Origin: Stentor roeselii
Taxonomy: Eukaryota > Ciliophora > Heterotrichea > Heterotrichida > Stentoridae
Reading direction: 5' to 3'
Assembly: GCA_006503475.1 (NCBI GenBank)
Contig: RSEH01000024.1
Location: 124,001-188,000 of the forward strand
Length of the DNA: 64,000 nucleotides
Below, piece after piece: positions 1-64,000 of the stretch. Numbering within the stretch: position 1 is the stretch's first letter; the number at the start of each line of letters is the position of its first letter. The notes under the pieces are model-generated. The model searched no databases, was not told the origin of the DNA, and was given only the letters and a program-made list of their open reading frames with translations. A program made the translations under genes and the position numbers.

Positions 1-81
1 GATTTAAAATTTATGGGGTACTCTAAAGACCAGCGTGTTTGTTCAGCATGTTTCAAGATCTTAACTGCTAAGTCTAAATAA
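1..81 (+). CDS. C-terminal end of a FYVE-type zinc-finger protein (partial)
   Basis: The gene enters from the left edge, so only the last 26 codons are present, ending in TAA at 79-81. The visible tail holds the motif RVCSACF, the usual last Cys pair of a FYVE domain (RVCxxCY/F), followed by a short lysine-rich end. FYVE domains bind phosphatidylinositol 3-phosphate on endosomes. The rest of the protein cannot be seen, so the full architecture is unknown. The assignment rests on one Cys pair and its spacing; another treble-clef zinc finger remains possible. Confidence 0.5.
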   Translation, partial: DLKFMGYSKDQRVCSACFKILTAKSK

Positions 82-144
82 TTCTTTTTCCAAGAGATTT
101 TTCGATTTATTGGAAACTTGGGAAGTTCTTGTTTTAAGTAATTA

Positions 145-663
145 ATGGAGCCGAGTTCTCAGTTTATTGAATTTTCTTCACAAGGCTTTGAAATTAAAGT
201 GAATGAAGATCCTCAAGATGAGAACTTTCAGTCTACACAGTCGGAATTTAATGACACGAATGAAGAACTTTCACATCTTGATAGACTGAAAAACATGCAC
301 AAAGCAGTCAAATTTCTTATAAAAAAAAGTCAAAAAACGAGAAGTCAATTACGTGAAATTCATCATGGAATGGAAAACTCTTTTCAAGGCTTTCAAAAAC
401 CTCCTGAAGATGAAAAAAATAAACAGATACTTGAAATCAGTGGAATTTCAGATGAAAAATCAGAGGGTTTGGGGGATGAGATTCAAAACCTGGAAAAACA
501 AATATCTGTTCTTAGGAAAAAACTGAAAAATAATGAGGAAAGTTTGGATTCACGCAAAGGTCATCAGACTGAGGTAAAAAAACTGTTAATTGATTTGGAT
601 CGCATACAGAAAAGTACTGGTTCTAGGAATTCATGTGATTGTCGCTCTTGTGTGACCTTCTAA
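145..663 (+). CDS. hypothetical coiled-coil protein, 172 aa
   Basis: No family is recognised. The protein starts at the first ATG after the previous gene (63 bp gap). Its N-terminal third is acidic and Gln/Ser/Asn-rich. The rest is strongly charged, with heptad-like Leu/Ile spacing near residues 43-75 and 110-155 that suggests two coiled-coil segments. The end is Cys-rich (CDCRSC) just before the TAA. It reads in the same direction as the LRR gene that follows 41 bp later. A cytoskeletal or scaffold role would be only a guess from composition. Confidence 0.6.
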   Translation: MEPSSQFIEFSSQGFEIKVNEDPQDENFQSTQSEFNDTNEELSHLDRLKNMHKAVKFLIKKSQKTRSQLREIHHGMENSFQGFQKPPEDEKNKQILEISGISDEKSEGLGDEIQNLEKQISVLRKKLKNNEESLDSRKGHQTEVKKLLIDLDRIQKSTGSRNSCDCRSCVTF

Positions 664-704
664 CATTACGAAAACCCCATAAAAACTTAAATAATAATAA
701 ATTG

Positions 705-2090
705 ATGAGCAAGCAAGGAATGATGGAAAGACTCGACTGGTACTTAGAACTTCGTCGACTTTTCAGCCTAATCTCTGAAAACAACGTTGCATTAAAATCA
801 CGTCTTCTTCAGTCCTTAGGCGAAAACTACCTGTCATTCAAACTAAAGCCAGGAAAGGAGTACCTTGAGTCGTCAGTTGTGCAAGGTTTTTCCTACGACG
901 ACATCTGGGGACACATCGAAAACATGCCGAAGTCCTTCTCCTGGGACTACCTTCTAAACTCCTTCACATACCTCGAAGTTCAAAACAAAAAAGAAGAGGC
1001 AATCAACTTGGTGCAAGTCAAATCAACGAAAAAAATCGAAGAATCAAAAAGTCCTGAAAAAGGGACGTTAAAAGAAGACTTTCCCCTAGTCAAGTTCTAT
1101 AATTTGACTGAAATCAATATGAATAAAAACTTGAAGTTCCTTTCTTTAGGAGGTAACTTGATCAGCAATGCAAATTATGAGTTCCCTGCAGGTCTCATAG
1201 TACTCAACTTGTCTTATAATAAAATAACTGATTTTTCGCCGTTGAAGCCGCTGCTCAACTTGAAATTTTTGAACTTGTCTCATAATTTAATAGAAAATTT
1301 GCAAGACATTAGCGGAATTTTGACTGTTATTGAACTTTTCTTATCAAGTAACAAACTTCCTCAAGCGAATTTCTTGTTTTCTATAAAAAATATGAACCTG
1401 CTTGACTTGGGTAATAATTTGATTGAAAACTTTGAAGATATTGCCTTGCTTTGCACTTCTTCTATGTTGCAAACTTTAAACCTGGCAGGAAATCCTTTGA
1501 ATAGCAAGGCGGGGTACAAGACATCTGTGAGAAATGTGGTTACTAGCTTGATTTACTTCGACCCTCCTGATACGAGCTTGCATTCGAACTTCAAGTTAAT
1601 CGGCTTCTCTGAACCGAGAAAAGCTGAAAAGCCGGTGAGTCTTGAATCGCCGACTCTTAATCAAGACCTGAATTTTCGCATTTTCGCTTCTTTTCATCAG
1701 CAGAACTCGGTCTCGTCTAGTGACCACACTTGCAAGACAGTTAAAGCTTCAGAAAAAACTTCACCCGTCATTGTGCAGAGGGCGAATACCCCGAAAGTCA
1801 AAGAAGGAATCGATGCAAGGCATCGTAGAAGCAAGTCAAATATGCCCAACGGCTCGCTTCCGACTACTCCTAGTTTAAACAACTCTCGCTTGGAAACTTC
1901 GAATAAGCGAGGAAGAAGCATCGTTATTAATAAAAGTAACACGACCAAACCAATGCTTAAGGAATTCGGCAACCCGATCTCTGCCATGATGATTGGACCT
2001 CCTGCGGTTTCTAATATTTTTAAGGGGAATAAGGCTCGGACTATGAAGTTTGATATGTCGAAAATTAAATCGAGTAGGAATCATAATTAA
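705..2090 (+). CDS. leucine-rich repeat protein, 461 aa
   Basis: LRRs of the SDS22-like LxxLxLxxN type run from about residue 140 to 290; examples are LKFLSLGGN, LIVLNLSYN, LKFLNLSHN, MNLLDLGNN and LQTLNLAGNPL. A cap-like segment ending in a short loop follows. The C-terminal 140 residues are Ser/Arg/Lys-rich and probably disordered. The N-terminal 120 residues are helical and not recognised. The start chosen is the ATG at 705, because upstream in-frame codons overlap the previous gene. LRR proteins of this kind are common in ciliates and often act as axonemal or phosphatase-binding scaffolds, but nothing here fixes the partner. Confidence 0.8.
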   Translation: MSKQGMMERLDWYLELRRLFSLISENNVALKSRLLQSLGENYLSFKLKPGKEYLESSVVQGFSYDDIWGHIENMPKSFSWDYLLNSFTYLEVQNKKEEAINLVQVKSTKKIEESKSPEKGTLKEDFPLVKFYNLTEINMNKNLKFLSLGGNLISNANYEFPAGLIVLNLSYNKITDFSPLKPLLNLKFLNLSHNLIENLQDISGILTVIELFLSSNKLPQANFLFSIKNMNLLDLGNNLIENFEDIALLCTSSMLQTLNLAGNPLNSKAGYKTSVRNVVTSLIYFDPPDTSLHSNFKLIGFSEPRKAEKPVSLESPTLNQDLNFRIFASFHQQNSVSSSDHTCKTVKASEKTSPVIVQRANTPKVKEGIDARHRRSKSNMPNGSLPTTPSLNNSRLETSNKRGRSIVINKSNTTKPMLKEFGNPISAMMIGPPAVSNIFKGNKARTMKFDMSKIKSSRNHN

Positions 2091-2528
2091 TAGGTTTATG
2101 TAAGGGGTAAGGGAAGAGGATTTATTGGGTTTGGAGATTTTTTTAGTTTTTGAAGAATGCATGAGGAAAGATGGATTGTTTTATATTGATGATTTAGTTA
2201 TTTATCATTTTATTCTCTAAACCTTGGTTTTTAATATTATTAAATTGTGGAAGAAAGGTTTGATAAACAATTTTATAACTTTATTATAAAATTATTAAGT
2301 TTATTATACGAAACTTTATATCACTGTAAGAAATTATGCCTTAATAATTATTTTAAATACTTTCAATAATTTTTCAGGCATGGAATTTCAAAGAAAACGT
2401 TTAGTAATCATAAGAGACGAAATGCCTATGAATTATTTTATGGTCGAAAATTGTTGGTTTTACCTTGTTATAAGCTTTATATTATTGATTTGAAATAGAT
2501 TCCTTCTTACTTAAAATCTTATAGTTAA
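2091..2528. other. intergenic region, AT-rich
   Basis: This 438-bp gap lies between two co-directional genes. It is very AT-rich, with many stops in all frames. No tRNA-like box, repeat or conserved reading frame was seen. It presumably holds the 3' end of the LRR gene and the promoter of the next gene. Confidence 0.6.
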
Positions 2529-3806
2529 ATGGAGAATGAGTCCAATTTAAAAGAGTTTCTTATTCAAAACAATCTCATAAACAGCGAAGACGATTTAGTG
2601 AACCTCGCGACAGCCCTCATTGAGAAAAGTTACAAAAAGCAAGTAAAAGACAAAACCTTAAGCGCATTGGCCTATTTAAAACAAACCGAGGAGATCCTAG
2701 AAATCCTAACCTCCCAAGGAAAACCGACAAGTATCGAGATAATCCAAGTAACCCTAAACAACATCGCTGCCTGTTACCAAAGACTAGGAGACATGGAAAA
2801 GTGTTCAACATATCTAGAAGCCTGTTGCAAGAACTGCTATCACAGCACAGTTCACACAAATGTCGAAGCCATCGCCCTTACCTTAAAACACTTAAAATTC
2901 CATTCAAACCTGCTGATCCAACACGCCGTAGTCCTATCAAACCTAAAAAATCACTCAGAAGCCTTAAACAAGTCAACCCTTGCCCAAAGTCTTTCCCTTC
3001 AAGCACTTCGATTAACTATAGAAGGACAGAAGGTCCTTCTCTCAATGTACAAAAAACAAAAAACTTCAAAAACCCTTCAACAGCAGATTTTCCAGACGAT
3101 TGTTGAAAGTGCAAGTAAAACTTTAACTGCACTTGAACTTTACATTTCGACTAACACGATTCCTAAGACTGAAGAGATGAGGTCGGTTTTAGGAGTAAAG
3201 ACTTTCAGTAGCTGGATTTATGAGTTTTCTATTTCGAATATCATCGTCATTCAGCCTCTTACCTTGCAAGAACTACTTGAAAAGCCTCTGCTGCAGTCTG
3301 AGTTCACGAAAGACTTTTTACTTTTTAAAGTCGCTCTTCATTGTGTGTCGTTGTTTTGTATTGCTACTGAAAGTAAACATTTAAAATCGGCACAGCCTTT
3401 AACGGTTGCACAAAAAAAACAATCGTAAGGGAAAAGTAGAGAAATTATTCATCAGACTGCTATTCAATTGCTTAGTGCGTTTTTTCCACCTGAATCGCCT
3501 TTGGTTCAGCATGTTGTTCATAGCTTTCAGAGAAGGTTTTTAAGTGAATTGCAGGAAATTGTAGGATTTATTTAGCCTGAAGAAGGAAGAAATGATGTTA
3601 GGTCCAAAAGCTCGGATTTTAGAAAGTTTCCGAATATCAAGGATAAGAAAAGACAAAAAATTGTTAAACATAGTCCTTATCAGAGGAAATTTGTAGTCAG
3701 TCGACCGAAAACTTCACTGGAAATTCGGTCAGATGTTAAAAAGAAAGGAAGAATTTATTCGGTTGATTACTCGAATAGGAGTAAAACTCCAATTGAAACA
3801 ATCTAA
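2529..3806 (+). CDS. three-exon helical-repeat protein (TPR-like), 415 aa
   Basis: The gene has exons 2529-3424, 3440-3560 and 3576-3806, separated by two 15-nt introns. Both introns contain in-frame stops, and removing them keeps the frame open to TAA at 3804-3806. Residues 1-170 are alpha-helical with TPR-like character (for example TLNNIAACYQRLGDMEKCSTYLEACC and SEALNKSTLAQSLSLQAL). The middle is helical and the last 80 residues are basic and probably disordered. The overall type resembles ciliate TPR proteins such as those of tubulin-associated complexes, but no orthologue is recognised. It is convergent with RABL2, with a 12-bp gap between stops. Confidence 0.75.
3425..3439 (+). other. 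15-nt spliceosomal intron
   Basis: The intron is GTAAGGGAAAAGTAG in the TPR-like gene. It contains an in-frame TAA, and removal joins two open frames (phase 2). It has A at intron position 10. Confidence 0.85.
3561..3575 (+). other. 15-nt spliceosomal intron
   Basis: The intron is GTAGGATTTATTTAG, the second in the TPR-like gene. It carries an in-frame TAG, and removal (phase 0) continues the frame for 76 codons. It has A at intron position 10. Confidence 0.85.
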
Positions 3807-3818
3807 TATACCTATAAA

Positions 3819-4430
3819 TTAGCTATTAAGCCAAGAGTCATCATCCAGCAATTCCATAACATCCCTTTCAAAGCTTCTAGGCGGGTTCTTCTTAAAGTCG
3901 AGAGCCTTCCTAAGTGTTTCCCTAAAAATCTTAACCACATTAGTCCCATCAGCAGCCGACACGAAATGGAAGTCAAGGCCATACTGTTCTCCAAACTTAA
4001 AAGATTTTTTAGTGACTTCTAAATTGACGTCAATTTTATTCGCAATCAAGACACAAGGAATATCAGGACAATAAGTCCTCATTTCTTTATACCAGTTCTT
4101 CAAATTGGCGTAAGTGACTTTGCGAGTCACGTCGAATACCAAAATGCATGCATGGGCTCCGAAGTAATAAGAAGGGTGCAAGTTGTTGAAGCACTCCTGA
4201 CCTGCAGTGTCCCAAATGTCGATACTTAAACGTTCGCCGTCGACCTCAGTGTTGTGACGGAACATTGTCAGGGCATAGGTTGAAAGTTGACGTTCTTCGT
4301 AGTCATTGATTAGAAACCGCTCAACTAGTTTTGACTTTCCTACTGCTGAGTCGCCTAAAAGGATTATTTTCACGTCGGCAGCTCCGAGATCGGAAGCTTC
4401 TTTAACTTTCGATTCTATTACTTGTTCCAT
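3819..4430 (-). CDS. RABL2: RABL2 small GTPase, 203 aa
   Basis: This is a Rab-like GTPase with a complete G domain: P-loop GDSAVGKSKL near residue 26, switch II WDTAGQE, the NKID specificity motif and a SAADGTN G5 loop. Several stretches match the RABL2 subfamily specifically, including GKSKLVERFL, QLSTYALT, AHACILVFDV and FVSAADGTNVVK. As in RABL2, the C-terminus has no prenylation cysteines and ends in an acidic helix. RABL2 is known to regulate entry of the intraflagellar transport train at the ciliary base, which fits a heavily ciliated cell. The protein appears full length. It is convergent with the TPR-like gene. Confidence 0.93.
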   Translation of the reverse strand: MEQVIESKVKEASDLGAADVKIILLGDSAVGKSKLVERFLINDYEERQLSTYALTMFRHNTEVDGERLSIDIWDTAGQECFNNLHPSYYFGAHACILVFDVTRKVTYANLKNWYKEMRTYCPDIPCVLIANKIDVNLEVTKKSFKFGEQYGLDFHFVSAADGTNVVKIFRETLRKALDFKKNPPRSFERDVMELLDDDSWLNS

Positions 4431-4532
4431 TTTAGGTTTAGAAGGAAAGTATGGCTTATGGATTAGGATTTTACCTTTTTTCTTGAGGTTTGAAAGCTGA
4501 TCTATGATAAACTAACTAATCTATTAAGTGGT

Positions 4533-4856
4533 TTAGTTCTTTTGTCTGAGTTTCTGCATAACCATTCTCATATGTTCTCTCTTGTTAATTCCTCTTCTGT
4601 GGGTACCAAGTCTTCTCTTAGCAACTTTCATTGCTTTTTTCTCATCTTTACTGTTTCCTGCTTGCAGTAATTCGAGTACTTTCCTTTCATAAGGAGCGAA
4701 TCCAGTGACTTCTCTGATAACCGATCTGACTAGAGCAGTTCTTTTAGAGAGTCTTCCTTTGCGATAAGAAGGTTTGGCGACTTTGGCAAGTTTAGTCACA
4801 GCATGTCCTTTAGTCAGCTTTTTGGCTTTCTTGGGTGCTTTTCCAGGTCTCGCCAT
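4533..4856 (-). CDS. RPL36: 60S ribosomal protein eL36
   Basis: This 107-residue basic protein matches eL36 over its whole length. The hallmark segment is the central REVTGFAPYERKVLELL, followed by RLGTHRRGINKREHM. The Lys/Arg-rich N-terminus is also typical. The family is usually 95-110 residues, so the protein is complete. It is part of the large ribosomal subunit near the peptide exit region. The ATG at 4854-4856 is the only sensible start. The gene lies 102 bp upstream of RABL2 on the same strand. Confidence 0.95.
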   Translation of the reverse strand: MARPGKAPKKAKKLTKGHAVTKLAKVAKPSYRKGRLSKRTALVRSVIREVTGFAPYERKVLELLQAGNSKDEKKAMKVAKRRLGTHRRGINKREHMRMVMQKLRQKN

Positions 4857-5404
4857 TTATATCCATTGTATGCTAGTTGTCACAATTTCTTTAAGTATCC
4901 TGCCCTTAACAGAATGCAGCAGTCTTTTTCTTTTAAAATCATGGAGAGCGAGAATATTTTGACTTAATAAAAGAACCATGTTTCATCAAGAATCTTAAAA
5001 ATCTTTTAAATATCATTCCCTTTTTCTCATTTAATCATACTTAATATATCCCAAAGCTCAAGTAAAAGTTTAGTCTTTAATAACTTAAACTTTGTGAATA
5101 TTTTGATATACTACATGATCATGTTTATTCAATTATATCTACTATACTATATAGCTATCTGTTAGATCCATTATTTAAAGATATAAATCTTAAATATTTG
5201 AATTTTTCTCCTTCTTTGAAATTGATAATATTATGATTGATTTTAGTCATCTTCTAACATCTAGAATTAGTCATTTTTTAATTGGATAGTTTTCCTTCAA
5301 GTTAATTGCTATTTCAAACAGTTTCTAGAGAGTTGTATTGTTTACTTGATCATCGGCAAATGTTGTATCAAAAATTAGTAAAGATATTTAATGTTGAAAT
5401 AAAT
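4857..5404. other. intergenic region between divergent genes
   Basis: This 548-bp, very AT-rich gap lies between divergent eL36 and the GYPPQ/His-rich gene. It is presumably a shared promoter region. An in-frame open stretch precedes the ATG at 5405 but has no upstream ATG that yields a longer convincing protein. No RNA gene or repeat was recognised. Confidence 0.6.
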
Positions 5405-6118
5405 ATGAACCCCTATCAATACCCTCCAACTGGTTACCCACCTCAGGGATATCCACCTCAAGGGTACCCACCTCAAGGGTACCCACCCCAAGGGTACCCT
5501 ACTCAAGGGTACCCACCCCAAGGTTATCCGGCTCCACAAGGCTACAGTGGAGTTCCTCAATCCAACTACCCTCCAAATCCATATCCATACGCTGGTGGGT
5601 CTCCATCAACAGTGATAGAAGTAAAAGAAGGCCATCATAGCCATCACCATCATCACTACCCAGGTAACATGTACCCATCTTCAGAAATTTACCGTCCTCC
5701 AGGTGAAGTAATTGAAATAAAAGAAGGAAAACATCATCAAATCAAAGAAATCGATGTTTATTCCAACCCTTATCCATATAATCCTTCATATGGAGGACCT
5801 GCCGAAGTTGTAGAAATTAAAGAAAGAGGTCATCATCACCCAAAAGTAGAAGTTGACGTCTATTCACCCAACCCTTATCCATATAATCCATATGGAGGAC
5901 CTGTCGAAGTAGTAGAAGTTAAAGAAAGAGGTCATCATCATCCAAAAGTAGAGGTCGATGTCTATTCATCTCCTTACGGAACAGCTGAAGTCATTGAAGT
6001 CCAAGGAAGACATCACAGTAAAGAAATCATTGAAGTAGTAAACGATCCTTATAGAGGAACAGAAGTGATCGAAATAAAAGAAAACCATCCTCACCACCAC
6101 CATCATAATCGATGGTAA
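5405..6118 (+). CDS. GYPPQ-repeat and His-rich repeat protein, 237 aa
   Basis: The N-terminus carries seven GYPPQ-type pentapeptides (about residues 10-44). These are followed by an NPYPY-rich linker and several copies of a longer acidic unit. That unit reads roughly EVVEIKERGHHHPKVEVDVYS followed by NPYPYNP, with single-residue variation between copies. Polyhistidine runs occur near residue 80 and at the C-terminus. GYPPQ repeats are known from cephalopod rhodopsin tails, annexins and phase-separating proteins. The His clusters could bind metal, which is inference. No enzyme domain is present. The start is the ATG at 5405, immediately before the repeats. Confidence 0.8.
   Translation: MNPYQYPPTGYPPQGYPPQGYPPQGYPPQGYPTQGYPPQGYPAPQGYSGVPQSNYPPNPYPYAGGSPSTVIEVKEGHHSHHHHHYPGNMYPSSEIYRPPGEVIEIKEGKHHQIKEIDVYSNPYPYNPSYGGPAEVVEIKERGHHHPKVEVDVYSPNPYPYNPYGGPVEVVEVKERGHHHPKVEVDVYSSPYGTAEVIEVQGRHHSKEIIEVVNDPYRGTEVIEIKENHPHHHHHNRW
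5432..5536 (+). repeat. seven 15-bp tandem repeats coding GYPPQ
   Basis: Seven consecutive 15-bp units of the form GGGTACCCACCTCAA encode the pentapeptides. Units three to six are nearly identical at DNA level; the first two and the last have drifted at third positions. This suggests recent expansion in the centre of the array. Confidence 0.9.
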
Positions 6119-6210
6119 TATAATTCAAAGCATTCTATTATTCCAAATATAAATGTCTTATCTCCTCAATATAAAAAACTTAAACCCATAAATTACATTA
6201 ATCCAAAACT

Positions 6211-9200
6211 CTAATGTTCATAACTCGCATAACACTCAATCGTCGCACAGTCCTCAGATGTCCACTTTTCCTTCGGCTTCCTTAAAATATCCCGAACAAC
6301 TTCCTTGACCTCTTCCGATCCTTTCACACTTTTTCCAGTTTTTATCGAACCTCCTTTGACAGCCCTTCTAGTCAAGCAAGCCGGGTAAAAACCTGAAATA
6401 CTTTCAATGACTGGAGGTTCAGGGTTCTGCCCAGTCCACTTCGAAGCGATTAGGCCTAAATTATTGGAAACTTTGCTGAAACCTGCGGAATTACCTTGCA
6501 AAAACCTCAGGTCTACTAGAGTCACCAGCATTACTGAGAAAATTTTACTCCAGATTGAATGTATCCTCACTACTGCGAATTCAGAAGGAATTTTCTGTAA
6601 TTCTTGAATGGTTGATGATAAATTTACTTCTTGGAATATGGATGATACTGATTCGAATCTTGAGGATTTACCTGAGAGTAAAACTTTACGGGAGTCGGTG
6701 AGGACTAGACTATGACGGAACCCGGCTGAGATCTGAATTGGTTTTCCTTGGGTTCTGAAGGTTACTAGTCTTGGATAGTACTCATTTGAAAGACTACCAT
6801 GCCCCAGCTGCCCTTCAGTCCCTTTACCCCAAGTGAAAACCTTTCCTAAAGTAGACTTCGCAATAACATGACTTTGTCCACATCCAACACTCGCAATTTT
6901 TTCCCCAAAGCTTTTCAAAGCAAGAACCATAGTAGGAAGACTCCTGGGTGCTAAATCCCCATGTCCAAGTTGCCCAAATGAATTTTCACTTCCCAAAGAA
7001 AAAACAATTCCAGCAGTAGTTAAAATGACAGCAAAATTAAACCCAGCAGTGACTTCACTGACCGAAAAATCATTTAAAACTTTCATGGGAAAGCTTCTTT
7101 TTTCCCCATTAAAAGTTTCAAAAGGCCAAATAAACAATTCCCCACTAGCAGAAACTGCCATATTCTGATGATTCACAGCAAGAACCTGCTTACAACTAGG
7201 AATTTCCAAAAGTGCTCCTTGTTTAATTTCACAGTAATTTCCTTGCCCAAGCTGCCCACGACTATTATCCCCAAAAGCAAAAACCATTCCATTAGAAGCC
7301 AAAGCCAACGAGTGGTCTTCCCCAGCAGAGACTTGCACGAACTTCAAGTCTTTTCCAGAATCAACAAGTCGAGGGCGGTTTCCATTCGACCCGCATTGAT
7401 TTTTATCATTCCAGCCCCAGGCAAAAAGCCTTCCTTTACTTGTTAAAGCCAAAGAGTGGCAAGTTCCAACAGCCAAGTCTAAAACATGCTCATCTTTTAC
7501 TGACAGGTCCTTTGCCAAGCAGTCCAGTAGTCTTCCCCAGAGGCCTTCATAAATAACAGACTCGTCTGAAAGGACCTCGATTTCAAAAGGTCGAAGACTG
7601 AAATAAATCTTTTCTACGTGAAAAGGTGTCACTTGCTTTGAATGGATCTGGGAATGACTTGATATTTGAGAAAGGTTTAAATTGTGAGAAATGTTTGAAT
7701 AGTGAGAAATGTTTGAATGATGAGAAATGTTCAGGTTTGGGTCTTTTGGGCTTGTTATTTGAGAAACTTCTGAAAAGTTTGATAAGGTTCTTAGGACTTT
7801 TTGACATGATGAAGAATCTTCAGATTTTTGATGCTTTGATTGTAAAAGTTCTAACTCGAGGACTGTTAAATTGTTTATCAATGCAGTTTCTTTTGATAGG
7901 AAGGAGTGTAAACGAGATCTTATTGCTTTTGAACGTGTCAGGTATGAGCGCACTGATGATTGAATTTTTATGAGTGAGGTTAAAGTTGAGAGGTAATGCT
8001 TTTGGCAGAGCTTTGAACGCATGAATGACTGGATTTTCACTGCGGCTGATGTGATTTTTAGAAGTTTTAAACGGATTAACTGCCCTTTAAACCACTTCTG
8101 GATGCGAGTCGCCATTCGGTTTTTCTTGTTTTTCTGAATCATTTGGGTGAACTGAGGAGTAATTTTACTTCTAATTTGGTAACCTCTGAAAGTTTTTTGA
8201 ATTCTCGTTGCAGAGACTTCTTTGGTTTCTCTTAAAATGCTGTCAAAAGCAGGTTTGCATGATTTTTTTTGGAAGATTTTGTTGATAAGTGTCTTTCCTT
8301 TTAATAGACGTCTTACACGATGACCTCTGAAGAGTTTTTGAGTCTTGATCGCGAGGTTGAAGCATTTTTCAAGGAAAAGATCTTCAATTTTTATTTTTAA
8401 GTACTGGTAAAAAATCTGTAGTCCGAATTCTTTCATAGCGATTTGTTCTCGGTATAGAATTGACCGATACCATCTTTGTATCGTCACTACTTTTTTTCGC
8501 AACATCTGAAAATTTTTAAGATTTTGATGACTTTTCCAGGCGTTTTGAATGACCCGAACACTTTTTTGCAGTTTTTTAAAGTTTTCGTACATGTTCTGAG
8601 CCCTGGTCCACCCTTGAATCCTCCTAACATGATTTTCAACTAAAGAAATCCTTTCCTTTTTCATGTTTTTCAGCACTTCTTGAGCATCAGCCTTCATAAA
8701 GACCTTATTTTTTCCTAAAAGTATTTCAGGACTATTTAATTTCCTGATAAACTCTTCTGAAAACTTAAAAAAATCATCAATTTTTTCAGTAAATCCAAAT
8801 CCTTTCAAAATTTTATAATTTTCAAAGAACTTTTCATGTGAAATCCTAACAGGAAATCCTTTTTTCCTAATCATGATACTATCCAAGAGTCCCAAGTACT
8901 GTATCTGATTCAAAACAACTCTTTGATCGAATTTCCAGGGACTTTTATCTTCATTAGGCTTGATACACCTGACAAACCAAGTCCTGGCATCAGAAATTTC
9001 CTGAAACAAGATTCCGACTTCTTTTCTAAACTTTTCTCCAATGAACTTTCCTTTGACTTCATCAGCGCGAAAGACGATTTTCAATGTTTTTTCTTCTGAC
9101 TTGCAAAGAAAAGTCTCGAATTCCGGGCGTACCTCGTCGATGTTCTTTGAAACGAAGCCGTCGATGGTGTAAGTGATTGAAGTCGCAGTGTGGTTTATTG

Positions 9201-10839
9201 TGAAGACTGGAGATGAGGTCTTTGAAAAAGATAAAAAACCGGAATCTTTCCATTTTTTATGAATTGATGATAATAATATTTCATCTGTGGACTTCATTGT
9301 ACTTGCCTCGTCTATTTGACGGAAGATCCCACTTGGTGCTTGCTCTAAAACGTCGATTAAGGACTGGTTGTCGGAAAATTCGATTGAAGCTGAATGGCTT
9401 GAAAGACCTTCTTTCTGCATTTCTTCCATTTCTGACTTGAAAAAATGATGCAGGCTTAGTTGGTGAAGTTTTTCATTCGCGAAGTTTATGCAGAATTGCT
9501 CGAAACTGTTCTTTGGGAACTTTTCGAAACCGTATATGTCTAGGATTCCGATGTAGTTTCCTTTGGGGGTTTCTTTTGGAAGTTTTAAAACGGAGTTTAG
9601 CTTTTTTAGGATCCAAGTGAAGACCCTGTCATAAATATACTTAGCCAAGGTATCCCTAAGCGATTCACAAACACTTTTATTAACAGGTGACAAGACTTCA
9701 GTTTTATCCAACACTCTTCTAAAGGTAGTCAAACACGAAATAAGTTCAGGCAAAGAAACCTGCAAAACCTTTGCAGCATTTTCAGCAGGAGTAACATCAA
9801 CAAGTGAGCAAGGGCAATTTTCATTAAAATCCAAATCATCAAATGTAATATTTCCAATATGCAATAATCCTGCCAAAGCCTTCCAAACAGCTCTGACATC
9901 AGCAGAGCTAAACCCATTAACAGCAAAAGCCCTGATAATCTCATCAAACTGCATTTTTTCTTCATCACTTTTTTCCTGCCCAGTAACTCCATTACAATCC
10001 AAATAACGAAACTTCCTGAAATCAACAAAGCCTTCATTCGCCTCGACCATCATCAACTCCTTCAAGTTTTTCAAGTCCAAATACTTAGCCATCAAGTAAA
10101 AAACATGAAAATTCCTCTCACCATCAGCCTGATGAACAACTCTCGACTTTTCCAACAGAAACGATTCAATACTAGCCGAAATAATTTTTTCATTACAACT
10201 GTCGTAAAAAAGTTTGATAAACTTACCGAACCTAGAAGAGTTGTTATTTTTCAATGTTTTTGAATTACCAAAAGCTTCTAATATCGGACTACAACTCACT
10301 ACTTTCCTTTCAATATCATCTTGCGCTGAGTCACTCGTCAGAAACTGAATCAAATGTTTTGTTGACTCGGTTTTACCTGCTCCACTTTCTCCACTTATCA
10401 AAACCACCTGGTTGGTCTTTTCGGATCGAAGAGCTTTTTGAGCTTTGAAGCCGATTGAGAAAATGTGAGGCTTTGATGAGGACTTTTGGAATTTTTTCTG
10501 TTTTTTTGGACTGGTTTCTTTTGGAAGTGGAGAGTAAGGGTTGATTATTAAAAGGTTTGAATGCATTTTTGTGTAGATTTTAGAAGAGTTGTAACGTGAT
10601 TGAAGGTTTATCAGAAGGGCAACCTCGTTGAAAGACTGAAGAGATGAAAGGTCTTCTAAACCTTGCTCTGCGTCAGGGTCGATGAGGAAAAACTCTTCTT
10701 CACTGATTTCTTCAAGTTTTTGAGTATCGAGATGTTTTACCGTTAAAATCCCTTCAGCACGTTTGAGAACTTCTACTTTTAACACAGATTCACTTTGAGT
10801 TTCTTCATAAGCCATGATGTACCCGAGTTCACTTTCCAT
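6211..10839 (-). CDS. myosin heavy chain with IQ motifs and RCC1-like tail, 1542 aa
   Basis: One uninterrupted frame encodes an unconventional myosin. An SH3-like N-terminal region spans about residues 20-60. The motor domain spans about 60-725, with P-loop GESGAGKT at 150-157, switch I NNSSRFGK and switch II DIYGFEKF followed by NSFEQFCINFANEKL. About eight IQ motifs follow (about 733-985, for example RIQKTFRGYQIR, KIQSFMRSKL). After a Ser/His/Asn-rich linker come RCC1-type beta-propeller repeats at about 1115-1385 (CHSLALTSKGRLFAWG, DHSLALASNGMVFAFG). Motor residues needed for ATP hydrolysis look intact. RCC1-tailed myosins are known in some alveolates, and the class here is not assigned. 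It is convergent with the GYPPQ gene. Confidence 0.95.
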   Translation of the reverse strand: MESELGYIMAYEETQSESVLKVEVLKRAEGILTVKHLDTQKLEEISEEEFFLIDPDAEQGLEDLSSLQSFNEVALLINLQSRYNSSKIYTKMHSNLLIINPYSPLPKETSPKKQKKFQKSSSKPHIFSIGFKAQKALRSEKTNQVVLISGESGAGKTESTKHLIQFLTSDSAQDDIERKVVSCSPILEAFGNSKTLKNNNSSRFGKFIKLFYDSCNEKIISASIESFLLEKSRVVHQADGERNFHVFYLMAKYLDLKNLKELMMVEANEGFVDFRKFRYLDCNGVTGQEKSDEEKMQFDEIIRAFAVNGFSSADVRAVWKALAGLLHIGNITFDDLDFNENCPCSLVDVTPAENAAKVLQVSLPELISCLTTFRRVLDKTEVLSPVNKSVCESLRDTLAKYIYDRVFTWILKKLNSVLKLPKETPKGNYIGILDIYGFEKFPKNSFEQFCINFANEKLHQLSLHHFFKSEMEEMQKEGLSSHSASIEFSDNQSLIDVLEQAPSGIFRQIDEASTMKSTDEILLSSIHKKWKDSGFLSFSKTSSPVFTINHTATSITYTIDGFVSKNIDEVRPEFETFLCKSEEKTLKIVFRADEVKGKFIGEKFRKEVGILFQEISDARTWFVRCIKPNEDKSPWKFDQRVVLNQIQYLGLLDSIMIRKKGFPVRISHEKFFENYKILKGFGFTEKIDDFFKFSEEFIRKLNSPEILLGKNKVFMKADAQEVLKNMKKERISLVENHVRRIQGWTRAQNMYENFKKLQKSVRVIQNAWKSHQNLKNFQMLRKKVVTIQRWYRSILYREQIAMKEFGLQIFYQYLKIKIEDLFLEKCFNLAIKTQKLFRGHRVRRLLKGKTLINKIFQKKSCKPAFDSILRETKEVSATRIQKTFRGYQIRSKITPQFTQMIQKNKKNRMATRIQKWFKGQLIRLKLLKITSAAVKIQSFMRSKLCQKHYLSTLTSLIKIQSSVRSYLTRSKAIRSRLHSFLSKETALINNLTVLELELLQSKHQKSEDSSSCQKVLRTLSNFSEVSQITSPKDPNLNISHHSNISHYSNISHNLNLSQISSHSQIHSKQVTPFHVEKIYFSLRPFEIEVLSDESVIYEGLWGRLLDCLAKDLSVKDEHVLDLAVGTCHSLALTSKGRLFAWGWNDKNQCGSNGNRPRLVDSGKDLKFVQVSAGEDHSLALASNGMVFAFGDNSRGQLGQGNYCEIKQGALLEIPSCKQVLAVNHQNMAVSASGELFIWPFETFNGEKRSFPMKVLNDFSVSEVTAGFNFAVILTTAGIVFSLGSENSFGQLGHGDLAPRSLPTMVLALKSFGEKIASVGCGQSHVIAKSTLGKVFTWGKGTEGQLGHGSLSNEYYPRLVTFRTQGKPIQISAGFRHSLVLTDSRKVLLSGKSSRFESVSSIFQEVNLSSTIQELQKIPSEFAVVRIHSIWSKIFSVMLVTLVDLRFLQGNSAGFSKVSNNLGLIASKWTGQNPEPPVIESISGFYPACLTRRAVKGGSIKTGKSVKGSEEVKEVVRDILRKPKEKWTSEDCATIECYASYEH

Positions 10840-11071
10840 TTATTGTATTTGAATGAATTAAGAAAAGTGCTGATCTCATTCTTAATTCAAATGACAAGAA
10901 TCACCTAGTCCTTCTCCCTCAAACCCTAGAAAAGCCCTAAAACCTATTCAAAAACCTTTAAATTAAATACCATTCATCTCCAAACAACATTAAAACCCCT
11001 AAACCCAAGAAAAAATCTTAAAATTACCTTTTTTGTTAAACTATTCGAATTCCATCCAGTCTTATAAAAAT

Positions 11072-11464
11072 ATGGTGCGAATGAACGTGTTGGCTGACTG
11101 CTTGAAAAGCATCATCAATGCTGAAAAGCGAGGAAAACGCCAAGTCTTAATTCGCCCGAGTTCGAAGGTGGTTCTGAAGTTTTTACGTCTTATGCAGAAG
11201 CACGGCTACATTGGAGAGTTCGAAGTCGTAGATGACCACAGGTCTAACAAAATCGTAGTCGATCTCAATGGAAGACTTAACAAATGTGGAGTCATTTCGC
11301 CCAGATTTGATATTGGACTGACTGGCTTGGAACAGGTCGCATCTAACCTCCTACCTTCAAGACAGTTTGGATATGTGGTACTCACCACTACTTATGGCAT
11401 TCTGGACCATGAAGAAGCGAGAAAGAGACATGTTGGAGGAAAGTTACTTGGTTTTTTCTATTAA
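11072..11464 (+). CDS. RPS15A: 40S ribosomal protein uS8 (S15a)
   Basis: This 130-residue protein matches eukaryotic uS8 from end to end. It starts [14 protein letters not shown], contains [37 protein letters not shown] and [13 protein letters not shown], and ends GGKLLGFFY. The ATG at 11072 matches the conserved N-terminus exactly, so the in-frame codons upstream are not part of the protein. It is a component of the small-subunit body. It is divergent from the myosin gene with a 232-bp gap. Confidence 0.97.
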
Positions 11465-11729
11465 CTTAGATAACTTACTTCAGAATAAAGGAAAGTTAGA
11501 AGGTTTGAGGATTATGTCAATTTATTAGAGATTTTGGAGATTTCAAATTGAATGAAGGGGATGAAGGTTGGTTAGAGATTTTTTGGGAAAATAGAGGATT
11601 AATTAAAATATCAATACACAGTACTATCTTCATCATGCATAAATTCTATCATAATAACAAATCTAATACAAAATAAGGTATTAAACCTTTAAAGGCCATC
11701 CTTAATCTTATTATAACCATCTGTGTTTA

Positions 11730-13367
11730 TCAAGTCTTAAACCCTTGCTGCACCCAAATTTCCTTAAACCTATTCCCAAAGTACCCAGTGATAACCAAAG
11801 GCATTGCAAGAACAACCATAGAAAGACTATTCCACGCTCCAGCAGCCGTAAAAGCAACAGCAAAATAGCTCGAACAAGCTTTAAAACCCGCACAATAAAA
11901 GTTGCTTTCCAAAATCTCCTTTTCTCTTTCAGCTAAAACAGCTGAATCAGCCAATAAAACAACTCCAGTAGGTGCAAGCGCTTCAGCTAAAAACAAGCTC
12001 AAAACCCAAAAAGGAATTAAAATAACCGGGTCCTTTGCCATCACATCTAAAACCGGGAACAATCCCAAGACCCCTGCTCCCACAAGTGAAAAAACAACGA
12101 CTTGCTGATAAACCTGAACTTTTTCCATGATTCTTTCAGAAACCACTTGAAACACGATAAAAGCAACAACAGCAGAAATTCCACAAGCAATCAACACAAA
12201 GTCCTGTCCTTTCCCTGAAAGTTTAACATAAGCCGAGACAGGAACAACTTCAAAAAGCACGCCGACTGAGACACTGACCATAATTCTTACTTTAAAAGCA
12301 AGAGTCTTTAATATTTTTTCAGGAAGGACTGGAGGCTGTGTAGAAGTTTGAGTTTTATTAACAGCTTCATCGTTTTTTTCACAAGTGTCTTCATTTTCGA
12401 ACTCTTCATCAATGAAAGAAATGTGGACTTTTTTGTCGTAGTCTTCTTGGCTCTCGTGGTAGTCGTCTTCGTGATGCTCGTTTTCAGGGAAATCGAAAGA
12501 AGCCCCTAGCTTTGGACGAGCACTTTGAATCATCTTTGGAACGCTTTCTTTGTTCACCACTGCTCGTGGACTGTAATATTTCACGTCTTCTCGCCCGAGA
12601 GACTCCTCAGGGTGGTAATTCGCTAAAATCGCCGTTGAAAACAAGTTATTTGAATCATTTGTTTCTTTCGAGTTTCTCTCAGAATCAGATACTTCAGAGC
12701 CTATCTTGATTTCTGGAAGTTCAGCATAACGATTTTTGTGCTCGTTCACAAAAAAAAGAGGACTTTTCAGCAGAAAACCTGCGAAAATTGATAAAAGACT
12801 TAGAAAAAATAAGAGAATTGAAAGAATCACCAGTTTTTTTTCGATTGGGAATGGAAGGAAATAAGAGTTGAAGAGAAGAGACCCGAGAACTGCACCTGAA
12901 GCGAGTCCTGAACGGTTTGATATCAGAGCGACTCGGAATAAGGAGAGTTCATTTGTTTCTTCTTTTAAAAGGACTGATTGGAGTAGCTTTCGAGAACTTA
13001 GAAGAAGGTTTGAACTGATCCCTGAAAGGAATCTGCAAAGTAAAACTGTTATCGGGTCTGGGAAGAGGAAGATAAGGAGAAATGAGAGTGTCTGGCAAGT
13101 TGAAAGCATGATTATTATGTACTTGATGTGCAGCTTTCGGTACAAGTCTTCTACTAACCTAAATGTTATCATTTTTCCTAGTGTGTAACTGAGTAGGAAT
13201 AAACCACTAAGTAGACCTAGCAGCTGGAAACTGAGATTTATATGGTTCGCTACTAATATACAGCTGATTGTCCAGAAAACCTGTGTGAGTGTTACACCTG
13301 AGTCTAATCCGACGAGGAAAGTGATGTAAAAGCAGATGGATTTTTCTAAGGTCAGCCAGTCACCCAT
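11730..13367 (-). CDS. major facilitator superfamily transporter, 545 aa
   Basis: This is a polytopic membrane protein with the two-times-six helix layout of the MFS. About six hydrophobic segments lie in residues 10-215 and six in about 350-540. They are joined by a long acidic, probably cytosolic loop rich in Glu, Asp, Ser and Asn (about 215-345). A weakened motif A follows TM2 (GKMITFRLVEDLYRK). The substrate cannot be deduced; the layout resembles ZIFL/Tcr-like drug and organic-ion transporters. The stop is TGA directly followed by TAA. Its start codon lies 24 bp from that of the divergent nucleoporin-like gene. Confidence 0.85.
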   Translation of the reverse strand: MGDWLTLEKSICFYITFLVGLDSGVTLTQVFWTISCILVANHINLSFQLLGLLSGLFLLSYTLGKMITFRLVEDLYRKLHIKYIIIMLSTCQTLSFLLIFLFPDPITVLLCRFLSGISSNLLLSSRKLLQSVLLKEETNELSLFRVALISNRSGLASGAVLGSLLFNSYFLPFPIEKKLVILSILLFFLSLLSIFAGFLLKSPLFFVNEHKNRYAELPEIKIGSEVSDSERNSKETNDSNNLFSTAILANYHPEESLGREDVKYYSPRAVVNKESVPKMIQSARPKLGASFDFPENEHHEDDYHESQEDYDKKVHISFIDEEFENEDTCEKNDEAVNKTQTSTQPPVLPEKILKTLAFKVRIMVSVSVGVLFEVVPVSAYVKLSGKGQDFVLIACGISAVVAFIVFQVVSERIMEKVQVYQQVVVFSLVGAGVLGLFPVLDVMAKDPVILIPFWVLSLFLAEALAPTGVVLLADSAVLAEREKEILESNFYCAGFKACSSYFAVAFTAAGAWNSLSMVVLAMPLVITGYFGNRFKEIWVQQGFKT

Positions 13368-13391
13368 GTCTATTATTAGCTATAAATCAAA

Positions 13392-15485
13392 ATGTCGTTG
13401 CAAGGAAGAAGAGGAGCGATTTTGCAAGAGCCTTCAAGACTTCAAAGAATAAACAACTACTTCGCCTTGCCAGTTTCATTAAGTCTAGACCAAGACTCGT
13501 CATTTAAACAGTTACTTGACCTGGGCAAAGGTGTGGTTCATTCAATTGGGTCGAAGGTTATGGAAATTCTGACTCCTAAAGTTGAACTTTCAGTTCAAAC
13601 CAGAATAGTGACTACACCAGAAGACTTACTGCCGAAACCTCCAAAAGTTGAAAAACCTCTCAATTCTTTAGACCTACCAGTCAAAAGAATGCCTGATTCA
13701 AGTCCTTCAACAGTGAAAAAACGATTAGTAAGTCGAATCAACGCTGAAGTCCAGACCGACTTGCCCTACGAGCCAAAACCAAAAGGAAGCATCCATCGAT
13801 TAGACCTAATCAGAAGCTACGAAAAGCCTTCAAAGCACTCAGACCCAGCAGCTGAAGTCGACACTAAAGGAACTGATGAAGACGACGAAGAATTCAACTT
13901 TCGGAAAATAACAAAGAAGAGAAAAATTAAGTTTTGGATTCATCGGGGGCCTTCCTTAGAAATTATTCCAGAGAAAAACGATCAAAAAACAGAACTTTAT
14001 AGAAATTCTCAGTCAAAAAATAATGATCTTTTGGTTTTTGGAACAAAAAATGGTTACTTTTCACAAAACTTGAAAGAAGAAAACAAGAATTTTTTTTCAG
14101 CTGAAAGTCAGAAAAATGCAGGGTTTTCTGATTTCCCGCCAAAAAATGGGAAAGTCATTCCTGAAAGTAAAGCGGAGGATGGAATTTTTGGTAGAAAAAG
14201 AACGGTTTTTGAGGGATCTTCAAATAATTTCAATTGTTTTGGGGTAAATGGGTCTGGAACGGCCTTTGGAAGTGAGTCGAAAACTGAGTCCTTTATGAAA
14301 AATGAAGAAAACTTCCTTGATATCCCGAAAATCGATACAAAAAAAATTGAGGAAAATTTTTCATTGTTTTCTGCATTTTCTTCTAAATCTGTTAATTCAG
14401 AGTCGAAAAACTTGAATTCTTTGAACGATGAGAAAAAAGGACATGAAACTCCTGGCTTTGATAAAAAAGAAAGTGAACTAAAAGCATCGAATTGCCTTTC
14501 TAAACCAAAAATTCCTTTATTTGTCCCTGCCAGTCCTCCTCCAGCTCATTTTAATCGCTGCCGAGTACCTGCAGAAAATGAAGGTCTTTCTAATGAAAAA
14601 GGAAAATCTTCTGAGAGTGAGTCTAAAACGCTTTCGAATAACGAGCTTAAAATTAACCCTTTCGGAATTTCAAGCTTTCAGAAGGATGATGCTTCAAGCT
14701 CAGCTAAAATCATAGAGACTTCTGGAAAGACTGAAAATAAAGATTTGAACAGTCATTCTACAGAGAGTGGCTCATCTTGCTCACAAAAGATTCAATCATC
14801 TGATACTTTGAATAAAGATATTGGAACTTCAGCTAGCTCAAGCCTGTCAAAACCTGTGGATTCTGGGAGTTTAAACCTGTTAAACTCAAGTCAAAGTTTA
14901 TCGACTGTAAAGTCATTAGATTCGATGTCAAATAATTTGATAAATGCACCTCTATCATCCTCAACACCTGCAAACCTTCCTCCAAGAACAGTAATCAATA
15001 ACTACCTCGCTAATCCTTTCCTAAACGCATCAATCACATCATCCCCATCAATATCCTACAGATTCGGAGAATCAAAACCAGATTCCTCATCAATCGCGCC
15101 AATTCCTCAGTCCTTACCATTCACACAGAGTCCAAATTCGACTAAAATGAATATATTCAACCAAGGACCAGAATTAATTCCATCAAATCCAGTTTTTCCT
15201 TCACAGCCAAGTGACTTCGGAGACATGGAGATGGATTCTACCTCGAACTCTACATCAAATCCGACAATTCTTAATCAAATACACATTCCTCAAACAATGA
15301 TTCAATCAAGTACTCCATCATTCCAATCAACTTTCCAGCCTTTGAACTTTCAAACCAATTTTGTGCCATCTTCAACTGGAATCTTCGGAAGCCAGGTGAT
15401 TGGAAGCAGCCCTTCAGTGACAGGCAGTACTGGGTTTAACTTAGGAGTGATCAGCGGGAATCAAGTAAAGAGAGGAAGAAAGTAA
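13392..15485 (+). CDS. probable FG nucleoporin (Nup153/Nup1-like), 697 aa
   Basis: The protein is almost wholly low-complexity (Ser, Asn, Lys, Thr). It has scattered FG-type dipeptides (NCFGVNG, AFGSES, NPFGISSF, GIFGSQ) and a very basic C-terminal end, KRGRK, preceded by a Gly/Ser-rich FG tail. That tail arrangement resembles the C-termini of nuclear-basket nucleoporins such as Nup153 and Nup1. The N-terminal 60 residues are amphipathic-helical, as in membrane-bending basket Nups. No folded domain is seen. The FG density is low, so the call is tentative; another disordered nuclear protein is possible. It is divergent from the MFS gene and convergent with POLE2. Confidence 0.5.
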   Translation: MSLQGRRGAILQEPSRLQRINNYFALPVSLSLDQDSSFKQLLDLGKGVVHSIGSKVMEILTPKVELSVQTRIVTTPEDLLPKPPKVEKPLNSLDLPVKRMPDSSPSTVKKRLVSRINAEVQTDLPYEPKPKGSIHRLDLIRSYEKPSKHSDPAAEVDTKGTDEDDEEFNFRKITKKRKIKFWIHRGPSLEIIPEKNDQKTELYRNSQSKNNDLLVFGTKNGYFSQNLKEENKNFFSAESQKNAGFSDFPPKNGKVIPESKAEDGIFGRKRTVFEGSSNNFNCFGVNGSGTAFGSESKTESFMKNEENFLDIPKIDTKKIEENFSLFSAFSSKSVNSESKNLNSLNDEKKGHETPGFDKKESELKASNCLSKPKIPLFVPASPPPAHFNRCRVPAENEGLSNEKGKSSESESKTLSNNELKINPFGISSFQKDDASSSAKIIETSGKTENKDLNSHSTESGSSCSQKIQSSDTLNKDIGTSASSSLSKPVDSGSLNLLNSSQSLSTVKSLDSMSNNLINAPLSSSTPANLPPRTVINNYLANPFLNASITSSPSISYRFGESKPDSSSIAPIPQSLPFTQSPNSTKMNIFNQGPELIPSNPVFPSQPSDFGDMEMDSTSNSTSNPTILNQIHIPQTMIQSSTPSFQSTFQPLNFQTNFVPSSTGIFGSQVIGSSPSVTGSTGFNLGVISGNQVKRGRK

Positions 15486-15520
15486 TTAACTTATAATCAT
15501 TAATTGAACTATCCATTTAA

Positions 15521-16954
15521 TCATCCATCTAAATCACACAATTCGCCCTCTAGATCCTTGCCAGTCAACACGAAAAAAGTAGCATATCTAGAAAAATGCC
15601 CAGGGTTAAAAACAACGACACCTTCCACATCATATCGAAACCCTTTCCCATTTTCCGCAAGACACAAAAACTCAATTTTGCGATCAATTCTTAAAGCATG
15701 GTCAAAATCAGGTAAAATCAAATTATGCACCGTAGGACTTAAATGCATCTGCCTTAAAACAGTCTGAGCAAGATGAAACTCTGGTTCAATACTTTGTTCT
15801 AAATTCACATCACAAGCTGAATTTCTCTGCATTTTCCTTATCTGTTCAACTCTTCCAATTAAAATCTCTTTTCCACAAAACAAGATCCTTGACGGGTTGC
15901 TGGCCATTTTCCACTTGTTTAAATTTTCAAGACTTTCAACGAAAAACTTCGGAATTGCTTGTCTTGGAAGAAACTCTCCAAGGCCAGGGTCAGAAGGGCC
16001 TGGGACAAAGACCCACATTGCAGTTTGAGCGAGTTTTTCATATTTAAGCACAAGATTTACTAGGTCTTCAAACATGCCTGGGTACTTATAAGGGTCAGGT
16101 TCTTTTTGTGAAGAGAAGTTCCCAATGAACACGAACATCACGTTGCTGAATTCAGAGTACCCTGCGAAGAGCTTATCAAGAAGTGTTAAAACTCTTCCTT
16201 CATCCAAGTGAACATTAGAGAGAAATACGATAAGACTGTGTTCAGGCCAAGGAATAGTCCACTTTTCACTAGGTGAGCTTTTTTCACATTCAAGCCACCG
16301 TACCGGTGGCTGAGCAATACAAGAAACATTAAATAAATCATCAACATTCCTTCCCTGTACCAACACAATACATCCTTCACAGAAAAAACCTCCGGTTTTT
16401 TCAATATCATAAATAGAAAGTCTTATAGTACGTGTCAAATCTTCTAAAATCCAAGAGTTGCTGTCATTTTTTGAAAGAATTCCTACAATTATCTTCTCCG
16501 ATGAACAACCTATCAAGCTGTCAATAGTATTCACTAATGACGAAGGCTTTGATGAGGTCTGCAGCTCGTGTTGCTTGATTCGTTCTATTGATGATAAAAA
16601 ACGATCATGGTACATCTGTGACTTTCCTTGCACCGGGTTGAGGTAAGAACTTGCTTCGCGCGATTTTGTGAAAGATCGAAGGGACTGGTTGAAAGAACGT
16701 TTTTCATCAGGAGCGAAAACATCGATGACGAAGATGTCAGTTGCCTGGTCTCGTCTTGAAGAATGATCTTCTGTTTCTTGAAGGTGGTCCGTGTCTAAAA
16801 TCTCGAATTTCGACCACTTTTCAATGAGACGTTCGCATTCTGACTCATTTGAAGACACTGCTAAGAACTGCTTTTTTATCAGGGGAAAAGCTGTTGGTCT
16901 GATTTTTATGCCGTGGCCTTTTAGGATTTGGATGATTTCGGTATCGCTGATCAT
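15521..16954 (-). CDS. POLE2: DNA polymerase epsilon subunit B
   Basis: This 477-residue protein matches DNA polymerase epsilon subunit 2 (Dpb2). An N-terminal helical domain (about 1-80) is followed by an OB-fold region. The inactive calcineurin-like phosphoesterase domain includes FLSNVHLDEGRVL, FAGYS, FVFIGNFSS, FVPGPSDPG and LPRQAIP, and the protein ends with the conserved VVFNPGHFSR segment. Subunit B holds the catalytic subunit on the CMG helicase for leading-strand synthesis. The phosphoesterase metal ligands are not conserved, as is normal for B subunits. The length is near the usual 520-530. The stop is TGA, with a TAG four codons further on. It is followed closely by RRS1, read in the same direction. 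Confidence 0.92.
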   Translation of the reverse strand: MISDTEIIQILKGHGIKIRPTAFPLIKKQFLAVSSNESECERLIEKWSKFEILDTDHLQETEDHSSRRDQATDIFVIDVFAPDEKRSFNQSLRSFTKSREASSYLNPVQGKSQMYHDRFLSSIERIKQHELQTSSKPSSLVNTIDSLIGCSSEKIIVGILSKNDSNSWILEDLTRTIRLSIYDIEKTGGFFCEGCIVLVQGRNVDDLFNVSCIAQPPVRWLECEKSSPSEKWTIPWPEHSLIVFLSNVHLDEGRVLTLLDKLFAGYSEFSNVMFVFIGNFSSQKEPDPYKYPGMFEDLVNLVLKYEKLAQTAMWVFVPGPSDPGLGEFLPRQAIPKFFVESLENLNKWKMASNPSRILFCGKEILIGRVEQIRKMQRNSACDVNLEQSIEPEFHLAQTVLRQMHLSPTVHNLILPDFDHALRIDRKIEFLCLAENGKGFRYDVEGVVVFNPGHFSRYATFFVLTGKDLEGELCDLDG

Positions 16955-16966
16955 GAGTTATAATAA

Positions 16967-17635
16967 CTAGCTATTTTTTTTTCTTTTGGTCACTTGGTCG
17001 AGAAGCTCTAGGTTGAAGGTTTTTTCGTCTTTGACACTTTTGTGATCTTTGTGGACTCGTTTTTTTGGCAAGTGGTCTAGTTTCGCTGTTGAGGTTTTCG
17101 CGTTTTCTAAAGAGTCTTTCACGGTTTTCTTGTCTTTTTTAGCTTCAGAGACCATTCGATTTGCTAATTCTCTTTTTTTCTGTTCTTGTTTTTTTAAGCT
17201 TTTTTCAACACTTTGACGGACTAAGGGGTTTTCTCCGTGTTTTTCTTCAACTATCGCGTTTTGCTTTTGTTTCAGCTTTTTTATTGAGTACCCGCCGAAC
17301 CTTGGAACGTATCCTTCGACTGAAGGCTCGTAGATCAGTCTTGACCTTTTTTTTCTTCTTCCGAGACCCTTGGAAACTCTGAATTTTTCCCATTTCGTCA
17401 AGGGTTTCTCTTCAGGAGGGGGTTTGGCCCGTGGAACTTTAACAACAACTTCGGGTAAAACAAAAAACTCTCCTTCCTCATCTTCTTCCTTAGGCAAAGC
17501 AGTGATTTTTTCCAACAACTTCTTAGCATTGGCCACCGAGACGTTAAGAATATCATTAGTTTCAATAGAAGTGATATCATAAGCAGCCAGATTTCCAAGA
17601 TCAAAACAGATATTCTCTTCGAAATGGCAGGCCAT
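16967..17635 (-). CDS. RRS1: ribosome biogenesis regulatory protein RRS1
   Basis: This 222-residue protein has the RRS1 signature: DLGNLAAYDI near the N-terminus, an LPKEEDEEGEFFVLPE segment, then RAKPPPEEKPLTKWEKFRVSKGL followed by the basic GRRKKRSRL and an aromatic Gly-rich motif (VPRFGGYS). The C-terminal half is Lys-rich and helical. RRS1 joins RPF2 and the 5S RNP during 60S subunit assembly in the nucleolus. The gene sits head to tail with POLE2 (12 bp) and with the TPR gene (11 bp), making a dense same-strand run. Confidence 0.93.
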   Translation of the reverse strand: MACHFEENICFDLGNLAAYDITSIETNDILNVSVANAKKLLEKITALPKEEDEEGEFFVLPEVVVKVPRAKPPPEEKPLTKWEKFRVSKGLGRRKKRSRLIYEPSVEGYVPRFGGYSIKKLKQKQNAIVEEKHGENPLVRQSVEKSLKKQEQKKRELANRMVSEAKKDKKTVKDSLENAKTSTAKLDHLPKKRVHKDHKSVKDEKTFNLELLDQVTKRKKNS

Positions 17636-17646
17636 AAACTTAAATA

Positions 17647-19947
17647 TTACGAAATCAATCCTAAATGAATTTCGACCTCCTTAGCCTTCCTAATCCTCGC
17701 CTCTCTTTTCGCCGTATTTTTTTCAAGTTTCATCAATTCCATATAATCCTTAATAGCCAGAAGTCCTTCAGCCTTATTTCTTCCAATTTTTCCTGAAAAT
17801 TTTGCAATGTAATACAAAAACTTCGGCTTTGAACAGACACAAAAACTGCTCACGTCGCCTTCACCCGGTGAAAAAATACTCTCAGCCTGAGAGTCGTCTT
17901 GATCGACGTTGATTGCAAGACTACTGAACTTCTTGTAACACTTTCCTTCTTTCTTCTGCACGCGACGCGCTGGCGCGGAGCTAATTGGAAGTGCTTTATC
18001 CTCACTGATCTTATGAGTGGCTTCCTTCAGATTCAGATTTAAAACACTTACTTGAGGCTTGGGTTTAAAAACCTGTTGATTTGTGTCAATTTTACTAAAA
18101 GCATTCGCTAAGTCCTGTAAGTTTTCCGCCATCTGCAGTGAAAGACAGTAAGGAAGGTGCAGGTAAGGCAAAGGTGGAAGCATTTTCGCGAGAATCCTTA
18201 AAACGTAGAAGCATTTGTTGTAATGAGAACTTTTGAACATGAACTTTGCGTATAAAAGGTTGGCCCTTACCCAGACCTGAGTCGGGATCTGGCTGTTCTT
18301 CGCTCGAGCCAGAAGCCCTTTGAAGATCCCTTCGCTGTTCAACGGGTCGTATTCCAGAAGCTTGAAAAAGGCGGAAGTCTCGAGACGTGAAGTGGAAATC
18401 ATTGTTTTTAAAAGAGAAATCGCTTCAGATCGGTTTTCAAGTAAGTAAAGCAGGTCAGCGGTCAGCAGGTCTGCAGTGGGTCGGTGAAAATCGCGGATTT
18501 CTTCACAGTCCTGCAAGTCATCTTGAGTCACTTTCCTTGAATGGATTTTTTCTTGAATGTTGTGAATTTTTACCACGAAAGGTTGAAGTTCGTACATTTT
18601 TTTCTCGGTTTCTGTCTTTTTCTTGAACTTTTGACCTTTAGCTACCATTTCAGTAAGTTTAAAAGCGTATTTGAAGCTTTGAGGAAATTGTCGAGTGAGC
18701 CAATATGATTTAAACAGCAGGTAGTAAATGTTTATTCTTCGAGAATCGTCTGAAAGTCGTAATAACTCACGAAGGTTCCCTTTTGCAACTCCTGCATATG
18801 CGAAGTCCTCGGACAATACACAGTATTTTGAAAGCGCGTAAAGAAAAATAGGGAAATTTGGATGTTCGACGTATTTTTTATGTAGAAGTTCAATGCAGTT
18901 AGTGAATTCGCCGCTGTAGTAATAAGACTTTGCAAGGTTGAGACAAAATATTATGTAAAAATTCTCGAAGTCAGATGATGTTATCTTTATGAAAGCTTCA
19001 ACTGCGACTTCTTTGGACCTGTCGTATTTTTTCTTGGAGAAAAAAAGGTTCCAAGACAGGTAAAACGGCTCTGGACGTGTCGGGTAAGTCGACATCAACT
19101 CAAGTAAGAAACTTTCAGCATCTTTATTCGATTCTTTCAGAAGAATCTGGCACCAGGCAAGAAGTCCATAATATTCATTCATTTTCTTGATTTTCGATGC
19201 GTAGAACCTGGAAGGTTCGATTTCTTCACCAATGATAAGAACTCCTAAAAGTGAAATTTCCATTATGCACCACAGTCCTTCAATAGAACTCTGCAAATTA
19301 ACCACTTTATTTACAATTTTCATCAAATAGTCCCTTTTCGATAAATTCGACCTGGTCGAGCAACAAGAAGAACTTCTTTCTTTAGTTTTCGAGAAATTAT
19401 TAAGAGACTTGATCATTGCCATTGACTTCCAGATTTTGTATTGGTCTACTTTTGGAGCCAATACTTTTGCCTTATTGAAAAAGTGGATGGCTTTCACGAA
19501 GTCACTTTCATGGCAATGAAGTCTGCCTAATTTAAAGTAATCTTCATGGCTCTTCCCTGATGGATTCCTTGGGTCAGGCCTGTAAGATGCTAGGTTGATG
19601 AACTCTATATCAGGAATCATGTTCTTTACTGAAGTCCTGCTTAACAGGAACCAGATAATCGGCGAAAATTGATCAAGATGGTCTTCAGAAGACTGCTCAG
19701 TTATTTCATCTATCTGGTCAACTGGTAACTTTAGTTTAAAGCTCGCTAGTTTACTTTGAGTTGGAATCGAAATCATTTCTGGAGAAGTTTCAGGTTTCTC
19801 ACCTGTTTTGTGACTCCTTCTACGAAGTTTACGATTTTTTGAATTGATTTTAATGACTTTCAGCAGCTCTGAACTGAAATCGTTGTTGGGACTCTTGGGG
19901 GGTTGACCTAGATGATTTTGTCCTGAAGTTTTCAAAGTTTGAGCCAT
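17647..19947 (-). CDS. large TPR-repeat protein, 766 aa
   Basis: The N-terminal 110 residues are polar and probably disordered. Residues about 120-650 form many helical hairpins of TPR type, for example HEDYFKLGRLHCHESDFVKAIHFFNKAKVLAP, NLAKSYYYSGEFTNCIELL and RANLLYAKFMFKSSHYNKCFYVLRIL. A variable acidic linker and a charged helical tail follow. The general shape recalls TPR subunits of the anaphase-promoting complex or BBSome, but no subfamily motif is certain, so it is left unnamed. The start is the ATG at 19947; a TTG seven codons upstream is not needed. It diverges from the next gene by 70 bp. Confidence 0.75.
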   Translation of the reverse strand: MAQTLKTSGQNHLGQPPKSPNNDFSSELLKVIKINSKNRKLRRRSHKTGEKPETSPEMISIPTQSKLASFKLKLPVDQIDEITEQSSEDHLDQFSPIIWFLLSRTSVKNMIPDIEFINLASYRPDPRNPSGKSHEDYFKLGRLHCHESDFVKAIHFFNKAKVLAPKVDQYKIWKSMAMIKSLNNFSKTKERSSSCCSTRSNLSKRDYLMKIVNKVVNLQSSIEGLWCIMEISLLGVLIIGEEIEPSRFYASKIKKMNEYYGLLAWCQILLKESNKDAESFLLELMSTYPTRPEPFYLSWNLFFSKKKYDRSKEVAVEAFIKITSSDFENFYIIFCLNLAKSYYYSGEFTNCIELLHKKYVEHPNFPIFLYALSKYCVLSEDFAYAGVAKGNLRELLRLSDDSRRINIYYLLFKSYWLTRQFPQSFKYAFKLTEMVAKGQKFKKKTETEKKMYELQPFVVKIHNIQEKIHSRKVTQDDLQDCEEIRDFHRPTADLLTADLLYLLENRSEAISLLKTMISTSRLETSAFFKLLEYDPLNSEGIFKGLLARAKNSQIPTQVWVRANLLYAKFMFKSSHYNKCFYVLRILAKMLPPLPYLHLPYCLSLQMAENLQDLANAFSKIDTNQQVFKPKPQVSVLNLNLKEATHKISEDKALPISSAPARRVQKKEGKCYKKFSSLAINVDQDDSQAESIFSPGEGDVSSFCVCSKPKFLYYIAKFSGKIGRNKAEGLLAIKDYMELMKLEKNTAKREARIRKAKEVEIHLGLIS

Positions 19948-20017
19948 TTTTAAGAAAGGTTTTAGCAAAAAGTATCAATTTTATCTAATTAAAGGCTTCT
20001 TCAAATAAACTCGGTTA

Positions 20018-20677
20018 ATGCTAAATGAAAAGCAACTGAAATACTATCAAAATTCTTCATTCGAAAAAAGAAGACCTTCAGTCCAGCCCAGCTCAAAACA
20101 ATTCTCGAATTTTCTGAACTACCCGACACAGATTTCTTCTCTTCAAAGATACTCTTTCGTAAAAACCCGTCGATCACAAAATATTCGGTCCTCTCAGATG
20201 AAAACTAAAATTTTCGAAGAAACCCGCAACAAAAACTTGACTCCTGATCTAAAAGTAGGAAATTCTAGTCTCCTGGTCGATACTTCACCAAGTCCTAAAA
20301 TACGTTTTCGGGTAAAACTTCCTAGTTTAAAGTTTTCTGAAGAAATAGAAGAAAGTGACTGGATCAAAACAATGGTTTCAAAAGTTTCGACAAAAACGCC
20401 TATTGAAAGAGAAGATGTTGGATTCAGTCACCAAGAAACTCAGACAGACTCTAGCCTTGAGAAGCTTATTCGAGATGAAAAATGGACAACACGTCAAATT
20501 CAAGTAAATCGTTGCGGTTTGACAGTGTTAAAAGGCAAAGACATCTCAAAATTACTTGAAAATTTTCCCTTAACCCCAACACCTGAACTGAAATCTTCAA
20601 AAGAAGTAAAAATTTTCAAAAAAAGTTTAAAAACCTTGAAACCTAAACCATTTAAAGTTTCTGAATCTTTTCATTAA
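20018..20677 (+). CDS. hypothetical disordered protein, 219 aa
   Basis: No family is recognised. The protein is basic and polar, rich in Ser, Lys, Thr and Phe, with little predicted structure. A central QETQTD motif (about residue 145) fits the TQT core bound by dynein light chain LC8, which is an inference from the motif alone. The C-terminal half has possible helical segments followed by repeated Lys-Pro/Phe patterns (LKTLKPKPFK). The start ATG is 70 bp from the divergent TPR gene, and calcineurin A follows 59 bp downstream on the same strand. Confidence 0.6.
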   Translation: MLNEKQLKYYQNSSFEKRRPSVQPSSKQFSNFLNYPTQISSLQRYSFVKTRRSQNIRSSQMKTKIFEETRNKNLTPDLKVGNSSLLVDTSPSPKIRFRVKLPSLKFSEEIEESDWIKTMVSKVSTKTPIEREDVGFSHQETQTDSSLEKLIRDEKWTTRQIQVNRCGLTVLKGKDISKLLENFPLTPTPELKSSKEVKIFKKSLKTLKPKPFKVSESFH

Positions 20678-20736
20678 AAAGACATTCAAAAAGTTTCTAA
20701 AATAAACCTCTAATCAATCCTATTAAGTCAATAAAA

Positions 20737-22125
20737 ATGGACCCAATGAAAGACCCACTTCACGACAGATTTTTACAAGACTTGCCAGCTCCTCCAAGTG
20801 AGCCGATATCTCGAGAGTTGCTTTACAAGCCAGGTACAACTCTTCCAAACAGTAAAGAGCTTCAAAGCCACTTGCATAAAGAAGGAAGAGTGAGTAAATT
20901 AGACTGCTTGCAAATAGTAAACCAAACAACGAATTTGCTCTTGTCAGAGAAAAACTTGTTAGAGTTGATGGACCCTGTTACGATTGTAGGCGATATTCAT
21001 GGACAGTTCTATGACTTGCTCAGGATATTTGAATTGGGAGGCAATATTGAGGACACGAAGTATCTTTTTCTTGGGGACTACGTCGATAGAGGCTCGTTTT
21101 CGGTTGAAGTCATTCTTTTGCTGTACTCGCTCAAGTTGAACTACCCTGATAGGATTTTCTTGCTTAGAGGAAATCATGAATGTCGGCAGATGTCGAGTTT
21201 TTTTAATTTTCGAGCTGAATGTCTTCACAAATTTGATATTGAAGTTTATGATGCAATTATGAATAGCTTTGATGCTATGCCAATTGCTTGCATTGTCAAT
21301 AATAAGTTTATTGCGGTTCATGGAGGCATTTCACCCGAACTTACTTCTATGCAGGATATTATTGGATTGCAAAGAGTCACTGAACCTCCTAGGTCTGGAC
21401 TTTTTTGTGATTTGCTCTGGTCTGACCCGGTGGATAATGACTCTGGACAGCTGCCTGAAAGGTTTAAGGCTAATGATGTTAGAGGGTGCAGCTACTGCTA
21501 CGGTTCAGTGGCAGTAAATGCATTCTTAAAGAAATCCAAGCTTTTATCAGTTCTCAGAGCACACGAAGTGCAAATCGACGGTTACAAAATGCATAAATGG
21601 AATGGTTCAACAGGTTTCCCAGTAGTAATAACAATCTTCTCAGCTCCCAACTACTGCGACGTCTACAACAACAAAGGAGCAGTAGTTAAGTTCAACAACA
21701 ACGTGTTAAACATCCAACAATACAACTACACGGTGCATCCTTACATATTACCAAATTTTATGGATATCTTCAGCTGGAGTATTCCCTTTGTCATTGAAAA
21801 AGTGATGGAAATGTTATACGAAATCATTAAAATCGATGAAACAAACACTCCTAATGCAAAAAACAAAAATGTTAGCATCGCTTATGATCATCCTAAAGCT
21901 GAAATTTTCAGAAATAAGGTCAGAGCTGTTTCGAAAATGATGAAAATGTTGAAAACTTTAAGAGAGGATAAAGAAGTTGTTTTACAGCTTAAAGGACTTT
22001 GTCCTGATAATAAAATTCCAAGAGGACTTTTGCAGCTTGGACGTGATGCTATGGTTGGAGCTGTTGATGCGTTTAAACAGGTGAAAGAATGGGATATCAG
22101 AAATGAAAGAAGGCCGAATAATTAA
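20737..22125 (+). CDS. CNA: calcineurin catalytic subunit A (PP2B), 462 aa
   Basis: This Ser/Thr phosphatase has all the PPP-family metal and substrate motifs: GDIHGQ, GDYVDRG, RGNHECRQ, HGGISPEL and the late FSAPNYCDVYNN. After the catalytic core (about residues 45-345) comes the amphipathic calcineurin-B-binding helix (LPNFMDIFSWSIPFVIEKV). A calmodulin-binding region like that of animal CnA follows (RNKVRAVSKMMKMLKTLRE, then LKGLCP). The C-terminal ERRPN resembles the autoinhibitory segment ERMPP. The protein is therefore a full Ca2+/calmodulin-dependent phosphatase, not PP1 or PP2A. The gene is followed by a long AT-rich gap. Confidence 0.95.
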   Translation: MDPMKDPLHDRFLQDLPAPPSEPISRELLYKPGTTLPNSKELQSHLHKEGRVSKLDCLQIVNQTTNLLLSEKNLLELMDPVTIVGDIHGQFYDLLRIFELGGNIEDTKYLFLGDYVDRGSFSVEVILLLYSLKLNYPDRIFLLRGNHECRQMSSFFNFRAECLHKFDIEVYDAIMNSFDAMPIACIVNNKFIAVHGGISPELTSMQDIIGLQRVTEPPRSGLFCDLLWSDPVDNDSGQLPERFKANDVRGCSYCYGSVAVNAFLKKSKLLSVLRAHEVQIDGYKMHKWNGSTGFPVVITIFSAPNYCDVYNNKGAVVKFNNNVLNIQQYNYTVHPYILPNFMDIFSWSIPFVIEKVMEMLYEIIKIDETNTPNAKNKNVSIAYDHPKAEIFRNKVRAVSKMMKMLKTLREDKEVVLQLKGLCPDNKIPRGLLQLGRDAMVGAVDAFKQVKEWDIRNERRPNN

Positions 22126-22921
22126 TAGGAATAAGTGATTAGGAAGTTTGATCTGATATTGAATTTTTATATTTTTAAGAAATATATTGAAAAAATCTTA
22201 TTGTAAGAATCGATAAAGATATCAAAGATTTGATTATTTATAGTGTTTTGGGTTCTTAATCAATATTTAAATTCAGAATACATTAAAGTATAAATATTTT
22301 CAATTCTTCCATAATCAACTTTTAATTCTTATTATACCTTACTTAATATAACAGAACTTTGACAAAACTGCTGAGAATAAACCCATATTTCTTTGAAAAT
22401 AGCTGAGCTTCTTTCCATAGCAACTCAAAAGATTTTCAATTCTAAAAAAATTTACTATAATAGTAAATCCGTCTAAATTTTCAAAATTTTCAAAATTTTC
22501 TCAAATTTTCCAAATCATTCAGCCAAACTTGCCCAACTATTTTCATTCCCTCAAATCTTCATAAATCTAAAAGAAATCAATTAACCTTCCTCTAAAAAAA
22601 TTTCGAATATTTACTTTTTCCAAGCGAAACTAAATCACTTAAATCTGAATTGAAATTACCATTCCCTTCAATTTTTCAAATCTTTCAATTCAAAACGAAA
22701 TGATTCCATATTATATTCCTCGTCTTCCATTAAATAATGAATTTTCCACCATTTATTTTTAAGTTAATTTTCAGTGCACTTAGTTCCAATTTTTTTCGAA
22801 GTCTTAAAATTTCAAGAAAACTTCAAATCTTCAGTCTTTTCACTCAACTCTTGATCTAAGCCTGTGTTAAAATTTTGAAAGTAATGATAATTTGTGGTTT
22901 ATCGACTAATGATAATAAAAA
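22126..22921. other. intergenic region, low-complexity AT-rich
   Basis: This 796-bp gap lies between calcineurin A and the zinc-finger gene. It is composed of A/T runs and irregular repeats of CAAAATTTT near 22480-22510. All frames are closed. No tRNA, snoRNA box pair or conserved frame was seen. It probably contains the promoter of the zinc-finger gene. Confidence 0.6.
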
Positions 22922-23293
22922 ATGAAAGGCCTTATTGAATTCAAAGTAACCACTTTCTGCTGCATGATCAACGACTGCAACAAGTTCTATGTCACTAAGT
23001 TTAACCTGAAGAGACACATGAGAATTCACCACTTGAAAAATCTGAACTATTCATGCGAACTTTGTGGAAAATCATTTGTCAGCAAACAGAATCTCAGGGA
23101 GCATAGCTATACGCATACTGGGGAAAAGCCTTACAAGTGTCCGATGTGTGAGGAACACTTTAGGCAGATTAGTCAATTATCAGTTCATAAGAGGAATCAC
23201 AAGTTAGAAAAAATAGGAATTGGGAAATTTGCTGAAGAACTTAAAGACGAGCCTGATTTCATAGCTGATGATTTTTACATTCAAACGTTCTAA
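22922..23293 (+). CDS. C2H2 zinc-finger protein, 123 aa
   Basis: Three tandem C2H2 fingers make up most of the protein: an N-terminal finger with a C-x4/5-C pair and HMRIHH, a second beginning CELCGKSF, and a third beginning CPMCEEHF. The second and third are joined by the canonical linker HTGEKPYKC. An acidic tail of about 30 residues follows. The HTGEKPY linker indicates DNA binding, so this is a likely small transcription factor. C2H2 proteins of this compact type are uncommon in such dense ciliate gene runs. The start ATG is preceded by a long non-coding gap that may carry regulatory sites. Confidence 0.9.
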   Translation: MKGLIEFKVTTFCCMINDCNKFYVTKFNLKRHMRIHHLKNLNYSCELCGKSFVSKQNLREHSYTHTGEKPYKCPMCEEHFRQISQLSVHKRNHKLEKIGIGKFAEELKDEPDFIADDFYIQTF

Positions 23294-23435
23294 TAAATAA
23301 TTTTAATCATTAAAAGAATTAGGTTTGGTGAAAATTTTAGTTTATGAATCTTTACAATTCTAAAATGCATCTTTATTAAAGTATCTTAATGATATATTAA
23401 TTTAGTAAGAACTTAACCATTTACAATTAAATACA

Positions 23436-24455
23436 TTATATATAAGTCAATACATCTTGGACGAGACTATTTGGAAGTCTTTTTATACAATCTTTTTTAC
23501 AGTACTTTTTCGTAAAAAGCATAGTTTTACAGTTCTGCCATCTTCTGAACTCATTCAAAAATTTCAAGCATTTTTCCCTCAGGTTTTCGTTGGAAATTTC
23601 TAAAATGTCTTTAGCTTTCAAAATTCTTGCATAATACATCTCGAGGAGTAAATCAGGTCTGTCATATATGACTGAGATGTAGACTGCATCAGACCTTAAT
23701 TCAGATTCACAGTACTTTAAAATAGTTTTAGAACTGATTTCAAGTGTTAGTAAAATAACCAATCGACTCATGTTTCTTTCTTTAACGCATTCCAAGACGA
23801 CTATGGCCATTTCTTCACTTTTGCATGATTTAAGAATATTGTATAATTCTTGAAAGACACATTTTTCCTTAAATTCACTTTTTTCTAGAATAAAAGAAGC
23901 TAGTTCTTTATGTCCTTCTTCAATGGTCAGCTGTAGACAGTTTTTATATATACATGTCCAGACCTGACTATCTAAAAGGTTAGCCAAAAGAGCGAAAATG
24001 GAAAAGTGTCCAAATTTGGCACAAAGTTGAATTGGAATTTGTTTGGACTTGTTTTTTTTATACAAATCAGCCCCATTAGAAACAAAAAAGTAAGCAATAT
24101 CATATTGGTTATATTTACAAGCCACCGCAAGTGGAGTGTTTCCTGCGAAATCTTTAGATTCAATGCTTTTCGGCCAGAGAGCTACGAGTTTCTGTACATT
24201 CTCGAGCTTTCCATGCTTCGAAGCGATGTGAACAGCAAGTTTTTTTAAGTTTTGAGTGGTTTTTGAGGGTTTAAGTTTCATGATATTTACAAGATCTTGA
24301 ATCAGATCGGGAGTAGGTGAGTACTTAGCAGCCAGATGAAGGATAGTCTTACCACTTTTCCCGAAAATGCTTTTTGATGGCACATTTATGATCTCTTGAA
24401 TAGAATTCGAGGAGATATGCATTATGAGCTCACCTTTAGAAGGTAGCTTTGCCAT
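23436..24455 (-). CDS. ankyrin-repeat protein, 339 aa
   Basis: Ankyrin repeats cover about residues 25-170. Units such as GKTILHLAAKYSPTPDLIQDLV, LAVHIASKHGKLENVQKLV, GNTPLAVACKYNQYDIAYFFVSNGADL and QIPIQLCAKFGHFSIFALL are visible. The C-terminal half is helical and Cys-rich without repeats, possibly degenerate ankyrin units. No catalytic domain is present, so it is probably a protein-interaction scaffold. It is divergent from the NOPCHAP1-like gene (158 bp) and convergent with the zinc-finger gene (142 bp). Confidence 0.85.
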   Translation of the reverse strand: MAKLPSKGELIMHISSNSIQEIINVPSKSIFGKSGKTILHLAAKYSPTPDLIQDLVNIMKLKPSKTTQNLKKLAVHIASKHGKLENVQKLVALWPKSIESKDFAGNTPLAVACKYNQYDIAYFFVSNGADLYKKNKSKQIPIQLCAKFGHFSIFALLANLLDSQVWTCIYKNCLQLTIEEGHKELASFILEKSEFKEKCVFQELYNILKSCKSEEMAIVVLECVKERNMSRLVILLTLEISSKTILKYCESELRSDAVYISVIYDRPDLLLEMYYARILKAKDILEISNENLREKCLKFLNEFRRWQNCKTMLFTKKYCKKDCIKRLPNSLVQDVLTYI

Positions 24456-24613
24456 TATTAAATTGGATGATAAGAATTGTTTGAAAGATAGGTCTTGACC
24501 TAAGTTAAATTCGGAGTTATTTGATTGGATGAAAATCGAAAAAAGCCAAATTTAATCAAACCTTTTTTTTCCAGCATATCTTAGAACATCCACGACTTTT
24601 TTAAACTTAGAAA

Positions 24614-24913
24614 ATGAGAAGTTTGAGTCTCTATCTGAGAGTTAATAAGTTATATATGGAAAGAAAGACTGTCCTTGATAAAGTCAAAGACTTCCTGAAA
24701 CAAGCTGAAATCGACGACCCTGCACCTGTCCCTTTAGAAGTTGATGGTGACGGGCCGTTTATTGAGATGGAGCTCGGCCTAGGAGTTTACGACGTGAAGG
24801 ACCCAAGTGGATTGAAAGTTGATAGCGTTGGTGTCTTAGTCCCAGAGCTGCTTGAACAAGACTTAGAAGACAGCCCAGGTCCCCTTATAGAAGAAATAAA
24901 ATCAACTAAATAA
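24614..24913 (+). CDS. NOPCHAP1-like protein (DUF4598), 99 aa
   Basis: This short acidic protein has an N-terminal amphipathic helix (VLDKVKDFLKQAE), then a segment ending in IEMELGLGVYDVKD. The combination of a helix and an I-x-M-x-L-G-L-G-V motif matches the NOPCHAP1/C12orf45 family, which links the R2TP chaperone to NOP58 during box C/D snoRNP assembly. The match is from motif memory only. The gene ends two bases before the stop codon of the convergent neighbour, which supports that it is a real compact gene. Confidence 0.55.
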   Translation: MRSLSLYLRVNKLYMERKTVLDKVKDFLKQAEIDDPAPVPLEVDGDGPFIEMELGLGVYDVKDPSGLKVDSVGVLVPELLEQDLEDSPGPLIEEIKSTK

Positions 24914-24915
24914 TA

Positions 24916-26100
24916 TTAACTCTCATCTGAATTCAAAGAGAACCCTTCAGCTTTTTTAATCTTTCGAGCTTCATGTCTTTCTTTTTCAGATAATCCTGAA
25001 AATTTGTCTTTTTTTGAAGAGGGTTTTTCGTTTCTTGTGTTTTTTACGGCAGCAGAAGCGATTAGAGTATCAATCAATTTTTTTAGTTTTTCTGAATGGG
25101 TTGTGTAGTAATACTTCCAGCCTTCAATGAACTTGGTGTAAAATCCTTCATTTCCAATCATTCCTACACCTGAGTAAGGAAAAATACCATGTTTGATGAA
25201 GTAAGGTTCGATGAACAGGCCAAGCATGAGTTCGACCAAGACATGTTTTTCCAAATATTCTAGCAACGAGCACTCAAACTTAGGAGGCGGTATGTCCATA
25301 AATGACTTGATTTCAACTGGTTCAGGTCTCAGATTTTGCCATTCTTCTTCCAAAGTCTTTAAATTATTGTGATCAACGACAGCTGCAATAAGCTTATAAG
25401 TGCCTGCGAGCTGTTTCAGCAACTCAGCCATATATTCACTTTTCGGTCGCAACATCAGATCCGGGTCGAGTTTTCTGAAGTCAAAATCATGATTTTTATC
25501 CTCAAGTTCATCAAAAAACTGCAAAAAAGCCTCATTTAAAGTCCTCAACTCAACCGCTCTCACAACCCTGTCCCTATAAATCAATTCAGGAATATCAGCA
25601 GCGACGCTACAACCAACAACAGAAGGATTATTCGCATGAAACAAAAGAGCACTAAAAAAGCAATCCGCTTGAAACTCTGAATTTCTGACATTAGCAAAAA
25701 ATGAAGGATGTTGAGTATAAACAACATTTGAAGAGTTATAACAAAAATCCCGTCCATTAAGCAGAACACTTCTAAGAAACTTCCCGATTTTTTCATTGTT
25801 CATTAAAGTATCCTGTAAAATTTCAGGTCTTGGGCGAACCAAGAAGTTTCCTCCCTTTCCCTTCAAAAACGACGCCCAACTTGAAGAGAAAGTTGTTGAA
25901 CTTGATATAAAAACTGGGTGATCAGGAGGCACCTGAGTAAAAATGCAATTCGGCTTCATCATCGTCAAAGTCTCAGAAACTTGCATCGCTTGTCCTGGGT
26001 CGTAACGGTCAACAGCCATTACAAGGACAGTGGCTTTGTCAGTGTCGAACCTTTTATACACAAGGTCGGTGAAGCCCCTGTAGATCTTTACAAGTTTCAT
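24916..26100 (-). CDS. possible TraB-like protein, 394 aa
   Basis: No firm family. The N-terminal part has alternating hydrophobic strands and a motif resembling TraB/PrgY (a beta strand followed by a helix and KPNCIFTQVPPD). Further on, EFQADCFFSALLFHANNPSVVGC followed by IPELIYRDRVVR resembles the second TraB motif. TraB proteins are putative metal-dependent proteases or regulators of mitochondrial membranes. The C-terminus is Lys/Ser-rich. The start is the ATG at 26098-26100: the only longer option is a GTG inside the neighbouring gene. The start codon is 4 bp from that of divergent WDR12. Confidence 0.4.
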   Translation of the reverse strand: MKLVKIYRGFTDLVYKRFDTDKATVLVMAVDRYDPGQAMQVSETLTMMKPNCIFTQVPPDHPVFISSSTTFSSSWASFLKGKGGNFLVRPRPEILQDTLMNNEKIGKFLRSVLLNGRDFCYNSSNVVYTQHPSFFANVRNSEFQADCFFSALLFHANNPSVVGCSVAADIPELIYRDRVVRAVELRTLNEAFLQFFDELEDKNHDFDFRKLDPDLMLRPKSEYMAELLKQLAGTYKLIAAVVDHNNLKTLEEEWQNLRPEPVEIKSFMDIPPPKFECSLLEYLEKHVLVELMLGLFIEPYFIKHGIFPYSGVGMIGNEGFYTKFIEGWKYYYTTHSEKLKKLIDTLIASAAVKNTRNEKPSSKKDKFSGLSEKERHEARKIKKAEGFSLNSDES

Positions 26101-26104
26101 ATAA

Positions 26105-27262
26105 ATGGAAGTCGAAGCCACTTTTCACAGTGGTCTGGGCGAAGACTGGCAAGTTCCTGGAAGTTACTTTATTAGTGTTCTTGCTGGCAAAGCGGAGCTA
26201 CAAGCACTGGTGACGGAAATTCTAGGAAAACAAGCAGATCTGGGATTTACTCTTAATGACTTGGCAATTACAGGGTCTTTAGAAGAGTAAATTTTAAACA
26301 GAGCGCTTAATAAGCAGCAGATCTCGACTGAGTCTAAAGTGCGCATCGAGTTTTACATGGAAATTCCTCCTATTCAAAGCAGACACTCAAGTAATGCAGA
26401 GGACTGGGTAAGTCACGTTAAAATCCACGACAAAATCCTTGCTTCTGACTATTCAGGCAGTCTTTCCATTCACTTTCAAGGACAGGTATTAAAAACTGTT
26501 AAAATCGCAGAAGGACCTGTTAAAAGTTTCGATGTTTCTGATGAAGAAATCGTTTTAGCTGGGTTAAAAGGTGATTTTTATTTGACTGACCTTGAGTTGC
26601 AGGTACTTGCTCATGGAAAGACTGAAAGGCTGGAAAAGGTTTGTTGGAGTCCTTTGATGACTACCTTCGCACTTGGAGGCACCACTGGTGGACTGAGTGT
26701 TGGAAGGACTTCAGAGGACAGGGTCACCAAAGGAGCCAAAAGGATCAAAATGAGTCAAGAGTCCCTTAAATGTGACAAGCTTTCATTTGGACACACTGAT
26801 AAAGTCACCGGCCTTGAATGGCCTTTTGTGGAAAGTCTCGTCTCGGCTTCTTGGGATCATCAGATCCTGTCAAGTGATCTCGAAAAAGGCGCAATTGAAA
26901 GCAGTGTCCTTTGTCCAAGGGTAATTCTTATTTAGGCTGTTCAAGCTTTTAGATATGTCGGCAACTTGGCCTTGGCAGGATTCGAAAATGGAGCCGTTTT
27001 TGGATATGACATGAGAAGTACTGGAAAAAGTTTACAGTTTAATTGCAAGTATTGGGTTAGGGCTTTGAGTGTTAATGGAAATGCTGTTGTTGTTGCTGGG
27101 GAAACTGGAGATTTGCAGGTTTTTGATATGAGGTCTTGTGTTGTTGCTAGGGAAGTGATTCAAGCTCATCAGGGAAAAGTTTTGGCTGTTGACTCGAAAG
27201 AGCTGAGAATTGTTTCTGCCGGCGCTGATGGAGTGGTTAGGGAATTCACAATGATGGCTTAG
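26105..27262 (+). CDS. WDR12: ribosome biogenesis WD40 protein WDR12/YTM1, three exons, 375 aa
   Basis: The exons are 26105-26286, 26302-26920 and 26936-27262, joined across two 15-nt introns. The N-terminal NLE (ubiquitin-like) domain occupies about residues 1-75, and seven WD40-like blades follow. The transition IEFYMEIPPIQ...DWVSHVK matches that of WDR12/YTM1 (IEYVEKYTAPQPE...DWISSIK). In the PeBoW complex, WDR12 acts with PES1 and BOP1, and its NLE domain contacts the AAA protein MDN1 to drive 60S maturation. An in-frame TAA directly before the ATG fixes the start. The gap to the divergent start codon is only 4 bp. Confidence 0.9.
26287..26301 (+). other. 15-nt spliceosomal intron
   Basis: The intron is GTAAATTTTAAACAG, the first in WDR12. 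It starts with an in-frame stop once the exon phase is counted, and its removal rejoins the NLE domain to the WD40 part. It has A at intron position 10. Confidence 0.9.
26921..26935 (+). other. 15-nt spliceosomal intron
   Basis: The intron is GTAATTCTTATTTAG, the second in WDR12 (phase 0). Removal restores the WD40 blade AVQAFRYVGNLALAGFENG. It has A at intron position 10. Confidence 0.9.
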
Positions 27263-27380
27263 ATAGAGAGAGATTATTATAGATAATTATAGGAATTATC
27301 AAGGAGATATGAATTTTTAGAGGATTTTGAATTGGTTTTTCATCTTTTGATTTAGGCTGAAATATGGATTATAAAACAAC

Positions 27381-28454
27381 ATGGACCCAAACCTTCATGT
27401 CACTTTGGAGTATAGGGACTCGGTCTTTAAACGGTTGAAATGTATTCCGGAGAACCAGTTTTGCTTTGACTGCAATTTGAAAAATCCAAGCTGGTGCTCA
27501 GTCATTCTTGGAATTTTCATTTGCTATAACTGCGCTACTCCTCATAGAAGCATGGGAACACATCTTTCCTTTGTTCGGTCAAGCGAACTTGATATGTGGA
27601 GCTTAAGACAGCTTGCGTACCTTGAACAGGCAGGTAACAAAGTAGTGAAAACGTTTTTCAGGAATCATGGAATTACGTCCACAGTCGATTACACATCCCA
27701 AATTGCTGAAAGATGGAGAAACGAGCTCTTAGACAAGGTGAATGAAATCTACCCAAAATTCTCGGACTCAAAAAAAGACGATCCAAAAAAGTCCTCTACA
27801 TCAGAACCAAAAGCCCCGGTTTCAGAAGAAACCAAAGCACAACCCGAGCCATCACCACCGACAGATCAATCAATTCCAAAGCCAGAAAAACTCGCTCCAA
27901 AGCCAATGCAGCCAGTGATACCCCGAAGCACATTCAAAGCTCCATCATCAGAAGCAAAGCACAAGTTCCGTAAATCAAAAGTCGAAGACTCGTCAACAGT
28001 GAGTTTCAAGCCAGTCTCTTTCAAAGCGCAAACAGAAGAAGAAGAGTTTTTCGACCCCCAGCCGTTGAAAGCGCCATCAAAAGCACTTGACCCGCCGCCA
28101 GCCCCGACAGCGGCGCCATCAGTGATTCAGCGAAAGCCTTTAGAAAAAAAAGCGATTTCTTCAGAAGACTACGAGGCAAGCTTTTCTGACCCTAGAGCTC
28201 AAAAAGCCAGAATAAATCAATTTTCAGGAGCGAATTCAATTTCAAGTGATATGTACTTTGGTAGAGAGAGTAATAAGGAAAGTGAGTTCAATGCTGATAA
28301 ACTTCGGGATGAAGCTGCGAGATTAGGCTCGATGGCTTTAGATAAGGCTTCTCAGGTATTGGATAAGTAGATCAAACAAACGCTTTCTGGAGCGCTTGGG
28401 AAGGTTTCGACTATGTGGAACAGGGAAGGTGATTTTTACAGTTCGGGCAAGTAG
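27381..28454 (+). CDS. ArfGAP2/3-type (Glo3) GTPase-activating protein, two exons, 352 aa
   Basis: The exons are 27381-28355 and 28371-28454. The N-terminal ArfGAP zinc finger (about residues 12-120) has CFDCNLKNPSW and later CYNCATPHRSMGTHLSFVRS, with the arginine finger in HRSMG. A Pro/Ser/Lys-rich middle follows. Near residue 285 is the Glo3 motif region ISSDMYFGRE, typical of ArfGAP2/3, which work with COPI coats at the Golgi. The short second exon adds an amphipathic C-terminus (IKQTLSGALGKV) of the kind that senses membranes. A COPI-associated membrane protein lies elsewhere in this window. It is convergent with the TEX47-like gene. Confidence 0.9.
28356..28370 (+). other. 15-nt spliceosomal intron
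   Basis: The intron is GTATTGGATAAGTAG in the ArfGAP gene (phase 0). It carries an in-frame TAG, and removal adds 27 residues including a second amphipathic Glo3-like segment. It has A at intron position 10. Confidence 0.8.
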
Positions 28455-28479
28455 GTGTTATTAATAAGCTTAGTTATGC

Positions 28480-29181
28480 CTAAAAAGTCAATTCTGGTGG
28501 GCATGGCCAGATGATTTCATTATCCAGCACAATATCAATCGGTGCCACAAATATATCAATGAAATCATTAAGACTAGGAAAGTCTTTTTTCAGCATCAAG
28601 CTCAAAGTTTCTTGTTTAGGTAGAAGTTTCTTGGTACTAGTGATAGCTTTAATCGCATTCGAGATTCCAGTCGTATTTTCCCCATCTCCTGAGTACTTCT
28701 CGCTAAGTTTTGTGCCGATTTCCATAATAATCGAATAAAGTCCCCAGCTGACTTCATCGACCTGAATCTCGTCAGGTTCATTTTCGCCGGTGCTATCAGG
28801 AGGAGTGACCGCAGAGCTCCAGAACTTAAAAATCCTTTTCGGGTTCTCCTCAGTAAAAACCGGAACACTCATTCCAGCGAAAGGAGGCGGCTCAAGTTTC
28901 ATGAGTTTTTCCTGCCATTTCACAACATTTATCAGAACTTCAGTCTCAGCTTCTAAAAGGTGAACAATATAGTTCCCAGTAGTTATCAGAAGACCTGTCA
29001 CGAAACTTTCTGATTCTTTAAGCCACTTTGAAAATTCATCTGCCAAGTCGATTTTAGGAGATCTTTCTACATTTATACGACCCACGTACATTAAACGGGA
29101 AACTGACTGTTTGGACTCACGGATTTCTTTTGAGACTTCGAACATGCTGCGACGATGAGGTTCTTCTGGGATTTCTTCCAT
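28480..29181 (-). CDS. TEX47/BLUF-like protein, 233 aa
   Basis: Residues about 28-95 show the beta-alpha-beta core of the BLUF fold as found in TEX47: a strand VSRLMYVGRI, a helix, then a hairpin VTGLLITTGNYIVHLLEAE followed by a helix. The flavin-binding residues of true blue-light BLUF sensors (the early Tyr and the Gln/Asn pair) are not clearly present, so photoreception is not claimed. TEX47-type proteins are linked to ciliated and flagellated cells. The C-terminal half is helical and unassigned. It is divergent from the WD40/channel gene with 109 bp between starts. Confidence 0.5.
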   Translation of the reverse strand: MEEIPEEPHRRSMFEVSKEIRESKQSVSRLMYVGRINVERSPKIDLADEFSKWLKESESFVTGLLITTGNYIVHLLEAETEVLINVVKWQEKLMKLEPPPFAGMSVPVFTEENPKRIFKFWSSAVTPPDSTGENEPDEIQVDEVSWGLYSIIMEIGTKLSEKYSGDGENTTGISNAIKAITSTKKLLPKQETLSLMLKKDFPSLNDFIDIFVAPIDIVLDNEIIWPCPPELTF

Positions 29182-29290
29182 TTATGGACTTGAAGCGGGT
29201 ATTTTAAGTTGACAGTTATCGGAAAGTGACTTTTTTCTTGAAAAAAAATCAGGAATTTTCACTTTTTTAAGAGTTTTCTTTACCACTCGA

Positions 29291-32200
29291 ATGAGTCTCA
29301 AGCTTAATGGCCGGTATAAAATGACTGAAGAGCTCAAACAACCGCTAATCAAGCCGCTTGAATCTCACTTTTCAAATGATCATCATCTTGTACTGCCTGA
29401 GCACGAGCTTCATTCAGTTCTGCAGGACATTCATAAGACTGACAAGTCACTTCGAGGCCATACTAAAAAAGTCACGACTTTGGCAATCATTGGCAACGAT
29501 TTCATTGTTTCAGGCTCGAAAGATCAAAGGGTCAAGGTCTGGTCTTTGAAAGACCATCAAAAAGTCATCACTTTTAGAGGACATACGGGAAAAGTCAACT
29601 CTGTGGCAGTTGGAATGTTTTTAGTACATCATGGAAATCTGGAAAATGCTGAGGTTTTTAGTGCTTCTGATGATCGAACTGTTAAGAGATGGAAAGCGCA
29701 CTCGCCTTCAGAGGTTACAACTTTTATTGGACACTCTGAAGCTGTTTTGTGTCTTGATTATGATAGAGTCACTCAGAGACTTGCTTCGGCTGGAGCTGAC
29801 AAGCAGATCATAATTTGGGCCAGGGAACGTCCAGAAATTGACTACTTTTTATTCGAAGTCGACCCAGATCGAATAGATATCAAAGATCCTCGTGCTCATG
29901 AAAACAGCATAAATTGTTTGAAGTTTTTTGACTGTGGAAGAAAACTAGCAAGTGGTTCAGAAGACCTGAGAGTAAAAGTCTGGAACTTAGAACACAAAAG
30001 TCTCGCTTATTCAATAGAAGATCACGATGGTCCAGTCCTTTCAATCGACATCTTCAGGCACATCATCGCAGTGGGGTGCCGTTCAGGGAGCATCTTCATC
30101 TGGGACAATAAAAAGCCTATAAACCACTTCAACTCAAAAGAAACCAGCGAGATCCATTCATTAAAATTCAGCAAGTCCGGCAAGTTCCTTGTTTCAACAG
30201 ACAGTGGAAAGTTTTTAACGATCTGGAACTTAGAAAAGCACTCAAAAGAAGCAAGTCTTTTCGTCCATAATGAAAAAGTAAACGCTCTTCACATAAGTGA
30301 CGACCAGACCTTTGTAGCAACAGCTTCAAACGACAACTCAATCGGCATTTGGCAGCTGAAAAGAAGTCTTGAACTTGTCACCTTGAGTCATCACAGTGGA
30401 CCTGTCAATTGTTTGGCTATCAGCGACTGTCTCAGTTCTTTTGTCACCGGATCAGCTGATCGGACTTTAAGAATCAGTAAAAATGGAAGACATGATGACC
30501 GGCAAGTCTTGAAGACCTTTGAAGGAGAAGTCACTTGTGTCGCTGTTAAAAATCGACTCTGCATCGCTGGATGCGCAAAGGGAAGTATCAAGCTTTTACA
30601 CCTGGACAGTCAAAGCCATGGACCTGAAATTCAAGATGAAAGAGTCCCGAAAACTGTGGATATTGACAAATATGGAAAATTTGCTGTTGTTGGGTTTAAA
30701 GCTTTGAAAAGTGATAAACTTGGAGTCGTGAAACTTTTTACAACTGAAAATTTAGAAGAAATTTCAAGTTTTGAAGTAGAAAAGTCAGTGAATGCCGCGT
30801 TAATTTTTCATAATTCTGAGAATTCAGTTATTGTTCTTGCTGGGACCTCGAATGGTGAGGTGCACATGTGTGAAGCTAATAGCGTTACCAGGTCCAGTCG
30901 AGTACACGAGCTGAAAATAACAAGTCTTCAAGTGAACGAGTCAAAATCCCTTCTTTATTCAGGTTCCTGGGACCAGTCAATAAAAGTCCTTCGACTTTCC
31001 GACCTTTCTGTGAAATCCACTCTTTTAAACCACTCTAAAGTCAATTCTTTAAGTCTCAGTCTCAGCGGCAAACATCTGGCAGCAGGTCTTGAAGATGGAC
31101 GAGTAAAAGTCTGGAACACAAGCGAAGCCCGAGAAGACTTTTCTCTTCGTCTTCATCATTCTCCAGTGCTAAGCACGTCTTTCGCCTTTAAAGACCGATT
31201 TATCATCTCAGCTTCTTTCGACTCAAATGTGAAGATTTGGGCGACTCATGAGAAAACTAGTCAAAAAGTACTGAAAGGTCTTCATTCTCGAAGTGTTACT
31301 TGTGTGACGACGACTCCTGATGGGAAAACTGGGCTAAGTGCCTCAGAAGACGGGGAATTAAAGAGCTGGAGGATGAGTGATCATGAAGTCATCGCGCATT
31401 TCGCAATTCCTTGCAAAAATCGACATGGATCGGTGAGTGTCTTGACAATTGCAGTGAGTCCTGATGGGCAAAAGGTGATTGCGGGTTGCAGTGATAAGAG
31501 GATTTATGTTTTTTTGATGGAAAATTCTAGTGATAAACCTTTTAAAGTCCTCACTGGACATGTTGGAGAAGTCAATGTTTTAAAGGTTCTTGCTGATAAT
31601 GATACTGTTTTTTCATGCTCCTCTGATGGCACTCTTCGAAGATGGTCTATTGAAAAGGAAGACGAGTTGAATGTTATGCATGCTTCGGAAGAGTCAGTCA
31701 CTGCTTTAAGTATCAGTCATTCAAGTGTTTATCTTATTGTTGGAGACTCGATGGGCAGGGCGGTAATGATAAATTCTTTGCATTTTTCAGTTATTTTTAG
31801 TGAAAAGGTCTCGAATTCCATGATTTCAGCGGTTCTTATTACTAAAGATGACCAACTTGCTGTTATCAGTAGTAGAGATGGAAAAATTCATGTATGGAAT
31901 TTGAATAGTCATTCGTTGATGTACTCTATTCAGTTGCATAAGGAAGCTATCAACTCACTGGCGCTTAGTAGCTGCTGCAGATATGTTTTTACAGCATCGG
32001 AGGACAGGCTGATTAAGATCTGGAATATTCAAGAGCAATATGAAGAAATTCAAATCAAGGCGCATTCAGAAGCTGTCACTTGTATCTATATTAACCCTAT
32101 CAATGGACTTCTCTTGTCAGGCAGTCGTGACGAAAGCATAAGTCTTTGGATGACCAAAGACAAATTCTCAGAAAAACGACTAACAGGTCACGACCGTCAA

Positions 32201-35200
32201 GTTTTCGCATTGGCAGTAAGTTCCAATTACGTAGTTTCAGGAAGTGCCGATCAAAAAGTGATAATCTGGGACTATCGAACATTAAACACAGTGGCAATCT
32301 TAAACAACCTAAATGATCGCGTCTTAGCTCTCAGCTTTTCAGACGACTTTCAAATGATTTTCATCGGACTGGCCAACGGAGAGGTTTGGTCTTGCATATT
32401 ACCCAGTTATGACTTGACAATTATCGGAAAACATTCAGAAGCTGTCAGTTGTCTCATTGGCTATAAAGAAAGGAAAGTAATTTCAGGGTCAAATGACCAA
32501 AGTATCGTGATTTGGGACACAGAAAAGCAAGACTCACCAATTTTTACAATGAAAGAACATCGACAAAAAGTATCAGCTCTTGCTTATAACGGTCATAGTG
32601 AGTTACTCGCTTCAGGATCTGCTGATAAACAGATAATTCTTTGGAATCTCAATAAAATGAAAATAAAAGCAAGACTTGCAGGACATACTTTAGATATCCA
32701 GGCCTTAGCTTTTACCCAAGAAGGAGACTTTTTAGTTAGCGGGTCGAATGACAAGACTATAAAGATCTGGAATGTAAAAGAAAAACAACTGCAAAGTTTT
32801 TTTGACACCTGGCATCCTGTCATTTCTTTAATAATCACTCGGGACTCCCAACACGTTCTTTTCGCCCTGGCCAACCAAGAGCTTCAAGTGATTTCTTTGA
32901 AACAACACTCAGGAAGTATCGGCTTCAAGAAACTAAACTGCACCATCAAAGCACTTTGCCTTGGTGATGATGAGGAAAAGTTGTTCATTGCTAATGACTC
33001 TCCAAGTTTAATTGTGACTGACTTTAAAAATAAGCTTAGGTCTTTGGGAGTCCCTTCTCAGACTTATGATAAATTTTTAGAAGATGAGACTAAAAGTTTG
33101 GTACCTGCGAATTTGAATAATTTTCAGAGTTTTTTGAAGTTTTATAATATTTTTTACTGTCTCAAACATCAGGAGTACTCGAAACTTTCGCCTAGTTCTT
33201 ATGGAGTACAAGTTTCTAAGCATAATTTTACGTTTACTCACTTTTTGTGCTATTTTGGACAGGGAAAAATACTCAAGGCGTTAATTGGACCGGAGTTTGT
33301 GTTGAGACCTGATGGATTTGGACATTCTGCTTTTTATTATGCGATTAGGAGAAATGACCAGGAGTCGGTTGATGTTTTGCTTGAGTTTGTTGTTGGACTT
33401 AGTTTGGATTTCACCAGGTCGGCTTATTTTACTACTTTTTATGCGATTCAGAAGGATTATTTGATGATTATTCAGAATTCTAGTCAGTTTTTACCTGATT
33501 TTCTTAAAAGTTTGATGTACGAAAGAGAAAAAACCTATGCTCAACCCAAAGAGTCTTTACCCATCACAATTTTCAGTGAGTTTCAGCTGATTCCAAAGCA
33601 AACCTTCCCTTTAAAATTCATCCACCGTGATTCCACCTCAAAACCAAGTAAAACCTTCAAAAACCTAAAAGAAAAGCAATTAAAATTCCTAACAAGTCCC
33701 TTAAAAGTGCCTCATTTAAACGGTACAGCAGCAAGTTTATCACTATTACAAACAATATCAGACAGTGAAGACGATTCAATCTTCCAAACAAACTTCATAA
33801 AATACTACATAAACTACAAATTCCAGTCCCTACGATGGTTAGGTTATTTTTTGGCCTTGTTACTAATAACCAACCTGCTTCTAATCATTGCTATGATAAG
33901 TTCAGAAAGCTTTAACTTTTTAGTCTTTATTTCATTTTTAGTTGTCAACAGTCTGCTATTTTTATGGGAGCTGGTTCAGATAAGAGCTGGTAAAATCGAC
34001 TACTTCCGCGACCCGATGAATGCAATTGACGGTACTCGACTGGTGATCACAGGACTTTGGGTAGCTTTCGAAGTTTTCTTCGAACGAAATGTTTACCTCA
34101 CCTGGGCCATGGTCTTCGTTAACCTTTTCAGAGGGTTTTACGCTTTGAGGGTCTTTGAAGGCACTCGAGTTTTCTCGAAACTACTGGAAAAGTCTTTTAA
34201 AAATATTGCAAGTTTCTTGGTGGTCTTTGTTTTTTGCACTGTTTCACTTGGACTCATGGTTTTCATTACCTCGCCTTCAGACCCGAATCATCAGGAAAAA
34301 GTTGAAATTACTTTTAAGAACTTGTGGATGGATCCTTTCGAACTCATGCTCGGCATTCGTGAGTTTCATTCTGGAGAAGTTAGTTTGGCTTATTTCGGGT
34401 TTTTATTTGTAAGTGTTTTGAATTGGATGATTTTGATGAATATCTTGATTGCAATTTTAGCTGATACTTATGACGAGTTCTTGACGAACAGGGAGATTAT
34501 TGATACCAGGGAAAAAGTGCAGCTTTTAGTTGAAATTGAGCAGGTTTGTTATTCTTTTGCGAGGAAAAATGACTCATTGAACTACCTGCATATTTGTGAT
34601 GAAGTGTCTAGAAAAGGTCGCCAATGGAAAGGAAAACTTGCTTTCATTCAAAACCTTATTCAAAAGATTTCCATTACCGAGCCAGTGAAATCTTCAAGTG
34701 GCTTAAAAGGCTTAAGTCCAGACTTCACCTCACGTTTAGAAGCGATTGAAGAAAAAGTTCAAAGCTCTTCTATTAAAGTCCAAAATGAACTTGGAAAACT
34801 TTCTCGAGTGATGAAAACTTCAGCAGGTGTCGACGACAATCATTTCCGCGCAAGTATTGAAAGTTTCACTGATCGCCTTGCAGCTGCTGCGCGAGACTCC
34901 ATCTTGATCAGAGACGCTCCGGGTACTGAAGACTTGGATAATAAAATTGGTGAGATCAATGAAGTCATGAGTGAAAACTTCAGGCAAAGTACTATCGCCA
35001 TGAAATCTGTTAAGGATGACATGATGAAAATTTCTGATAATTTAAAGAAAAAAAATGAACATCTCAGGAAAGAAAATGAGTTTTTGTCTAAACAAATAGA
35101 AGACCAACTTGTGAAGAACCGGAAAAAAATCGATGATTCTATTAAAAGTAAAATTGAGGAAAAAATGACTACTTTGGAGATGAATATTCAAAATAAAATC

Positions 35201-35335
35201 AATAATACTATTGGAACTATTGATAAGAGAGTCGCGGAGACAGTAGAAGACTCTGAAGTTCATATGAAAGAATTTATCAATAAAGAACTCGCTGACCTGA
35301 AAGAGTTCATAAGGACAGAAATACAAAGTGAGTAA
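29291..35335 (+). CDS. WD40-repeat / ankyrin / TRP-like ion channel fusion, 2014 aa
   Basis: A single uninterrupted frame holds four modules. About 26-28 WD40-like repeats (residues about 55-1260) end in patterns such as SGSKDQRVKVW, SASDDRTVKRW and SGSNDKTIKIW, and are enough for four seven-bladed propellers. Ankyrin-like units follow (about 1310-1375: HFLCYFGQGKILKALI, SAFYYAIRRNDQESVDVLL). A six-helix ion-transport domain then spans about 1517-1730: S1-S4, S5 (SFLVVFVFCTVSLGLMVF), a pore-like FKNLWMDPFELMLGI and S6 (WMILMNILIAILADTYDEF, the TRP-like S6 end). A coiled coil covers about 1837-2014. It is probably a cation channel tethered by a large cytosolic propeller array. Confidence 0.88.
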   Translation: MSLKLNGRYKMTEELKQPLIKPLESHFSNDHHLVLPEHELHSVLQDIHKTDKSLRGHTKKVTTLAIIGNDFIVSGSKDQRVKVWSLKDHQKVITFRGHTGKVNSVAVGMFLVHHGNLENAEVFSASDDRTVKRWKAHSPSEVTTFIGHSEAVLCLDYDRVTQRLASAGADKQIIIWARERPEIDYFLFEVDPDRIDIKDPRAHENSINCLKFFDCGRKLASGSEDLRVKVWNLEHKSLAYSIEDHDGPVLSIDIFRHIIAVGCRSGSIFIWDNKKPINHFNSKETSEIHSLKFSKSGKFLVSTDSGKFLTIWNLEKHSKEASLFVHNEKVNALHISDDQTFVATASNDNSIGIWQLKRSLELVTLSHHSGPVNCLAISDCLSSFVTGSADRTLRISKNGRHDDRQVLKTFEGEVTCVAVKNRLCIAGCAKGSIKLLHLDSQSHGPEIQDERVPKTVDIDKYGKFAVVGFKALKSDKLGVVKLFTTENLEEISSFEVEKSVNAALIFHNSENSVIVLAGTSNGEVHMCEANSVTRSSRVHELKITSLQVNESKSLLYSGSWDQSIKVLRLSDLSVKSTLLNHSKVNSLSLSLSGKHLAAGLEDGRVKVWNTSEAREDFSLRLHHSPVLSTSFAFKDRFIISASFDSNVKIWATHEKTSQKVLKGLHSRSVTCVTTTPDGKTGLSASEDGELKSWRMSDHEVIAHFAIPCKNRHGSVSVLTIAVSPDGQKVIAGCSDKRIYVFLMENSSDKPFKVLTGHVGEVNVLKVLADNDTVFSCSSDGTLRRWSIEKEDELNVMHASEESVTALSISHSSVYLIVGDSMGRAVMINSLHFSVIFSEKVSNSMISAVLITKDDQLAVISSRDGKIHVWNLNSHSLMYSIQLHKEAINSLALSSCCRYVFTASEDRLIKIWNIQEQYEEIQIKAHSEAVTCIYINPINGLLLSGSRDESISLWMTKDKFSEKRLTGHDRQVFALAVSSNYVVSGSADQKVIIWDYRTLNTVAILNNLNDRVLALSFSDDFQMIFIGLANGEVWSCILPSYDLTIIGKHSEAVSCLIGYKERKVISGSNDQSIVIWDTEKQDSPIFTMKEHRQKVSALAYNGHSELLASGSADKQIILWNLNKMKIKARLAGHTLDIQALAFTQEGDFLVSGSNDKTIKIWNVKEKQLQSFFDTWHPVISLIITRDSQHVLFALANQELQVISLKQHSGSIGFKKLNCTIKALCLGDDEEKLFIANDSPSLIVTDFKNKLRSLGVPSQTYDKFLEDETKSLVPANLNNFQSFLKFYNIFYCLKHQEYSKLSPSSYGVQVSKHNFTFTHFLCYFGQGKILKALIGPEFVLRPDGFGHSAFYYAIRRNDQESVDVLLEFVVGLSLDFTRSAYFTTFYAIQKDYLMIIQNSSQFLPDFLKSLMYEREKTYAQPKESLPITIFSEFQLIPKQTFPLKFIHRDSTSKPSKTFKNLKEKQLKFLTSPLKVPHLNGTAASLSLLQTISDSEDDSIFQTNFIKYYINYKFQSLRWLGYFLALLLITNLLLIIAMISSESFNFLVFISFLVVNSLLFLWELVQIRAGKIDYFRDPMNAIDGTRLVITGLWVAFEVFFERNVYLTWAMVFVNLFRGFYALRVFEGTRVFSKLLEKSFKNIASFLVVFVFCTVSLGLMVFITSPSDPNHQEKVEITFKNLWMDPFELMLGIREFHSGEVSLAYFGFLFVSVLNWMILMNILIAILADTYDEFLTNREIIDTREKVQLLVEIEQVCYSFARKNDSLNYLHICDEVSRKGRQWKGKLAFIQNLIQKISITEPVKSSSGLKGLSPDFTSRLEAIEEKVQSSSIKVQNELGKLSRVMKTSAGVDDNHFRASIESFTDRLAAAARDSILIRDAPGTEDLDNKIGEINEVMSENFRQSTIAMKSVKDDMMKISDNLKKKNEHLRKENEFLSKQIEDQLVKNRKKIDDSIKSKIEEKMTTLEMNIQNKINNTIGTIDKRVAETVEDSEVHMKEFINKELADLKEFIRTEIQSE

Positions 35336-35369
35336 TTAGTTAGATAATCAGTCATTAAAATCCTAAATA

Positions 35370-35951
35370 TTAAAGATTTACTCTCGTCCCTAACAACTTC
35401 AACAGCTCTGCCAACACCCTCGGATGAGCAGACCAACCCGGTGCAGTGACAAGAAATCCATCAACCATGACTTCATCTTCACGCATCTCAATATACTGTC
35501 CTCCTGCAAGAACTACTTCAGTGCTACAGCCTGTGTAAGTCGTGCATTTCTTTCCATTTAAAACTCCAGCAGCAGTTAAAACTTGCATTCCATGGCAAAT
35601 TACTGCAATAGGCTTCTGACTCACTGCGAAATGTCGAGTGATCTCTAAAACTCTTGCGTTTAAACGAATGTATTCAGGAGCTCGTCCTCCTGGAATTATC
35701 AAAGCGTCGTAGTCTTCACCCCGGATCTCGTCAAATGACGCGTTTAATGTGAAGTTGTGTCCTGGCCTCTCGATGTATGTTTGATCGCCTTCGGAATCGT
35801 GCACTGCTGTTCGGATCTTTTCACCTGACTTCTTGTTTGGACATACTGCGTGCACTGTGTGGCCAAGCATTTGAAGGGATTGGAACGGAACCATCAACTC
35901 GTAGTCTTCGACGTAGTCACCTGCTAGGATTAGGATTTTCTTTCCTGACAT
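35370..35951 (-). CDS. DJ-1/PfpI family protein, copy A, 193 aa
   Basis: This is a single DJ-1/PfpI glutamine-amidotransferase-like domain. It shows the conserved acidic residue in DYELMVPF, the [12 protein letters not shown] loop and the nucleophile elbow AVICHGMQ with its Cys. An AEY-type strand and a VTAPGW segment follow. The family covers deglycase-like, glyoxalase III and protease activities, and sequence alone does not decide between them. The length equals the PfpI/plant DJ-1D half-domain. A second copy lies 188 bp away, upstream in the reading direction. It is convergent with the WD40/channel gene. Confidence 0.93.
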   Translation of the reverse strand: MSGKKILILAGDYVEDYELMVPFQSLQMLGHTVHAVCPNKKSGEKIRTAVHDSEGDQTYIERPGHNFTLNASFDEIRGEDYDALIIPGGRAPEYIRLNARVLEITRHFAVSQKPIAVICHGMQVLTAAGVLNGKKCTTYTGCSTEVVLAGGQYIEMREDEVMVDGFLVTAPGWSAHPRVLAELLKLLGTRVNL

Positions 35952-36139
35952 TATAGAGGATTGATATTCTAGAAATTAAGATTTGGGTTTAGGATTGAAG
36001 GATGGAGAGTTGATTGGGAAGGGAATTTTTAGTTTTTTTTGAGGAGAGATTAAATTTTATGATAGAAACAGTCTCACAAAATTAAAGATCCAGCTGACCT
36101 AAAACATAAAAAATACCTCAAAAAACAAATACTAAATAT

Positions 36140-36721
36140 TTAAAGTTCAACCCTAGTCCCCAACAACTTCAAAAACTCAGCCAACCACTTCGGATGAGCA
36201 GGCCAAGCCGGAGCAGTAACAAGTTCTCCATCAACAACCGCATCATCAACAGCAATCTCCAGATACTGTCCTCCAGCCAAAGTGACTTCAGTGCTGCATG
36301 CGGGATAAGCAGTGCATTTTTTTCGATTCAAAACTCCAGCCGCAGCCAACAACTGCAGTCCATGACAAATAGCAGCAATCGGTTTATGACTATCTGCGAA
36401 ATGTCGAGTAATCTCTAAAACTCTTGCATTTAAACGAATGTATTCAGGAGCTCGTCCTCCTGGAATGACAAGCGCGTCGTAGTCTTCACTCCGAATCTCG
36501 TCAAAAGTCGCGTTTAACGTGAAGTTGTGCCCTGGCTTCTCGGAATAGGTTTGATCGCCTTCGAAGTCGTGCACTGCTGTTCGGATCTTTTCACCTGACT
36601 TCTTGTTTGGACATACTGCGTGCACTGTGTGGCCGAGCATTTGAAGGGATTGGAAGGGAACCATTAACTCGTAGTCTTCGACGTAGTCACCTGCTAGGAT
36701 TAGGATTTTCTTTCCTGACAT
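36140..36721 (-). CDS. DJ-1/PfpI family protein, copy B, 193 aa
   Basis: This tandem paralogue of copy A has the same length. The first 52 residues of A and B are identical, while differences accumulate towards the C-terminus. The nucleophile elbow is intact (AAICHGLQ), as are the [10 protein letters not shown] loop and the acidic residue of DYELM. Substitutions cluster around the active-site neighbourhood (YPACS instead of [15 protein letters not shown] instead of REDEVMVDGF), so substrate range may differ. The 5' coding DNA of A and B is almost identical. See the finding on gene conversion. Confidence 0.93.
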
Positions 36722-38153
36722 TTTAATGGATGGGGATTTAATTAATAGTTGATGTATTTGGAGTAGTGATTATTATTTTTTTTAAGGTTTTTTTAGAAAA
36801 TTTATGGGGATAAGGGAGAGTTAGTGAGGATTGACTTGGAATGAGGAAAATTGTGTGTTTAAAGCATTTATGAGTTCATTTCTGAATTATTTATAATCTA
36901 TTCAAAGTCAGACAGTTTCACTCATCTGGCACAAAAAACATTTAATTATTAGAATCCTATTGCACTTTCATGCTTAACACTTTTAGTCTCTCAGAAGAAA
37001 AGAACTTTCAATTGATTTACACTGTTCATCGGCTTATAAAAATTGATCTCAACAAAAAGATATAGAATCCCAGGAATTTTTTGGTTTTTTAGAAAGGGTA
37101 AGGAGAGTAAACATTCTGACAGAAAAAAGGCATGTCTGGAATCTGAAAATTAAAGAATTTGAGATATTTAATAGTAGATATTTTCTTTGGAGTCTTTAAT
37201 CATTCTCATATTTACTAAAATACTCTAGTATTCGAATAAACCCTTCATTTGAATATTAATTTTTCTTTAACATCTACAGATGTCCAATAGTATTAAATAG
37301 TTAAAATTAGAAATAAAGCTTTATTCAGTCACTTATCATTAATCTTTTAATCTCATATATCAGGGGCCACTAATTATAACTAATCTAATTTAAGGTTTAA
37401 GTTTTCTTAGCCATTTGGTAGATTGATGTCTTGATTGATGATATCCGGCTACTATTCTTTTGGTTAAATTATCAAAAATGTACACTTCTGTCTCTTACAA
37501 TCTGAAAAAATATTACATTCTTGTAAAAAATACTTGCTTCTTTTATCATACACTCTAATTAAAAAAACCTTGTTTTTTGTTACCAACTATATATCTTAAA
37601 CAGACTCGATAAAAATTACATTCTTTTTGATTTTACTTCCTTTTTATCAATCACGATAATTGAAAGCCTTAGGAGCTTTTTATGAGATACGATTATCTTA
37701 TAAGGATTACCGATTTCAATGCAAAATTCATTTTCATTACCTCTATTAACATTTTGGTAGTTCACTGACTGATATAATTGATTATTAAATGATTCAGATG
37801 AAATATTAGGTGCTTTTACTTATTGATTTTACCAGGTTCAGTAGATACAGGTTTAGCGAAGAAATTTTTTACCACTCTCTTAACTATTACTCTCGGTTGA
37901 TTTGGTTTAACTGAAAATTTTTTACACTTATACTGAAAATTACATTTGGCTGATTTATTTTTGCTACATTTTTTTACTATTCTACTGAAAATTACAGTTG
38001 GTTCATTTACCTTCACTGAATTAACTTTATTATTCTTTTATTTCTTACAACTGTTTTATATCGGGTATCTTCAGGTGGTAAATTATTCTAATAAGGTTCA
38101 CAGCTTTTAGTACATACCTGGTAGTCGAATATCAACTTTTATCTTTTACAAGC
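36722..38153. other. longest gene-poor stretch of the window
   Basis: About 1.4 kb with no convincing gene. It is AT-rich, and all frames are closed except a 66-codon minus-strand frame at 37816-38016 that lacks an ATG and shows an imperfect internal repeat. No tRNA boxes, terminal inverted repeats or transposase fragments were seen. It could be promoter for the DJ-1 pair, a decayed gene, or hold a non-coding RNA that cannot be recognised by eye. Confidence 0.5.
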
Positions 38154-38768
38154 TTATCTAAAAAACAGCCTTTTATGATTCACCTGAATAACTTTTGCAA
38201 TCTTTTTACAAATACAAATAAAAGTAAAAGCTTGATCATGAGTTAAAGTAATATAATCAGCAAAATCAACATTATAGGAAAATTGCTTAAGAAAAACCTT
38301 AGCAGACTCTTGATCTATAAAAGTTCCTACAGGATTATAAGAATATCCAGGTCCTTTTTAGCACCTACCATAAACCACTTTAAAATCCTTCTCAAAAATC
38401 ATCTTTGCGGAATCAACAATTTTTGATATTTGGAACTTGTCTATATTCACCTCTTGAACATCATATATAGACATCGCCAACCTGCTTGATTCCTTCAAGG
38501 ATTTTAAGGTTTTATGAGAGACTTTCTGTATTTCTTTGATGAGTTTTTCAGTTTCGGTCAAAATCTGCTGTCTCATCATGTTATACTTACTCATAATCAT
38601 CGAATGATTAACCTGTCTTATTTCTTCAGCGGAAAGTTTCGTAGGCTGATGCCCGTCTAAAGTCATGTGCTGGCCTGAGTGGATTTGGCAAAGGTAAGTT
38701 GAACTAGAGCATTCTCTGCATATAGCCCAGATAGCTGGAGTGCTACAGTTCCTTATACAGCAACTCAT
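38154..38768 (-). CDS. B-box-like zinc-finger protein, two exons, 199 aa
   Basis: Exon 1 is 38369-38768 and exon 2 is 38154-38353, split by a 15-nt intron. Residues 3-45 have Cys/His spacing like a B-box (CCIRNC, CRECSSSTYLC, IHSGQH, DGHQPTKL). A coiled-coil helix follows (about 55-100), and then an unassigned C-terminal segment ending in TAA. Without splicing the frame would stop after YGRC. The layout of a B-box plus coiled coil resembles TRIM-like proteins lacking the RING. A similar Cys-rich N-terminus is fused to a GTPase at 54875-55777. Confidence 0.7.
38354..38368 (-). other. 15-nt spliceosomal intron
   Basis: On the minus strand the intron is GTAGGTGCTAAAAAG. It contains an in-frame TAA, and removal (phase 1) opens a further 65 codons. 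It has A at intron position 10. Confidence 0.75.
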
Positions 38769-39459
38769 TTTATAAAAATGAAGAAAATAGTTAGATTTAA
38801 GTTAATTTTCAAGATGTTTATTTACTTATCTTTGACTTTTAACTATGAACTGATAAATATAGAATAAGTGTTTTTCTAATGGAAATGTGGATAAAGCTAT
38901 GATCGTAGATGTAATGATTTATTCACTATGATAGAAATTAGTAGTTGATATTGAATAAGGTTTCTTTTAGAACACTTTTATTATCTAAAGTTTTGATTTT
39001 ATAACTTGGATTTATAACCTAGTGACTTTGAATCACTTAAGTTTGAATCTTTAGTATTGACCGAAATGCTGAAGACTTGTGATAAGGTTGCAGCTTCGAT
39101 TAAATACGCTCTAAAATAAGGATATAAGTATAATTTTGTATTCAATATTTGGATTTGTCTTACTTGAAATCATCCTTTTATCTTCGATTAAAAAATTCTC
39201 GCAGATATAGTTTTGATAGAAATTCTTTCTACTTTGGTAGATGGCCAGAAGTTTATGTTCTTGATTTAGTTTGATACAGTGAGATATTCAATAGAATTCA
39301 GATGAAATAAGATTAAAATAGTTTACAATTTCTTGATTCTTTATCCCTATTAAATAAAAAATTATGAATCACCCAATATTCAATTCCCAACTTCAACTCT
39401 AATAATAAAACCATCCCAATTCAACAAACCCAAACCATATAAATCCTTACCTCAATAAT
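38769..39459. other. intergenic region
   Basis: A 691-bp AT-rich gap lies between two minus-strand genes. No frame of note, no tRNA-like boxes and no repeats were seen. It likely carries the promoter of the B-box gene and the 3' end of the next gene. Confidence 0.6.
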
Positions 39460-40851
39460 TCACCTAGTTACAAGTTTTCTATTAGCAAATTTCTCCTCCA
39501 AAAAAGCAGTAATATCATAAATACCAAGAGCCTTAGCAAGTGACTTCTGACTTCCTAACTGAACAGCAGTGCTAACTCTTGGTAGTCCTTTAACAGCATT
39601 CCTATGAATCCTAAACTCACTACTCGATGTCTGTAATCTTGAGTTAATATTAAAATTTGTAATCTCCCTTCTTTTATTAACTTTCGCTGGGTCCAAAGGC
39701 GTGATTCTATGATATTCCTGAAGCACAGGCCTAGGAAGTGCTCCACTATTCTTAGAACGTTCCGTAAAAAGCAAGAAACAAGAATCACAAACCAAAGTTT
39801 GTTTACTTAAAAACAACGGATTATTCCTCATTTTCTCAAAAACAACAGGATTTATCTGCGGGTCGATTTTTTGAATAAGTTCAGGAATTTCATTACCATT
39901 GTTAACTTCGACGATGATTCGATAAGAAATCTCGCACATCTTGTCTACTTCCATAGGAAGAGAGCAATTTCGACAAAGAACAGTTTTCTGAAGTGCCATA
40001 GCTGACTGAGGCGCAAGTGAAAACTTATGAATGTTGACAGTCTCAGGCAAGTGCAGGTCAGGGTCGATGTTGATAGGATTAACGATAAGTTCTTCAAACT
40101 TATTTTTTCTACGAGTGAGTTCTGAAGACCTTTCTAGAAGATTATCTCGACATCTAACTGAGCAAGCCCTTACAAGCCAAATACGTCCATCTTTTGACTG
40201 TTTGAAATAAAGCACCATTCGAGATATCTCTAATTTGTTGCTTGTTACTTCAGAGATATGTCGAGTAAATCTTGAAATCAAGGAATAAAGATTTTCTTGA
40301 AGCTTTTCACTGCAGACTTGTTTTGTCTCACAGTGAAATTCCTCGCCTTCAAAAGTAACAGCTCGCTCGTAAAGGTCGAATCGGGTGTCGAACAGGTTTT
40401 TTTTATTTTCCCTGACTTCGAAAAAGATGAACTTTTGCATCCAAACAACTTGAATCATTGAATTTTTTGTTCCTTTTGGATCGATGAACTTCTGTAAGAT
40501 TCCTTCATTTGACTTTTTTCGTGAGTAGAGGAAATGGTTGAAGTTCTCGAGGTTTAGAAATTCGACGATTTTCTTGGAATGGTCGATGTACATGAACCAG
40601 GCGACTATCTCGCTTTGAGACACGTTTTTTGTGAAGAATTCTTTGATTATGTCAGTTTTTAACTTGTTTTGAGAACGCTTTTTTATTGAACCGTCTTTTG
40701 AAGTGAAGTACCAGAAACGTGGTTGTTGGTATTTGTAAATCACTGTGTCGGGTAAGAAGAAAAAGTGCTCTGAGATGTCTGGGTTCGCCTTTTGCCAGGC
40801 AAAATGGTAAATTATGTCGAGAAGGCCGTCTTCATCAAAGTTAAATGCCAT
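39460..40851 (-). CDS. conserved-looking orphan protein with a CxxC pair, 463 aa
   Basis: No family is recognised. The N-terminal half is rich in aromatic residues and has alternating strands and helices (DTVIYKYQQPRFWYFTSKDGS; VWMQKFIFFEVRENKKN). Around residues 190-240 there is a long amphipathic helix, then WLVRACSVRCRD. Two CxxC motifs, VLCRNCSLPM and LVCDSCFLLF, are separated by about 60 residues and may bind one zinc ion. The C-terminal 90 residues are basic and partly disordered. The folded appearance and clear length suggest a real conserved protein, possibly ciliate- or alveolate-wide. The stop is TGA. The start ATG sits at 40849-40851. Confidence 0.65.
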   Translation of the reverse strand: MAFNFDEDGLLDIIYHFAWQKANPDISEHFFFLPDTVIYKYQQPRFWYFTSKDGSIKKRSQNKLKTDIIKEFFTKNVSQSEIVAWFMYIDHSKKIVEFLNLENFNHFLYSRKKSNEGILQKFIDPKGTKNSMIQVVWMQKFIFFEVRENKKNLFDTRFDLYERAVTFEGEEFHCETKQVCSEKLQENLYSLISRFTRHISEVTSNKLEISRMVLYFKQSKDGRIWLVRACSVRCRDNLLERSSELTRRKNKFEELIVNPINIDPDLHLPETVNIHKFSLAPQSAMALQKTVLCRNCSLPMEVDKMCEISYRIIVEVNNGNEIPELIQKIDPQINPVVFEKMRNNPLFLSKQTLVCDSCFLLFTERSKNSGALPRPVLQEYHRITPLDPAKVNKRREITNFNINSRLQTSSSEFRIHRNAVKGLPRVSTAVQLGSQKSLAKALGIYDITAFLEEKFANRKLVTR

Positions 40852-40997
40852 TTAATTTGAAGGATTATTGATTTTTTAGAAGTTTCTTCTGAAACAAGAC
40901 AATTGTTGAAGATTTTTAAGATTTTTTTTAATTATTCTTCAACAAGGTTCAAGTTTTCTTATCTTTCATCAGCGCTGTTAATCAATAATTATCTCAT

Positions 40998-41327
40998 CTA
41001 AAATATTTCACATGTTTCTGAAGACATCGAAAGGCAACAACTCGGAATCGGTCGATCGGAGTCAAAAATTGATTCATTATTTCTAACTTCACGACTTTTC
41101 CAGTCGATATTCGAGACAAACTCTTCATTGTCGCTTCGAAATTCAACGATTTCAGACCCTTGAGAAATAAACGACTCCTTCTTCACGTTTCCCTGAAAAT
41201 CAACTTCAAATCGATGAGTTTCATAAAAAGTGTTGCTTGTCTGGCAGTTCCGACCTGAGTCCATCTGAGATTTGCGCTCGTCAAGACTTGCGTTATCCCT
41301 CAGGTCATCTTTACTTCGATCAGTCAT
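40998..41327 (-). CDS. hypothetical polar protein, 109 aa
   Basis: No family is recognised. The protein is rich in Ser, Asp, Glu, Asn and Arg with almost no hydrophobic core, so it is probably disordered. It lies in a same-strand run between the importin-like gene (upstream, 56 bp) and the orphan CxxC gene (downstream, 146 bp). An ATG and TAG bound the frame, but there is no homology support, so it could also be a chance frame or belong to a neighbouring transcript. Confidence 0.4.
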   Translation of the reverse strand: MTDRSKDDLRDNASLDERKSQMDSGRNCQTSNTFYETHRFEVDFQGNVKKESFISQGSEIVEFRSDNEEFVSNIDWKSREVRNNESIFDSDRPIPSCCLSMSSETCEIF

Positions 41328-41383
41328 ATTAATAAATAAGTCCTAGTTATAGCGGTAAATCTAAAGTTTAAATTTTAAGATTT

Positions 41384-42850
41384 TCAGTGATTTTCGATGT
41401 TTTCTTTTATTTCTAAACGTGTTGGCTCGAATTCTGAAATGATTTTTTCTTTTAGAGTGAATGGAATGTTGAAGTTTAACATTGATTTCGCAGTTAAACA
41501 ACACTCGTAGAGGAGGACTATGTCGTCTCTTGATGATTTGAAGATAAAGGATATCCAGAAGAAGACTCCTTCGAAGTTTTCAACGAATTTTAAGGATTTT
41601 CGGAGAAATTCGAGACCTTTTTTGTAGATGAATTTTAAATTTGGGGGTGGGATTGAATGGTTTTTTAGGATTTGGCTTAGGACTTCTTCGGTTTTTAGGT
41701 CTTCGTTTGATGTGTTTTTGTTTACTCTTGGAAGTAGAGAGAGAAGTGACAGGCTAATATAAAGCTGGTCAAATGGAAGACTATGCAAATTTGGTACCAA
41801 AGAATAAACCTGATCCTTACACTCAGGATAAAGTGTCAAAACTGTAACAAGTAACTTTTTAATACAATTCTCTTCCTTCTTCCTGCGCAAGACCTCAAAA
41901 TACTCCCCATTATTCCAAGTTTGCCAAAAATTTTCAAAACTTAAAAAACTCGAAGTTTTCTGCAAAATATTCAAAGCAAATCCTTTTAAAAGTCCAGCAG
42001 CTTCATCATTAGTTTCAATGATTTGCCTGATATTATAAACGACCTGCCTAACCAAAGCAAAGTACTTATCCTGTGTGATGTCAACATTAGTAATAATTGT
42101 GTAGTTAACCTTAAGATACTCCTCCAGTATCCTCTGAGTGAAAAGAGCTGGAAAAATATTTTCAATCAGATTCAAGCCCTTGAGTACCACCCTGAGCCTT
42201 CCTTCTCCATTCAGAGTATTAAGCAAACTATCAGACTTCCCCAAAAGTTCTAAAATCATTTCTGGGTCTTTCTTGACAGTTAAACTTTTAATGATAATCT
42301 TATCAAAATCCTCAGAATTAACAACATTCCACAACGGTCTTAAAAATGGATAAATCCTTAAAATCCAGTCTCTAAACTGTCGAAATTTTGTCCTTCTTTT
42401 AATCTGAGTCTTGATCAGAACTTTTAACACCCTGATGTCAACTTCATTCAAATTCCAGGCCTTTTGGTCAAAGTACTCTAAAAGTTCAGGCCAAGTCTCA
42501 TAAAAGTCGAACTTGCTGACTTGTTCCAAGCATTGAATCAAATGATTCACCCATGCGGGGTTTGGAGTAGTCTGCAAAAGTTTGAATAATAAGAAAGACT
42601 TTACTCTGGACTTCTGGTCTTGGGTGATATTTGATGAGCTCTGCAAAGCTGATGAGTGCCATTGACGAGTTATCACAGATTTCGCCAGGATCAGTGAAAA
42701 GACTTGCAGTTGGACATCTGGGCTTGATTCAAATGTGCTCAGCAGAGGAAGAAGAAGATTTCCTGAAGATTCTAAAGAGTTTAATTCAACCTCACTTGGA
42801 ATACGAAGACTGGCATCTGGACTTAGCGCATGTCTCAGCAGGTCTTCCAT
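41384..42850 (-). CDS. importin-beta/karyopherin-like protein, short form, 488 aa
   Basis: The N-terminal 65 residues match the importin-beta N-terminal domain: LLRHALSPDASLRIPSEVELNSLE followed by LLPLLSTFESSPDVQLQVFSLILAKSVI. This is the Ran-binding HEAT start of exportins and importins. HEAT-like helical hairpins continue to the end. Typical karyopherins are 850-1200 residues, so this is about half-length. No downstream intron restoring the frame was found after the TGA at 41384-41386. It could be a shortened karyopherin, a split gene or a diverged adaptor. Its start codon is 20 bp from that of the divergent PH-domain gene. Confidence 0.7.
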   Translation of the reverse strand: MEDLLRHALSPDASLRIPSEVELNSLESSGNLLLPLLSTFESSPDVQLQVFSLILAKSVITRQWHSSALQSSSNITQDQKSRVKSFLLFKLLQTTPNPAWVNHLIQCLEQVSKFDFYETWPELLEYFDQKAWNLNEVDIRVLKVLIKTQIKRRTKFRQFRDWILRIYPFLRPLWNVVNSEDFDKIIIKSLTVKKDPEMILELLGKSDSLLNTLNGEGRLRVVLKGLNLIENIFPALFTQRILEEYLKVNYTIITNVDITQDKYFALVRQVVYNIRQIIETNDEAAGLLKGFALNILQKTSSFLSFENFWQTWNNGEYFEVLRRKKEENCIKKLLVTVLTLYPECKDQVYSLVPNLHSLPFDQLYISLSLLSLLPRVNKNTSNEDLKTEEVLSQILKNHSIPPPNLKFIYKKGLEFLRKSLKFVENFEGVFFWISFIFKSSRDDIVLLYECCLTAKSMLNFNIPFTLKEKIISEFEPTRLEIKENIENH

Positions 42851-42870
42851 TAATCGGCTTATTATTTAAT

Positions 42871-43887
42871 ATGTTTGATGATGATGACTCTTGGATACAA
42901 AGTGATGAAGAAGATCACTTCCCAAAGACTTGCCCTGATTTACTTTGGAATGACTTGATTCAGTCCAGCCAGAAGTCAGGGTGGTTGAAGAAGATGTCTC
43001 GAGGTATCATCAAAAAGAACCTGCTTCAGAGGTGGTCTTATAGATTCTTCGCTTTGAACTCTCATAAGCTTTTTTTATTTAAATCACCTGAATCCAAGTT
43101 TCCTTGTGGAGTTATTGATTTTGATCAAGTGCAGATCTTTTTAACTCGTGAAGAAAATAAATTGATTTTGAATCCGAGTAATGGGGCGAATTTAATGACT
43201 TTGAGATTGTATGATGAAAGTGAATTGAATTTGTGGCAGGAATGTATTTTGTCGGTTATTTCTAGATCTAAAGGAACTCAAGAAGGGAAAATTGCACTGG
43301 GGAAAAAACAGAAATTTTGGAAATTTGAGAGAATTTGTGAATTTGATTTCTTGGAAGCGGCGGATACAGGTGACCTACTGCTTATTCGAAGCGAGACACT
43401 AGCTTCTAAAATCAGCAGAACTTTCATCAAAACTCACGACCGCATCGCACTAATCCTAAAGTACGTAAACGGAAAAGTAGCCTTATTCGAAAAAAACCAA
43501 TCAGGAAAAACTGAAATCCTCCTTTGGGATGATTTTTTAAAAGACTCCTCAATTTCCAGCACCCTAAATATCTTTTGGAGAAGACTAAACGTAGAAAAAA
43601 CCGACGAAATGATGATTCAACTCGAAGAATTCGTCCAAAACACCAGAACTCAAGATTACTCCTCAAACCTAAATCCAGCCCTTCAAAGCGAAAAGGTAAA
43701 ACTCGACGTTTCTCTATCATTTTCAGCAGATCTCATCTCAGAAGCCTATAAAGAAATGGGAATTCTCAGTAAAGAGTTCTCTCAAAAGCAATACATTCCT
43801 GAAGACTTCAGTAAAAACAAAGATCTAATCTTCGAACAAGGAGCAAGTCTCGACCGAGAACTGCTGATCGACTTCGACATTGATTAA
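42871..43887 (+). CDS. PH-domain protein, 338 aa
   Basis: After a short acidic N-terminus, a pleckstrin-homology domain spans about residues 34-132. It opens with SGWLKKMSRG, continues WSYRFFALNSHKLFLFKSP and ends with the C-terminal helix Trp in ELNLWQECI. The remaining 200 residues form an alpha/beta region (EFDFLEAADTGDLLLIRSE, RIALILKYVNGKVALF) that resembles NlpC/P60-like lipase or YiiX-type folds used by membrane-associated hydrolases; this is tentative. PH domains bind phosphoinositides, so membrane targeting is likely. The ATG at 42871 is chosen because longer starts run into the divergent importin-like gene. Its stop overlaps that of the CH-domain gene. Confidence 0.8.
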   Translation: MFDDDDSWIQSDEEDHFPKTCPDLLWNDLIQSSQKSGWLKKMSRGIIKKNLLQRWSYRFFALNSHKLFLFKSPESKFPCGVIDFDQVQIFLTREENKLILNPSNGANLMTLRLYDESELNLWQECILSVISRSKGTQEGKIALGKKQKFWKFERICEFDFLEAADTGDLLLIRSETLASKISRTFIKTHDRIALILKYVNGKVALFEKNQSGKTEILLWDDFLKDSSISSTLNIFWRRLNVEKTDEMMIQLEEFVQNTRTQDYSSNLNPALQSEKVKLDVSLSFSADLISEAYKEMGILSKEFSQKQYIPEDFSKNKDLIFEQGASLDRELLIDFDID

Positions 43888-45677
43888 ATTACTGAACCAT
43901 TAAAAGTCTTGTTAAACTTCATCAAAGCAAAAATCGTGTTTTGATACAACCTGTGAATCTCCTTCAACAACTTCCGAATATGTTCCCCATCACCTTCTAG
44001 AACTTTACTCTCAATAAAACAATTCCCTATTCCAAATGCTGACTTTTTCTTCAGCACTTCAAATGCAACACTAACATTTTTCGCAGCAGCTGCAGAAGTT
44101 TTAAGATTTTTTGAAACTCCAGGAAATTTTTTACTTTCAAGTTTTTCTAAAATTTCACATAAAACTTCTCCATTTTTAAATCTGCTGATTTTTTCTTGGG
44201 TTAAGTCCAAGTCTTTCGGAATTTTTACTCCGATTTTTTCGATCCAGTCAAAAGTGGAAAGATTTTTTTCTGATTGTTTTTTTAACTTTGGACTGATATT
44301 TCCCATGCTTGTGTCGAAGGAGCTTCGAAAGTTGGAGGCTGTTCGATAGGCGACTGGTGAGCTGGTTCTTGAGTTTATCATTGATTTTAATTGGAGGCTT
44401 TTTTCTGGACTTAGGTATACTGAGTTAGGGTTCCATAGAGATTTTTCTTCTGAGTAGCTGATGCTGAAGTTGAGTTGTTTTCCGTAGAAAGGACCGTCTG
44501 AATGGTAGTCTTCTCCTATTTTTCGCGGAGGGAGACCTGCACTGAATCGGTGAAGGTCTTCGAGTAATGAGGTTATGTAGAGAGTATTTGATTTTAACAC
44601 TTGTTTTGGCTCCCATAGGTAACCTTTGGACATTTCTGGTTGTGATTTTAAGATGTCGAAAATTTGTTCTAGGTTTTTTAAACAGTCTTGGTCTGAATTT
44701 GGAAATTTTAAATGTTCAATTTCAACTTTTAGTATTTTTTCAACTATTTTAATCAAAATAACTCCAGTTTTCATAGCTTTGCAAAGACTTAAAAAGTTTT
44801 CAGGGTAAAACTGAGTAAAAGGTTTGAGTCCAAAAACCCATTTAAAAACTGAATGTTGTAAATTTTTTATTTCAGCAGGTGAGTAAGGAAGTCCTAAGAA
44901 CTTGTCTTTATTTTGAAAGGTTTTCATGATTTTTCCAAGTAAAATCCAGACATTCTGTTCTTCCATCAGTTCTTCAATAGTGACTCCTCGGATCTCATCC
45001 TTGACTACAAAGACAACAGTTCTGATGTTGTCCCAAACTTCTTCCATGTTCTGAGGATGAGAAAAATACTCAAATTTTTCCTTTACTTGATTCAAAACCT
45101 TGGCAAGAAGGACTCCGTTTCGCATCGGGTCTCGCATTTGAGGAAGTCCTGGACGGATCAAGTAACTTAAGCCCAGGTCGTCGAGCCAGGAACGTATTTG
45201 ACTTGTTTCGACCTTGGCTATCACTTCTCGCTTTGATGGGGATGCGAAGTTGGAGTACTTGGAAACTTGTCTTAGGGGAACTGAGGTCGGCCTCATTATG
45301 TTTGAGGACTTTGGACCTGATGGCTTGTTGTAAAATCTTTGGATGTCGGATAATAAACCCCAGATGGTTTCTTCGTCGCCGTGTAAAATTGGATCGTAAC
45401 TCCATAAATAATTGCTTTGAAATTTTGGGAAACGACGGAGGTACTCAAGACCTTGTTTCAAATTAGCACGACAAGCAGAAAAAGTCTTAGGCGATCTATG
45501 AAAGCCTAAACTGCAACTGCGACCTTCAATCTTTTCTATTATTCTGCAAATCAAAGTGCCATCAATGCAGTGCTGTGGAACTTCATCCAAGGTGCAACTA
45601 ACAAGTCGAAGACCCATGAGCCACTCGTAGGTATCTTGCAAGGCTGAAGAGAAATACTGAAAACTTTGCTTGGGCAT
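43884..45677 (-). CDS. protein with three or four calponin-homology-like domains, 597 aa
   Basis: Repeated CH-like modules are visible. CH1 is at about residues 10-115 (YEWLMGLRLV, DGTLICRIIEKIEG, then WGLLSDIQRFYN). CH2 is at about 155-265 (IRSWLDDLGLSYLI, RNGVLLAKVLNQV). CH3 is at about 275-385 (VFKWVFGLKPF, MKTGVILIKIVEKI). CH4 is at about 470-590 (FDWIEKIGVKIP, FKNGEVLCEILEKLE, then LLKEIHRLYQN). CH domains bind actin or, in cilia, microtubules. The linker before CH4 is Ser-rich and disordered. The array looks like a cytoskeletal crosslinker similar to ciliary CH proteins. The stop codon overlaps that of the convergent PH-domain gene in the tetranucleotide TTAA. Confidence 0.8.
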   Translation of the reverse strand: MPKQSFQYFSSALQDTYEWLMGLRLVSCTLDEVPQHCIDGTLICRIIEKIEGRSCSLGFHRSPKTFSACRANLKQGLEYLRRFPKFQSNYLWSYDPILHGDEETIWGLLSDIQRFYNKPSGPKSSNIMRPTSVPLRQVSKYSNFASPSKREVIAKVETSQIRSWLDDLGLSYLIRPGLPQMRDPMRNGVLLAKVLNQVKEKFEYFSHPQNMEEVWDNIRTVVFVVKDEIRGVTIEELMEEQNVWILLGKIMKTFQNKDKFLGLPYSPAEIKNLQHSVFKWVFGLKPFTQFYPENFLSLCKAMKTGVILIKIVEKILKVEIEHLKFPNSDQDCLKNLEQIFDILKSQPEMSKGYLWEPKQVLKSNTLYITSLLEDLHRFSAGLPPRKIGEDYHSDGPFYGKQLNFSISYSEEKSLWNPNSVYLSPEKSLQLKSMINSRTSSPVAYRTASNFRSSFDTSMGNISPKLKKQSEKNLSTFDWIEKIGVKIPKDLDLTQEKISRFKNGEVLCEILEKLESKKFPGVSKNLKTSAAAAKNVSVAFEVLKKKSAFGIGNCFIESKVLEGDGEHIRKLLKEIHRLYQNTIFALMKFNKTFNGSVI

Positions 45678-45873
45678 TATTTGAAATTATTTCAATAAGA
45701 AGATGCCCAAAACGAAGAAAAAAAAAATTCAACTTTTGCATAAATTTCATAAAACATAAAAACCCTAAAAAAAATATTTTTCTGTTAATCAGAAAATTTT
45801 CAATTCTTTAAAGCATCTCTTAATCTTAGTTAAAAGATAATAAAACTACATCATTCATTAGTTCATATTTTAA

Positions 45874-48792
45874 ATGTATAAGGCGGAAATGCGGGAAGAG
45901 CCAATTCACGATTTTTCAAACAGTTCTCTTCAGACCCTTCCAAAGCTAGCGAATTCAGTGAAATCTTTAAAAGCCGACAACAACCAAATCACATCTCTGA
46001 CAACTTTACCCTCATCAGTAGAGTATTTATCACTAGTCAAAAACAAAATCGCGTTTTTAGGAACTCTTGAATCAGTAAGTGAGAACCTTCACTACCTTGA
46101 CCTTAGCTTCAATCGTCTTATTTCATTGGAAGGTCTTGCGACTTGTCATTCACTCCAAGTATTAAAACTCAGCAACAACTACGTCGGAGATGACCAAGTC
46201 TTTCATTTGCAAGGCCTGAAGGCCTTGAAAGTTTTAGACATTTCTCATAATCATTTAAGAGACAGACGCTTTTTGCAGGTTTTGAATTCTTTGCAGGCCC
46301 TTGAAGAACTTTACAACAGCTCGAATGATTTTTCTGAGTGGAAAGTTCAGAATACTTGGAAGTCGATGAAAAAAATAGTTCTTGACTCGAATAAAATAAG
46401 AAAAATTGAGTTTTTTAGTGATTTGCCTTGTTTGAACTTGCTCAGCTGTCGAGAAAATAATGTTTTGGGTGTTGTGGGTATCAGTCATTGTCCTGCTATT
46501 ACTGAAATTGACTTGTCGGCGAATGACTTGAATGAAGTTTCGGATGAGTTTAGTGAGTTGAATGTGCTTAAAAGGGTTAATTTCAGGAATAACTCACTCA
46601 CTACTTTGCCTAAGCTGAGTTATGTCGAGGTTATTGATGTCAGTCATAATACTTTGCTTAGTATTTTGAGTCTGGGGAATAAGGTTCGGGAATTGAATGT
46701 TTCTCATAACTCGATCTCACAAATTCCGAGTCTTCCTAATTTGGTTTTTGGAGACTTTTCTTATAATCGGCTTACTGTGATTAGTGGTTTGGAGGAAAAT
46801 CAAAGAATTGTTTCGATCAATTTGGCTCATAATTTACTACTTGCCAGTCCAATTTCAATCTTGAATTCACTTCAAAGAAATCTTGGAATGAAAAACTTGA
46901 ATATTGAAGGACTAGACTTGCCTCCTGGCTTCCTCGAATCAATTTTTGAAATATTTCCTGAAATTGAACATTTTAATGGACAAGTAGTCACCAAATCAGA
47001 CTATAAAAAAAAAAGGTTCAGCTCAGTCTGCGCTTGGGACAGCCTGAGTAAGTCGAAGCTTTTTCCATCATGTCGAAGTTCATTAGCGGAAATTGACAAA
47101 AACATCGGAAAAAATCCATCGGCTGAAATTTCGATTTTTTCTGACTACAAGTCTGGAGGATCTCTTACATCTTCAATCAACTCAAAGAAAAACCTAGAAT
47201 CCAAGTACCTAGCCCAAGATAGCGAATACGAACTACTGGCCAAAGAACTTGACATAAACAAAAGAATAAGAAACCTTGAACAAAAAACCAGATACCTCGG
47301 CGATTCTCTCATTTCCAAAAAAAGCAATTCTGAAGTACGAGTCAATTCCAGTAACGCCTTAATTTTCACGGATAAAGACCTAAACGATTCACTAATATCA
47401 GTAAAAAGTGTAAAGGATGAAAAAATCTTCTCAAAACCGATGAACCATTCAGAATCTCTAATAAAAAACAGAGTAACTCCTGACCCAAACCCTAAAAAAC
47501 GTTTAGAAAATGCAGAAAGTTTCCCCTTCAATTTAAAAACGCTAGAACTTAAATCAAATCCTGAAGAACCTCATAAAAAAATCTTAAAAACCCATGAACA
47601 AGAGTCAAAAAGATCCCAAGTCGTTAAAATAAACTTATCGCCCGCTTCAAACCAATCAAACATCAGGTCTTCAACGCCTCTGAGCTCTCAAAAGTCTTCA
47701 AAGCCTTTAGAAAAGTCCAGTTCAGACCTGATCACATGCAAACTGCCTTCTCCAACTTCAGACTACAGTCCTCTCTTATCCACTCCTTTTGAAAAGCCTT
47801 CCAAGCCATTAGAAACACGTTTAAACCCTGAAAAAAGAAAAACAATAGAAAAAGACGATTCAACAATTTCATTTGAAATCTCAAACGACGCTTCAAAATC
47901 AAAAGAACCGGTCAAGTTCATATCAGACAGTTCTCGAAAATCAAAATGTTGCAAACATTGCTGCAGGAAGCGTAAAAGGTCAGCGAATGTCCAAACGACA
48001 TTAAAGAACATGTTAAAACTGGTAGACCAGGGCACTTCCCCGATGAACTCTTTGATAAAACTCTCGCCGATCAAGTCATCGAGGCCCGGAAGTGATAATC
48101 CAGAAGTTCTCAAACTTGACTATGAAAAATGCCCGACTCCAATCAGCAATCGATCTTTCATGACTGACGTCCCGTCATCCAATCGAAATAAGTCCTTCAT
48201 TGACGACCGAGACTCAAAGGCCTTAAATTACAAAAGGTCCTCAACTCCACTTCTCAGCAATAGAAACCTTCCACCTCGGCCTAAAGAACCTGAAAGTGTT
48301 CAACTCTTGAATTATGCTTCTACTCCTCCTAGACCGATACTCGCCTCTGAAGCAAATTCTCCTGTTTTATGTAGTTTGAACCCTAAAGGAACTGAATTTT
48401 TTTTAGTTTCTCAGCTTTTTGCTGGTGATGGGAAAAATGTTGCGGAAATTATAAAAACTTATACTTTTTTACTTCAGAAAAATTTAAATGTTGGAAGATC
48501 TGATAGCTTTTTAGGGAAAATTCAGGAAAATAGAAATTTTTTTGTGTTTTTTAAAGGTGAACAGGATGATGTGGAAATTATTTGTAATAGTCCTGATGGG
48601 TTTAGAACTTTTGTGGACCCTGAAAAAAGAGAACTGGTTGTTTTTAAGGATTTTAGAGATGTTGATTGTGATGGATGTGTTTTGGTTGCACTTGCAAATG
48701 GTAGAGGTATGAATTTGGTTAAAAATAATGTTTTTAGGTTGACGAGGGATTGTTTGATTGTTCCTGTGTATCTCGTACAATTTTGTAATTAA
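45874..48792 (+). CDS. leucine-rich repeat protein with unknown C-terminal domain, 972 aa
   Basis: Leucine-rich repeats occupy about residues 15-345 (SVKSLKADNNQI, LHYLDLSFNRLISLEGL, LQVLKLSNNYV, LKVLDISHNHL, ITEIDLSANDLNEV). A long Ser/Lys/Pro-rich disordered stretch follows (about 380-845). It includes a Cys cluster KCCKHCCRKRKRS that may bind metal or be lipidated. The last 130 residues form a compact alpha/beta domain (EFFLVSQLFAGDGKNVAEIIKTY to VPVYLVQF) not recognised here. The organisation resembles LRR proteins of ciliary axonemes or centrioles. The gene diverges from the CH gene by 196 bp. Confidence 0.8.
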   Translation: MYKAEMREEPIHDFSNSSLQTLPKLANSVKSLKADNNQITSLTTLPSSVEYLSLVKNKIAFLGTLESVSENLHYLDLSFNRLISLEGLATCHSLQVLKLSNNYVGDDQVFHLQGLKALKVLDISHNHLRDRRFLQVLNSLQALEELYNSSNDFSEWKVQNTWKSMKKIVLDSNKIRKIEFFSDLPCLNLLSCRENNVLGVVGISHCPAITEIDLSANDLNEVSDEFSELNVLKRVNFRNNSLTTLPKLSYVEVIDVSHNTLLSILSLGNKVRELNVSHNSISQIPSLPNLVFGDFSYNRLTVISGLEENQRIVSINLAHNLLLASPISILNSLQRNLGMKNLNIEGLDLPPGFLESIFEIFPEIEHFNGQVVTKSDYKKKRFSSVCAWDSLSKSKLFPSCRSSLAEIDKNIGKNPSAEISIFSDYKSGGSLTSSINSKKNLESKYLAQDSEYELLAKELDINKRIRNLEQKTRYLGDSLISKKSNSEVRVNSSNALIFTDKDLNDSLISVKSVKDEKIFSKPMNHSESLIKNRVTPDPNPKKRLENAESFPFNLKTLELKSNPEEPHKKILKTHEQESKRSQVVKINLSPASNQSNIRSSTPLSSQKSSKPLEKSSSDLITCKLPSPTSDYSPLLSTPFEKPSKPLETRLNPEKRKTIEKDDSTISFEISNDASKSKEPVKFISDSSRKSKCCKHCCRKRKRSANVQTTLKNMLKLVDQGTSPMNSLIKLSPIKSSRPGSDNPEVLKLDYEKCPTPISNRSFMTDVPSSNRNKSFIDDRDSKALNYKRSSTPLLSNRNLPPRPKEPESVQLLNYASTPPRPILASEANSPVLCSLNPKGTEFFLVSQLFAGDGKNVAEIIKTYTFLLQKNLNVGRSDSFLGKIQENRNFFVFFKGEQDDVEIICNSPDGFRTFVDPEKRELVVFKDFRDVDCDGCVLVALANGRGMNLVKNNVFRLTRDCLIVPVYLVQFCN

Positions 48793-49188
48793 TGAATTTG
48801 ATTATTAATTTAGGAGTTTTAAAAGAGTTTTTAAGTGTTTTTGATTTTCTTTGGGATAGGTGAATGGTTTTTGAGGTAGAAAAATGATTTTTTTAGATGG
48901 GCTGTTTATAGCAGGGATTTTGAGAATTTTGTAGAAGACTTTCAATATTATTGGAAATTATTTAGTTGATTAGATTTTTCATAATAATTAGGAAAAGTTA
49001 TCATTCAACTCTCTTGATATTTATGCATCTTTAGAATAAATAAATCTTTAAATTTAAATCAATCAAATAATTTTATCTAATCCCCAAACCTATAAACTAA
49101 AAAAATCATCCTTCATCCATTAAAAATCCTCAAAACACCCAACATATATTAAAAATCCCTTAAAACCCAAACCATAACCTCCCTATTA
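48793..49188. other. intergenic region
   Basis: A 396-bp AT-rich gap separates the LRR gene from the protein kinase gene on the same strand. All frames are closed. No structure beyond A/T runs was seen. It probably holds the kinase promoter. Confidence 0.6.
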
Positions 49189-50751
49189 ATGGGATTTTGC
49201 TGTTCAAAAGAAATAAATAATCGCCAGCCAGGATATTCCCAACTAATCTCAGTATCAACAATATCAAAATCCGCAAAGTTAGAAAACATCCACAAAAAGT
49301 TCCAATTCTCCCGAGTGATCGGTTACGGTGTATTCGGAACAGTGCGGGAAGCCTTTAAAATTTCATCAACTCTGACATCCGGCGAGCTTCGTCCATACGC
49401 AGTGAAATCGATAATCAAATCAAAAGTAGAGCGAAAACTAGAGCTTCTCCGTCGCGAGCTTGAAATCTTAAAAACAGTTGACCATCCAAACATAATCAAA
49501 CTTTTCGAGGTTTACGAAGATAAAAAATATCTTCATCTAGTAACCGAGTTATGCACTGGAGGAGACCTTCTGGACCATCTTCTAAAAAAAGGTCATCTCT
49601 CTGAAAAGGAAGTCCTTTCTTTCATCTACAAAACCTTGAGCGCGATTCATTATCTTCACAACTTAAACATCTGTCATCGAGATATAAAACCTGAAAACTT
49701 GTTGTTGTTCTCTGAAGACTCAGATGATTTGAAACTAGTTGATTTCGGGATGTCTAATTTCATGAAAGAAGAAGACCTTTCTACTTTTGCAGGAACTCCT
49801 TATTATATTTCTCCAGAAGTTATTCAAGGGTGTTATGGTCGTGAGTGTGATGTCTGGTCTTTAGGAGTTTTGACTTACTTTTTATTATCAGGTCGGCAAC
49901 CTTTTCATTCAAGTTCAGTTCCTGAGGTTTTTTCCAACATTTTAACAGGAAACTTTTCTTTTAACTTCCCAGTCTGGGATAATATCTCAGTGATGACAAA
50001 AGACTTAATCAACAAAATGCTTACAGTCCATCCCTTATCACGTCTTTCAGTGACCCAGGCTTTAAAACACGAAGTATTTCTCCAAAACCTAGAAAACTCA
50101 AAAATAAAGCCACAGGTCTTCACAAGTCTTAAGAAATTCAAAGCTCCTAGCAAGCTCTGGCAAGAAACAATGACAATTTTCGTGAAAAACTTCACAATTG
50201 GCCAGATAAATCTTTTAAATTCAGCTTTCAATGAAATCGACCAAGATAAGACAGGGTGGATCACAGCGAATGATATTTTAATTGCGATGATGAAAAATAA
50301 CTGCAACTTGGCTTATGAGGAATTCGCGAAACTTGTTAGAAATATTGAATATATTGGAAAAGGAAAATTGAATTATTCACAGTTTTTAGTTGTTGCTATG
50401 GATAGGAAGAAGGAAATTAATGAAGAACAACTTTGGATGCTTTTTAAACATTTTGATTTGGATGATAATGGAAAGATTAGCATTGAGGAACTTAGATATG
50501 TCATGGAAAAGTCAGGGTTTGGCATGAGTGATGGAGAAATTGATGAAGTTATTGAGGAGTTTAAAGTTAGAGCACCTCAGGCTATGAATTTTGATGAGTT
50601 TTTAGAGTTTATGAGATGTGTCACTGATGAAGCTGTTAGTGAAATCGCGTCTTTTAGGGGAACTAGAAGGACTACTCTTAAACAACATTATACTACTATT
50701 ATTAGGAAGTCGTCAAAAGATGTGATTTTTGAAGCAAATTCTTTGCAGTAG
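49189..50751 (+). CDS. calcium-dependent protein kinase (CDPK), 520 aa
   Basis: The layout is that of a CDPK. The N-terminus MGFCCSKE fits myristoylation (Gly2) and palmitoylation (Cys4, Cys5). The kinase domain spans about residues 40-300, with glycine loop IGYGVFGTV, VAIK-type Lys in PYAVKSI, catalytic loop HRDIKPENLL, DFGMSNF and GTPYYISPEV. A junction helix follows, then four EF-hands. EF1 (DQDKTGWITAND) and EF3 (DLDDNGKISIEE) look competent; EF2 (IEYIGKGKLNYS) and EF4 lack key acidic ligands. The protein should be a membrane-anchored Ca2+-activated Ser/Thr kinase, as in other ciliates and apicomplexans. Length is usual. Confidence 0.95.
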   Translation: MGFCCSKEINNRQPGYSQLISVSTISKSAKLENIHKKFQFSRVIGYGVFGTVREAFKISSTLTSGELRPYAVKSIIKSKVERKLELLRRELEILKTVDHPNIIKLFEVYEDKKYLHLVTELCTGGDLLDHLLKKGHLSEKEVLSFIYKTLSAIHYLHNLNICHRDIKPENLLLFSEDSDDLKLVDFGMSNFMKEEDLSTFAGTPYYISPEVIQGCYGRECDVWSLGVLTYFLLSGRQPFHSSSVPEVFSNILTGNFSFNFPVWDNISVMTKDLINKMLTVHPLSRLSVTQALKHEVFLQNLENSKIKPQVFTSLKKFKAPSKLWQETMTIFVKNFTIGQINLLNSAFNEIDQDKTGWITANDILIAMMKNNCNLAYEEFAKLVRNIEYIGKGKLNYSQFLVVAMDRKKEINEEQLWMLFKHFDLDDNGKISIEELRYVMEKSGFGMSDGEIDEVIEEFKVRAPQAMNFDEFLEFMRCVTDEAVSEIASFRGTRRTTLKQHYTTIIRKSSKDVIFEANSLQ

Positions 50752-51014
50752 ATTTGGATGGAGTAGGGTAATAAGATTCGATTTTGAGGGTATGTTAAGG
50801 ATTTTTAACAATATTAAATCGTTTTAATGGAATTGGAAATGAGATTTTAGATGTTTAAAGTGGAGATTTTTTTTAAGTAAGTGAATGATTTGAAGTTTAC
50901 TATCAAGGATAACTTAAATCCATCCAATATTCTGTATAATAAAAAATTTGAACATAAATAAATCATTCAATCTTCATCAATCCCAAAACATTCAATAATA
51001 ATTCCTATTAAACA

Positions 51015-51707
51015 CTATCTAGTCAATTTCGTTACTTTCATGTTTTTAAAAGGACTTGCAAACTTATTCGGAATAACCTGAGACCTTTCAAGTTGAGCGA
51101 CGACATCAACAACACGAGTGATCATTCCCTCAGGTTTATCCTGCAACCTCAACAAAAACTCATCCTTACATACCAAATCCTTCCCCTGAGTAAAATGTTT
51201 AAAAAGCCTACATTCAAGACTTTCGACCCTTTCTTTCAAATAATTCTGCCAATTTCTCAAACTTTCTTCCCCTTTTTCCCTAATCACAAAAGAAACAATA
51301 ACATTAACAGATCCTCTAACAACATTTTGAATGATTTTTCTTACATCCTGCGCACTAAGCACATCTTCAACCTTCTCGTCAAAAGTATACCAAAGACTTT
51401 CCCCCTTCTGTAAATCATTTCCACTGCTTAAAACAATAAAAAAACATCGAAGTCCCTTTAAGTCCAATTTCGAATCCCCTCCAAACTGCGACTTAATCAA
51501 TTCTTTCAAAGTTTCATTCAGGTTCTTTTTTGAACAACGAGAAAAAAAACTTAAAGCCGAGTCAAAATTTTCAGCTTTTGACACTCGAGCCATAATTCCT
51601 TCATAAAAATCTGCAGAATGACTGGAAAAGCCGAGATTTTCTTCAATTTTCAGAACTTTTTGCGCTTCTGGAGACTTTTTCTCACTTCCTGGCTGTCGAC
51701 ATCCCAT
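51015..51707 (-). CDS. EF-hand-like protein with N-terminal lipidation motif, 230 aa
   Basis: The N-terminus MGCRQ resembles an acylation signal, although Pro at position 6 is unfavourable for myristoylation. The rest is helical with EF-hand-like spacing but without intact calcium loops (SALSFFSRCSKKNLNETLKELI, LDLKGLRCFFIVLSSG, LWYTFDEKVEDVLSAQDVRKII). This pattern suggests a degenerate calcium-sensor fold, similar to inactive neuronal-calcium-sensor relatives. No orthologue is recognised. The gene starts 41 bp from the FYVE gene on the opposite strand. Confidence 0.55.
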   Translation of the reverse strand: MGCRQPGSEKKSPEAQKVLKIEENLGFSSHSADFYEGIMARVSKAENFDSALSFFSRCSKKNLNETLKELIKSQFGGDSKLDLKGLRCFFIVLSSGNDLQKGESLWYTFDEKVEDVLSAQDVRKIIQNVVRGSVNVIVSFVIREKGEESLRNWQNYLKERVESLECRLFKHFTQGKDLVCKDEFLLRLQDKPEGMITRVVDVVAQLERSQVIPNKFASPFKNMKVTKLTR

Positions 51708-51748
51708 TTTTATGTCGACATGAGTAATACAAGGAATTGTCTATTATT

Positions 51749-52378
51749 ATGGGAAATAAACTCCCGCAGGACTTGGTGAATGCGGAAAGAACGAAATTGA
51801 TTCGTTTTGAAGGTGTTTTTTTACGGAAATGTTTACCTTTTGATGGATTTTCAGCGATGAACAATGAGAAAGACTGGGAAAAAGCTGTTGTTTTAATTCA
51901 CCAGTGCAGGTTAGAATGCAGGGTGCATGAGAATGTGGAATCAGTTCAGATTAACCCTGACTTTATTCTAATAAGCCAGTCTTCAAGCACGACTGAAGTA
52001 GTCGTCGCTTTGATGGCTGAAAAAAAAATTTGGAAATTGCAAACTTCAAGTCTTCGAGACTTTTTAGACCTGTCAACTTTCCTCATTCATTCAAAAGTGC
52101 CGACTTGGTCAATGTCTCCAGTTTGCCAGGGCTGTTCTAAAGACTTTTCACTGGGAGTAAGAAAACATCACTGCAGGAATTGTGGAAAAGTCACTTGCAG
52201 TCAATGCACAGTCAAACCTCGATTTACCTTTGAAGGGTTCTCCAGGATGAAAAAAGTTTGTAATAGTTGTTTACTGCTAATAAATTCGCAAATTTCAATA
52301 ATTAGAGAGCTAAACCGGAACTTGATGTTTGATGACTTTTCAAATAAAAGTGTACTTGGAAGAAATAGTAGAAGTTGA
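51749..52378 (+). CDS. FYVE zinc-finger protein, 209 aa
   Basis: The C-terminal half carries a FYVE domain (about residues 128-185). It has CQGCSKDFSLGVRKHHCRNCG, containing the basic RKHHCR phosphatidylinositol-3-phosphate motif, then CSQC and CNSC zinc pairs. The N-terminal 120 residues look like a PH-like beta-rich fold (VQINPDFILISQSSS, KKIWKLQTSSLRDFLDLSTFL), as in PH-FYVE proteins of the phafin type. The classical WxxD is replaced by VCQGC. The ATG at 51749 is used rather than an upstream TTG. The TGA stop abuts the stop codon of the convergent repeat-rich gene with no gap. Confidence 0.88.
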   Translation: MGNKLPQDLVNAERTKLIRFEGVFLRKCLPFDGFSAMNNEKDWEKAVVLIHQCRLECRVHENVESVQINPDFILISQSSSTTEVVVALMAEKKIWKLQTSSLRDFLDLSTFLIHSKVPTWSMSPVCQGCSKDFSLGVRKHHCRNCGKVTCSQCTVKPRFTFEGFSRMKKVCNSCLLLINSQISIIRELNRNLMFDDFSNKSVLGRNSRS

Positions 52379-54865
52379 TTATCTGCTACTTTTAATTAAT
52401 TTACACTTCTCGTGGGTGGATAAAGTTCTTCGTTTTACTCGTTTTTGGATGATTTTGTTGATTTTTTCACGGAAGAGTTTTTTGTGCTTGATTCTTTCTA
52501 GGTCTGTCGTTGTCAGATTTTGAGGAGAGGCCCGGGTTTTAATTTCTTGAACGATTGAGAAACTTTTCATGTCTTCTTGATTTCTTAAATCACGTTCTTG
52601 AAGAAAAAGTGTTTTTAATCTAAAGCGTTCTTTGTTATCCTCGTCAATCTGACTGTCTGAGTAGAGATAAGTCGAAAGACGTCTTTCAAAATAAGGAGAT
52701 TTTTTTACTTCTGGCCAAGATACTTGAATAGGCTGAGGCTTCACCTCAATGTCCTTGAAGAATTTCGAAAGAACTGACTTCAAGTCCTCCTCTGGACTTT
52801 GGGGAGTAGAAGGAATGGCTTTTGTTTGAAAAAAATTTAAAATTGTTGAAGAAAGACTTATTTTTAAATTTTTTTCATTTTTTTCCTTTTTTGGGTCTTG
52901 ATACTCGATTAGGTGTTTTAATAGGTGATGCGAAAGGTTCTCGATAAATCGAGAACTTGCAGAGATTAATGGAAGTAAAAATGAAAAGTTCTTCTTGGGA
53001 TTTATTGTTTTGCTACGATTTATCTGCATTTGAGATCGGCGAGATCGCTTTATTACTTGTTGTTGATTTAAAGTAGGGAAAAATAAGGCTGAACTGTTGG
53101 AATGGGGCAGAAATTGGGAATCTGTTGAAATTGAATTTGATTCTCGATGGTCTGGCTCGGATTGAAGCCTTTTTGAAGAGATTTCAGATAAAAATTCTAA
53201 ATGAGATGGTTTTTCAGGGATTGAAAGAGATTTTTCAGAGATTGATGGAGTTTTTTCTGGATTTGATGGAGTTTTTTCTGGATTTGATGGAGTTTTTTCT
53301 GGATTTGATGGAGTTTTTTCTGGATTTGATGGAGATTTATCTGGAATTTTTGAAGAAAATCGTTTAGTTGTCTTGATTTTTGTAAGGATTTCTTGTGTTG
53401 TTGTATTGAACATCTGTAAATACTTACCTTTTTTTTCTGGTTTTTTTGTAAGGTTTGGGTTTGAAAATTCTTTCGGGTTTTCTTTCAGTTCTTCGATAAA
53501 TGCTGAAAATTTTTCATTATCGAAAACTTCTGAGTTTTCATTATGTTGCAAAAAAATCTTCCATAATTCTTTTAGTTTTTCGTTAATTGCTAGGTCAGTC
53601 TTAAGATTTTTTTTATGTTTAGAGGATCGTGATATATCTGGTCTTGGAGATTGGGTTTTACTGCTTCGGGACTTGGAAACTGGCTCAAGTTTTTGCATTA
53701 AAAAGTGTGATTTTCTAGGAAATTTATCAAAAACTTCTTGATTTTCTGTGTCTTTACCAAATTTATGATTTCTTGAAAATTTATCAAAAACTTCTTGATC
53801 TTCTGTGTCTTTACCAAATTTATGTCCTCTTGAAAATTTATCAAAAACTTCTTGATCTTCTGTGTCTTTACCAAATTTATGTCCTCTTGAAAATTTATCA
53901 AATACTTCTTGATTTTCTGTGTCTTTGCCAAATTTATGCTTTCTTGAAAATTTATCAAAAACTTCTTCATTTTCTGTGTCTTTAGCAAATTTAAGACCAA
54001 ACTCTTCTGTTTTTAAATGAAAGTTCGGATTTTCAGAGAATTTCTCAGATTTTTCATTGTTTTCTGTGTTCTCTACCAAGTTTTTTTCCATGTTTTTCTT
54101 GTTTCTTGATGTTTCAGCTGTATTTTTCAATGTTTTGTAAGTTTTTTCCTTAGAATTTTCATGATTTTGTCTTAAGTTTGAACATGATCTGGTGTTTGGG
54201 TTTGGGGTCGGTCCTCTTGGTGGGTCGATTATTTGGAATGGAGACCAGGCCCTGATATCAGAAGTTGTTTTTTTCGAGGGTTTTAAGAAATTTTCGCTTT
54301 TCTTAACATTCTGAGATTCCCAAGGATCGAAATCATTTCTATCCCAAATTATTGTTGCTCTTTTCAAGCTATGTGTTTTTTTAGCTTCTTCTTTAGGCTT
54401 TGATTTATTTTCCATTAAACTCTGAATGAATTTCGAAAACTCTTCGAAATTTTTTAACTCTTTATTTTGAAACTTCTTTAAAGCAAATTCCAAATCAACT
54501 TTATTCAAATGTAATAGCCTTTTTGTCCTCTTCTCATTCAAGACCGTTGTAGACTGAATTGGTAAAAGTCTTTTAGAACTTTGTAGTAGGTCTTCTTTCG
54601 ACTCACTTTTAAATTTGACTAAATTTAACGAAAATCTCGCAGTTTCTTCCGAGCAGGTCTCAGGAAAAACTTCAACTTTTCTAGTCTTCAAGATTTTTCT
54701 ATTCAAAACCGACTTGTTTCCGACAAGATTAGCTTTAAAAGGTTGCAAAGGAGAGAATCTTCGATATTTTTGATGATCTTTAGAAAGAGCTGTCTTCTGA
54801 GTAGATAAAGTTTCAGTTTTGTTTGAAAGAAAAACTTGCAAGTTGTAATCTAGAGAATTTTTCAT
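52379..54865 (-). CDS. repeat-rich disordered protein, 828 aa
   Basis: No folded domain is recognised. The protein is rich in Lys, Glu, Ser, Asn and Phe. It has two internal repeat arrays: five copies of a 19-residue unit around GKDTENQEVFDKFSRxHKF (about residues 288-382) and about five copies of the heptad NPEKTPS (about 508-542). The C-terminal 150 residues are helical and basic (RLKTLFLQERDLRNQ, RIKHKKLFREKINKIIQKR). It may be a cytoskeletal or scaffold protein, which is inference from composition. It reads in the same direction as the B-box/GTPase gene, whose stop lies 9 bp upstream of this start. Confidence 0.7.
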   Translation of the reverse strand: MKNSLDYNLQVFLSNKTETLSTQKTALSKDHQKYRRFSPLQPFKANLVGNKSVLNRKILKTRKVEVFPETCSEETARFSLNLVKFKSESKEDLLQSSKRLLPIQSTTVLNEKRTKRLLHLNKVDLEFALKKFQNKELKNFEEFSKFIQSLMENKSKPKEEAKKTHSLKRATIIWDRNDFDPWESQNVKKSENFLKPSKKTTSDIRAWSPFQIIDPPRGPTPNPNTRSCSNLRQNHENSKEKTYKTLKNTAETSRNKKNMEKNLVENTENNEKSEKFSENPNFHLKTEEFGLKFAKDTENEEVFDKFSRKHKFGKDTENQEVFDKFSRGHKFGKDTEDQEVFDKFSRGHKFGKDTEDQEVFDKFSRNHKFGKDTENQEVFDKFPRKSHFLMQKLEPVSKSRSSKTQSPRPDISRSSKHKKNLKTDLAINEKLKELWKIFLQHNENSEVFDNEKFSAFIEELKENPKEFSNPNLTKKPEKKGKYLQMFNTTTQEILTKIKTTKRFSSKIPDKSPSNPEKTPSNPEKTPSNPEKTPSNPEKTPSISEKSLSIPEKPSHLEFLSEISSKRLQSEPDHRESNSISTDSQFLPHSNSSALFFPTLNQQQVIKRSRRSQMQINRSKTINPKKNFSFLLPLISASSRFIENLSHHLLKHLIEYQDPKKEKNEKNLKISLSSTILNFFQTKAIPSTPQSPEEDLKSVLSKFFKDIEVKPQPIQVSWPEVKKSPYFERRLSTYLYSDSQIDEDNKERFRLKTLFLQERDLRNQEDMKSFSIVQEIKTRASPQNLTTTDLERIKHKKLFREKINKIIQKRVKRRTLSTHEKCKLIKSSR
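53240..53343 (-). repeat. 21-bp tandem repeats coding NPEKTPS
   Basis: About five head-to-tail 21-bp units lie here; three central copies are identical at DNA level. They encode SNPEKTP-type heptads, and the flanking copies drift to ISEKSLS and IPEKPS. The identity at silent sites points to recent expansion. Confidence 0.85.
53718..54002 (-). repeat. five 57-bp tandem repeats
   Basis: Five contiguous 57-bp units starting at 53718, 53775, 53832, 53889 and 53946 encode the 19-residue unit. The two central units are nearly identical; the outer two differ at several sites. The period is a multiple of three, so the frame is kept. Confidence 0.9.
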
Positions 54866-54874
54866 AAACTATTA

Positions 54875-55777
54875 CTAAAAATCCTCACATATTGATTTTA
54901 CTACTTCTTCGAAGAAAAGTTGAACTGATGACTGGTCTTTTAAATTAAGCTCGAAATATTTAGCTGAGTAGTTTGAAGAAATGTTTTGGCTTTCTTCTTT
55001 AGTCAGAGCTCTTTGGTACTTTTCTAGCATGTCGAATCGGGTTCCGATTAGAAAAAGGTGAACTTTTTTTTGGATTTCTTTCTTGGCTTCTTGGACCAGG
55101 GTATCAAGCGAATACAAAGAGCTCTGATTAGTTAAATCAAACAAAAAAATCATTCCTTTTGCTCTAAAAAAGTAAGTATTCCTCAAAGAAACTTTAGCAT
55201 TCGAAGGAATCACTGAAAGACTAACCGATACTCGATGCTGTTTATATTTAAAAGTCTTACTCAGCCTTCCCGATGCAAAAGATTCTCCCGTGAACAATTG
55301 ACTAAACCCTTGTTCTAAAGTTGACTTCCCAGTGTTTTTATCTCCAGCGACTACAAGTTTGACAGACTTTAAGCTTATAATCTCATCTAAACCCCTGCTT
55401 TTCTCAATTTTTTCCGTTAAACTGAAGCTTTTTCGATGTTTCGTTCTAGGAAATCCAGAATTAACTGTCATCATTTTTTTCAATTTATCGATTTTTTCAT
55501 TCATACTTTTGAAGTGCTCGTCTCTGATGTGTTCAAGTCTTTTTATCTGTTCAGGGATTGGAATGTTTAAAGTATTTTTTGTTGAATCTTGGACATCTTG
55601 ATGTGCGTCGATCATCATTCCGATTAGAGGATGCTCAAGATTCACAGTTCGATGTCCTTTCGTGGAATTTTTTTCGAGGCTTTGATGAGCGGTGAGACAA
55701 GTGCCACAAAGTTTTTTTTCTTGGCAAACACAAATAAAACAGAAGTGCTGTCGATTGCAGATTTCACATTTTTCCAT
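54875..55777 (-). CDS. B-box zinc finger fused to a Rab-like GTPase domain, 300 aa
   Basis: Residues 1-55 form a B-box-like zinc-binding module (CEICNRQHFCFICVC, LCGTCLTAHQ, GHRTVNLEHP). A coiled-coil linker follows (about 75-125). Residues about 140-300 form a Ras-superfamily GTPase: P-loop GDKNTGKSTL, strand YFFRAKGMIFLFDLTNQSSL and the base-recognition strand HLFLIGTRFDM, where the usual NKxD reads TRFD. The switch II DxxG is not obvious, so hydrolysis may be impaired. The arrangement recalls TRIM23 (RING/B-box plus ARF domain), but the GTPase is Rab/Roco-like. The start is the ATG at 55775-55777. Confidence 0.8.
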   Translation of the reverse strand: MEKCEICNRQHFCFICVCQEKKLCGTCLTAHQSLEKNSTKGHRTVNLEHPLIGMMIDAHQDVQDSTKNTLNIPIPEQIKRLEHIRDEHFKSMNEKIDKLKKMMTVNSGFPRTKHRKSFSLTEKIEKSRGLDEIISLKSVKLVVAGDKNTGKSTLEQGFSQLFTGESFASGRLSKTFKYKQHRVSVSLSVIPSNAKVSLRNTYFFRAKGMIFLFDLTNQSSLYSLDTLVQEAKKEIQKKVHLFLIGTRFDMLEKYQRALTKEESQNISSNYSAKYFELNLKDQSSVQLFFEEVVKSICEDF

Positions 55778-55959
55778 GATTATTGAGTGCAGAAGAATTT
55801 TTTTAGGAATTATTAAAGATTTAGTGATAAATATCTCCAATTCTACTATTTTGTAAATATCTACAAATAAATCAATCCAAACCTCTAATATAACTAAAAA
55901 TTAATCCACTATAACTTTATACTGTTGACTAAATCATCAATTTCTTATAAATCAACAAG

Positions 55960-56427
55960 ATGGAGATGGACATGAATATGAGCATGTGTATGGACATGAC
56001 GATGAAGATGCAGATGACGTTTTACAACGATAAGAACTTCATGCTTTTCTTATACGAGTAACCTCTACACAGTTGGCACGTTCAAACAACTGAATCTTAC
56101 ATCTACAGCCTCGTTCTTCTTTTTCTCTTTTCCATAGTAGTCGAATTCACTCGAGTACTTCTCGGAAACAACGTCGGTGACCAGTTAGGCCAAAGTTTTG
56201 GAGAAGGATTTTCAGGCAGAATAATTCGTGGAATAGTAAAAAGTGTTGTTTTCTTTTTAACTATTTGTGGATGCTACTTGTTGATGTTAGCTGTGATGAC
56301 TTATAGCACCGGGGTTTTCATTGTTGTTTGCATTGGAAGTAGTCTTGGGTATATGGCTGGCAAGGCTTTTGAAAAGCCTCAATTAACTTTAGACAACTCT
56401 TATTCATTGCATATGATTAAAAGCTAA
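55960..56427 (+). CDS. CTR-family copper transporter, two exons, 150 aa
   Basis: The exons are 55960-56057 and 56073-56427. The first exon encodes a remarkable Met-rich N-terminus in which almost every second residue up to 19 is Met, the extracellular copper-binding Mets domain. After splicing the frame runs into three transmembrane segments: YSLVLLFLFSIVVEF, then SVVFFLTICGCYLLMLAVM carrying the MxxxM motif, then GVFIVVCIGSSLGYMAG with the GxxxG packing motif. These are the CTR/COPT hallmarks; the protein forms a trimer that imports Cu(I). Without the intron the frame stops after LYE. The stop codon overlaps that of a convergent minus-strand frame. Confidence 0.92.
56058..56072 (+). other. 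15-nt spliceosomal intron
   Basis: The intron is GTAACCTCTACACAG in the CTR gene. It begins across an in-frame TAA, and removal (phase 2) joins the Mets domain to the membrane segments. It has A at intron position 10. Confidence 0.92.
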
Positions 56428-56675
56428 CTATTACTTAAATTATCGTAGTAACAGTCCCAGTAGTTGTTTACTGATTCTATTTCTTGCTCAGGATTTTTCA
56501 ACTTACGAGCTTCTTCTAATTCAGAGAAATATTTCAAGCATTTCTTATGAGCCAATGACGGGTCAATGTTAAAAACTCTCTTCAAGTTGACTGACTTGAC
56601 TAAAAAAATAGTCAAGGCAGAAATCGAAAGATATTTCAAAAAAATCACTGAAAGTGTTGAAAAATTTTTTTCCAT
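56424..56675 (-). CDS. small single-pass membrane protein, hypothetical, 83 aa
   Basis: No family is recognised. One hydrophobic segment (TLSVIFLKYLSISALTIFLV) is followed by a charged helix and a C-terminal stretch ending NNYWDCYYDNLSNS. The frame may start at the ATG at 56675 or a longer one at 56714. The TAG stop shares four bases (CTAA) with the TAA of the convergent CTR gene, a layout seen at two other convergent pairs in this window, which favours a real gene. The size and single helix suggest an organelle membrane subunit, which is inference. Confidence 0.5.
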   Translation of the reverse strand: MEKNFSTLSVIFLKYLSISALTIFLVKSVNLKRVFNIDPSLAHKKCLKYFSELEEARKLKNPEQEIESVNNYWDCYYDNLSNS

Positions 56676-56760
56676 TATTTCAAAATTCTTATTGAAATAC
56701 TTAAACTTTTCCATGTATAAACAAGTAAAACCCACCAAAACTCTTGTTATAATAGAATTA

Positions 56761-58074
56761 ATGGAAAAATGCTCAGACGATATCAGAATCGCTGTGATTG
56801 GAAATGTTGATTCTGGGAAATCAACACTTGTCGGAGTACTTACTAAATGTGTTCAAGATGACGGCAGAGGACATGCTCGTAGTCTTGTTTTTAACTTCGC
56901 TCATGAACAGGCAAATGGCAGGACATCGAGCATTGCACAAGAAATCATGGGATTCACTTCTAATGGGCAACAGGTCGTACCTGAAAGAGTCAGTGAATCG
57001 AAAAATAAAAGCTGGCAACCGATTGTTGAGAATTCACAACAACTTATTACTTTTTTGGACTTGTGTGGACATGAAAAGTATTTAAAAACTACGATTTTTG
57101 GATTGGTTGGACTTATTCCGGATTATGCTATGATTGTGATTGGAGCTAATATGGGACTTACTCGCATGACTAAGGAACATATTGGATTGGCCATCAGTCT
57201 AAAAGTCCCCATATTCTTCGTGATAACAAAAATAGACATCGCTCCAAAGAACGTATTCGACAGCACCTTAGAACTTCTTCACAAAATAATGCGAAGTCCA
57301 GCAGCAGGTAGTCGTATGCCGATGCAAGTGACAACTGAAAACGTAAGCGACTTAGCGAATCTAATAGAAGGTAAAGTGTGTCCAATATTTACAGTATCAA
57401 ACGTGACAGGCGAGAACATTCCATTGTTAAAAACCTTTTTATCCCATTTAAAGACTCGAGTTTCAATAAACGGCATGTTCGCCTCAAGTGAAGCTCCAGC
57501 CGAGTTTCTAATCGACGGTGTCTTCATGGTAACCGGTGTAGGGATGGTAGTTTCAGGCATAATCCGCGCAGGAACAATCCACTTAAACCAGCCGATGTTC
57601 CTCGGTCCAGACAGCACAGGTTCTTTCAAAGCAGTCCTCGTGAAAGGCATTCATCACAAGCGAGTCCCAATCGAATCAGCTACTTCAGGACAGTCAGTTT
57701 CTTTAAACATTAAAACCGTCGCAAAAAAAGAAGTCCTTAAAAAAAACTCCTACAAAAAAGGCATGGTCCTTATTGATAAAGACCTTTGTCCTGAGACTGT
57801 CTGGGAGTTCGAAGCGGAAGTCGTCATCTTGCATCATGCGACCACCATTCGCCCTAACTATCAGCCTATTATTCACTGTGGAGTTGTCAGGCAAGCGGCA
57901 AGTGTCGTTGAAATGTCGAATGAACTCCTGAGGTCAGGCGATAAAGGAATCATTAAGTTTCGATTTGCTTATCATCCGGAAATCATGCACCCTGGAATGC
58001 AAATACTTTTTAGAGAAGGACGGACTAAAGGACTTGGAGAAGTCAGAAAAACTATTCCTATTAGAGTTGAATAA
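56761..58074 (+). CDS. GTPBP1/GTPBP2-like translational GTPase, 437 aa
   Basis: This is a translation-factor-type GTPase. G1 is GNVDSGKSTL (residues 14-23). GRTSSIAQEIMGF and FLDLCGHEKYLKTT form the switch region, and TKID is G4. Beta-barrel domains II and III follow (FMVTGVGMVVSGIIRAG; GDKGIIKFRFAYHPEIMHPG). Specific stretches match GTPBP1 (VGVLT with GRGxAR, TKEHIGLAI, CPIFTVSNVTGENIPLLK). GTPBP1 acts in ribosome rescue and mRNA surveillance. The long N-terminal extension of animal GTPBP1 is absent if the ATG at 56761 is used; 56713 is an alternative in-frame start. Confidence 0.92.
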   Translation: MEKCSDDIRIAVIGNVDSGKSTLVGVLTKCVQDDGRGHARSLVFNFAHEQANGRTSSIAQEIMGFTSNGQQVVPERVSESKNKSWQPIVENSQQLITFLDLCGHEKYLKTTIFGLVGLIPDYAMIVIGANMGLTRMTKEHIGLAISLKVPIFFVITKIDIAPKNVFDSTLELLHKIMRSPAAGSRMPMQVTTENVSDLANLIEGKVCPIFTVSNVTGENIPLLKTFLSHLKTRVSINGMFASSEAPAEFLIDGVFMVTGVGMVVSGIIRAGTIHLNQPMFLGPDSTGSFKAVLVKGIHHKRVPIESATSGQSVSLNIKTVAKKEVLKKNSYKKGMVLIDKDLCPETVWEFEAEVVILHHATTIRPNYQPIIHCGVVRQAASVVEMSNELLRSGDKGIIKFRFAYHPEIMHPGMQILFREGRTKGLGEVRKTIPIRVE

Positions 58075-58085
58075 AAGATATAAAT

Positions 58086-59150
58086 ATGAACTACTCTCGA
58101 ATGGACTCCTATAACACTGACATCGCGTCTAGAAGTGAAAGCATGATGAGTGGGACTAGCTTTTCAAGTGGATTTGAATTGCCTGTTGATCGCACTGCTT
58201 ATCTATCGGATAGCTCTTGTACTTGTTGTGGAAGCTGCTTTGAGGATGATTTTTCTGATAGGAAACATTGCACTTTTTGCTATCGGGGAGTTTGTGAAAG
58301 CTGTCTCTCAAAGCAAAGTGTCCACCACGAGAAAGGCCCAAACACCCCAATCTGCGAGAACTGTTACGAAAAGCAACTAACAAAAGGGGTAAACCTCTTA
58401 GAGCGTCTCCGTTCAGAAATCGAGGAACTAAAAGAAAAATTCGGCCACGAAAAAAGAGCGACCCAAAACGAGGCGAAGCTAAAAATGGAGCTTGAAGACG
58501 AGCTCGAAAAATTAGTCTCATCCGAAAAAGACAAAGAAAACAGCGTCTTAAAAGAAATCTACCTTCTTCGAGAAGCCAACTCAAAACTCGAAAAAGAAGT
58601 CCTTCTACTCGAACTAGAGCAGAAAGAAAAAGAAGTCGAATGCAAAAACCTCGAACAAAAAATAAAAAACGTTCAAGAAGAAGCAGAAAGTCTAAAAGCC
58701 AAATATCACAACACCCAAAGCACCGAGTCTCTAAAAGAAGCTCTTGAAAAAGCCCGCGAAGAATACGAAAAACTTAAAAGCGAAGTGGAAAATAATGAAA
58801 GTCAAATCCAAAGCTCAAAAGCTGAAGAACTTGAACTTGAACTAAAGAGAGACAAGTTAAGAGAAGAACTTGTTAAAGCTGAGGAAAAATTCGCTGAACT
58901 CACTCAAAATGTTCGAGAAAGTGAAAACGAGGAACTTCAACAACGAGAGAAAATTCAACGACTTGAAGAAGGAATCAGTATTTACTCCAGAAGAGAAAGT
59001 TCCAGCTTTATCAACCTGAATGAAAGTAAGTTCGCGATTGAGTACAACAAGTTAAAACAGCAGATTGAAGAACGAAACCAAACAATTGACAAGCTGAAGA
59101 ATGAGATTCAAAGATACGAGACCAACAGCACTTTTTCTATTGAGTCTTAA
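58086..59150 (+). CDS. zinc-finger (FYVE/RING-like) coiled-coil protein, 354 aa
   Basis: After a Ser-rich N-terminus, residues 45-95 hold a Cys-rich treble-clef finger (CTCCGSCF, DRKHCTFCYRGVCESCL, then PICENCY). This resembles FYVE-related or RING-type fingers but lacks the RKHHCR basic motif, so lipid binding is uncertain. From about residue 105 to the end the protein is one long coiled coil, almost all Glu, Lys, Leu and Arg. The pattern suggests an elongated dimer that tethers membranes or sits at a centrosome-like structure. It follows the GTPBP1 gene by 11 bp. Its TAA overlaps the stop codon of the convergent coiled-coil gene. Confidence 0.75.
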   Translation: MNYSRMDSYNTDIASRSESMMSGTSFSSGFELPVDRTAYLSDSSCTCCGSCFEDDFSDRKHCTFCYRGVCESCLSKQSVHHEKGPNTPICENCYEKQLTKGVNLLERLRSEIEELKEKFGHEKRATQNEAKLKMELEDELEKLVSSEKDKENSVLKEIYLLREANSKLEKEVLLLELEQKEKEVECKNLEQKIKNVQEEAESLKAKYHNTQSTESLKEALEKAREEYEKLKSEVENNESQIQSSKAEELELELKRDKLREELVKAEEKFAELTQNVRESENEELQQREKIQRLEEGISIYSRRESSSFINLNESKFAIEYNKLKQQIEERNQTIDKLKNEIQRYETNSTFSIES

Positions 59151-60181
59151 TAGTTTAGCTGTGTCAATAGCCCTGTTTCTGGCTCCAGGCTTTCCTTGTT
59201 CCGGAAAGGGAAGAGTTTTTCATAGAGCATCATGAGGACCTGCTCGTTACTTATCAGAAGTTCTAAAATTCTTCGCTTATCAGCAGGACTGAAATTTTCC
59301 GTCTTTGGACTTGGCAGGAGCTTTGACTTCAACCCGAATTTTTGAGTTTTTAATGACTTGGCTCGACGATGGCCTACTTCTTGTTTGACTTCTTCCACAC
59401 AGTCTAAAAATAAAGTTTCCATTTCACTTTTTTCTGTGAATTTTGAACTTCGCATTACTGAAAAAGTCCTCATTTTTCTTCTTTCATTTGAAATTATGCT
59501 TTTGTAATGACGAGTTGCATGCTCGAAGTGCTTTTCTTGTTTTTCCATTAAAATTTCTAGTTCTTTGTAAAGTTCTGTGTCGGTTTGGTCGTATTTGTTG
59601 AGAAGGTCTTCGATTAGCTTTCCTGAAGTGGATGAAGCGATGAAAGGAAAAGGTTTTGATGAAGGACTTGCTTCGTTTATGCTTTTTTCGCCGACTGAAG
59701 CTTTTGACTTGAGTTTTCGCTTGGTTGACTTGAGTTTTGATTTAAAATATTTGACGTCTTGTTGAAGTTCGTTGTTTTTCGCTTTTAAGACTTCCAAGTC
59801 GTTTTTAAAGTCTTCAGTCACTGATTTCAAACGTTGGGATTCTTGCTTGTACCAGTCGATTGACTGTTGAATGCGCTTTTTCTCTTCGTGAAATCGCTGG
59901 TTTATGTCTGTGCTGTTTGCGGCTTTTTTTAACTGGGTTATTTGGCTTTGAAGGTTGAAGATCTGGTATTTGAATGCGTTTAGGTAGTCTTTTTCGTGCT
60001 TTTTTAATACGTTTTCTAAGTCTTCTGGAAGACTTTGCATTTGCTGCTTTATTAGGGATCGGAATGCGTCGATTTGGTCTTGGGTTGGTGAGTCTTTTGA
60101 TTTGCTTATGTCGGTTATGAAGGATTTGTCGGGGTTTATTGATGGCAGGTGAAAGGAATCTTTTCTTTGTCTTTCTTCCAT
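59147..60181 (-). CDS. coiled-coil protein, 344 aa
   Basis: Coiled coil covers about residues 40-165 (Lys/Gln/Leu heptads), followed by a disordered basic spacer and a helical C-terminal domain. The segment DKRRILELLISNEQVLMMLYEKLFP near the end looks conserved and may define a family, but it is not one named here. It is probably a cytoskeletal or ciliary basal-body component by analogy with similar proteins. Stop codon TAA shares TTAA with the convergent zinc-finger/coiled-coil gene. Confidence 0.7.
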   Translation of the reverse strand: MEERQRKDSFHLPSINPDKSFITDISKSKDSPTQDQIDAFRSLIKQQMQSLPEDLENVLKKHEKDYLNAFKYQIFNLQSQITQLKKAANSTDINQRFHEEKKRIQQSIDWYKQESQRLKSVTEDFKNDLEVLKAKNNELQQDVKYFKSKLKSTKRKLKSKASVGEKSINEASPSSKPFPFIASSTSGKLIEDLLNKYDQTDTELYKELEILMEKQEKHFEHATRHYKSIISNERRKMRTFSVMRSSKFTEKSEMETLFLDCVEEVKQEVGHRRAKSLKTQKFGLKSKLLPSPKTENFSPADKRRILELLISNEQVLMMLYEKLFPFRNKESLEPETGLLTQLNY

Positions 60182-60293
60182 TTAATTTAATTGTCATTTG
60201 AAGAAACAAAGCAATCAAATTGAAAACAATCTAATTCAAATCAAAAAACTACACCAAACCCACCCAGATCCCAAAATGATTATCCTATTAGTA

Positions 60294-60770
60294 CTAAGCC
60301 TGGTCCTTCGCAGCAGCTTCAGGCTTGTTTTCCTGAGGAGCAGCTTCATCTTCATCTTGCAGCTTATTCCTAAGCTAAATGTCACTTACAGTGAAAGCAA
60401 AAACAATATAAAGAATTCCAGTCAAAGCCGCAAAAACAAAGATAATAATCCTCCACCATACCGAGACATCCATGGAAATAGTAGCAATGCTGCCTGAACC
60501 TTACAAAATGAAATAAAGACCTTTCCCGAAGTACTTTTTCAGAAATGAGAAGTAAAAAGCGAACCTCGGAATAGGAAATTCACATAAAATCCCTGTAATC
60601 CCAAACAAAATATAGTAAATGGCCATCATGAACTCAATAGGCCCTGAAATTCTCGAATCAAACATGACAAAGTCCATAATTCCCAGAATTGCGATTCCCG
60701 CTCCAGACAAAATACTCAAGATTTTCATCAAAATCGCGAAAGCCTTATCATCAACAGTCTGCCCGACCAT
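60294..60770 (-). CDS. COPI-associated membrane protein (TVP15-like), three exons, 148 aa
   Basis: The exons are 60505-60770, 60390-60489 and 60294-60374, joined across two 15-nt introns. Four hydrophobic segments are present: ILSGAGIAILGIMDFVMF, MMAIYYILFGITGILCEF, a Phe-rich stretch before GKGLYF, and RIIIFVFAALTGILYIVFAF. The segment IPRFAFYFSFLKKYFGKGLYF matches the COPI-associated (PF08507/TVP15) family, whose members sit in Golgi membranes and copurify with coatomer. The C-terminus after the last helix is Glu/Ala/Lys-rich and cytosolic. The gene would appear truncated without splicing. Confidence 0.8.
60375..60389 (-). other. 15-nt spliceosomal intron
   Basis: On the minus strand the intron is GTAAGTGACATTTAG, second in the TVP15-like gene (phase 0), with an in-frame TAG. 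It has A at intron position 10. Confidence 0.85.
60490..60504 (-). other. 15-nt spliceosomal intron
   Basis: On the minus strand the intron is GTAAGGTTCAGGCAG, first in the TVP15-like gene (phase 2). It spans an in-frame TAA, and removal restores the fourth membrane segment. It has A at intron position 10. Confidence 0.85.
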
Positions 60771-60846
60771 ATTATTATAATCCAAACACCTAAAATATTC
60801 TAAAAGATGCAAAGTCTATCTTCCATTTAATTTTCCCTCTATAAAA

Positions 60847-61758
60847 ATGAACATTTCGATCAGTTGCCAAGGATCATTTCTCTTCGAATTAAACCAGCTG
60901 ATTAAAGTCGGTTATAAAGTTCCAGACCTCTGCCTGATCTTTCAAGAGTCACTACTGATCATTTCTGACCCTTCTAAAGACTCATCTCTTCCAGGGTGGA
61001 TCGAGTTAGACCCAAGCGACAGGTCCTGTTTCGAAAGCTACTCTATAAAAACACGCAGTTCTAACAACCGAATCGTCCTAACATGCAAACAGGAGAGTTT
61101 AAGTCAGTCTCTGGAAGCCTGCAGTGTTTTGCCGGGAACACAAGTAAAGATCGGCTTAAGTGAAATCGGTCAGCAGGCCTGTCTGGTGTTCCAGTCGACA
61201 GTCCCTGAAGAAAACGAGTCATTTGTTTATGAAAAGTATGTCGAAGTCACCATCGAAAAAAGAGCCAGTCAGAAAATCCCTGAAGTTCCCAAATCGATTG
61301 AATGTGAATTGATCAGCTTGTTAAAAATTCAAAGTCTCATCAGCCCCTTCTTGAAAAACGACTCGTTTATGCAGGTCTGCCTCACTGTTGAAGACTGTCA
61401 TGTATGTAAAGCGAAGGACTCGAGAGATCTTGACTTTGTCTTTGGTTGCAATCACAACAGGAAGAACTTCGTTATGCCTGAGAAGGGAAAACTTATTTTA
61501 GTATCTAGAGAAACTACTTTGTTTCATATTATCAGCAAGTTCTTAGGCCTTCCGTTACAGAAGGGACAATGCAGTTTGTATAATATTCAAACTGTAGTCA
61601 GAAGTGGCGATTTCGCTGAAGCTCTTCAGAAATGTGTGAATTTTGGCTCGGTTAGCACAGTTTTCGGAATTCAACATGAAGGCGACATTGTGATCAGCGC
61701 CTCTCGCAGGGGTGGACTGGTTTTAAGAGTGATTATCCCTGCACAGCTGGATTTATAA
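60847..61758 (+). CDS. HUS1: HUS1-like checkpoint clamp subunit, 303 aa
   Basis: The length and layout fit a PCNA-like clamp of two related halves. Features that recall HUS1 include LIKVGYKVPDLCLIFQESLLII at the N-terminus, a central interdomain linker and VEVTIEKRASQKIPEVP. C-terminal strands CSLYNIQTVVRSGDF and ending LVLRVIIPAQLDL resemble the HUS1 end (xxxYFIPAL). HUS1 forms the 9-1-1 ring with RAD9 and RAD1, loaded at damaged DNA to activate ATR. The match is moderate and made without alignment; RAD1 is the main alternative. POLE2 in this window also acts in replication but is not adjacent. Confidence 0.6.
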   Translation: MNISISCQGSFLFELNQLIKVGYKVPDLCLIFQESLLIISDPSKDSSLPGWIELDPSDRSCFESYSIKTRSSNNRIVLTCKQESLSQSLEACSVLPGTQVKIGLSEIGQQACLVFQSTVPEENESFVYEKYVEVTIEKRASQKIPEVPKSIECELISLLKIQSLISPFLKNDSFMQVCLTVEDCHVCKAKDSRDLDFVFGCNHNRKNFVMPEKGKLILVSRETTLFHIISKFLGLPLQKGQCSLYNIQTVVRSGDFAEALQKCVNFGSVSTVFGIQHEGDIVISASRRGGLVLRVIIPAQLDL

Positions 61759-61775
61759 CAGGTAAGATTATTAAT

Positions 61776-62888
61776 ATGGAAATCATGGCTTCTTCTAAAT
61801 GGCTTCATTGGGTGTTTTTTTTATTGATTTCTGGATTTTTTACTTTTATTGTTCTTTGCTCGTCGATTACTCCAGATGAATTTATTTTTAATAGCTTTTC
61901 GATGAAGGCTGGAAAAGATTTCTTGAATTTTGAGGTTGAGAAAATGACTAGTTTTAATCAGGTTCTGGTTGTGGATGTTTTGGTTTGTTCAGAAGAAAAG
62001 GTTTGGAGCATTCTTGTCGTTCAAGCCAGTGAACGGCTTCAGGCTACTCATGGTGAGGTGGTTTGGAAAGATGAAAAAGAAGGGATTTTCGAGTGTGAGG
62101 AGAAAAGATGGGTGGTAGAAAGGGTTAGGTTTAGAAAGTATTTTATTCATTTTGGAATCGCTGCTGATTCTGTGACTAGGATCAAAATTGGATTTGAAAA
62201 CCCTGAATTTGTCAATTTTTTTATTGTTGTTAGAGGTTTTGTTTTTATTGTTTGCTTTTTTAGTTGCTATTTGGCTTTTAGGTTTAGTTTTGTACAGTTG
62301 AGAAGGGGGAAGTGGGTGTTGATGCTTAGTTTTAGTTGTTTGATTTATGCTTTTCCGTATAAACTTGGGTCTGTGATGTGGAATTTTGAAATTTGGAGGT
62401 ATTTTGAAGTGATTTCGAGGGGGGGGTTTTTATTTGTGTTTTTTTCGTTTATCAAACCTGAGAAGCCTTTATCAGTTAGGAGGAATATTTTATTTTATAT
62501 TACTGTTGTTATTTTTACGTCTTTAAACATATTGTCCCGTGCCTATCTCCCCATCACTTTATTTTTCTTTATACTTCTCAGTCTTTTCTTATATTCATTT
62601 TACCTCGACAGACTAAAAAGAATAAAAAATCTTTCACCTGAATCTAAAATCGATTTACTAGTCGAGCTATTCATGGTAGTCTTCATAACCCTAGGAGTCC
62701 AATCCGGCCTCTTCAGCGAATTAAGGAATAACCCAAGCCTAGAAACATTATCCTTCCTACTGATCATTACTTTTCTTCTCTACATTCAATGGAGTATCAA
62801 ATTCTTCGAAAATTTCCTACCCAAAACCTTAAACTCATGTGAAAGCGAGATGATTTCCATTCCACCTTCTCTTCAAGTTTCATTTTAA
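61776..62888 (+). CDS. GOST-type seven-transmembrane protein (Wntless/TMEM181-like), 370 aa
   Basis: A signal-anchor helix (about 10-30) leads to a luminal beta-rich domain (about 35-145), followed by seven transmembrane segments to the C-terminus. Examples are FFIVVRGFVFIVCFFSCYLAF, WVLMLSFSCLIYAFPYKLG, ILFYITVVIFTSLNIL, ITLFFFILLSLFLYSFY, LLVELFMVVFITLGVQSG and FLLIITFLLYIQWSI. This one-plus-seven topology with a Golgi-dynamics-like ectodomain is that of GOST proteins such as Wntless, TMEM181 and GPR180, which escort cargo in the secretory route. The specific subfamily is not certain. The gene starts 17 bp after the HUS1-like stop. Confidence 0.5.
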   Translation: MEIMASSKWLHWVFFLLISGFFTFIVLCSSITPDEFIFNSFSMKAGKDFLNFEVEKMTSFNQVLVVDVLVCSEEKVWSILVVQASERLQATHGEVVWKDEKEGIFECEEKRWVVERVRFRKYFIHFGIAADSVTRIKIGFENPEFVNFFIVVRGFVFIVCFFSCYLAFRFSFVQLRRGKWVLMLSFSCLIYAFPYKLGSVMWNFEIWRYFEVISRGGFLFVFFSFIKPEKPLSVRRNILFYITVVIFTSLNILSRAYLPITLFFFILLSLFLYSFYLDRLKRIKNLSPESKIDLLVELFMVVFITLGVQSGLFSELRNNPSLETLSFLLIITFLLYIQWSIKFFENFLPKTLNSCESEMISIPPSLQVSF

Positions 62889-62900
62889 CTATTCTAACTA

Positions 62901-63332
62901 TTAATATGTCGACCCTTCATTAGGTTGAGGGAGTCTTTTATTAGCAGCAGAGTTCATTTCTTTTCTCAATTCAACAAGAATAGTTTCCATTGAAAAAGAG
63001 TTGTTCCAGTTCCCAAGTACTCTGAAAGAGCCTGGGTCAACATTTCCATTGCTTTGATTTACACAACTCATGTTGATCCTTGTCAGGAATCTCACTCGAG
63101 GAGCTTCGTTTGGATAGTTCGGCCCGCAGTAAATGCCGATCGAGTAAAGGCGGCCTTCGTGACTACCTCCTGGTGGACCTTGGATCATACCTGTCCAGTT
63201 AGTTAAAGTATTATCGTCACCTCTTTCTAAACCGTAGCTTACGTTCGGGTCGCCTAAACCTTTCTCTCCTTTTTCTAACTCGTCTAGTAGTCGGAAGTTT
63301 CGGGGTACTACTTAGATTTTACCTTGAGACAT
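62901..63332 (-). CDS. UBE2V: ubiquitin-conjugating enzyme E2 variant (UEV/MMS2), two exons, 138 aa
   Basis: Exon 1 is only 10 coding bases (63323-63332, ATGTCTCAAG) and exon 2 is 62901-63307. After splicing, the protein opens [23 protein letters not shown], typical of UEV1/MMS2, and continues through [19 protein letters not shown], the [16 protein letters not shown] strand and [19 protein letters not shown]. No Cys lies at the E2 active-site position, as expected for an E2 variant. The protein pairs with UBC13 to build Lys63-linked ubiquitin chains in DNA damage tolerance. Length is normal for the family. Confidence 0.93.
63308..63322 (-). other. 15-nt spliceosomal intron after a 10-nt coding exon
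   Basis: On the minus strand the intron is GTAAAATCTAAGTAG. It carries in-frame stops, and removal (phase 1) restores the conserved UEV N-terminus. It has A at intron position 10. Confidence 0.92.
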
Positions 63333-63372
63333 ATTGTTTATAAACCCCTTAATCTAGTTCCTATCTTACTTA

Positions 63373-63915
63373 TTAACCGTATACTTTCTTGGTCATGACC
63401 TTATAGAAATCGTCAGGTCCGATCTCAGTCTTGTCTCCAGCGACTCTCTTAATGGCTTCCAACAGCTCATCTTCAGTCATGCTTTCTCCCAATTCCCTAG
63501 CAACTCTTGTAAGATTCTTGACATCAATGACTCCTCTTCCATCATCAAAAAGAGCAAAGATTCTATCAATTCCATCTCTTGAGCTTCTGTTTCCAAGTCG
63601 AGCATTGATATGGGCAAGGAAGTCGTCAAAAGTGATGGCAGCTCCGAGTTCTTCAACTCCTGACAAGAGTCTAAAGATGGTCTGAGATCGGTCATTGCCC
63701 AAGGAAGCTAAAGCAGCATTAATTTCCTTGGGATCAATAGTTCCTGAGTTGTCAGAGTCGAATAAATCAAAGGCTTCTTTAATATCTTTGATTTCTTCCT
63801 CGGTCAGGGTCAAGGCGTCGTCAGGGCCTCGCTTGTCAGGGGATTTGCCCCTTGAGGCTCCTCTTTCCTTTCCTTTGAACTGGGCTTCTGAGAAGTACTT
63901 GGTCTTCCTTGACAT
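63373..63915 (-). CDS. divergent centrin-like EF-hand protein, 180 aa
   Basis: After a basic N-terminal tail (about 1-35), the centrin/calmodulin fold begins at [19 protein letters not shown]1 ([12 protein letters not shown]) is a canonical calcium loop. EF2 ([12 protein letters not shown]) lacks ligands. EF3 reads [12 protein letters not shown], one residue shorter than the canonical loop. EF4 ([10 protein letters not shown]) is degenerate. The C-terminal KKVYG resembles centrin ends. Centrins sit at basal bodies and form contractile cortical fibres in ciliates, so a cortical calcium-sensing role is likely. Calcium would bind mainly at EF1. The gene is minus-strand, upstream of UEV. Confidence 0.85.
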
Positions 63916-63967
63916 TTATAACCATCCATATTTTAAATTTTGATTAAGACTAAAGAAATCAGCACAG

Positions 63968-64000
63968 ATGACAAGGATCTGTCACTTGAAACTTGATGGA
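63968..64000 (+). CDS. possible start of a gene running off the right edge
   Basis: An ATG followed by ten open codons reaches the window end, 52 bp from the divergent centrin start. The spacing fits other divergent pairs here, but eleven codons give no family information, so this may be chance. Confidence 0.2.
   Translation, partial: MTRICHLKLDG

Follow-up and report, generated by a model that had tools for sequence, protein, structure and literature searches.

The window, the 64,000 nucleotides of a Stentor roeselii contig analyzed here, carries on its plus strand an open reading frame of 2014 codons (29291-35335), which has no internal stops under the standard code and encodes a WD40-TRP-like protein. 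Because three of its four close homologues (P0002, P0004 and P0005) begin at a Met equivalent to residue 11, that residue, at position 29321, is probably the start, and the protein would then comprise 2004 amino acids. Almost certainly, its parts are ordered as follows: an array of roughly 28 WD40 blades comes first, then a small ankyrin collar, the six-helix channel and finally a tail predicted to form a coiled coil (Table 1).

Table 1. Features of the WD40-TRP-like gene, with residues counted from the longest frame
Feature	Residues	Positions	Strand	Basis
Coding frame of the WD40-TRP-like channel		29321..35335	+	Probable start at residue 11 Met, from P0002/P0004/P0005
WD40 array, ~28 blades, predicted all-beta	54-1240	29450..33010	+	Pfam, repeat profile, AlphaFold model
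Ankyrin-type helix pairs, two repeats	1315-1371	33233..33403	+	Family profile; model residues 76-132
Linker with beta strands before S1	1372-1500	33404..33790	+	Strands at model residues 176-235
Six-helix channel, S1-S6, with pore helix	1501-1732	33791..34486	+	Pfam, AlphaFold model, Foldseek
Pore helix and filter region (Gly1688, Glu1691)	1675-1692	34313..34366	+	Model, alignment
Post-S6 (TRP-type) helix	1734-1756	34490..34558	+	Model helix 495-517
Predicted coiled-coil tail	1925-2014	35063..35332	+	Hydrophobic period, homologue conservation
Stop codon TAA		35333-35335	+	Longest frame begins 29291

The Pfam WD40 model PF00400 matched the 2014-residue protein with an E value of 2e-122. Altogether, 48 Pfam families passed E 0.001, and the best 25 listed were all WD40 or propeller models. 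The Beta-prop_SCAP and EML models were among the matches; a microtubule-specific origin of the propellers was rejected, as the EML models match but many other propeller models do too. With a repeat profile of our own, 21 repeats were detected at iE<0.1 and 24 above 0 bits within residues 54-1163, and two more with negative scores reach residue 1234. Once a 132-residue gap is filled, the count amounts to 26 blades, and the four homologues have 27, 27, 28 and 29. The AlphaFold model of residues 45-1240, built from five sequences (pLDDT 79.2, pTM 0.38), is all-beta, and its 109 strands correspond to 27.25 × 4. The earlier note had counted about 28 WD40-like repeats, which is fair by these measures, and had judged them enough for four propellers. 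The blade and strand counts and the predicted all-beta fold agree with the latter, four seven-bladed propellers being their natural reading, but the arrangement of these putative propellers relative to each other is uncertain because the pTM of the model is only 0.38. The matches listed by Foldseek for the propeller model, among them Apaf-1, LRP2/megalin, a propeller of highly repetitive sequence and chains of the SSU processome and of axonemal doublets, indicated no particular binding partner.

Between the array and the membrane part, Ank_2 scored 19.7 bits on the 2014-residue protein alone, below its cut-off of 27.3. With a family profile, the ankyrin repeats were clear (designed ankyrins, E 7e-27; NOMPC, E 7e-26), and the AlphaFold model contains two clear ankyrin helix pairs and weaker helices, the further helices after the two repeats reaching approximately residue 1407. 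At the C-terminal end, hydrophobicity recurs within residues 1925-2014 with a period of 3.74, a signal reached by none of 1000 shuffles.

On the channel end, the Pfam models Ion_trans and PKD_channel scored 30.1 bits (cut-off 25) and 24.2 bits (cut-off 22.4), respectively. Hydropathy peaks above 1.6 numbered four in this protein and six in homologue P0005. In the AlphaFold model of the channel end (pLDDT 80), all six helices are present together with a pore helix and another helix after S6; the linker has beta strands, and one more strand follows the post-S6 helix. All of the best 50 Foldseek matches listed for this model were TRPV and TRPA1 chains, and in a second fold comparison 49 of the 50 listed rows were titled TRP. 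The whole-length superpositions on TRP chains gave a high rmsd, which, together with the pTM of 0.38 of the propeller model, leaves the placement of the domains uncertain. Taken as a whole, the protein is very probably a channel of the TRP class. From the predicted TRP-like fold we expect a cation channel of four subunits: the channel is likely to conduct cations, and its subunits would assemble as tetramers, aided by the tail coil.

The six-helix ion-transport domain had been set beforehand in the earlier note as a refutable claim, and both the Ion_trans score above the cut-off and the TRP-like predicted fold speak for it. The ankyrin-like units and the C-terminal coiled coil proposed there were likewise recovered. 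As to the TRP-style ending of S6, the modelled post-S6 helix agrees with it, but the tryptophan that TRPV3 carries in its TRP helix is absent, the family having Asp at the aligned position of the membrane-part profile. This tryptophan, seen in TRPV3 and TRPN, is missing from some TRP subfamilies.

Homologues and the gene family in Stentor

A search with residues 1240-1780 against 5.8 billion proteins yielded four matches (P0002-P0005) of 1993-2033 aa that cover the full query region. These proteins keep the whole domain order, are 51-61% identical to the query in the channel end and are absent from the S. roeselii genome, where the next best locus is 33% identical. The identities to P0002, P0003, P0004 and P0005 were 54, 54, 51 and 39% in the WD40 part; 64, 64, 59 and 57% in the ankyrin/linker junction; 63, 63, 60 and 52% in the membrane part; and 69, 69, 65 and 49% in the final coil. 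The junction is therefore among the best-kept parts of the protein. Since four homologues of such length retain the whole order, an artefact of the frame is unlikely; the full-length homologues and the well-kept junction speak against two transcripts and point to a single gene. The introns of heterotrichs are 15 bases long and, being frame-preserving, could hide within an open reading frame. A scan for the GTA-N10-AG pattern revealed a single such 15-mer in the frame, at 33206, in a part of the sequence likewise encoded in the homologues. A hidden 15-base intron was also rejected because the sole five-residue insertion private to this protein (residues 3-7) lies before the likelier start.

A third protein search yielded just P0046, of 892 aa, and P0047 from JGI, of 606 aa, the latter identical to the query over 78% of the query length. 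In the channel part, the JGI proteins P0025 and P0047 are nearly and fully identical to locus L028 and to the window protein, respectively; therefore, the same organism or a near one is present in the JGI metagenomes.

The S. roeselii genome (44.39 Mb, 522 contigs) was searched with residues 1254-1803. At least 79 loci, the gene itself included, matched with an E value of 7e-24 or better, which is a lower bound because 79 of 213 candidates were scored; with paralogue L019 as the query, 76 loci matched in the same genome. We inspected the DNA sequence at 34 of these loci (the window gene, 21 in L009-L028, five in L029-L033 and seven in L035-L041), a non-random sample made up of top-ranked loci, then some long or divergent ones and then some of middle rank. 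WD40 repeats lie upstream of the channel in the same frame in 33 of them; the weakest case, L023, has two at iE<0.1. C403 (L041), a 392-aa frame with the channel only, is the exception. Judged by coordinates, five further loci (C314, C146, C9:76498, C183 and C192) have a WD40 match in a frame of identical length. At least two of the 79 loci (C153 and C453:167662) fall in a WD40-less branch, and the fusions are therefore somewhat fewer than the loci. The WD40-less type of protein P0041 is present as locus L034 on C139, with the same channel core.

The protein search with L019 recovered 41 proteins, 38 of which score at least 186 bits with our channel model. Among these 38, at least two WD40 repeats (iE<0.1) were found in 33, one in P0019 and none in P0014, P0030, P0041 and P0042. 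The other three are animal or unnamed ankyrin proteins: P0043 (fish TRPN1) and P0044 scored 18 bits each, and P0045 had no match to the channel model. Nine of the 41 proteins are named Stentor coeruleus, all annotated as "hypothetical" at NCBI, and eight of these carry WD40 repeats, P0030 being the one without. Together with the use of the standard code, as in Stentor, these names indicate a heterotrich near Stentor. No fusion outside the heterotrichs turned up in the protein searches, each of which scored about 8000 candidates and needed shared words, so that distant ciliate proteins may be missed; we do not claim that the WD40-TRP fusion is restricted to heterotrichs. For MIC-enriched proteins of Oxytricha, a table in PMC9958989 gives 26 entries for the WD40-like superfamily, 6 for TRPV and 5 for the Ion transport domain, which would be a lead against a heterotrich-only fusion if these counts concern the same proteins.

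Blade numbers were compared across 66 proteins and frames, some of them truncated, with P0043-P0045 dropped and gaps filled at 43 residues. Exact whole-propeller counts were obtained in 33 of the 66 (14 blades in 18, 21 in six, 28 in two and 35 in seven), and the remaining 33, including the window protein with its 26 blades, had other values; because the rows are related and the gap filling is rough, these counts are a description and not a test. Likeness between blades at a spacing of seven was not raised (pooled z of 0.03, standard error of 0.06; every spacing, 20 proteins). The sequence thus bears no trace of copying by sevens, and a recent duplication of whole propellers was rejected. In a quickly built tree of 68 membrane-part rows (P0047, P0019 and the partial rows of P0041 and P0042 dropped), the 2014-residue protein groups with P0002-P0005 and P0046 at an SH-aLRT of 100. 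On this tree, the five blade-number classes need at least 9 changes, compared with a mean of 19.8 in shuffles, with 20 of the 68 rows unclassed and with labels close to a multiple of seven assigned to that multiple by hand.

Comparison with known channels and WD40 proteins

The protein shares with TRPN/NOMPC the order of ankyrin repeats, linker and S1-S6 as well as a long repeat array before the pore. However, TRPN carries a long ankyrin spring of about 29 repeats ahead of S1, whereas here about two ankyrin repeats are combined with WD40 propellers. In a single BLASTP comparison that included the stretch from ankyrin to approximately S5, paralogue L019 matched fish TRPN1 with an E value of 5e-4; the membrane part alone reached only 18.6 bits against TRPN1. 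TRPA1 gives a collinear match that starts in the final ankyrin repeats and runs through the pore region (E 1e-17, ankyrin included), and its structure 7or0_A was matched by Foldseek with an E value of 8e-8 and 12-15% identity in the structure alignments, but TRPA1 has an ankyrin array in the place of the WD40 array. When the membrane part was used alone, TRPA1 was not among the best 60 matches listed.

Among the matches listed, TRPV channels (TRPV2, TRPV3 and TRPV5/6) came out best, both in fold and in the sequence of the membrane part; in the membrane-only profile, a P/Q-type Ca channel scored about as well as TRPV3. The linker strands and the strand after the post-S6 helix resemble those of TRPV. 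Fewer ankyrin repeats can be recognized in our protein than the six of TRPV channels, the TRP-helix tryptophan of TRPV3 is missing, and the WD40 array is an addition. Polycystins (TRPP) and mucolipins possess a large extracellular domain that separates S1 from S2, whereas just five residues lie between these helices in our model, and Cav and Nav channels contain four Ion_trans repeats per chain, compared with one in the WD40-TRP protein. Propellers in tandem, as predicted here, also occur in WDR3, EML, Apaf-1 and axonemal doublet proteins, none of which, to our knowledge, is joined to an ion channel. Relatives of the P0041 type differ in having no WD40 match, and their regions corresponding to S1-S2 and to S3-S6 are set apart by about 220 residues that include several additional hydrophobic segments.

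Proposed working of the channel and its meaning

We favor, with a probability of roughly 60%, a model in which the protein is a subunit of a TRP-type cation channel whose propeller array binds the cortex or partners and is coupled to the gate. Four subunits would form the pore with the help of the tail coil, and each would carry, on the ankyrin/linker collar, about four seven-bladed WD40 propellers that reach into the cytoplasm. The propellers would bind cortical structures or signalling partners, and a pull, a push or the binding of a partner may be passed through the collar and the post-S6 helix to the S6 gate; the cations admitted would then trigger contraction or ciliary reversal. Both the binding and the gating by the propellers are what we infer. 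In NOMPC, according to PMC9108448, compression of the ankyrin array produces torque on the TRP domain. Because the propeller array occupies the place of this ankyrin spring, we lean, by analogy, toward a tether or docking scaffold that would affect gating. That force is the stimulus is possible but doubtful.

A credible alternative, if short of even odds, is that the propellers form a signalling or assembly platform without a mechanical role, recruiting kinases, calmodulin-like proteins, G-protein parts or co-assembling paralogues, and that ligand, voltage or Ca2+ opens the channel. WD40 domains are described in PMC5068960 as general protein-binding sites, and dozens of paralogues with differing propeller numbers would suit many partners, but whole-propeller numbers equally suit a structural tether. 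We consider it unlikely that the channel resides inside the cell, in the membrane of the cortical alveoli, the contractile vacuole or endosomes, with the WD40 array as a SCAP-like sorting device. The cortical alveoli are Ca2+ stores in ciliates, and SCAP, whose propeller model is among the Pfam matches, also combines WD40 repeats with membrane segments; however, with 48 families matching and all 25 listed being WD40 or propeller models, this match is non-specific.

Quite improbable is a non-conducting TRP relative that would merely anchor a propeller scaffold in the membrane. Pore conservation was examined in 72 aligned rows, from which P0043-P0045 are left out. The rows include P0047, which matches the 2014-residue protein exactly in this region, and each of P0041 and P0042 appears in them twice, two of these four rows being partial and lacking the filter. 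An acidic residue follows the pore Gly at +1 in 32 rows and at +3 in 39. The window protein has Glu1691 at +3, and its orthologues have no acidic residue at either position, so a cation selectivity read from the filter is unsupported for this orthogroup. This poor conservation of the filter would suit an anchor, but the pore Gly itself is kept in 66 rows and the S6 Asn1717 in 70. Least credible by far is an artefact, be it two genes in one frame or a frame open by chance, which short frame-keeping introns could have favored, but the order is kept in the four homologues from outside this genome and in 33 of the 34 loci read, across a junction better conserved than the WD40 part and with the sole intron-like 15-mer in a stretch encoded by homologues as well.

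The earlier note had called a WD40 array before a pore unfamiliar among described channels, and we concur: among the open-licence papers listed on WD40/TRP channels, ciliates and Stentor, no title or opening of an abstract describes a WD40-TRP fusion, which is weak evidence because open-licence papers only are covered. As far as we have seen, the proteins of the family are in databases yet uncharacterised. Judged from the encoded protein, the joining of a multi-propeller WD40 array to a TRP pore is a new architecture of TRP channels. TRP channels are commonly divided into classes according to the part N-terminal of the pore, and here that part is a WD40 array, present in dozens of genes of one cell.

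Modification of a mechanoreceptor channel was reportedly given by Wood in 1988 (reference 176 of PMC7935092) as the cause of habituation in Stentor, and we know of no gene for this channel. It is a long shot that the family constitutes a graded set of sensory channels with tethers of two to five whole propellers, the mechanoreceptor channels of habituation among them. If it did, propeller number would be varied to serve different stimuli or depths of the cortex in the giant cell, and the 2014-residue gene would represent a conserved four-propeller type. The WD40-TRP family thus offers candidate sensory channels of giant ciliates, and since S. coeruleus has homologues and RNA interference by feeding is reported for it in PMC10762896, the link to sensory channels is directly testable.

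WD40-less and WD40-bearing family members

The channel family contains a branch that lacks the WD40 repeats, comprising loci in the S. roeselii genome as well as the database proteins P0041 and P0042; among the genomic loci of this branch, L034 was the only one read. P0041 is 1010 residues long, and in a search of the genome 15 matches each extended over more than 600 of these. Between its parts matching S1-S2 and S3-S6, this protein carries approximately 220 residues that include a number of additional hydrophobic segments, and its hydropathy profile has 13 peaks in all.

The WD40-bearing members also vary. The open frames of L032 and L033 encode 3026 and 2391 aa, respectively; in L032, approximately 350 residues precede the first WD40 match, and the array is interrupted by long gaps. 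The closely similar loci L022 and L024, with a count of 35 blades each, lie tail to tail on a 14.8-kb contig.

Coordinates of channel-family loci, genes flanking the channel gene and example WD40 matches (C, contig of the S. roeselii genome; L, channel-family locus)
Feature	Location	Strand
L034, WD40-less branch	C139:4900-8500	
Further loci of WD40-less branch	C517, C103, C437, C243, C344, C257, C464, C331, C153, C453	
L032	C409:5000-14500	
L033	C445	
L022	C425:4668-6107	+
L024	C425:7488-8939	-
ArfGAP	window 27381-28370	+
TEX47-like protein	window 28480-29181	-
DJ-1/PfpI protein	window 35370-35951	-
DJ-1/PfpI protein	window 36140-36721	-
WD40 matches apparently near contig ends	C178:1266, C92:3400, C83:1118, C161:2713, C504:1041, C300:1310, C281:1930, C517:1980, C119:229473, C127:224215	

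Tail and neighbours of the channel gene

The predicted coil in the tail of the channel protein (window 35063-35332) has a hydrophobic period of 3.68-3.74, closer to that of coils patterned on 11 or 15 residues than to that of heptad coils. For the flanking genes, encoding an ArfGAP, a TEX47-like protein and two tandem DJ-1/PfpI proteins, no functional link to the channel was evident.

Other Ion_trans and WD40 matches in the genome

A PF00520 search of the genome returned at least 162 Ion_trans matches (150 of 344 candidates scored). The scored matches included more than 12 Cav-like frames, each 1400-1860 aa long and containing several repeats, as well as partially matching frames of 2600-2700 aa. 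When the genome was searched for WD40 repeats (150 of 4124 candidates scored), many top matches lay on the minus strand no more than a few kilobases from low contig coordinates or on the plus strand at high coordinates, as if, with position judged for most contigs by coordinate alone, a separate WD40 family pointed outward at contig ends.
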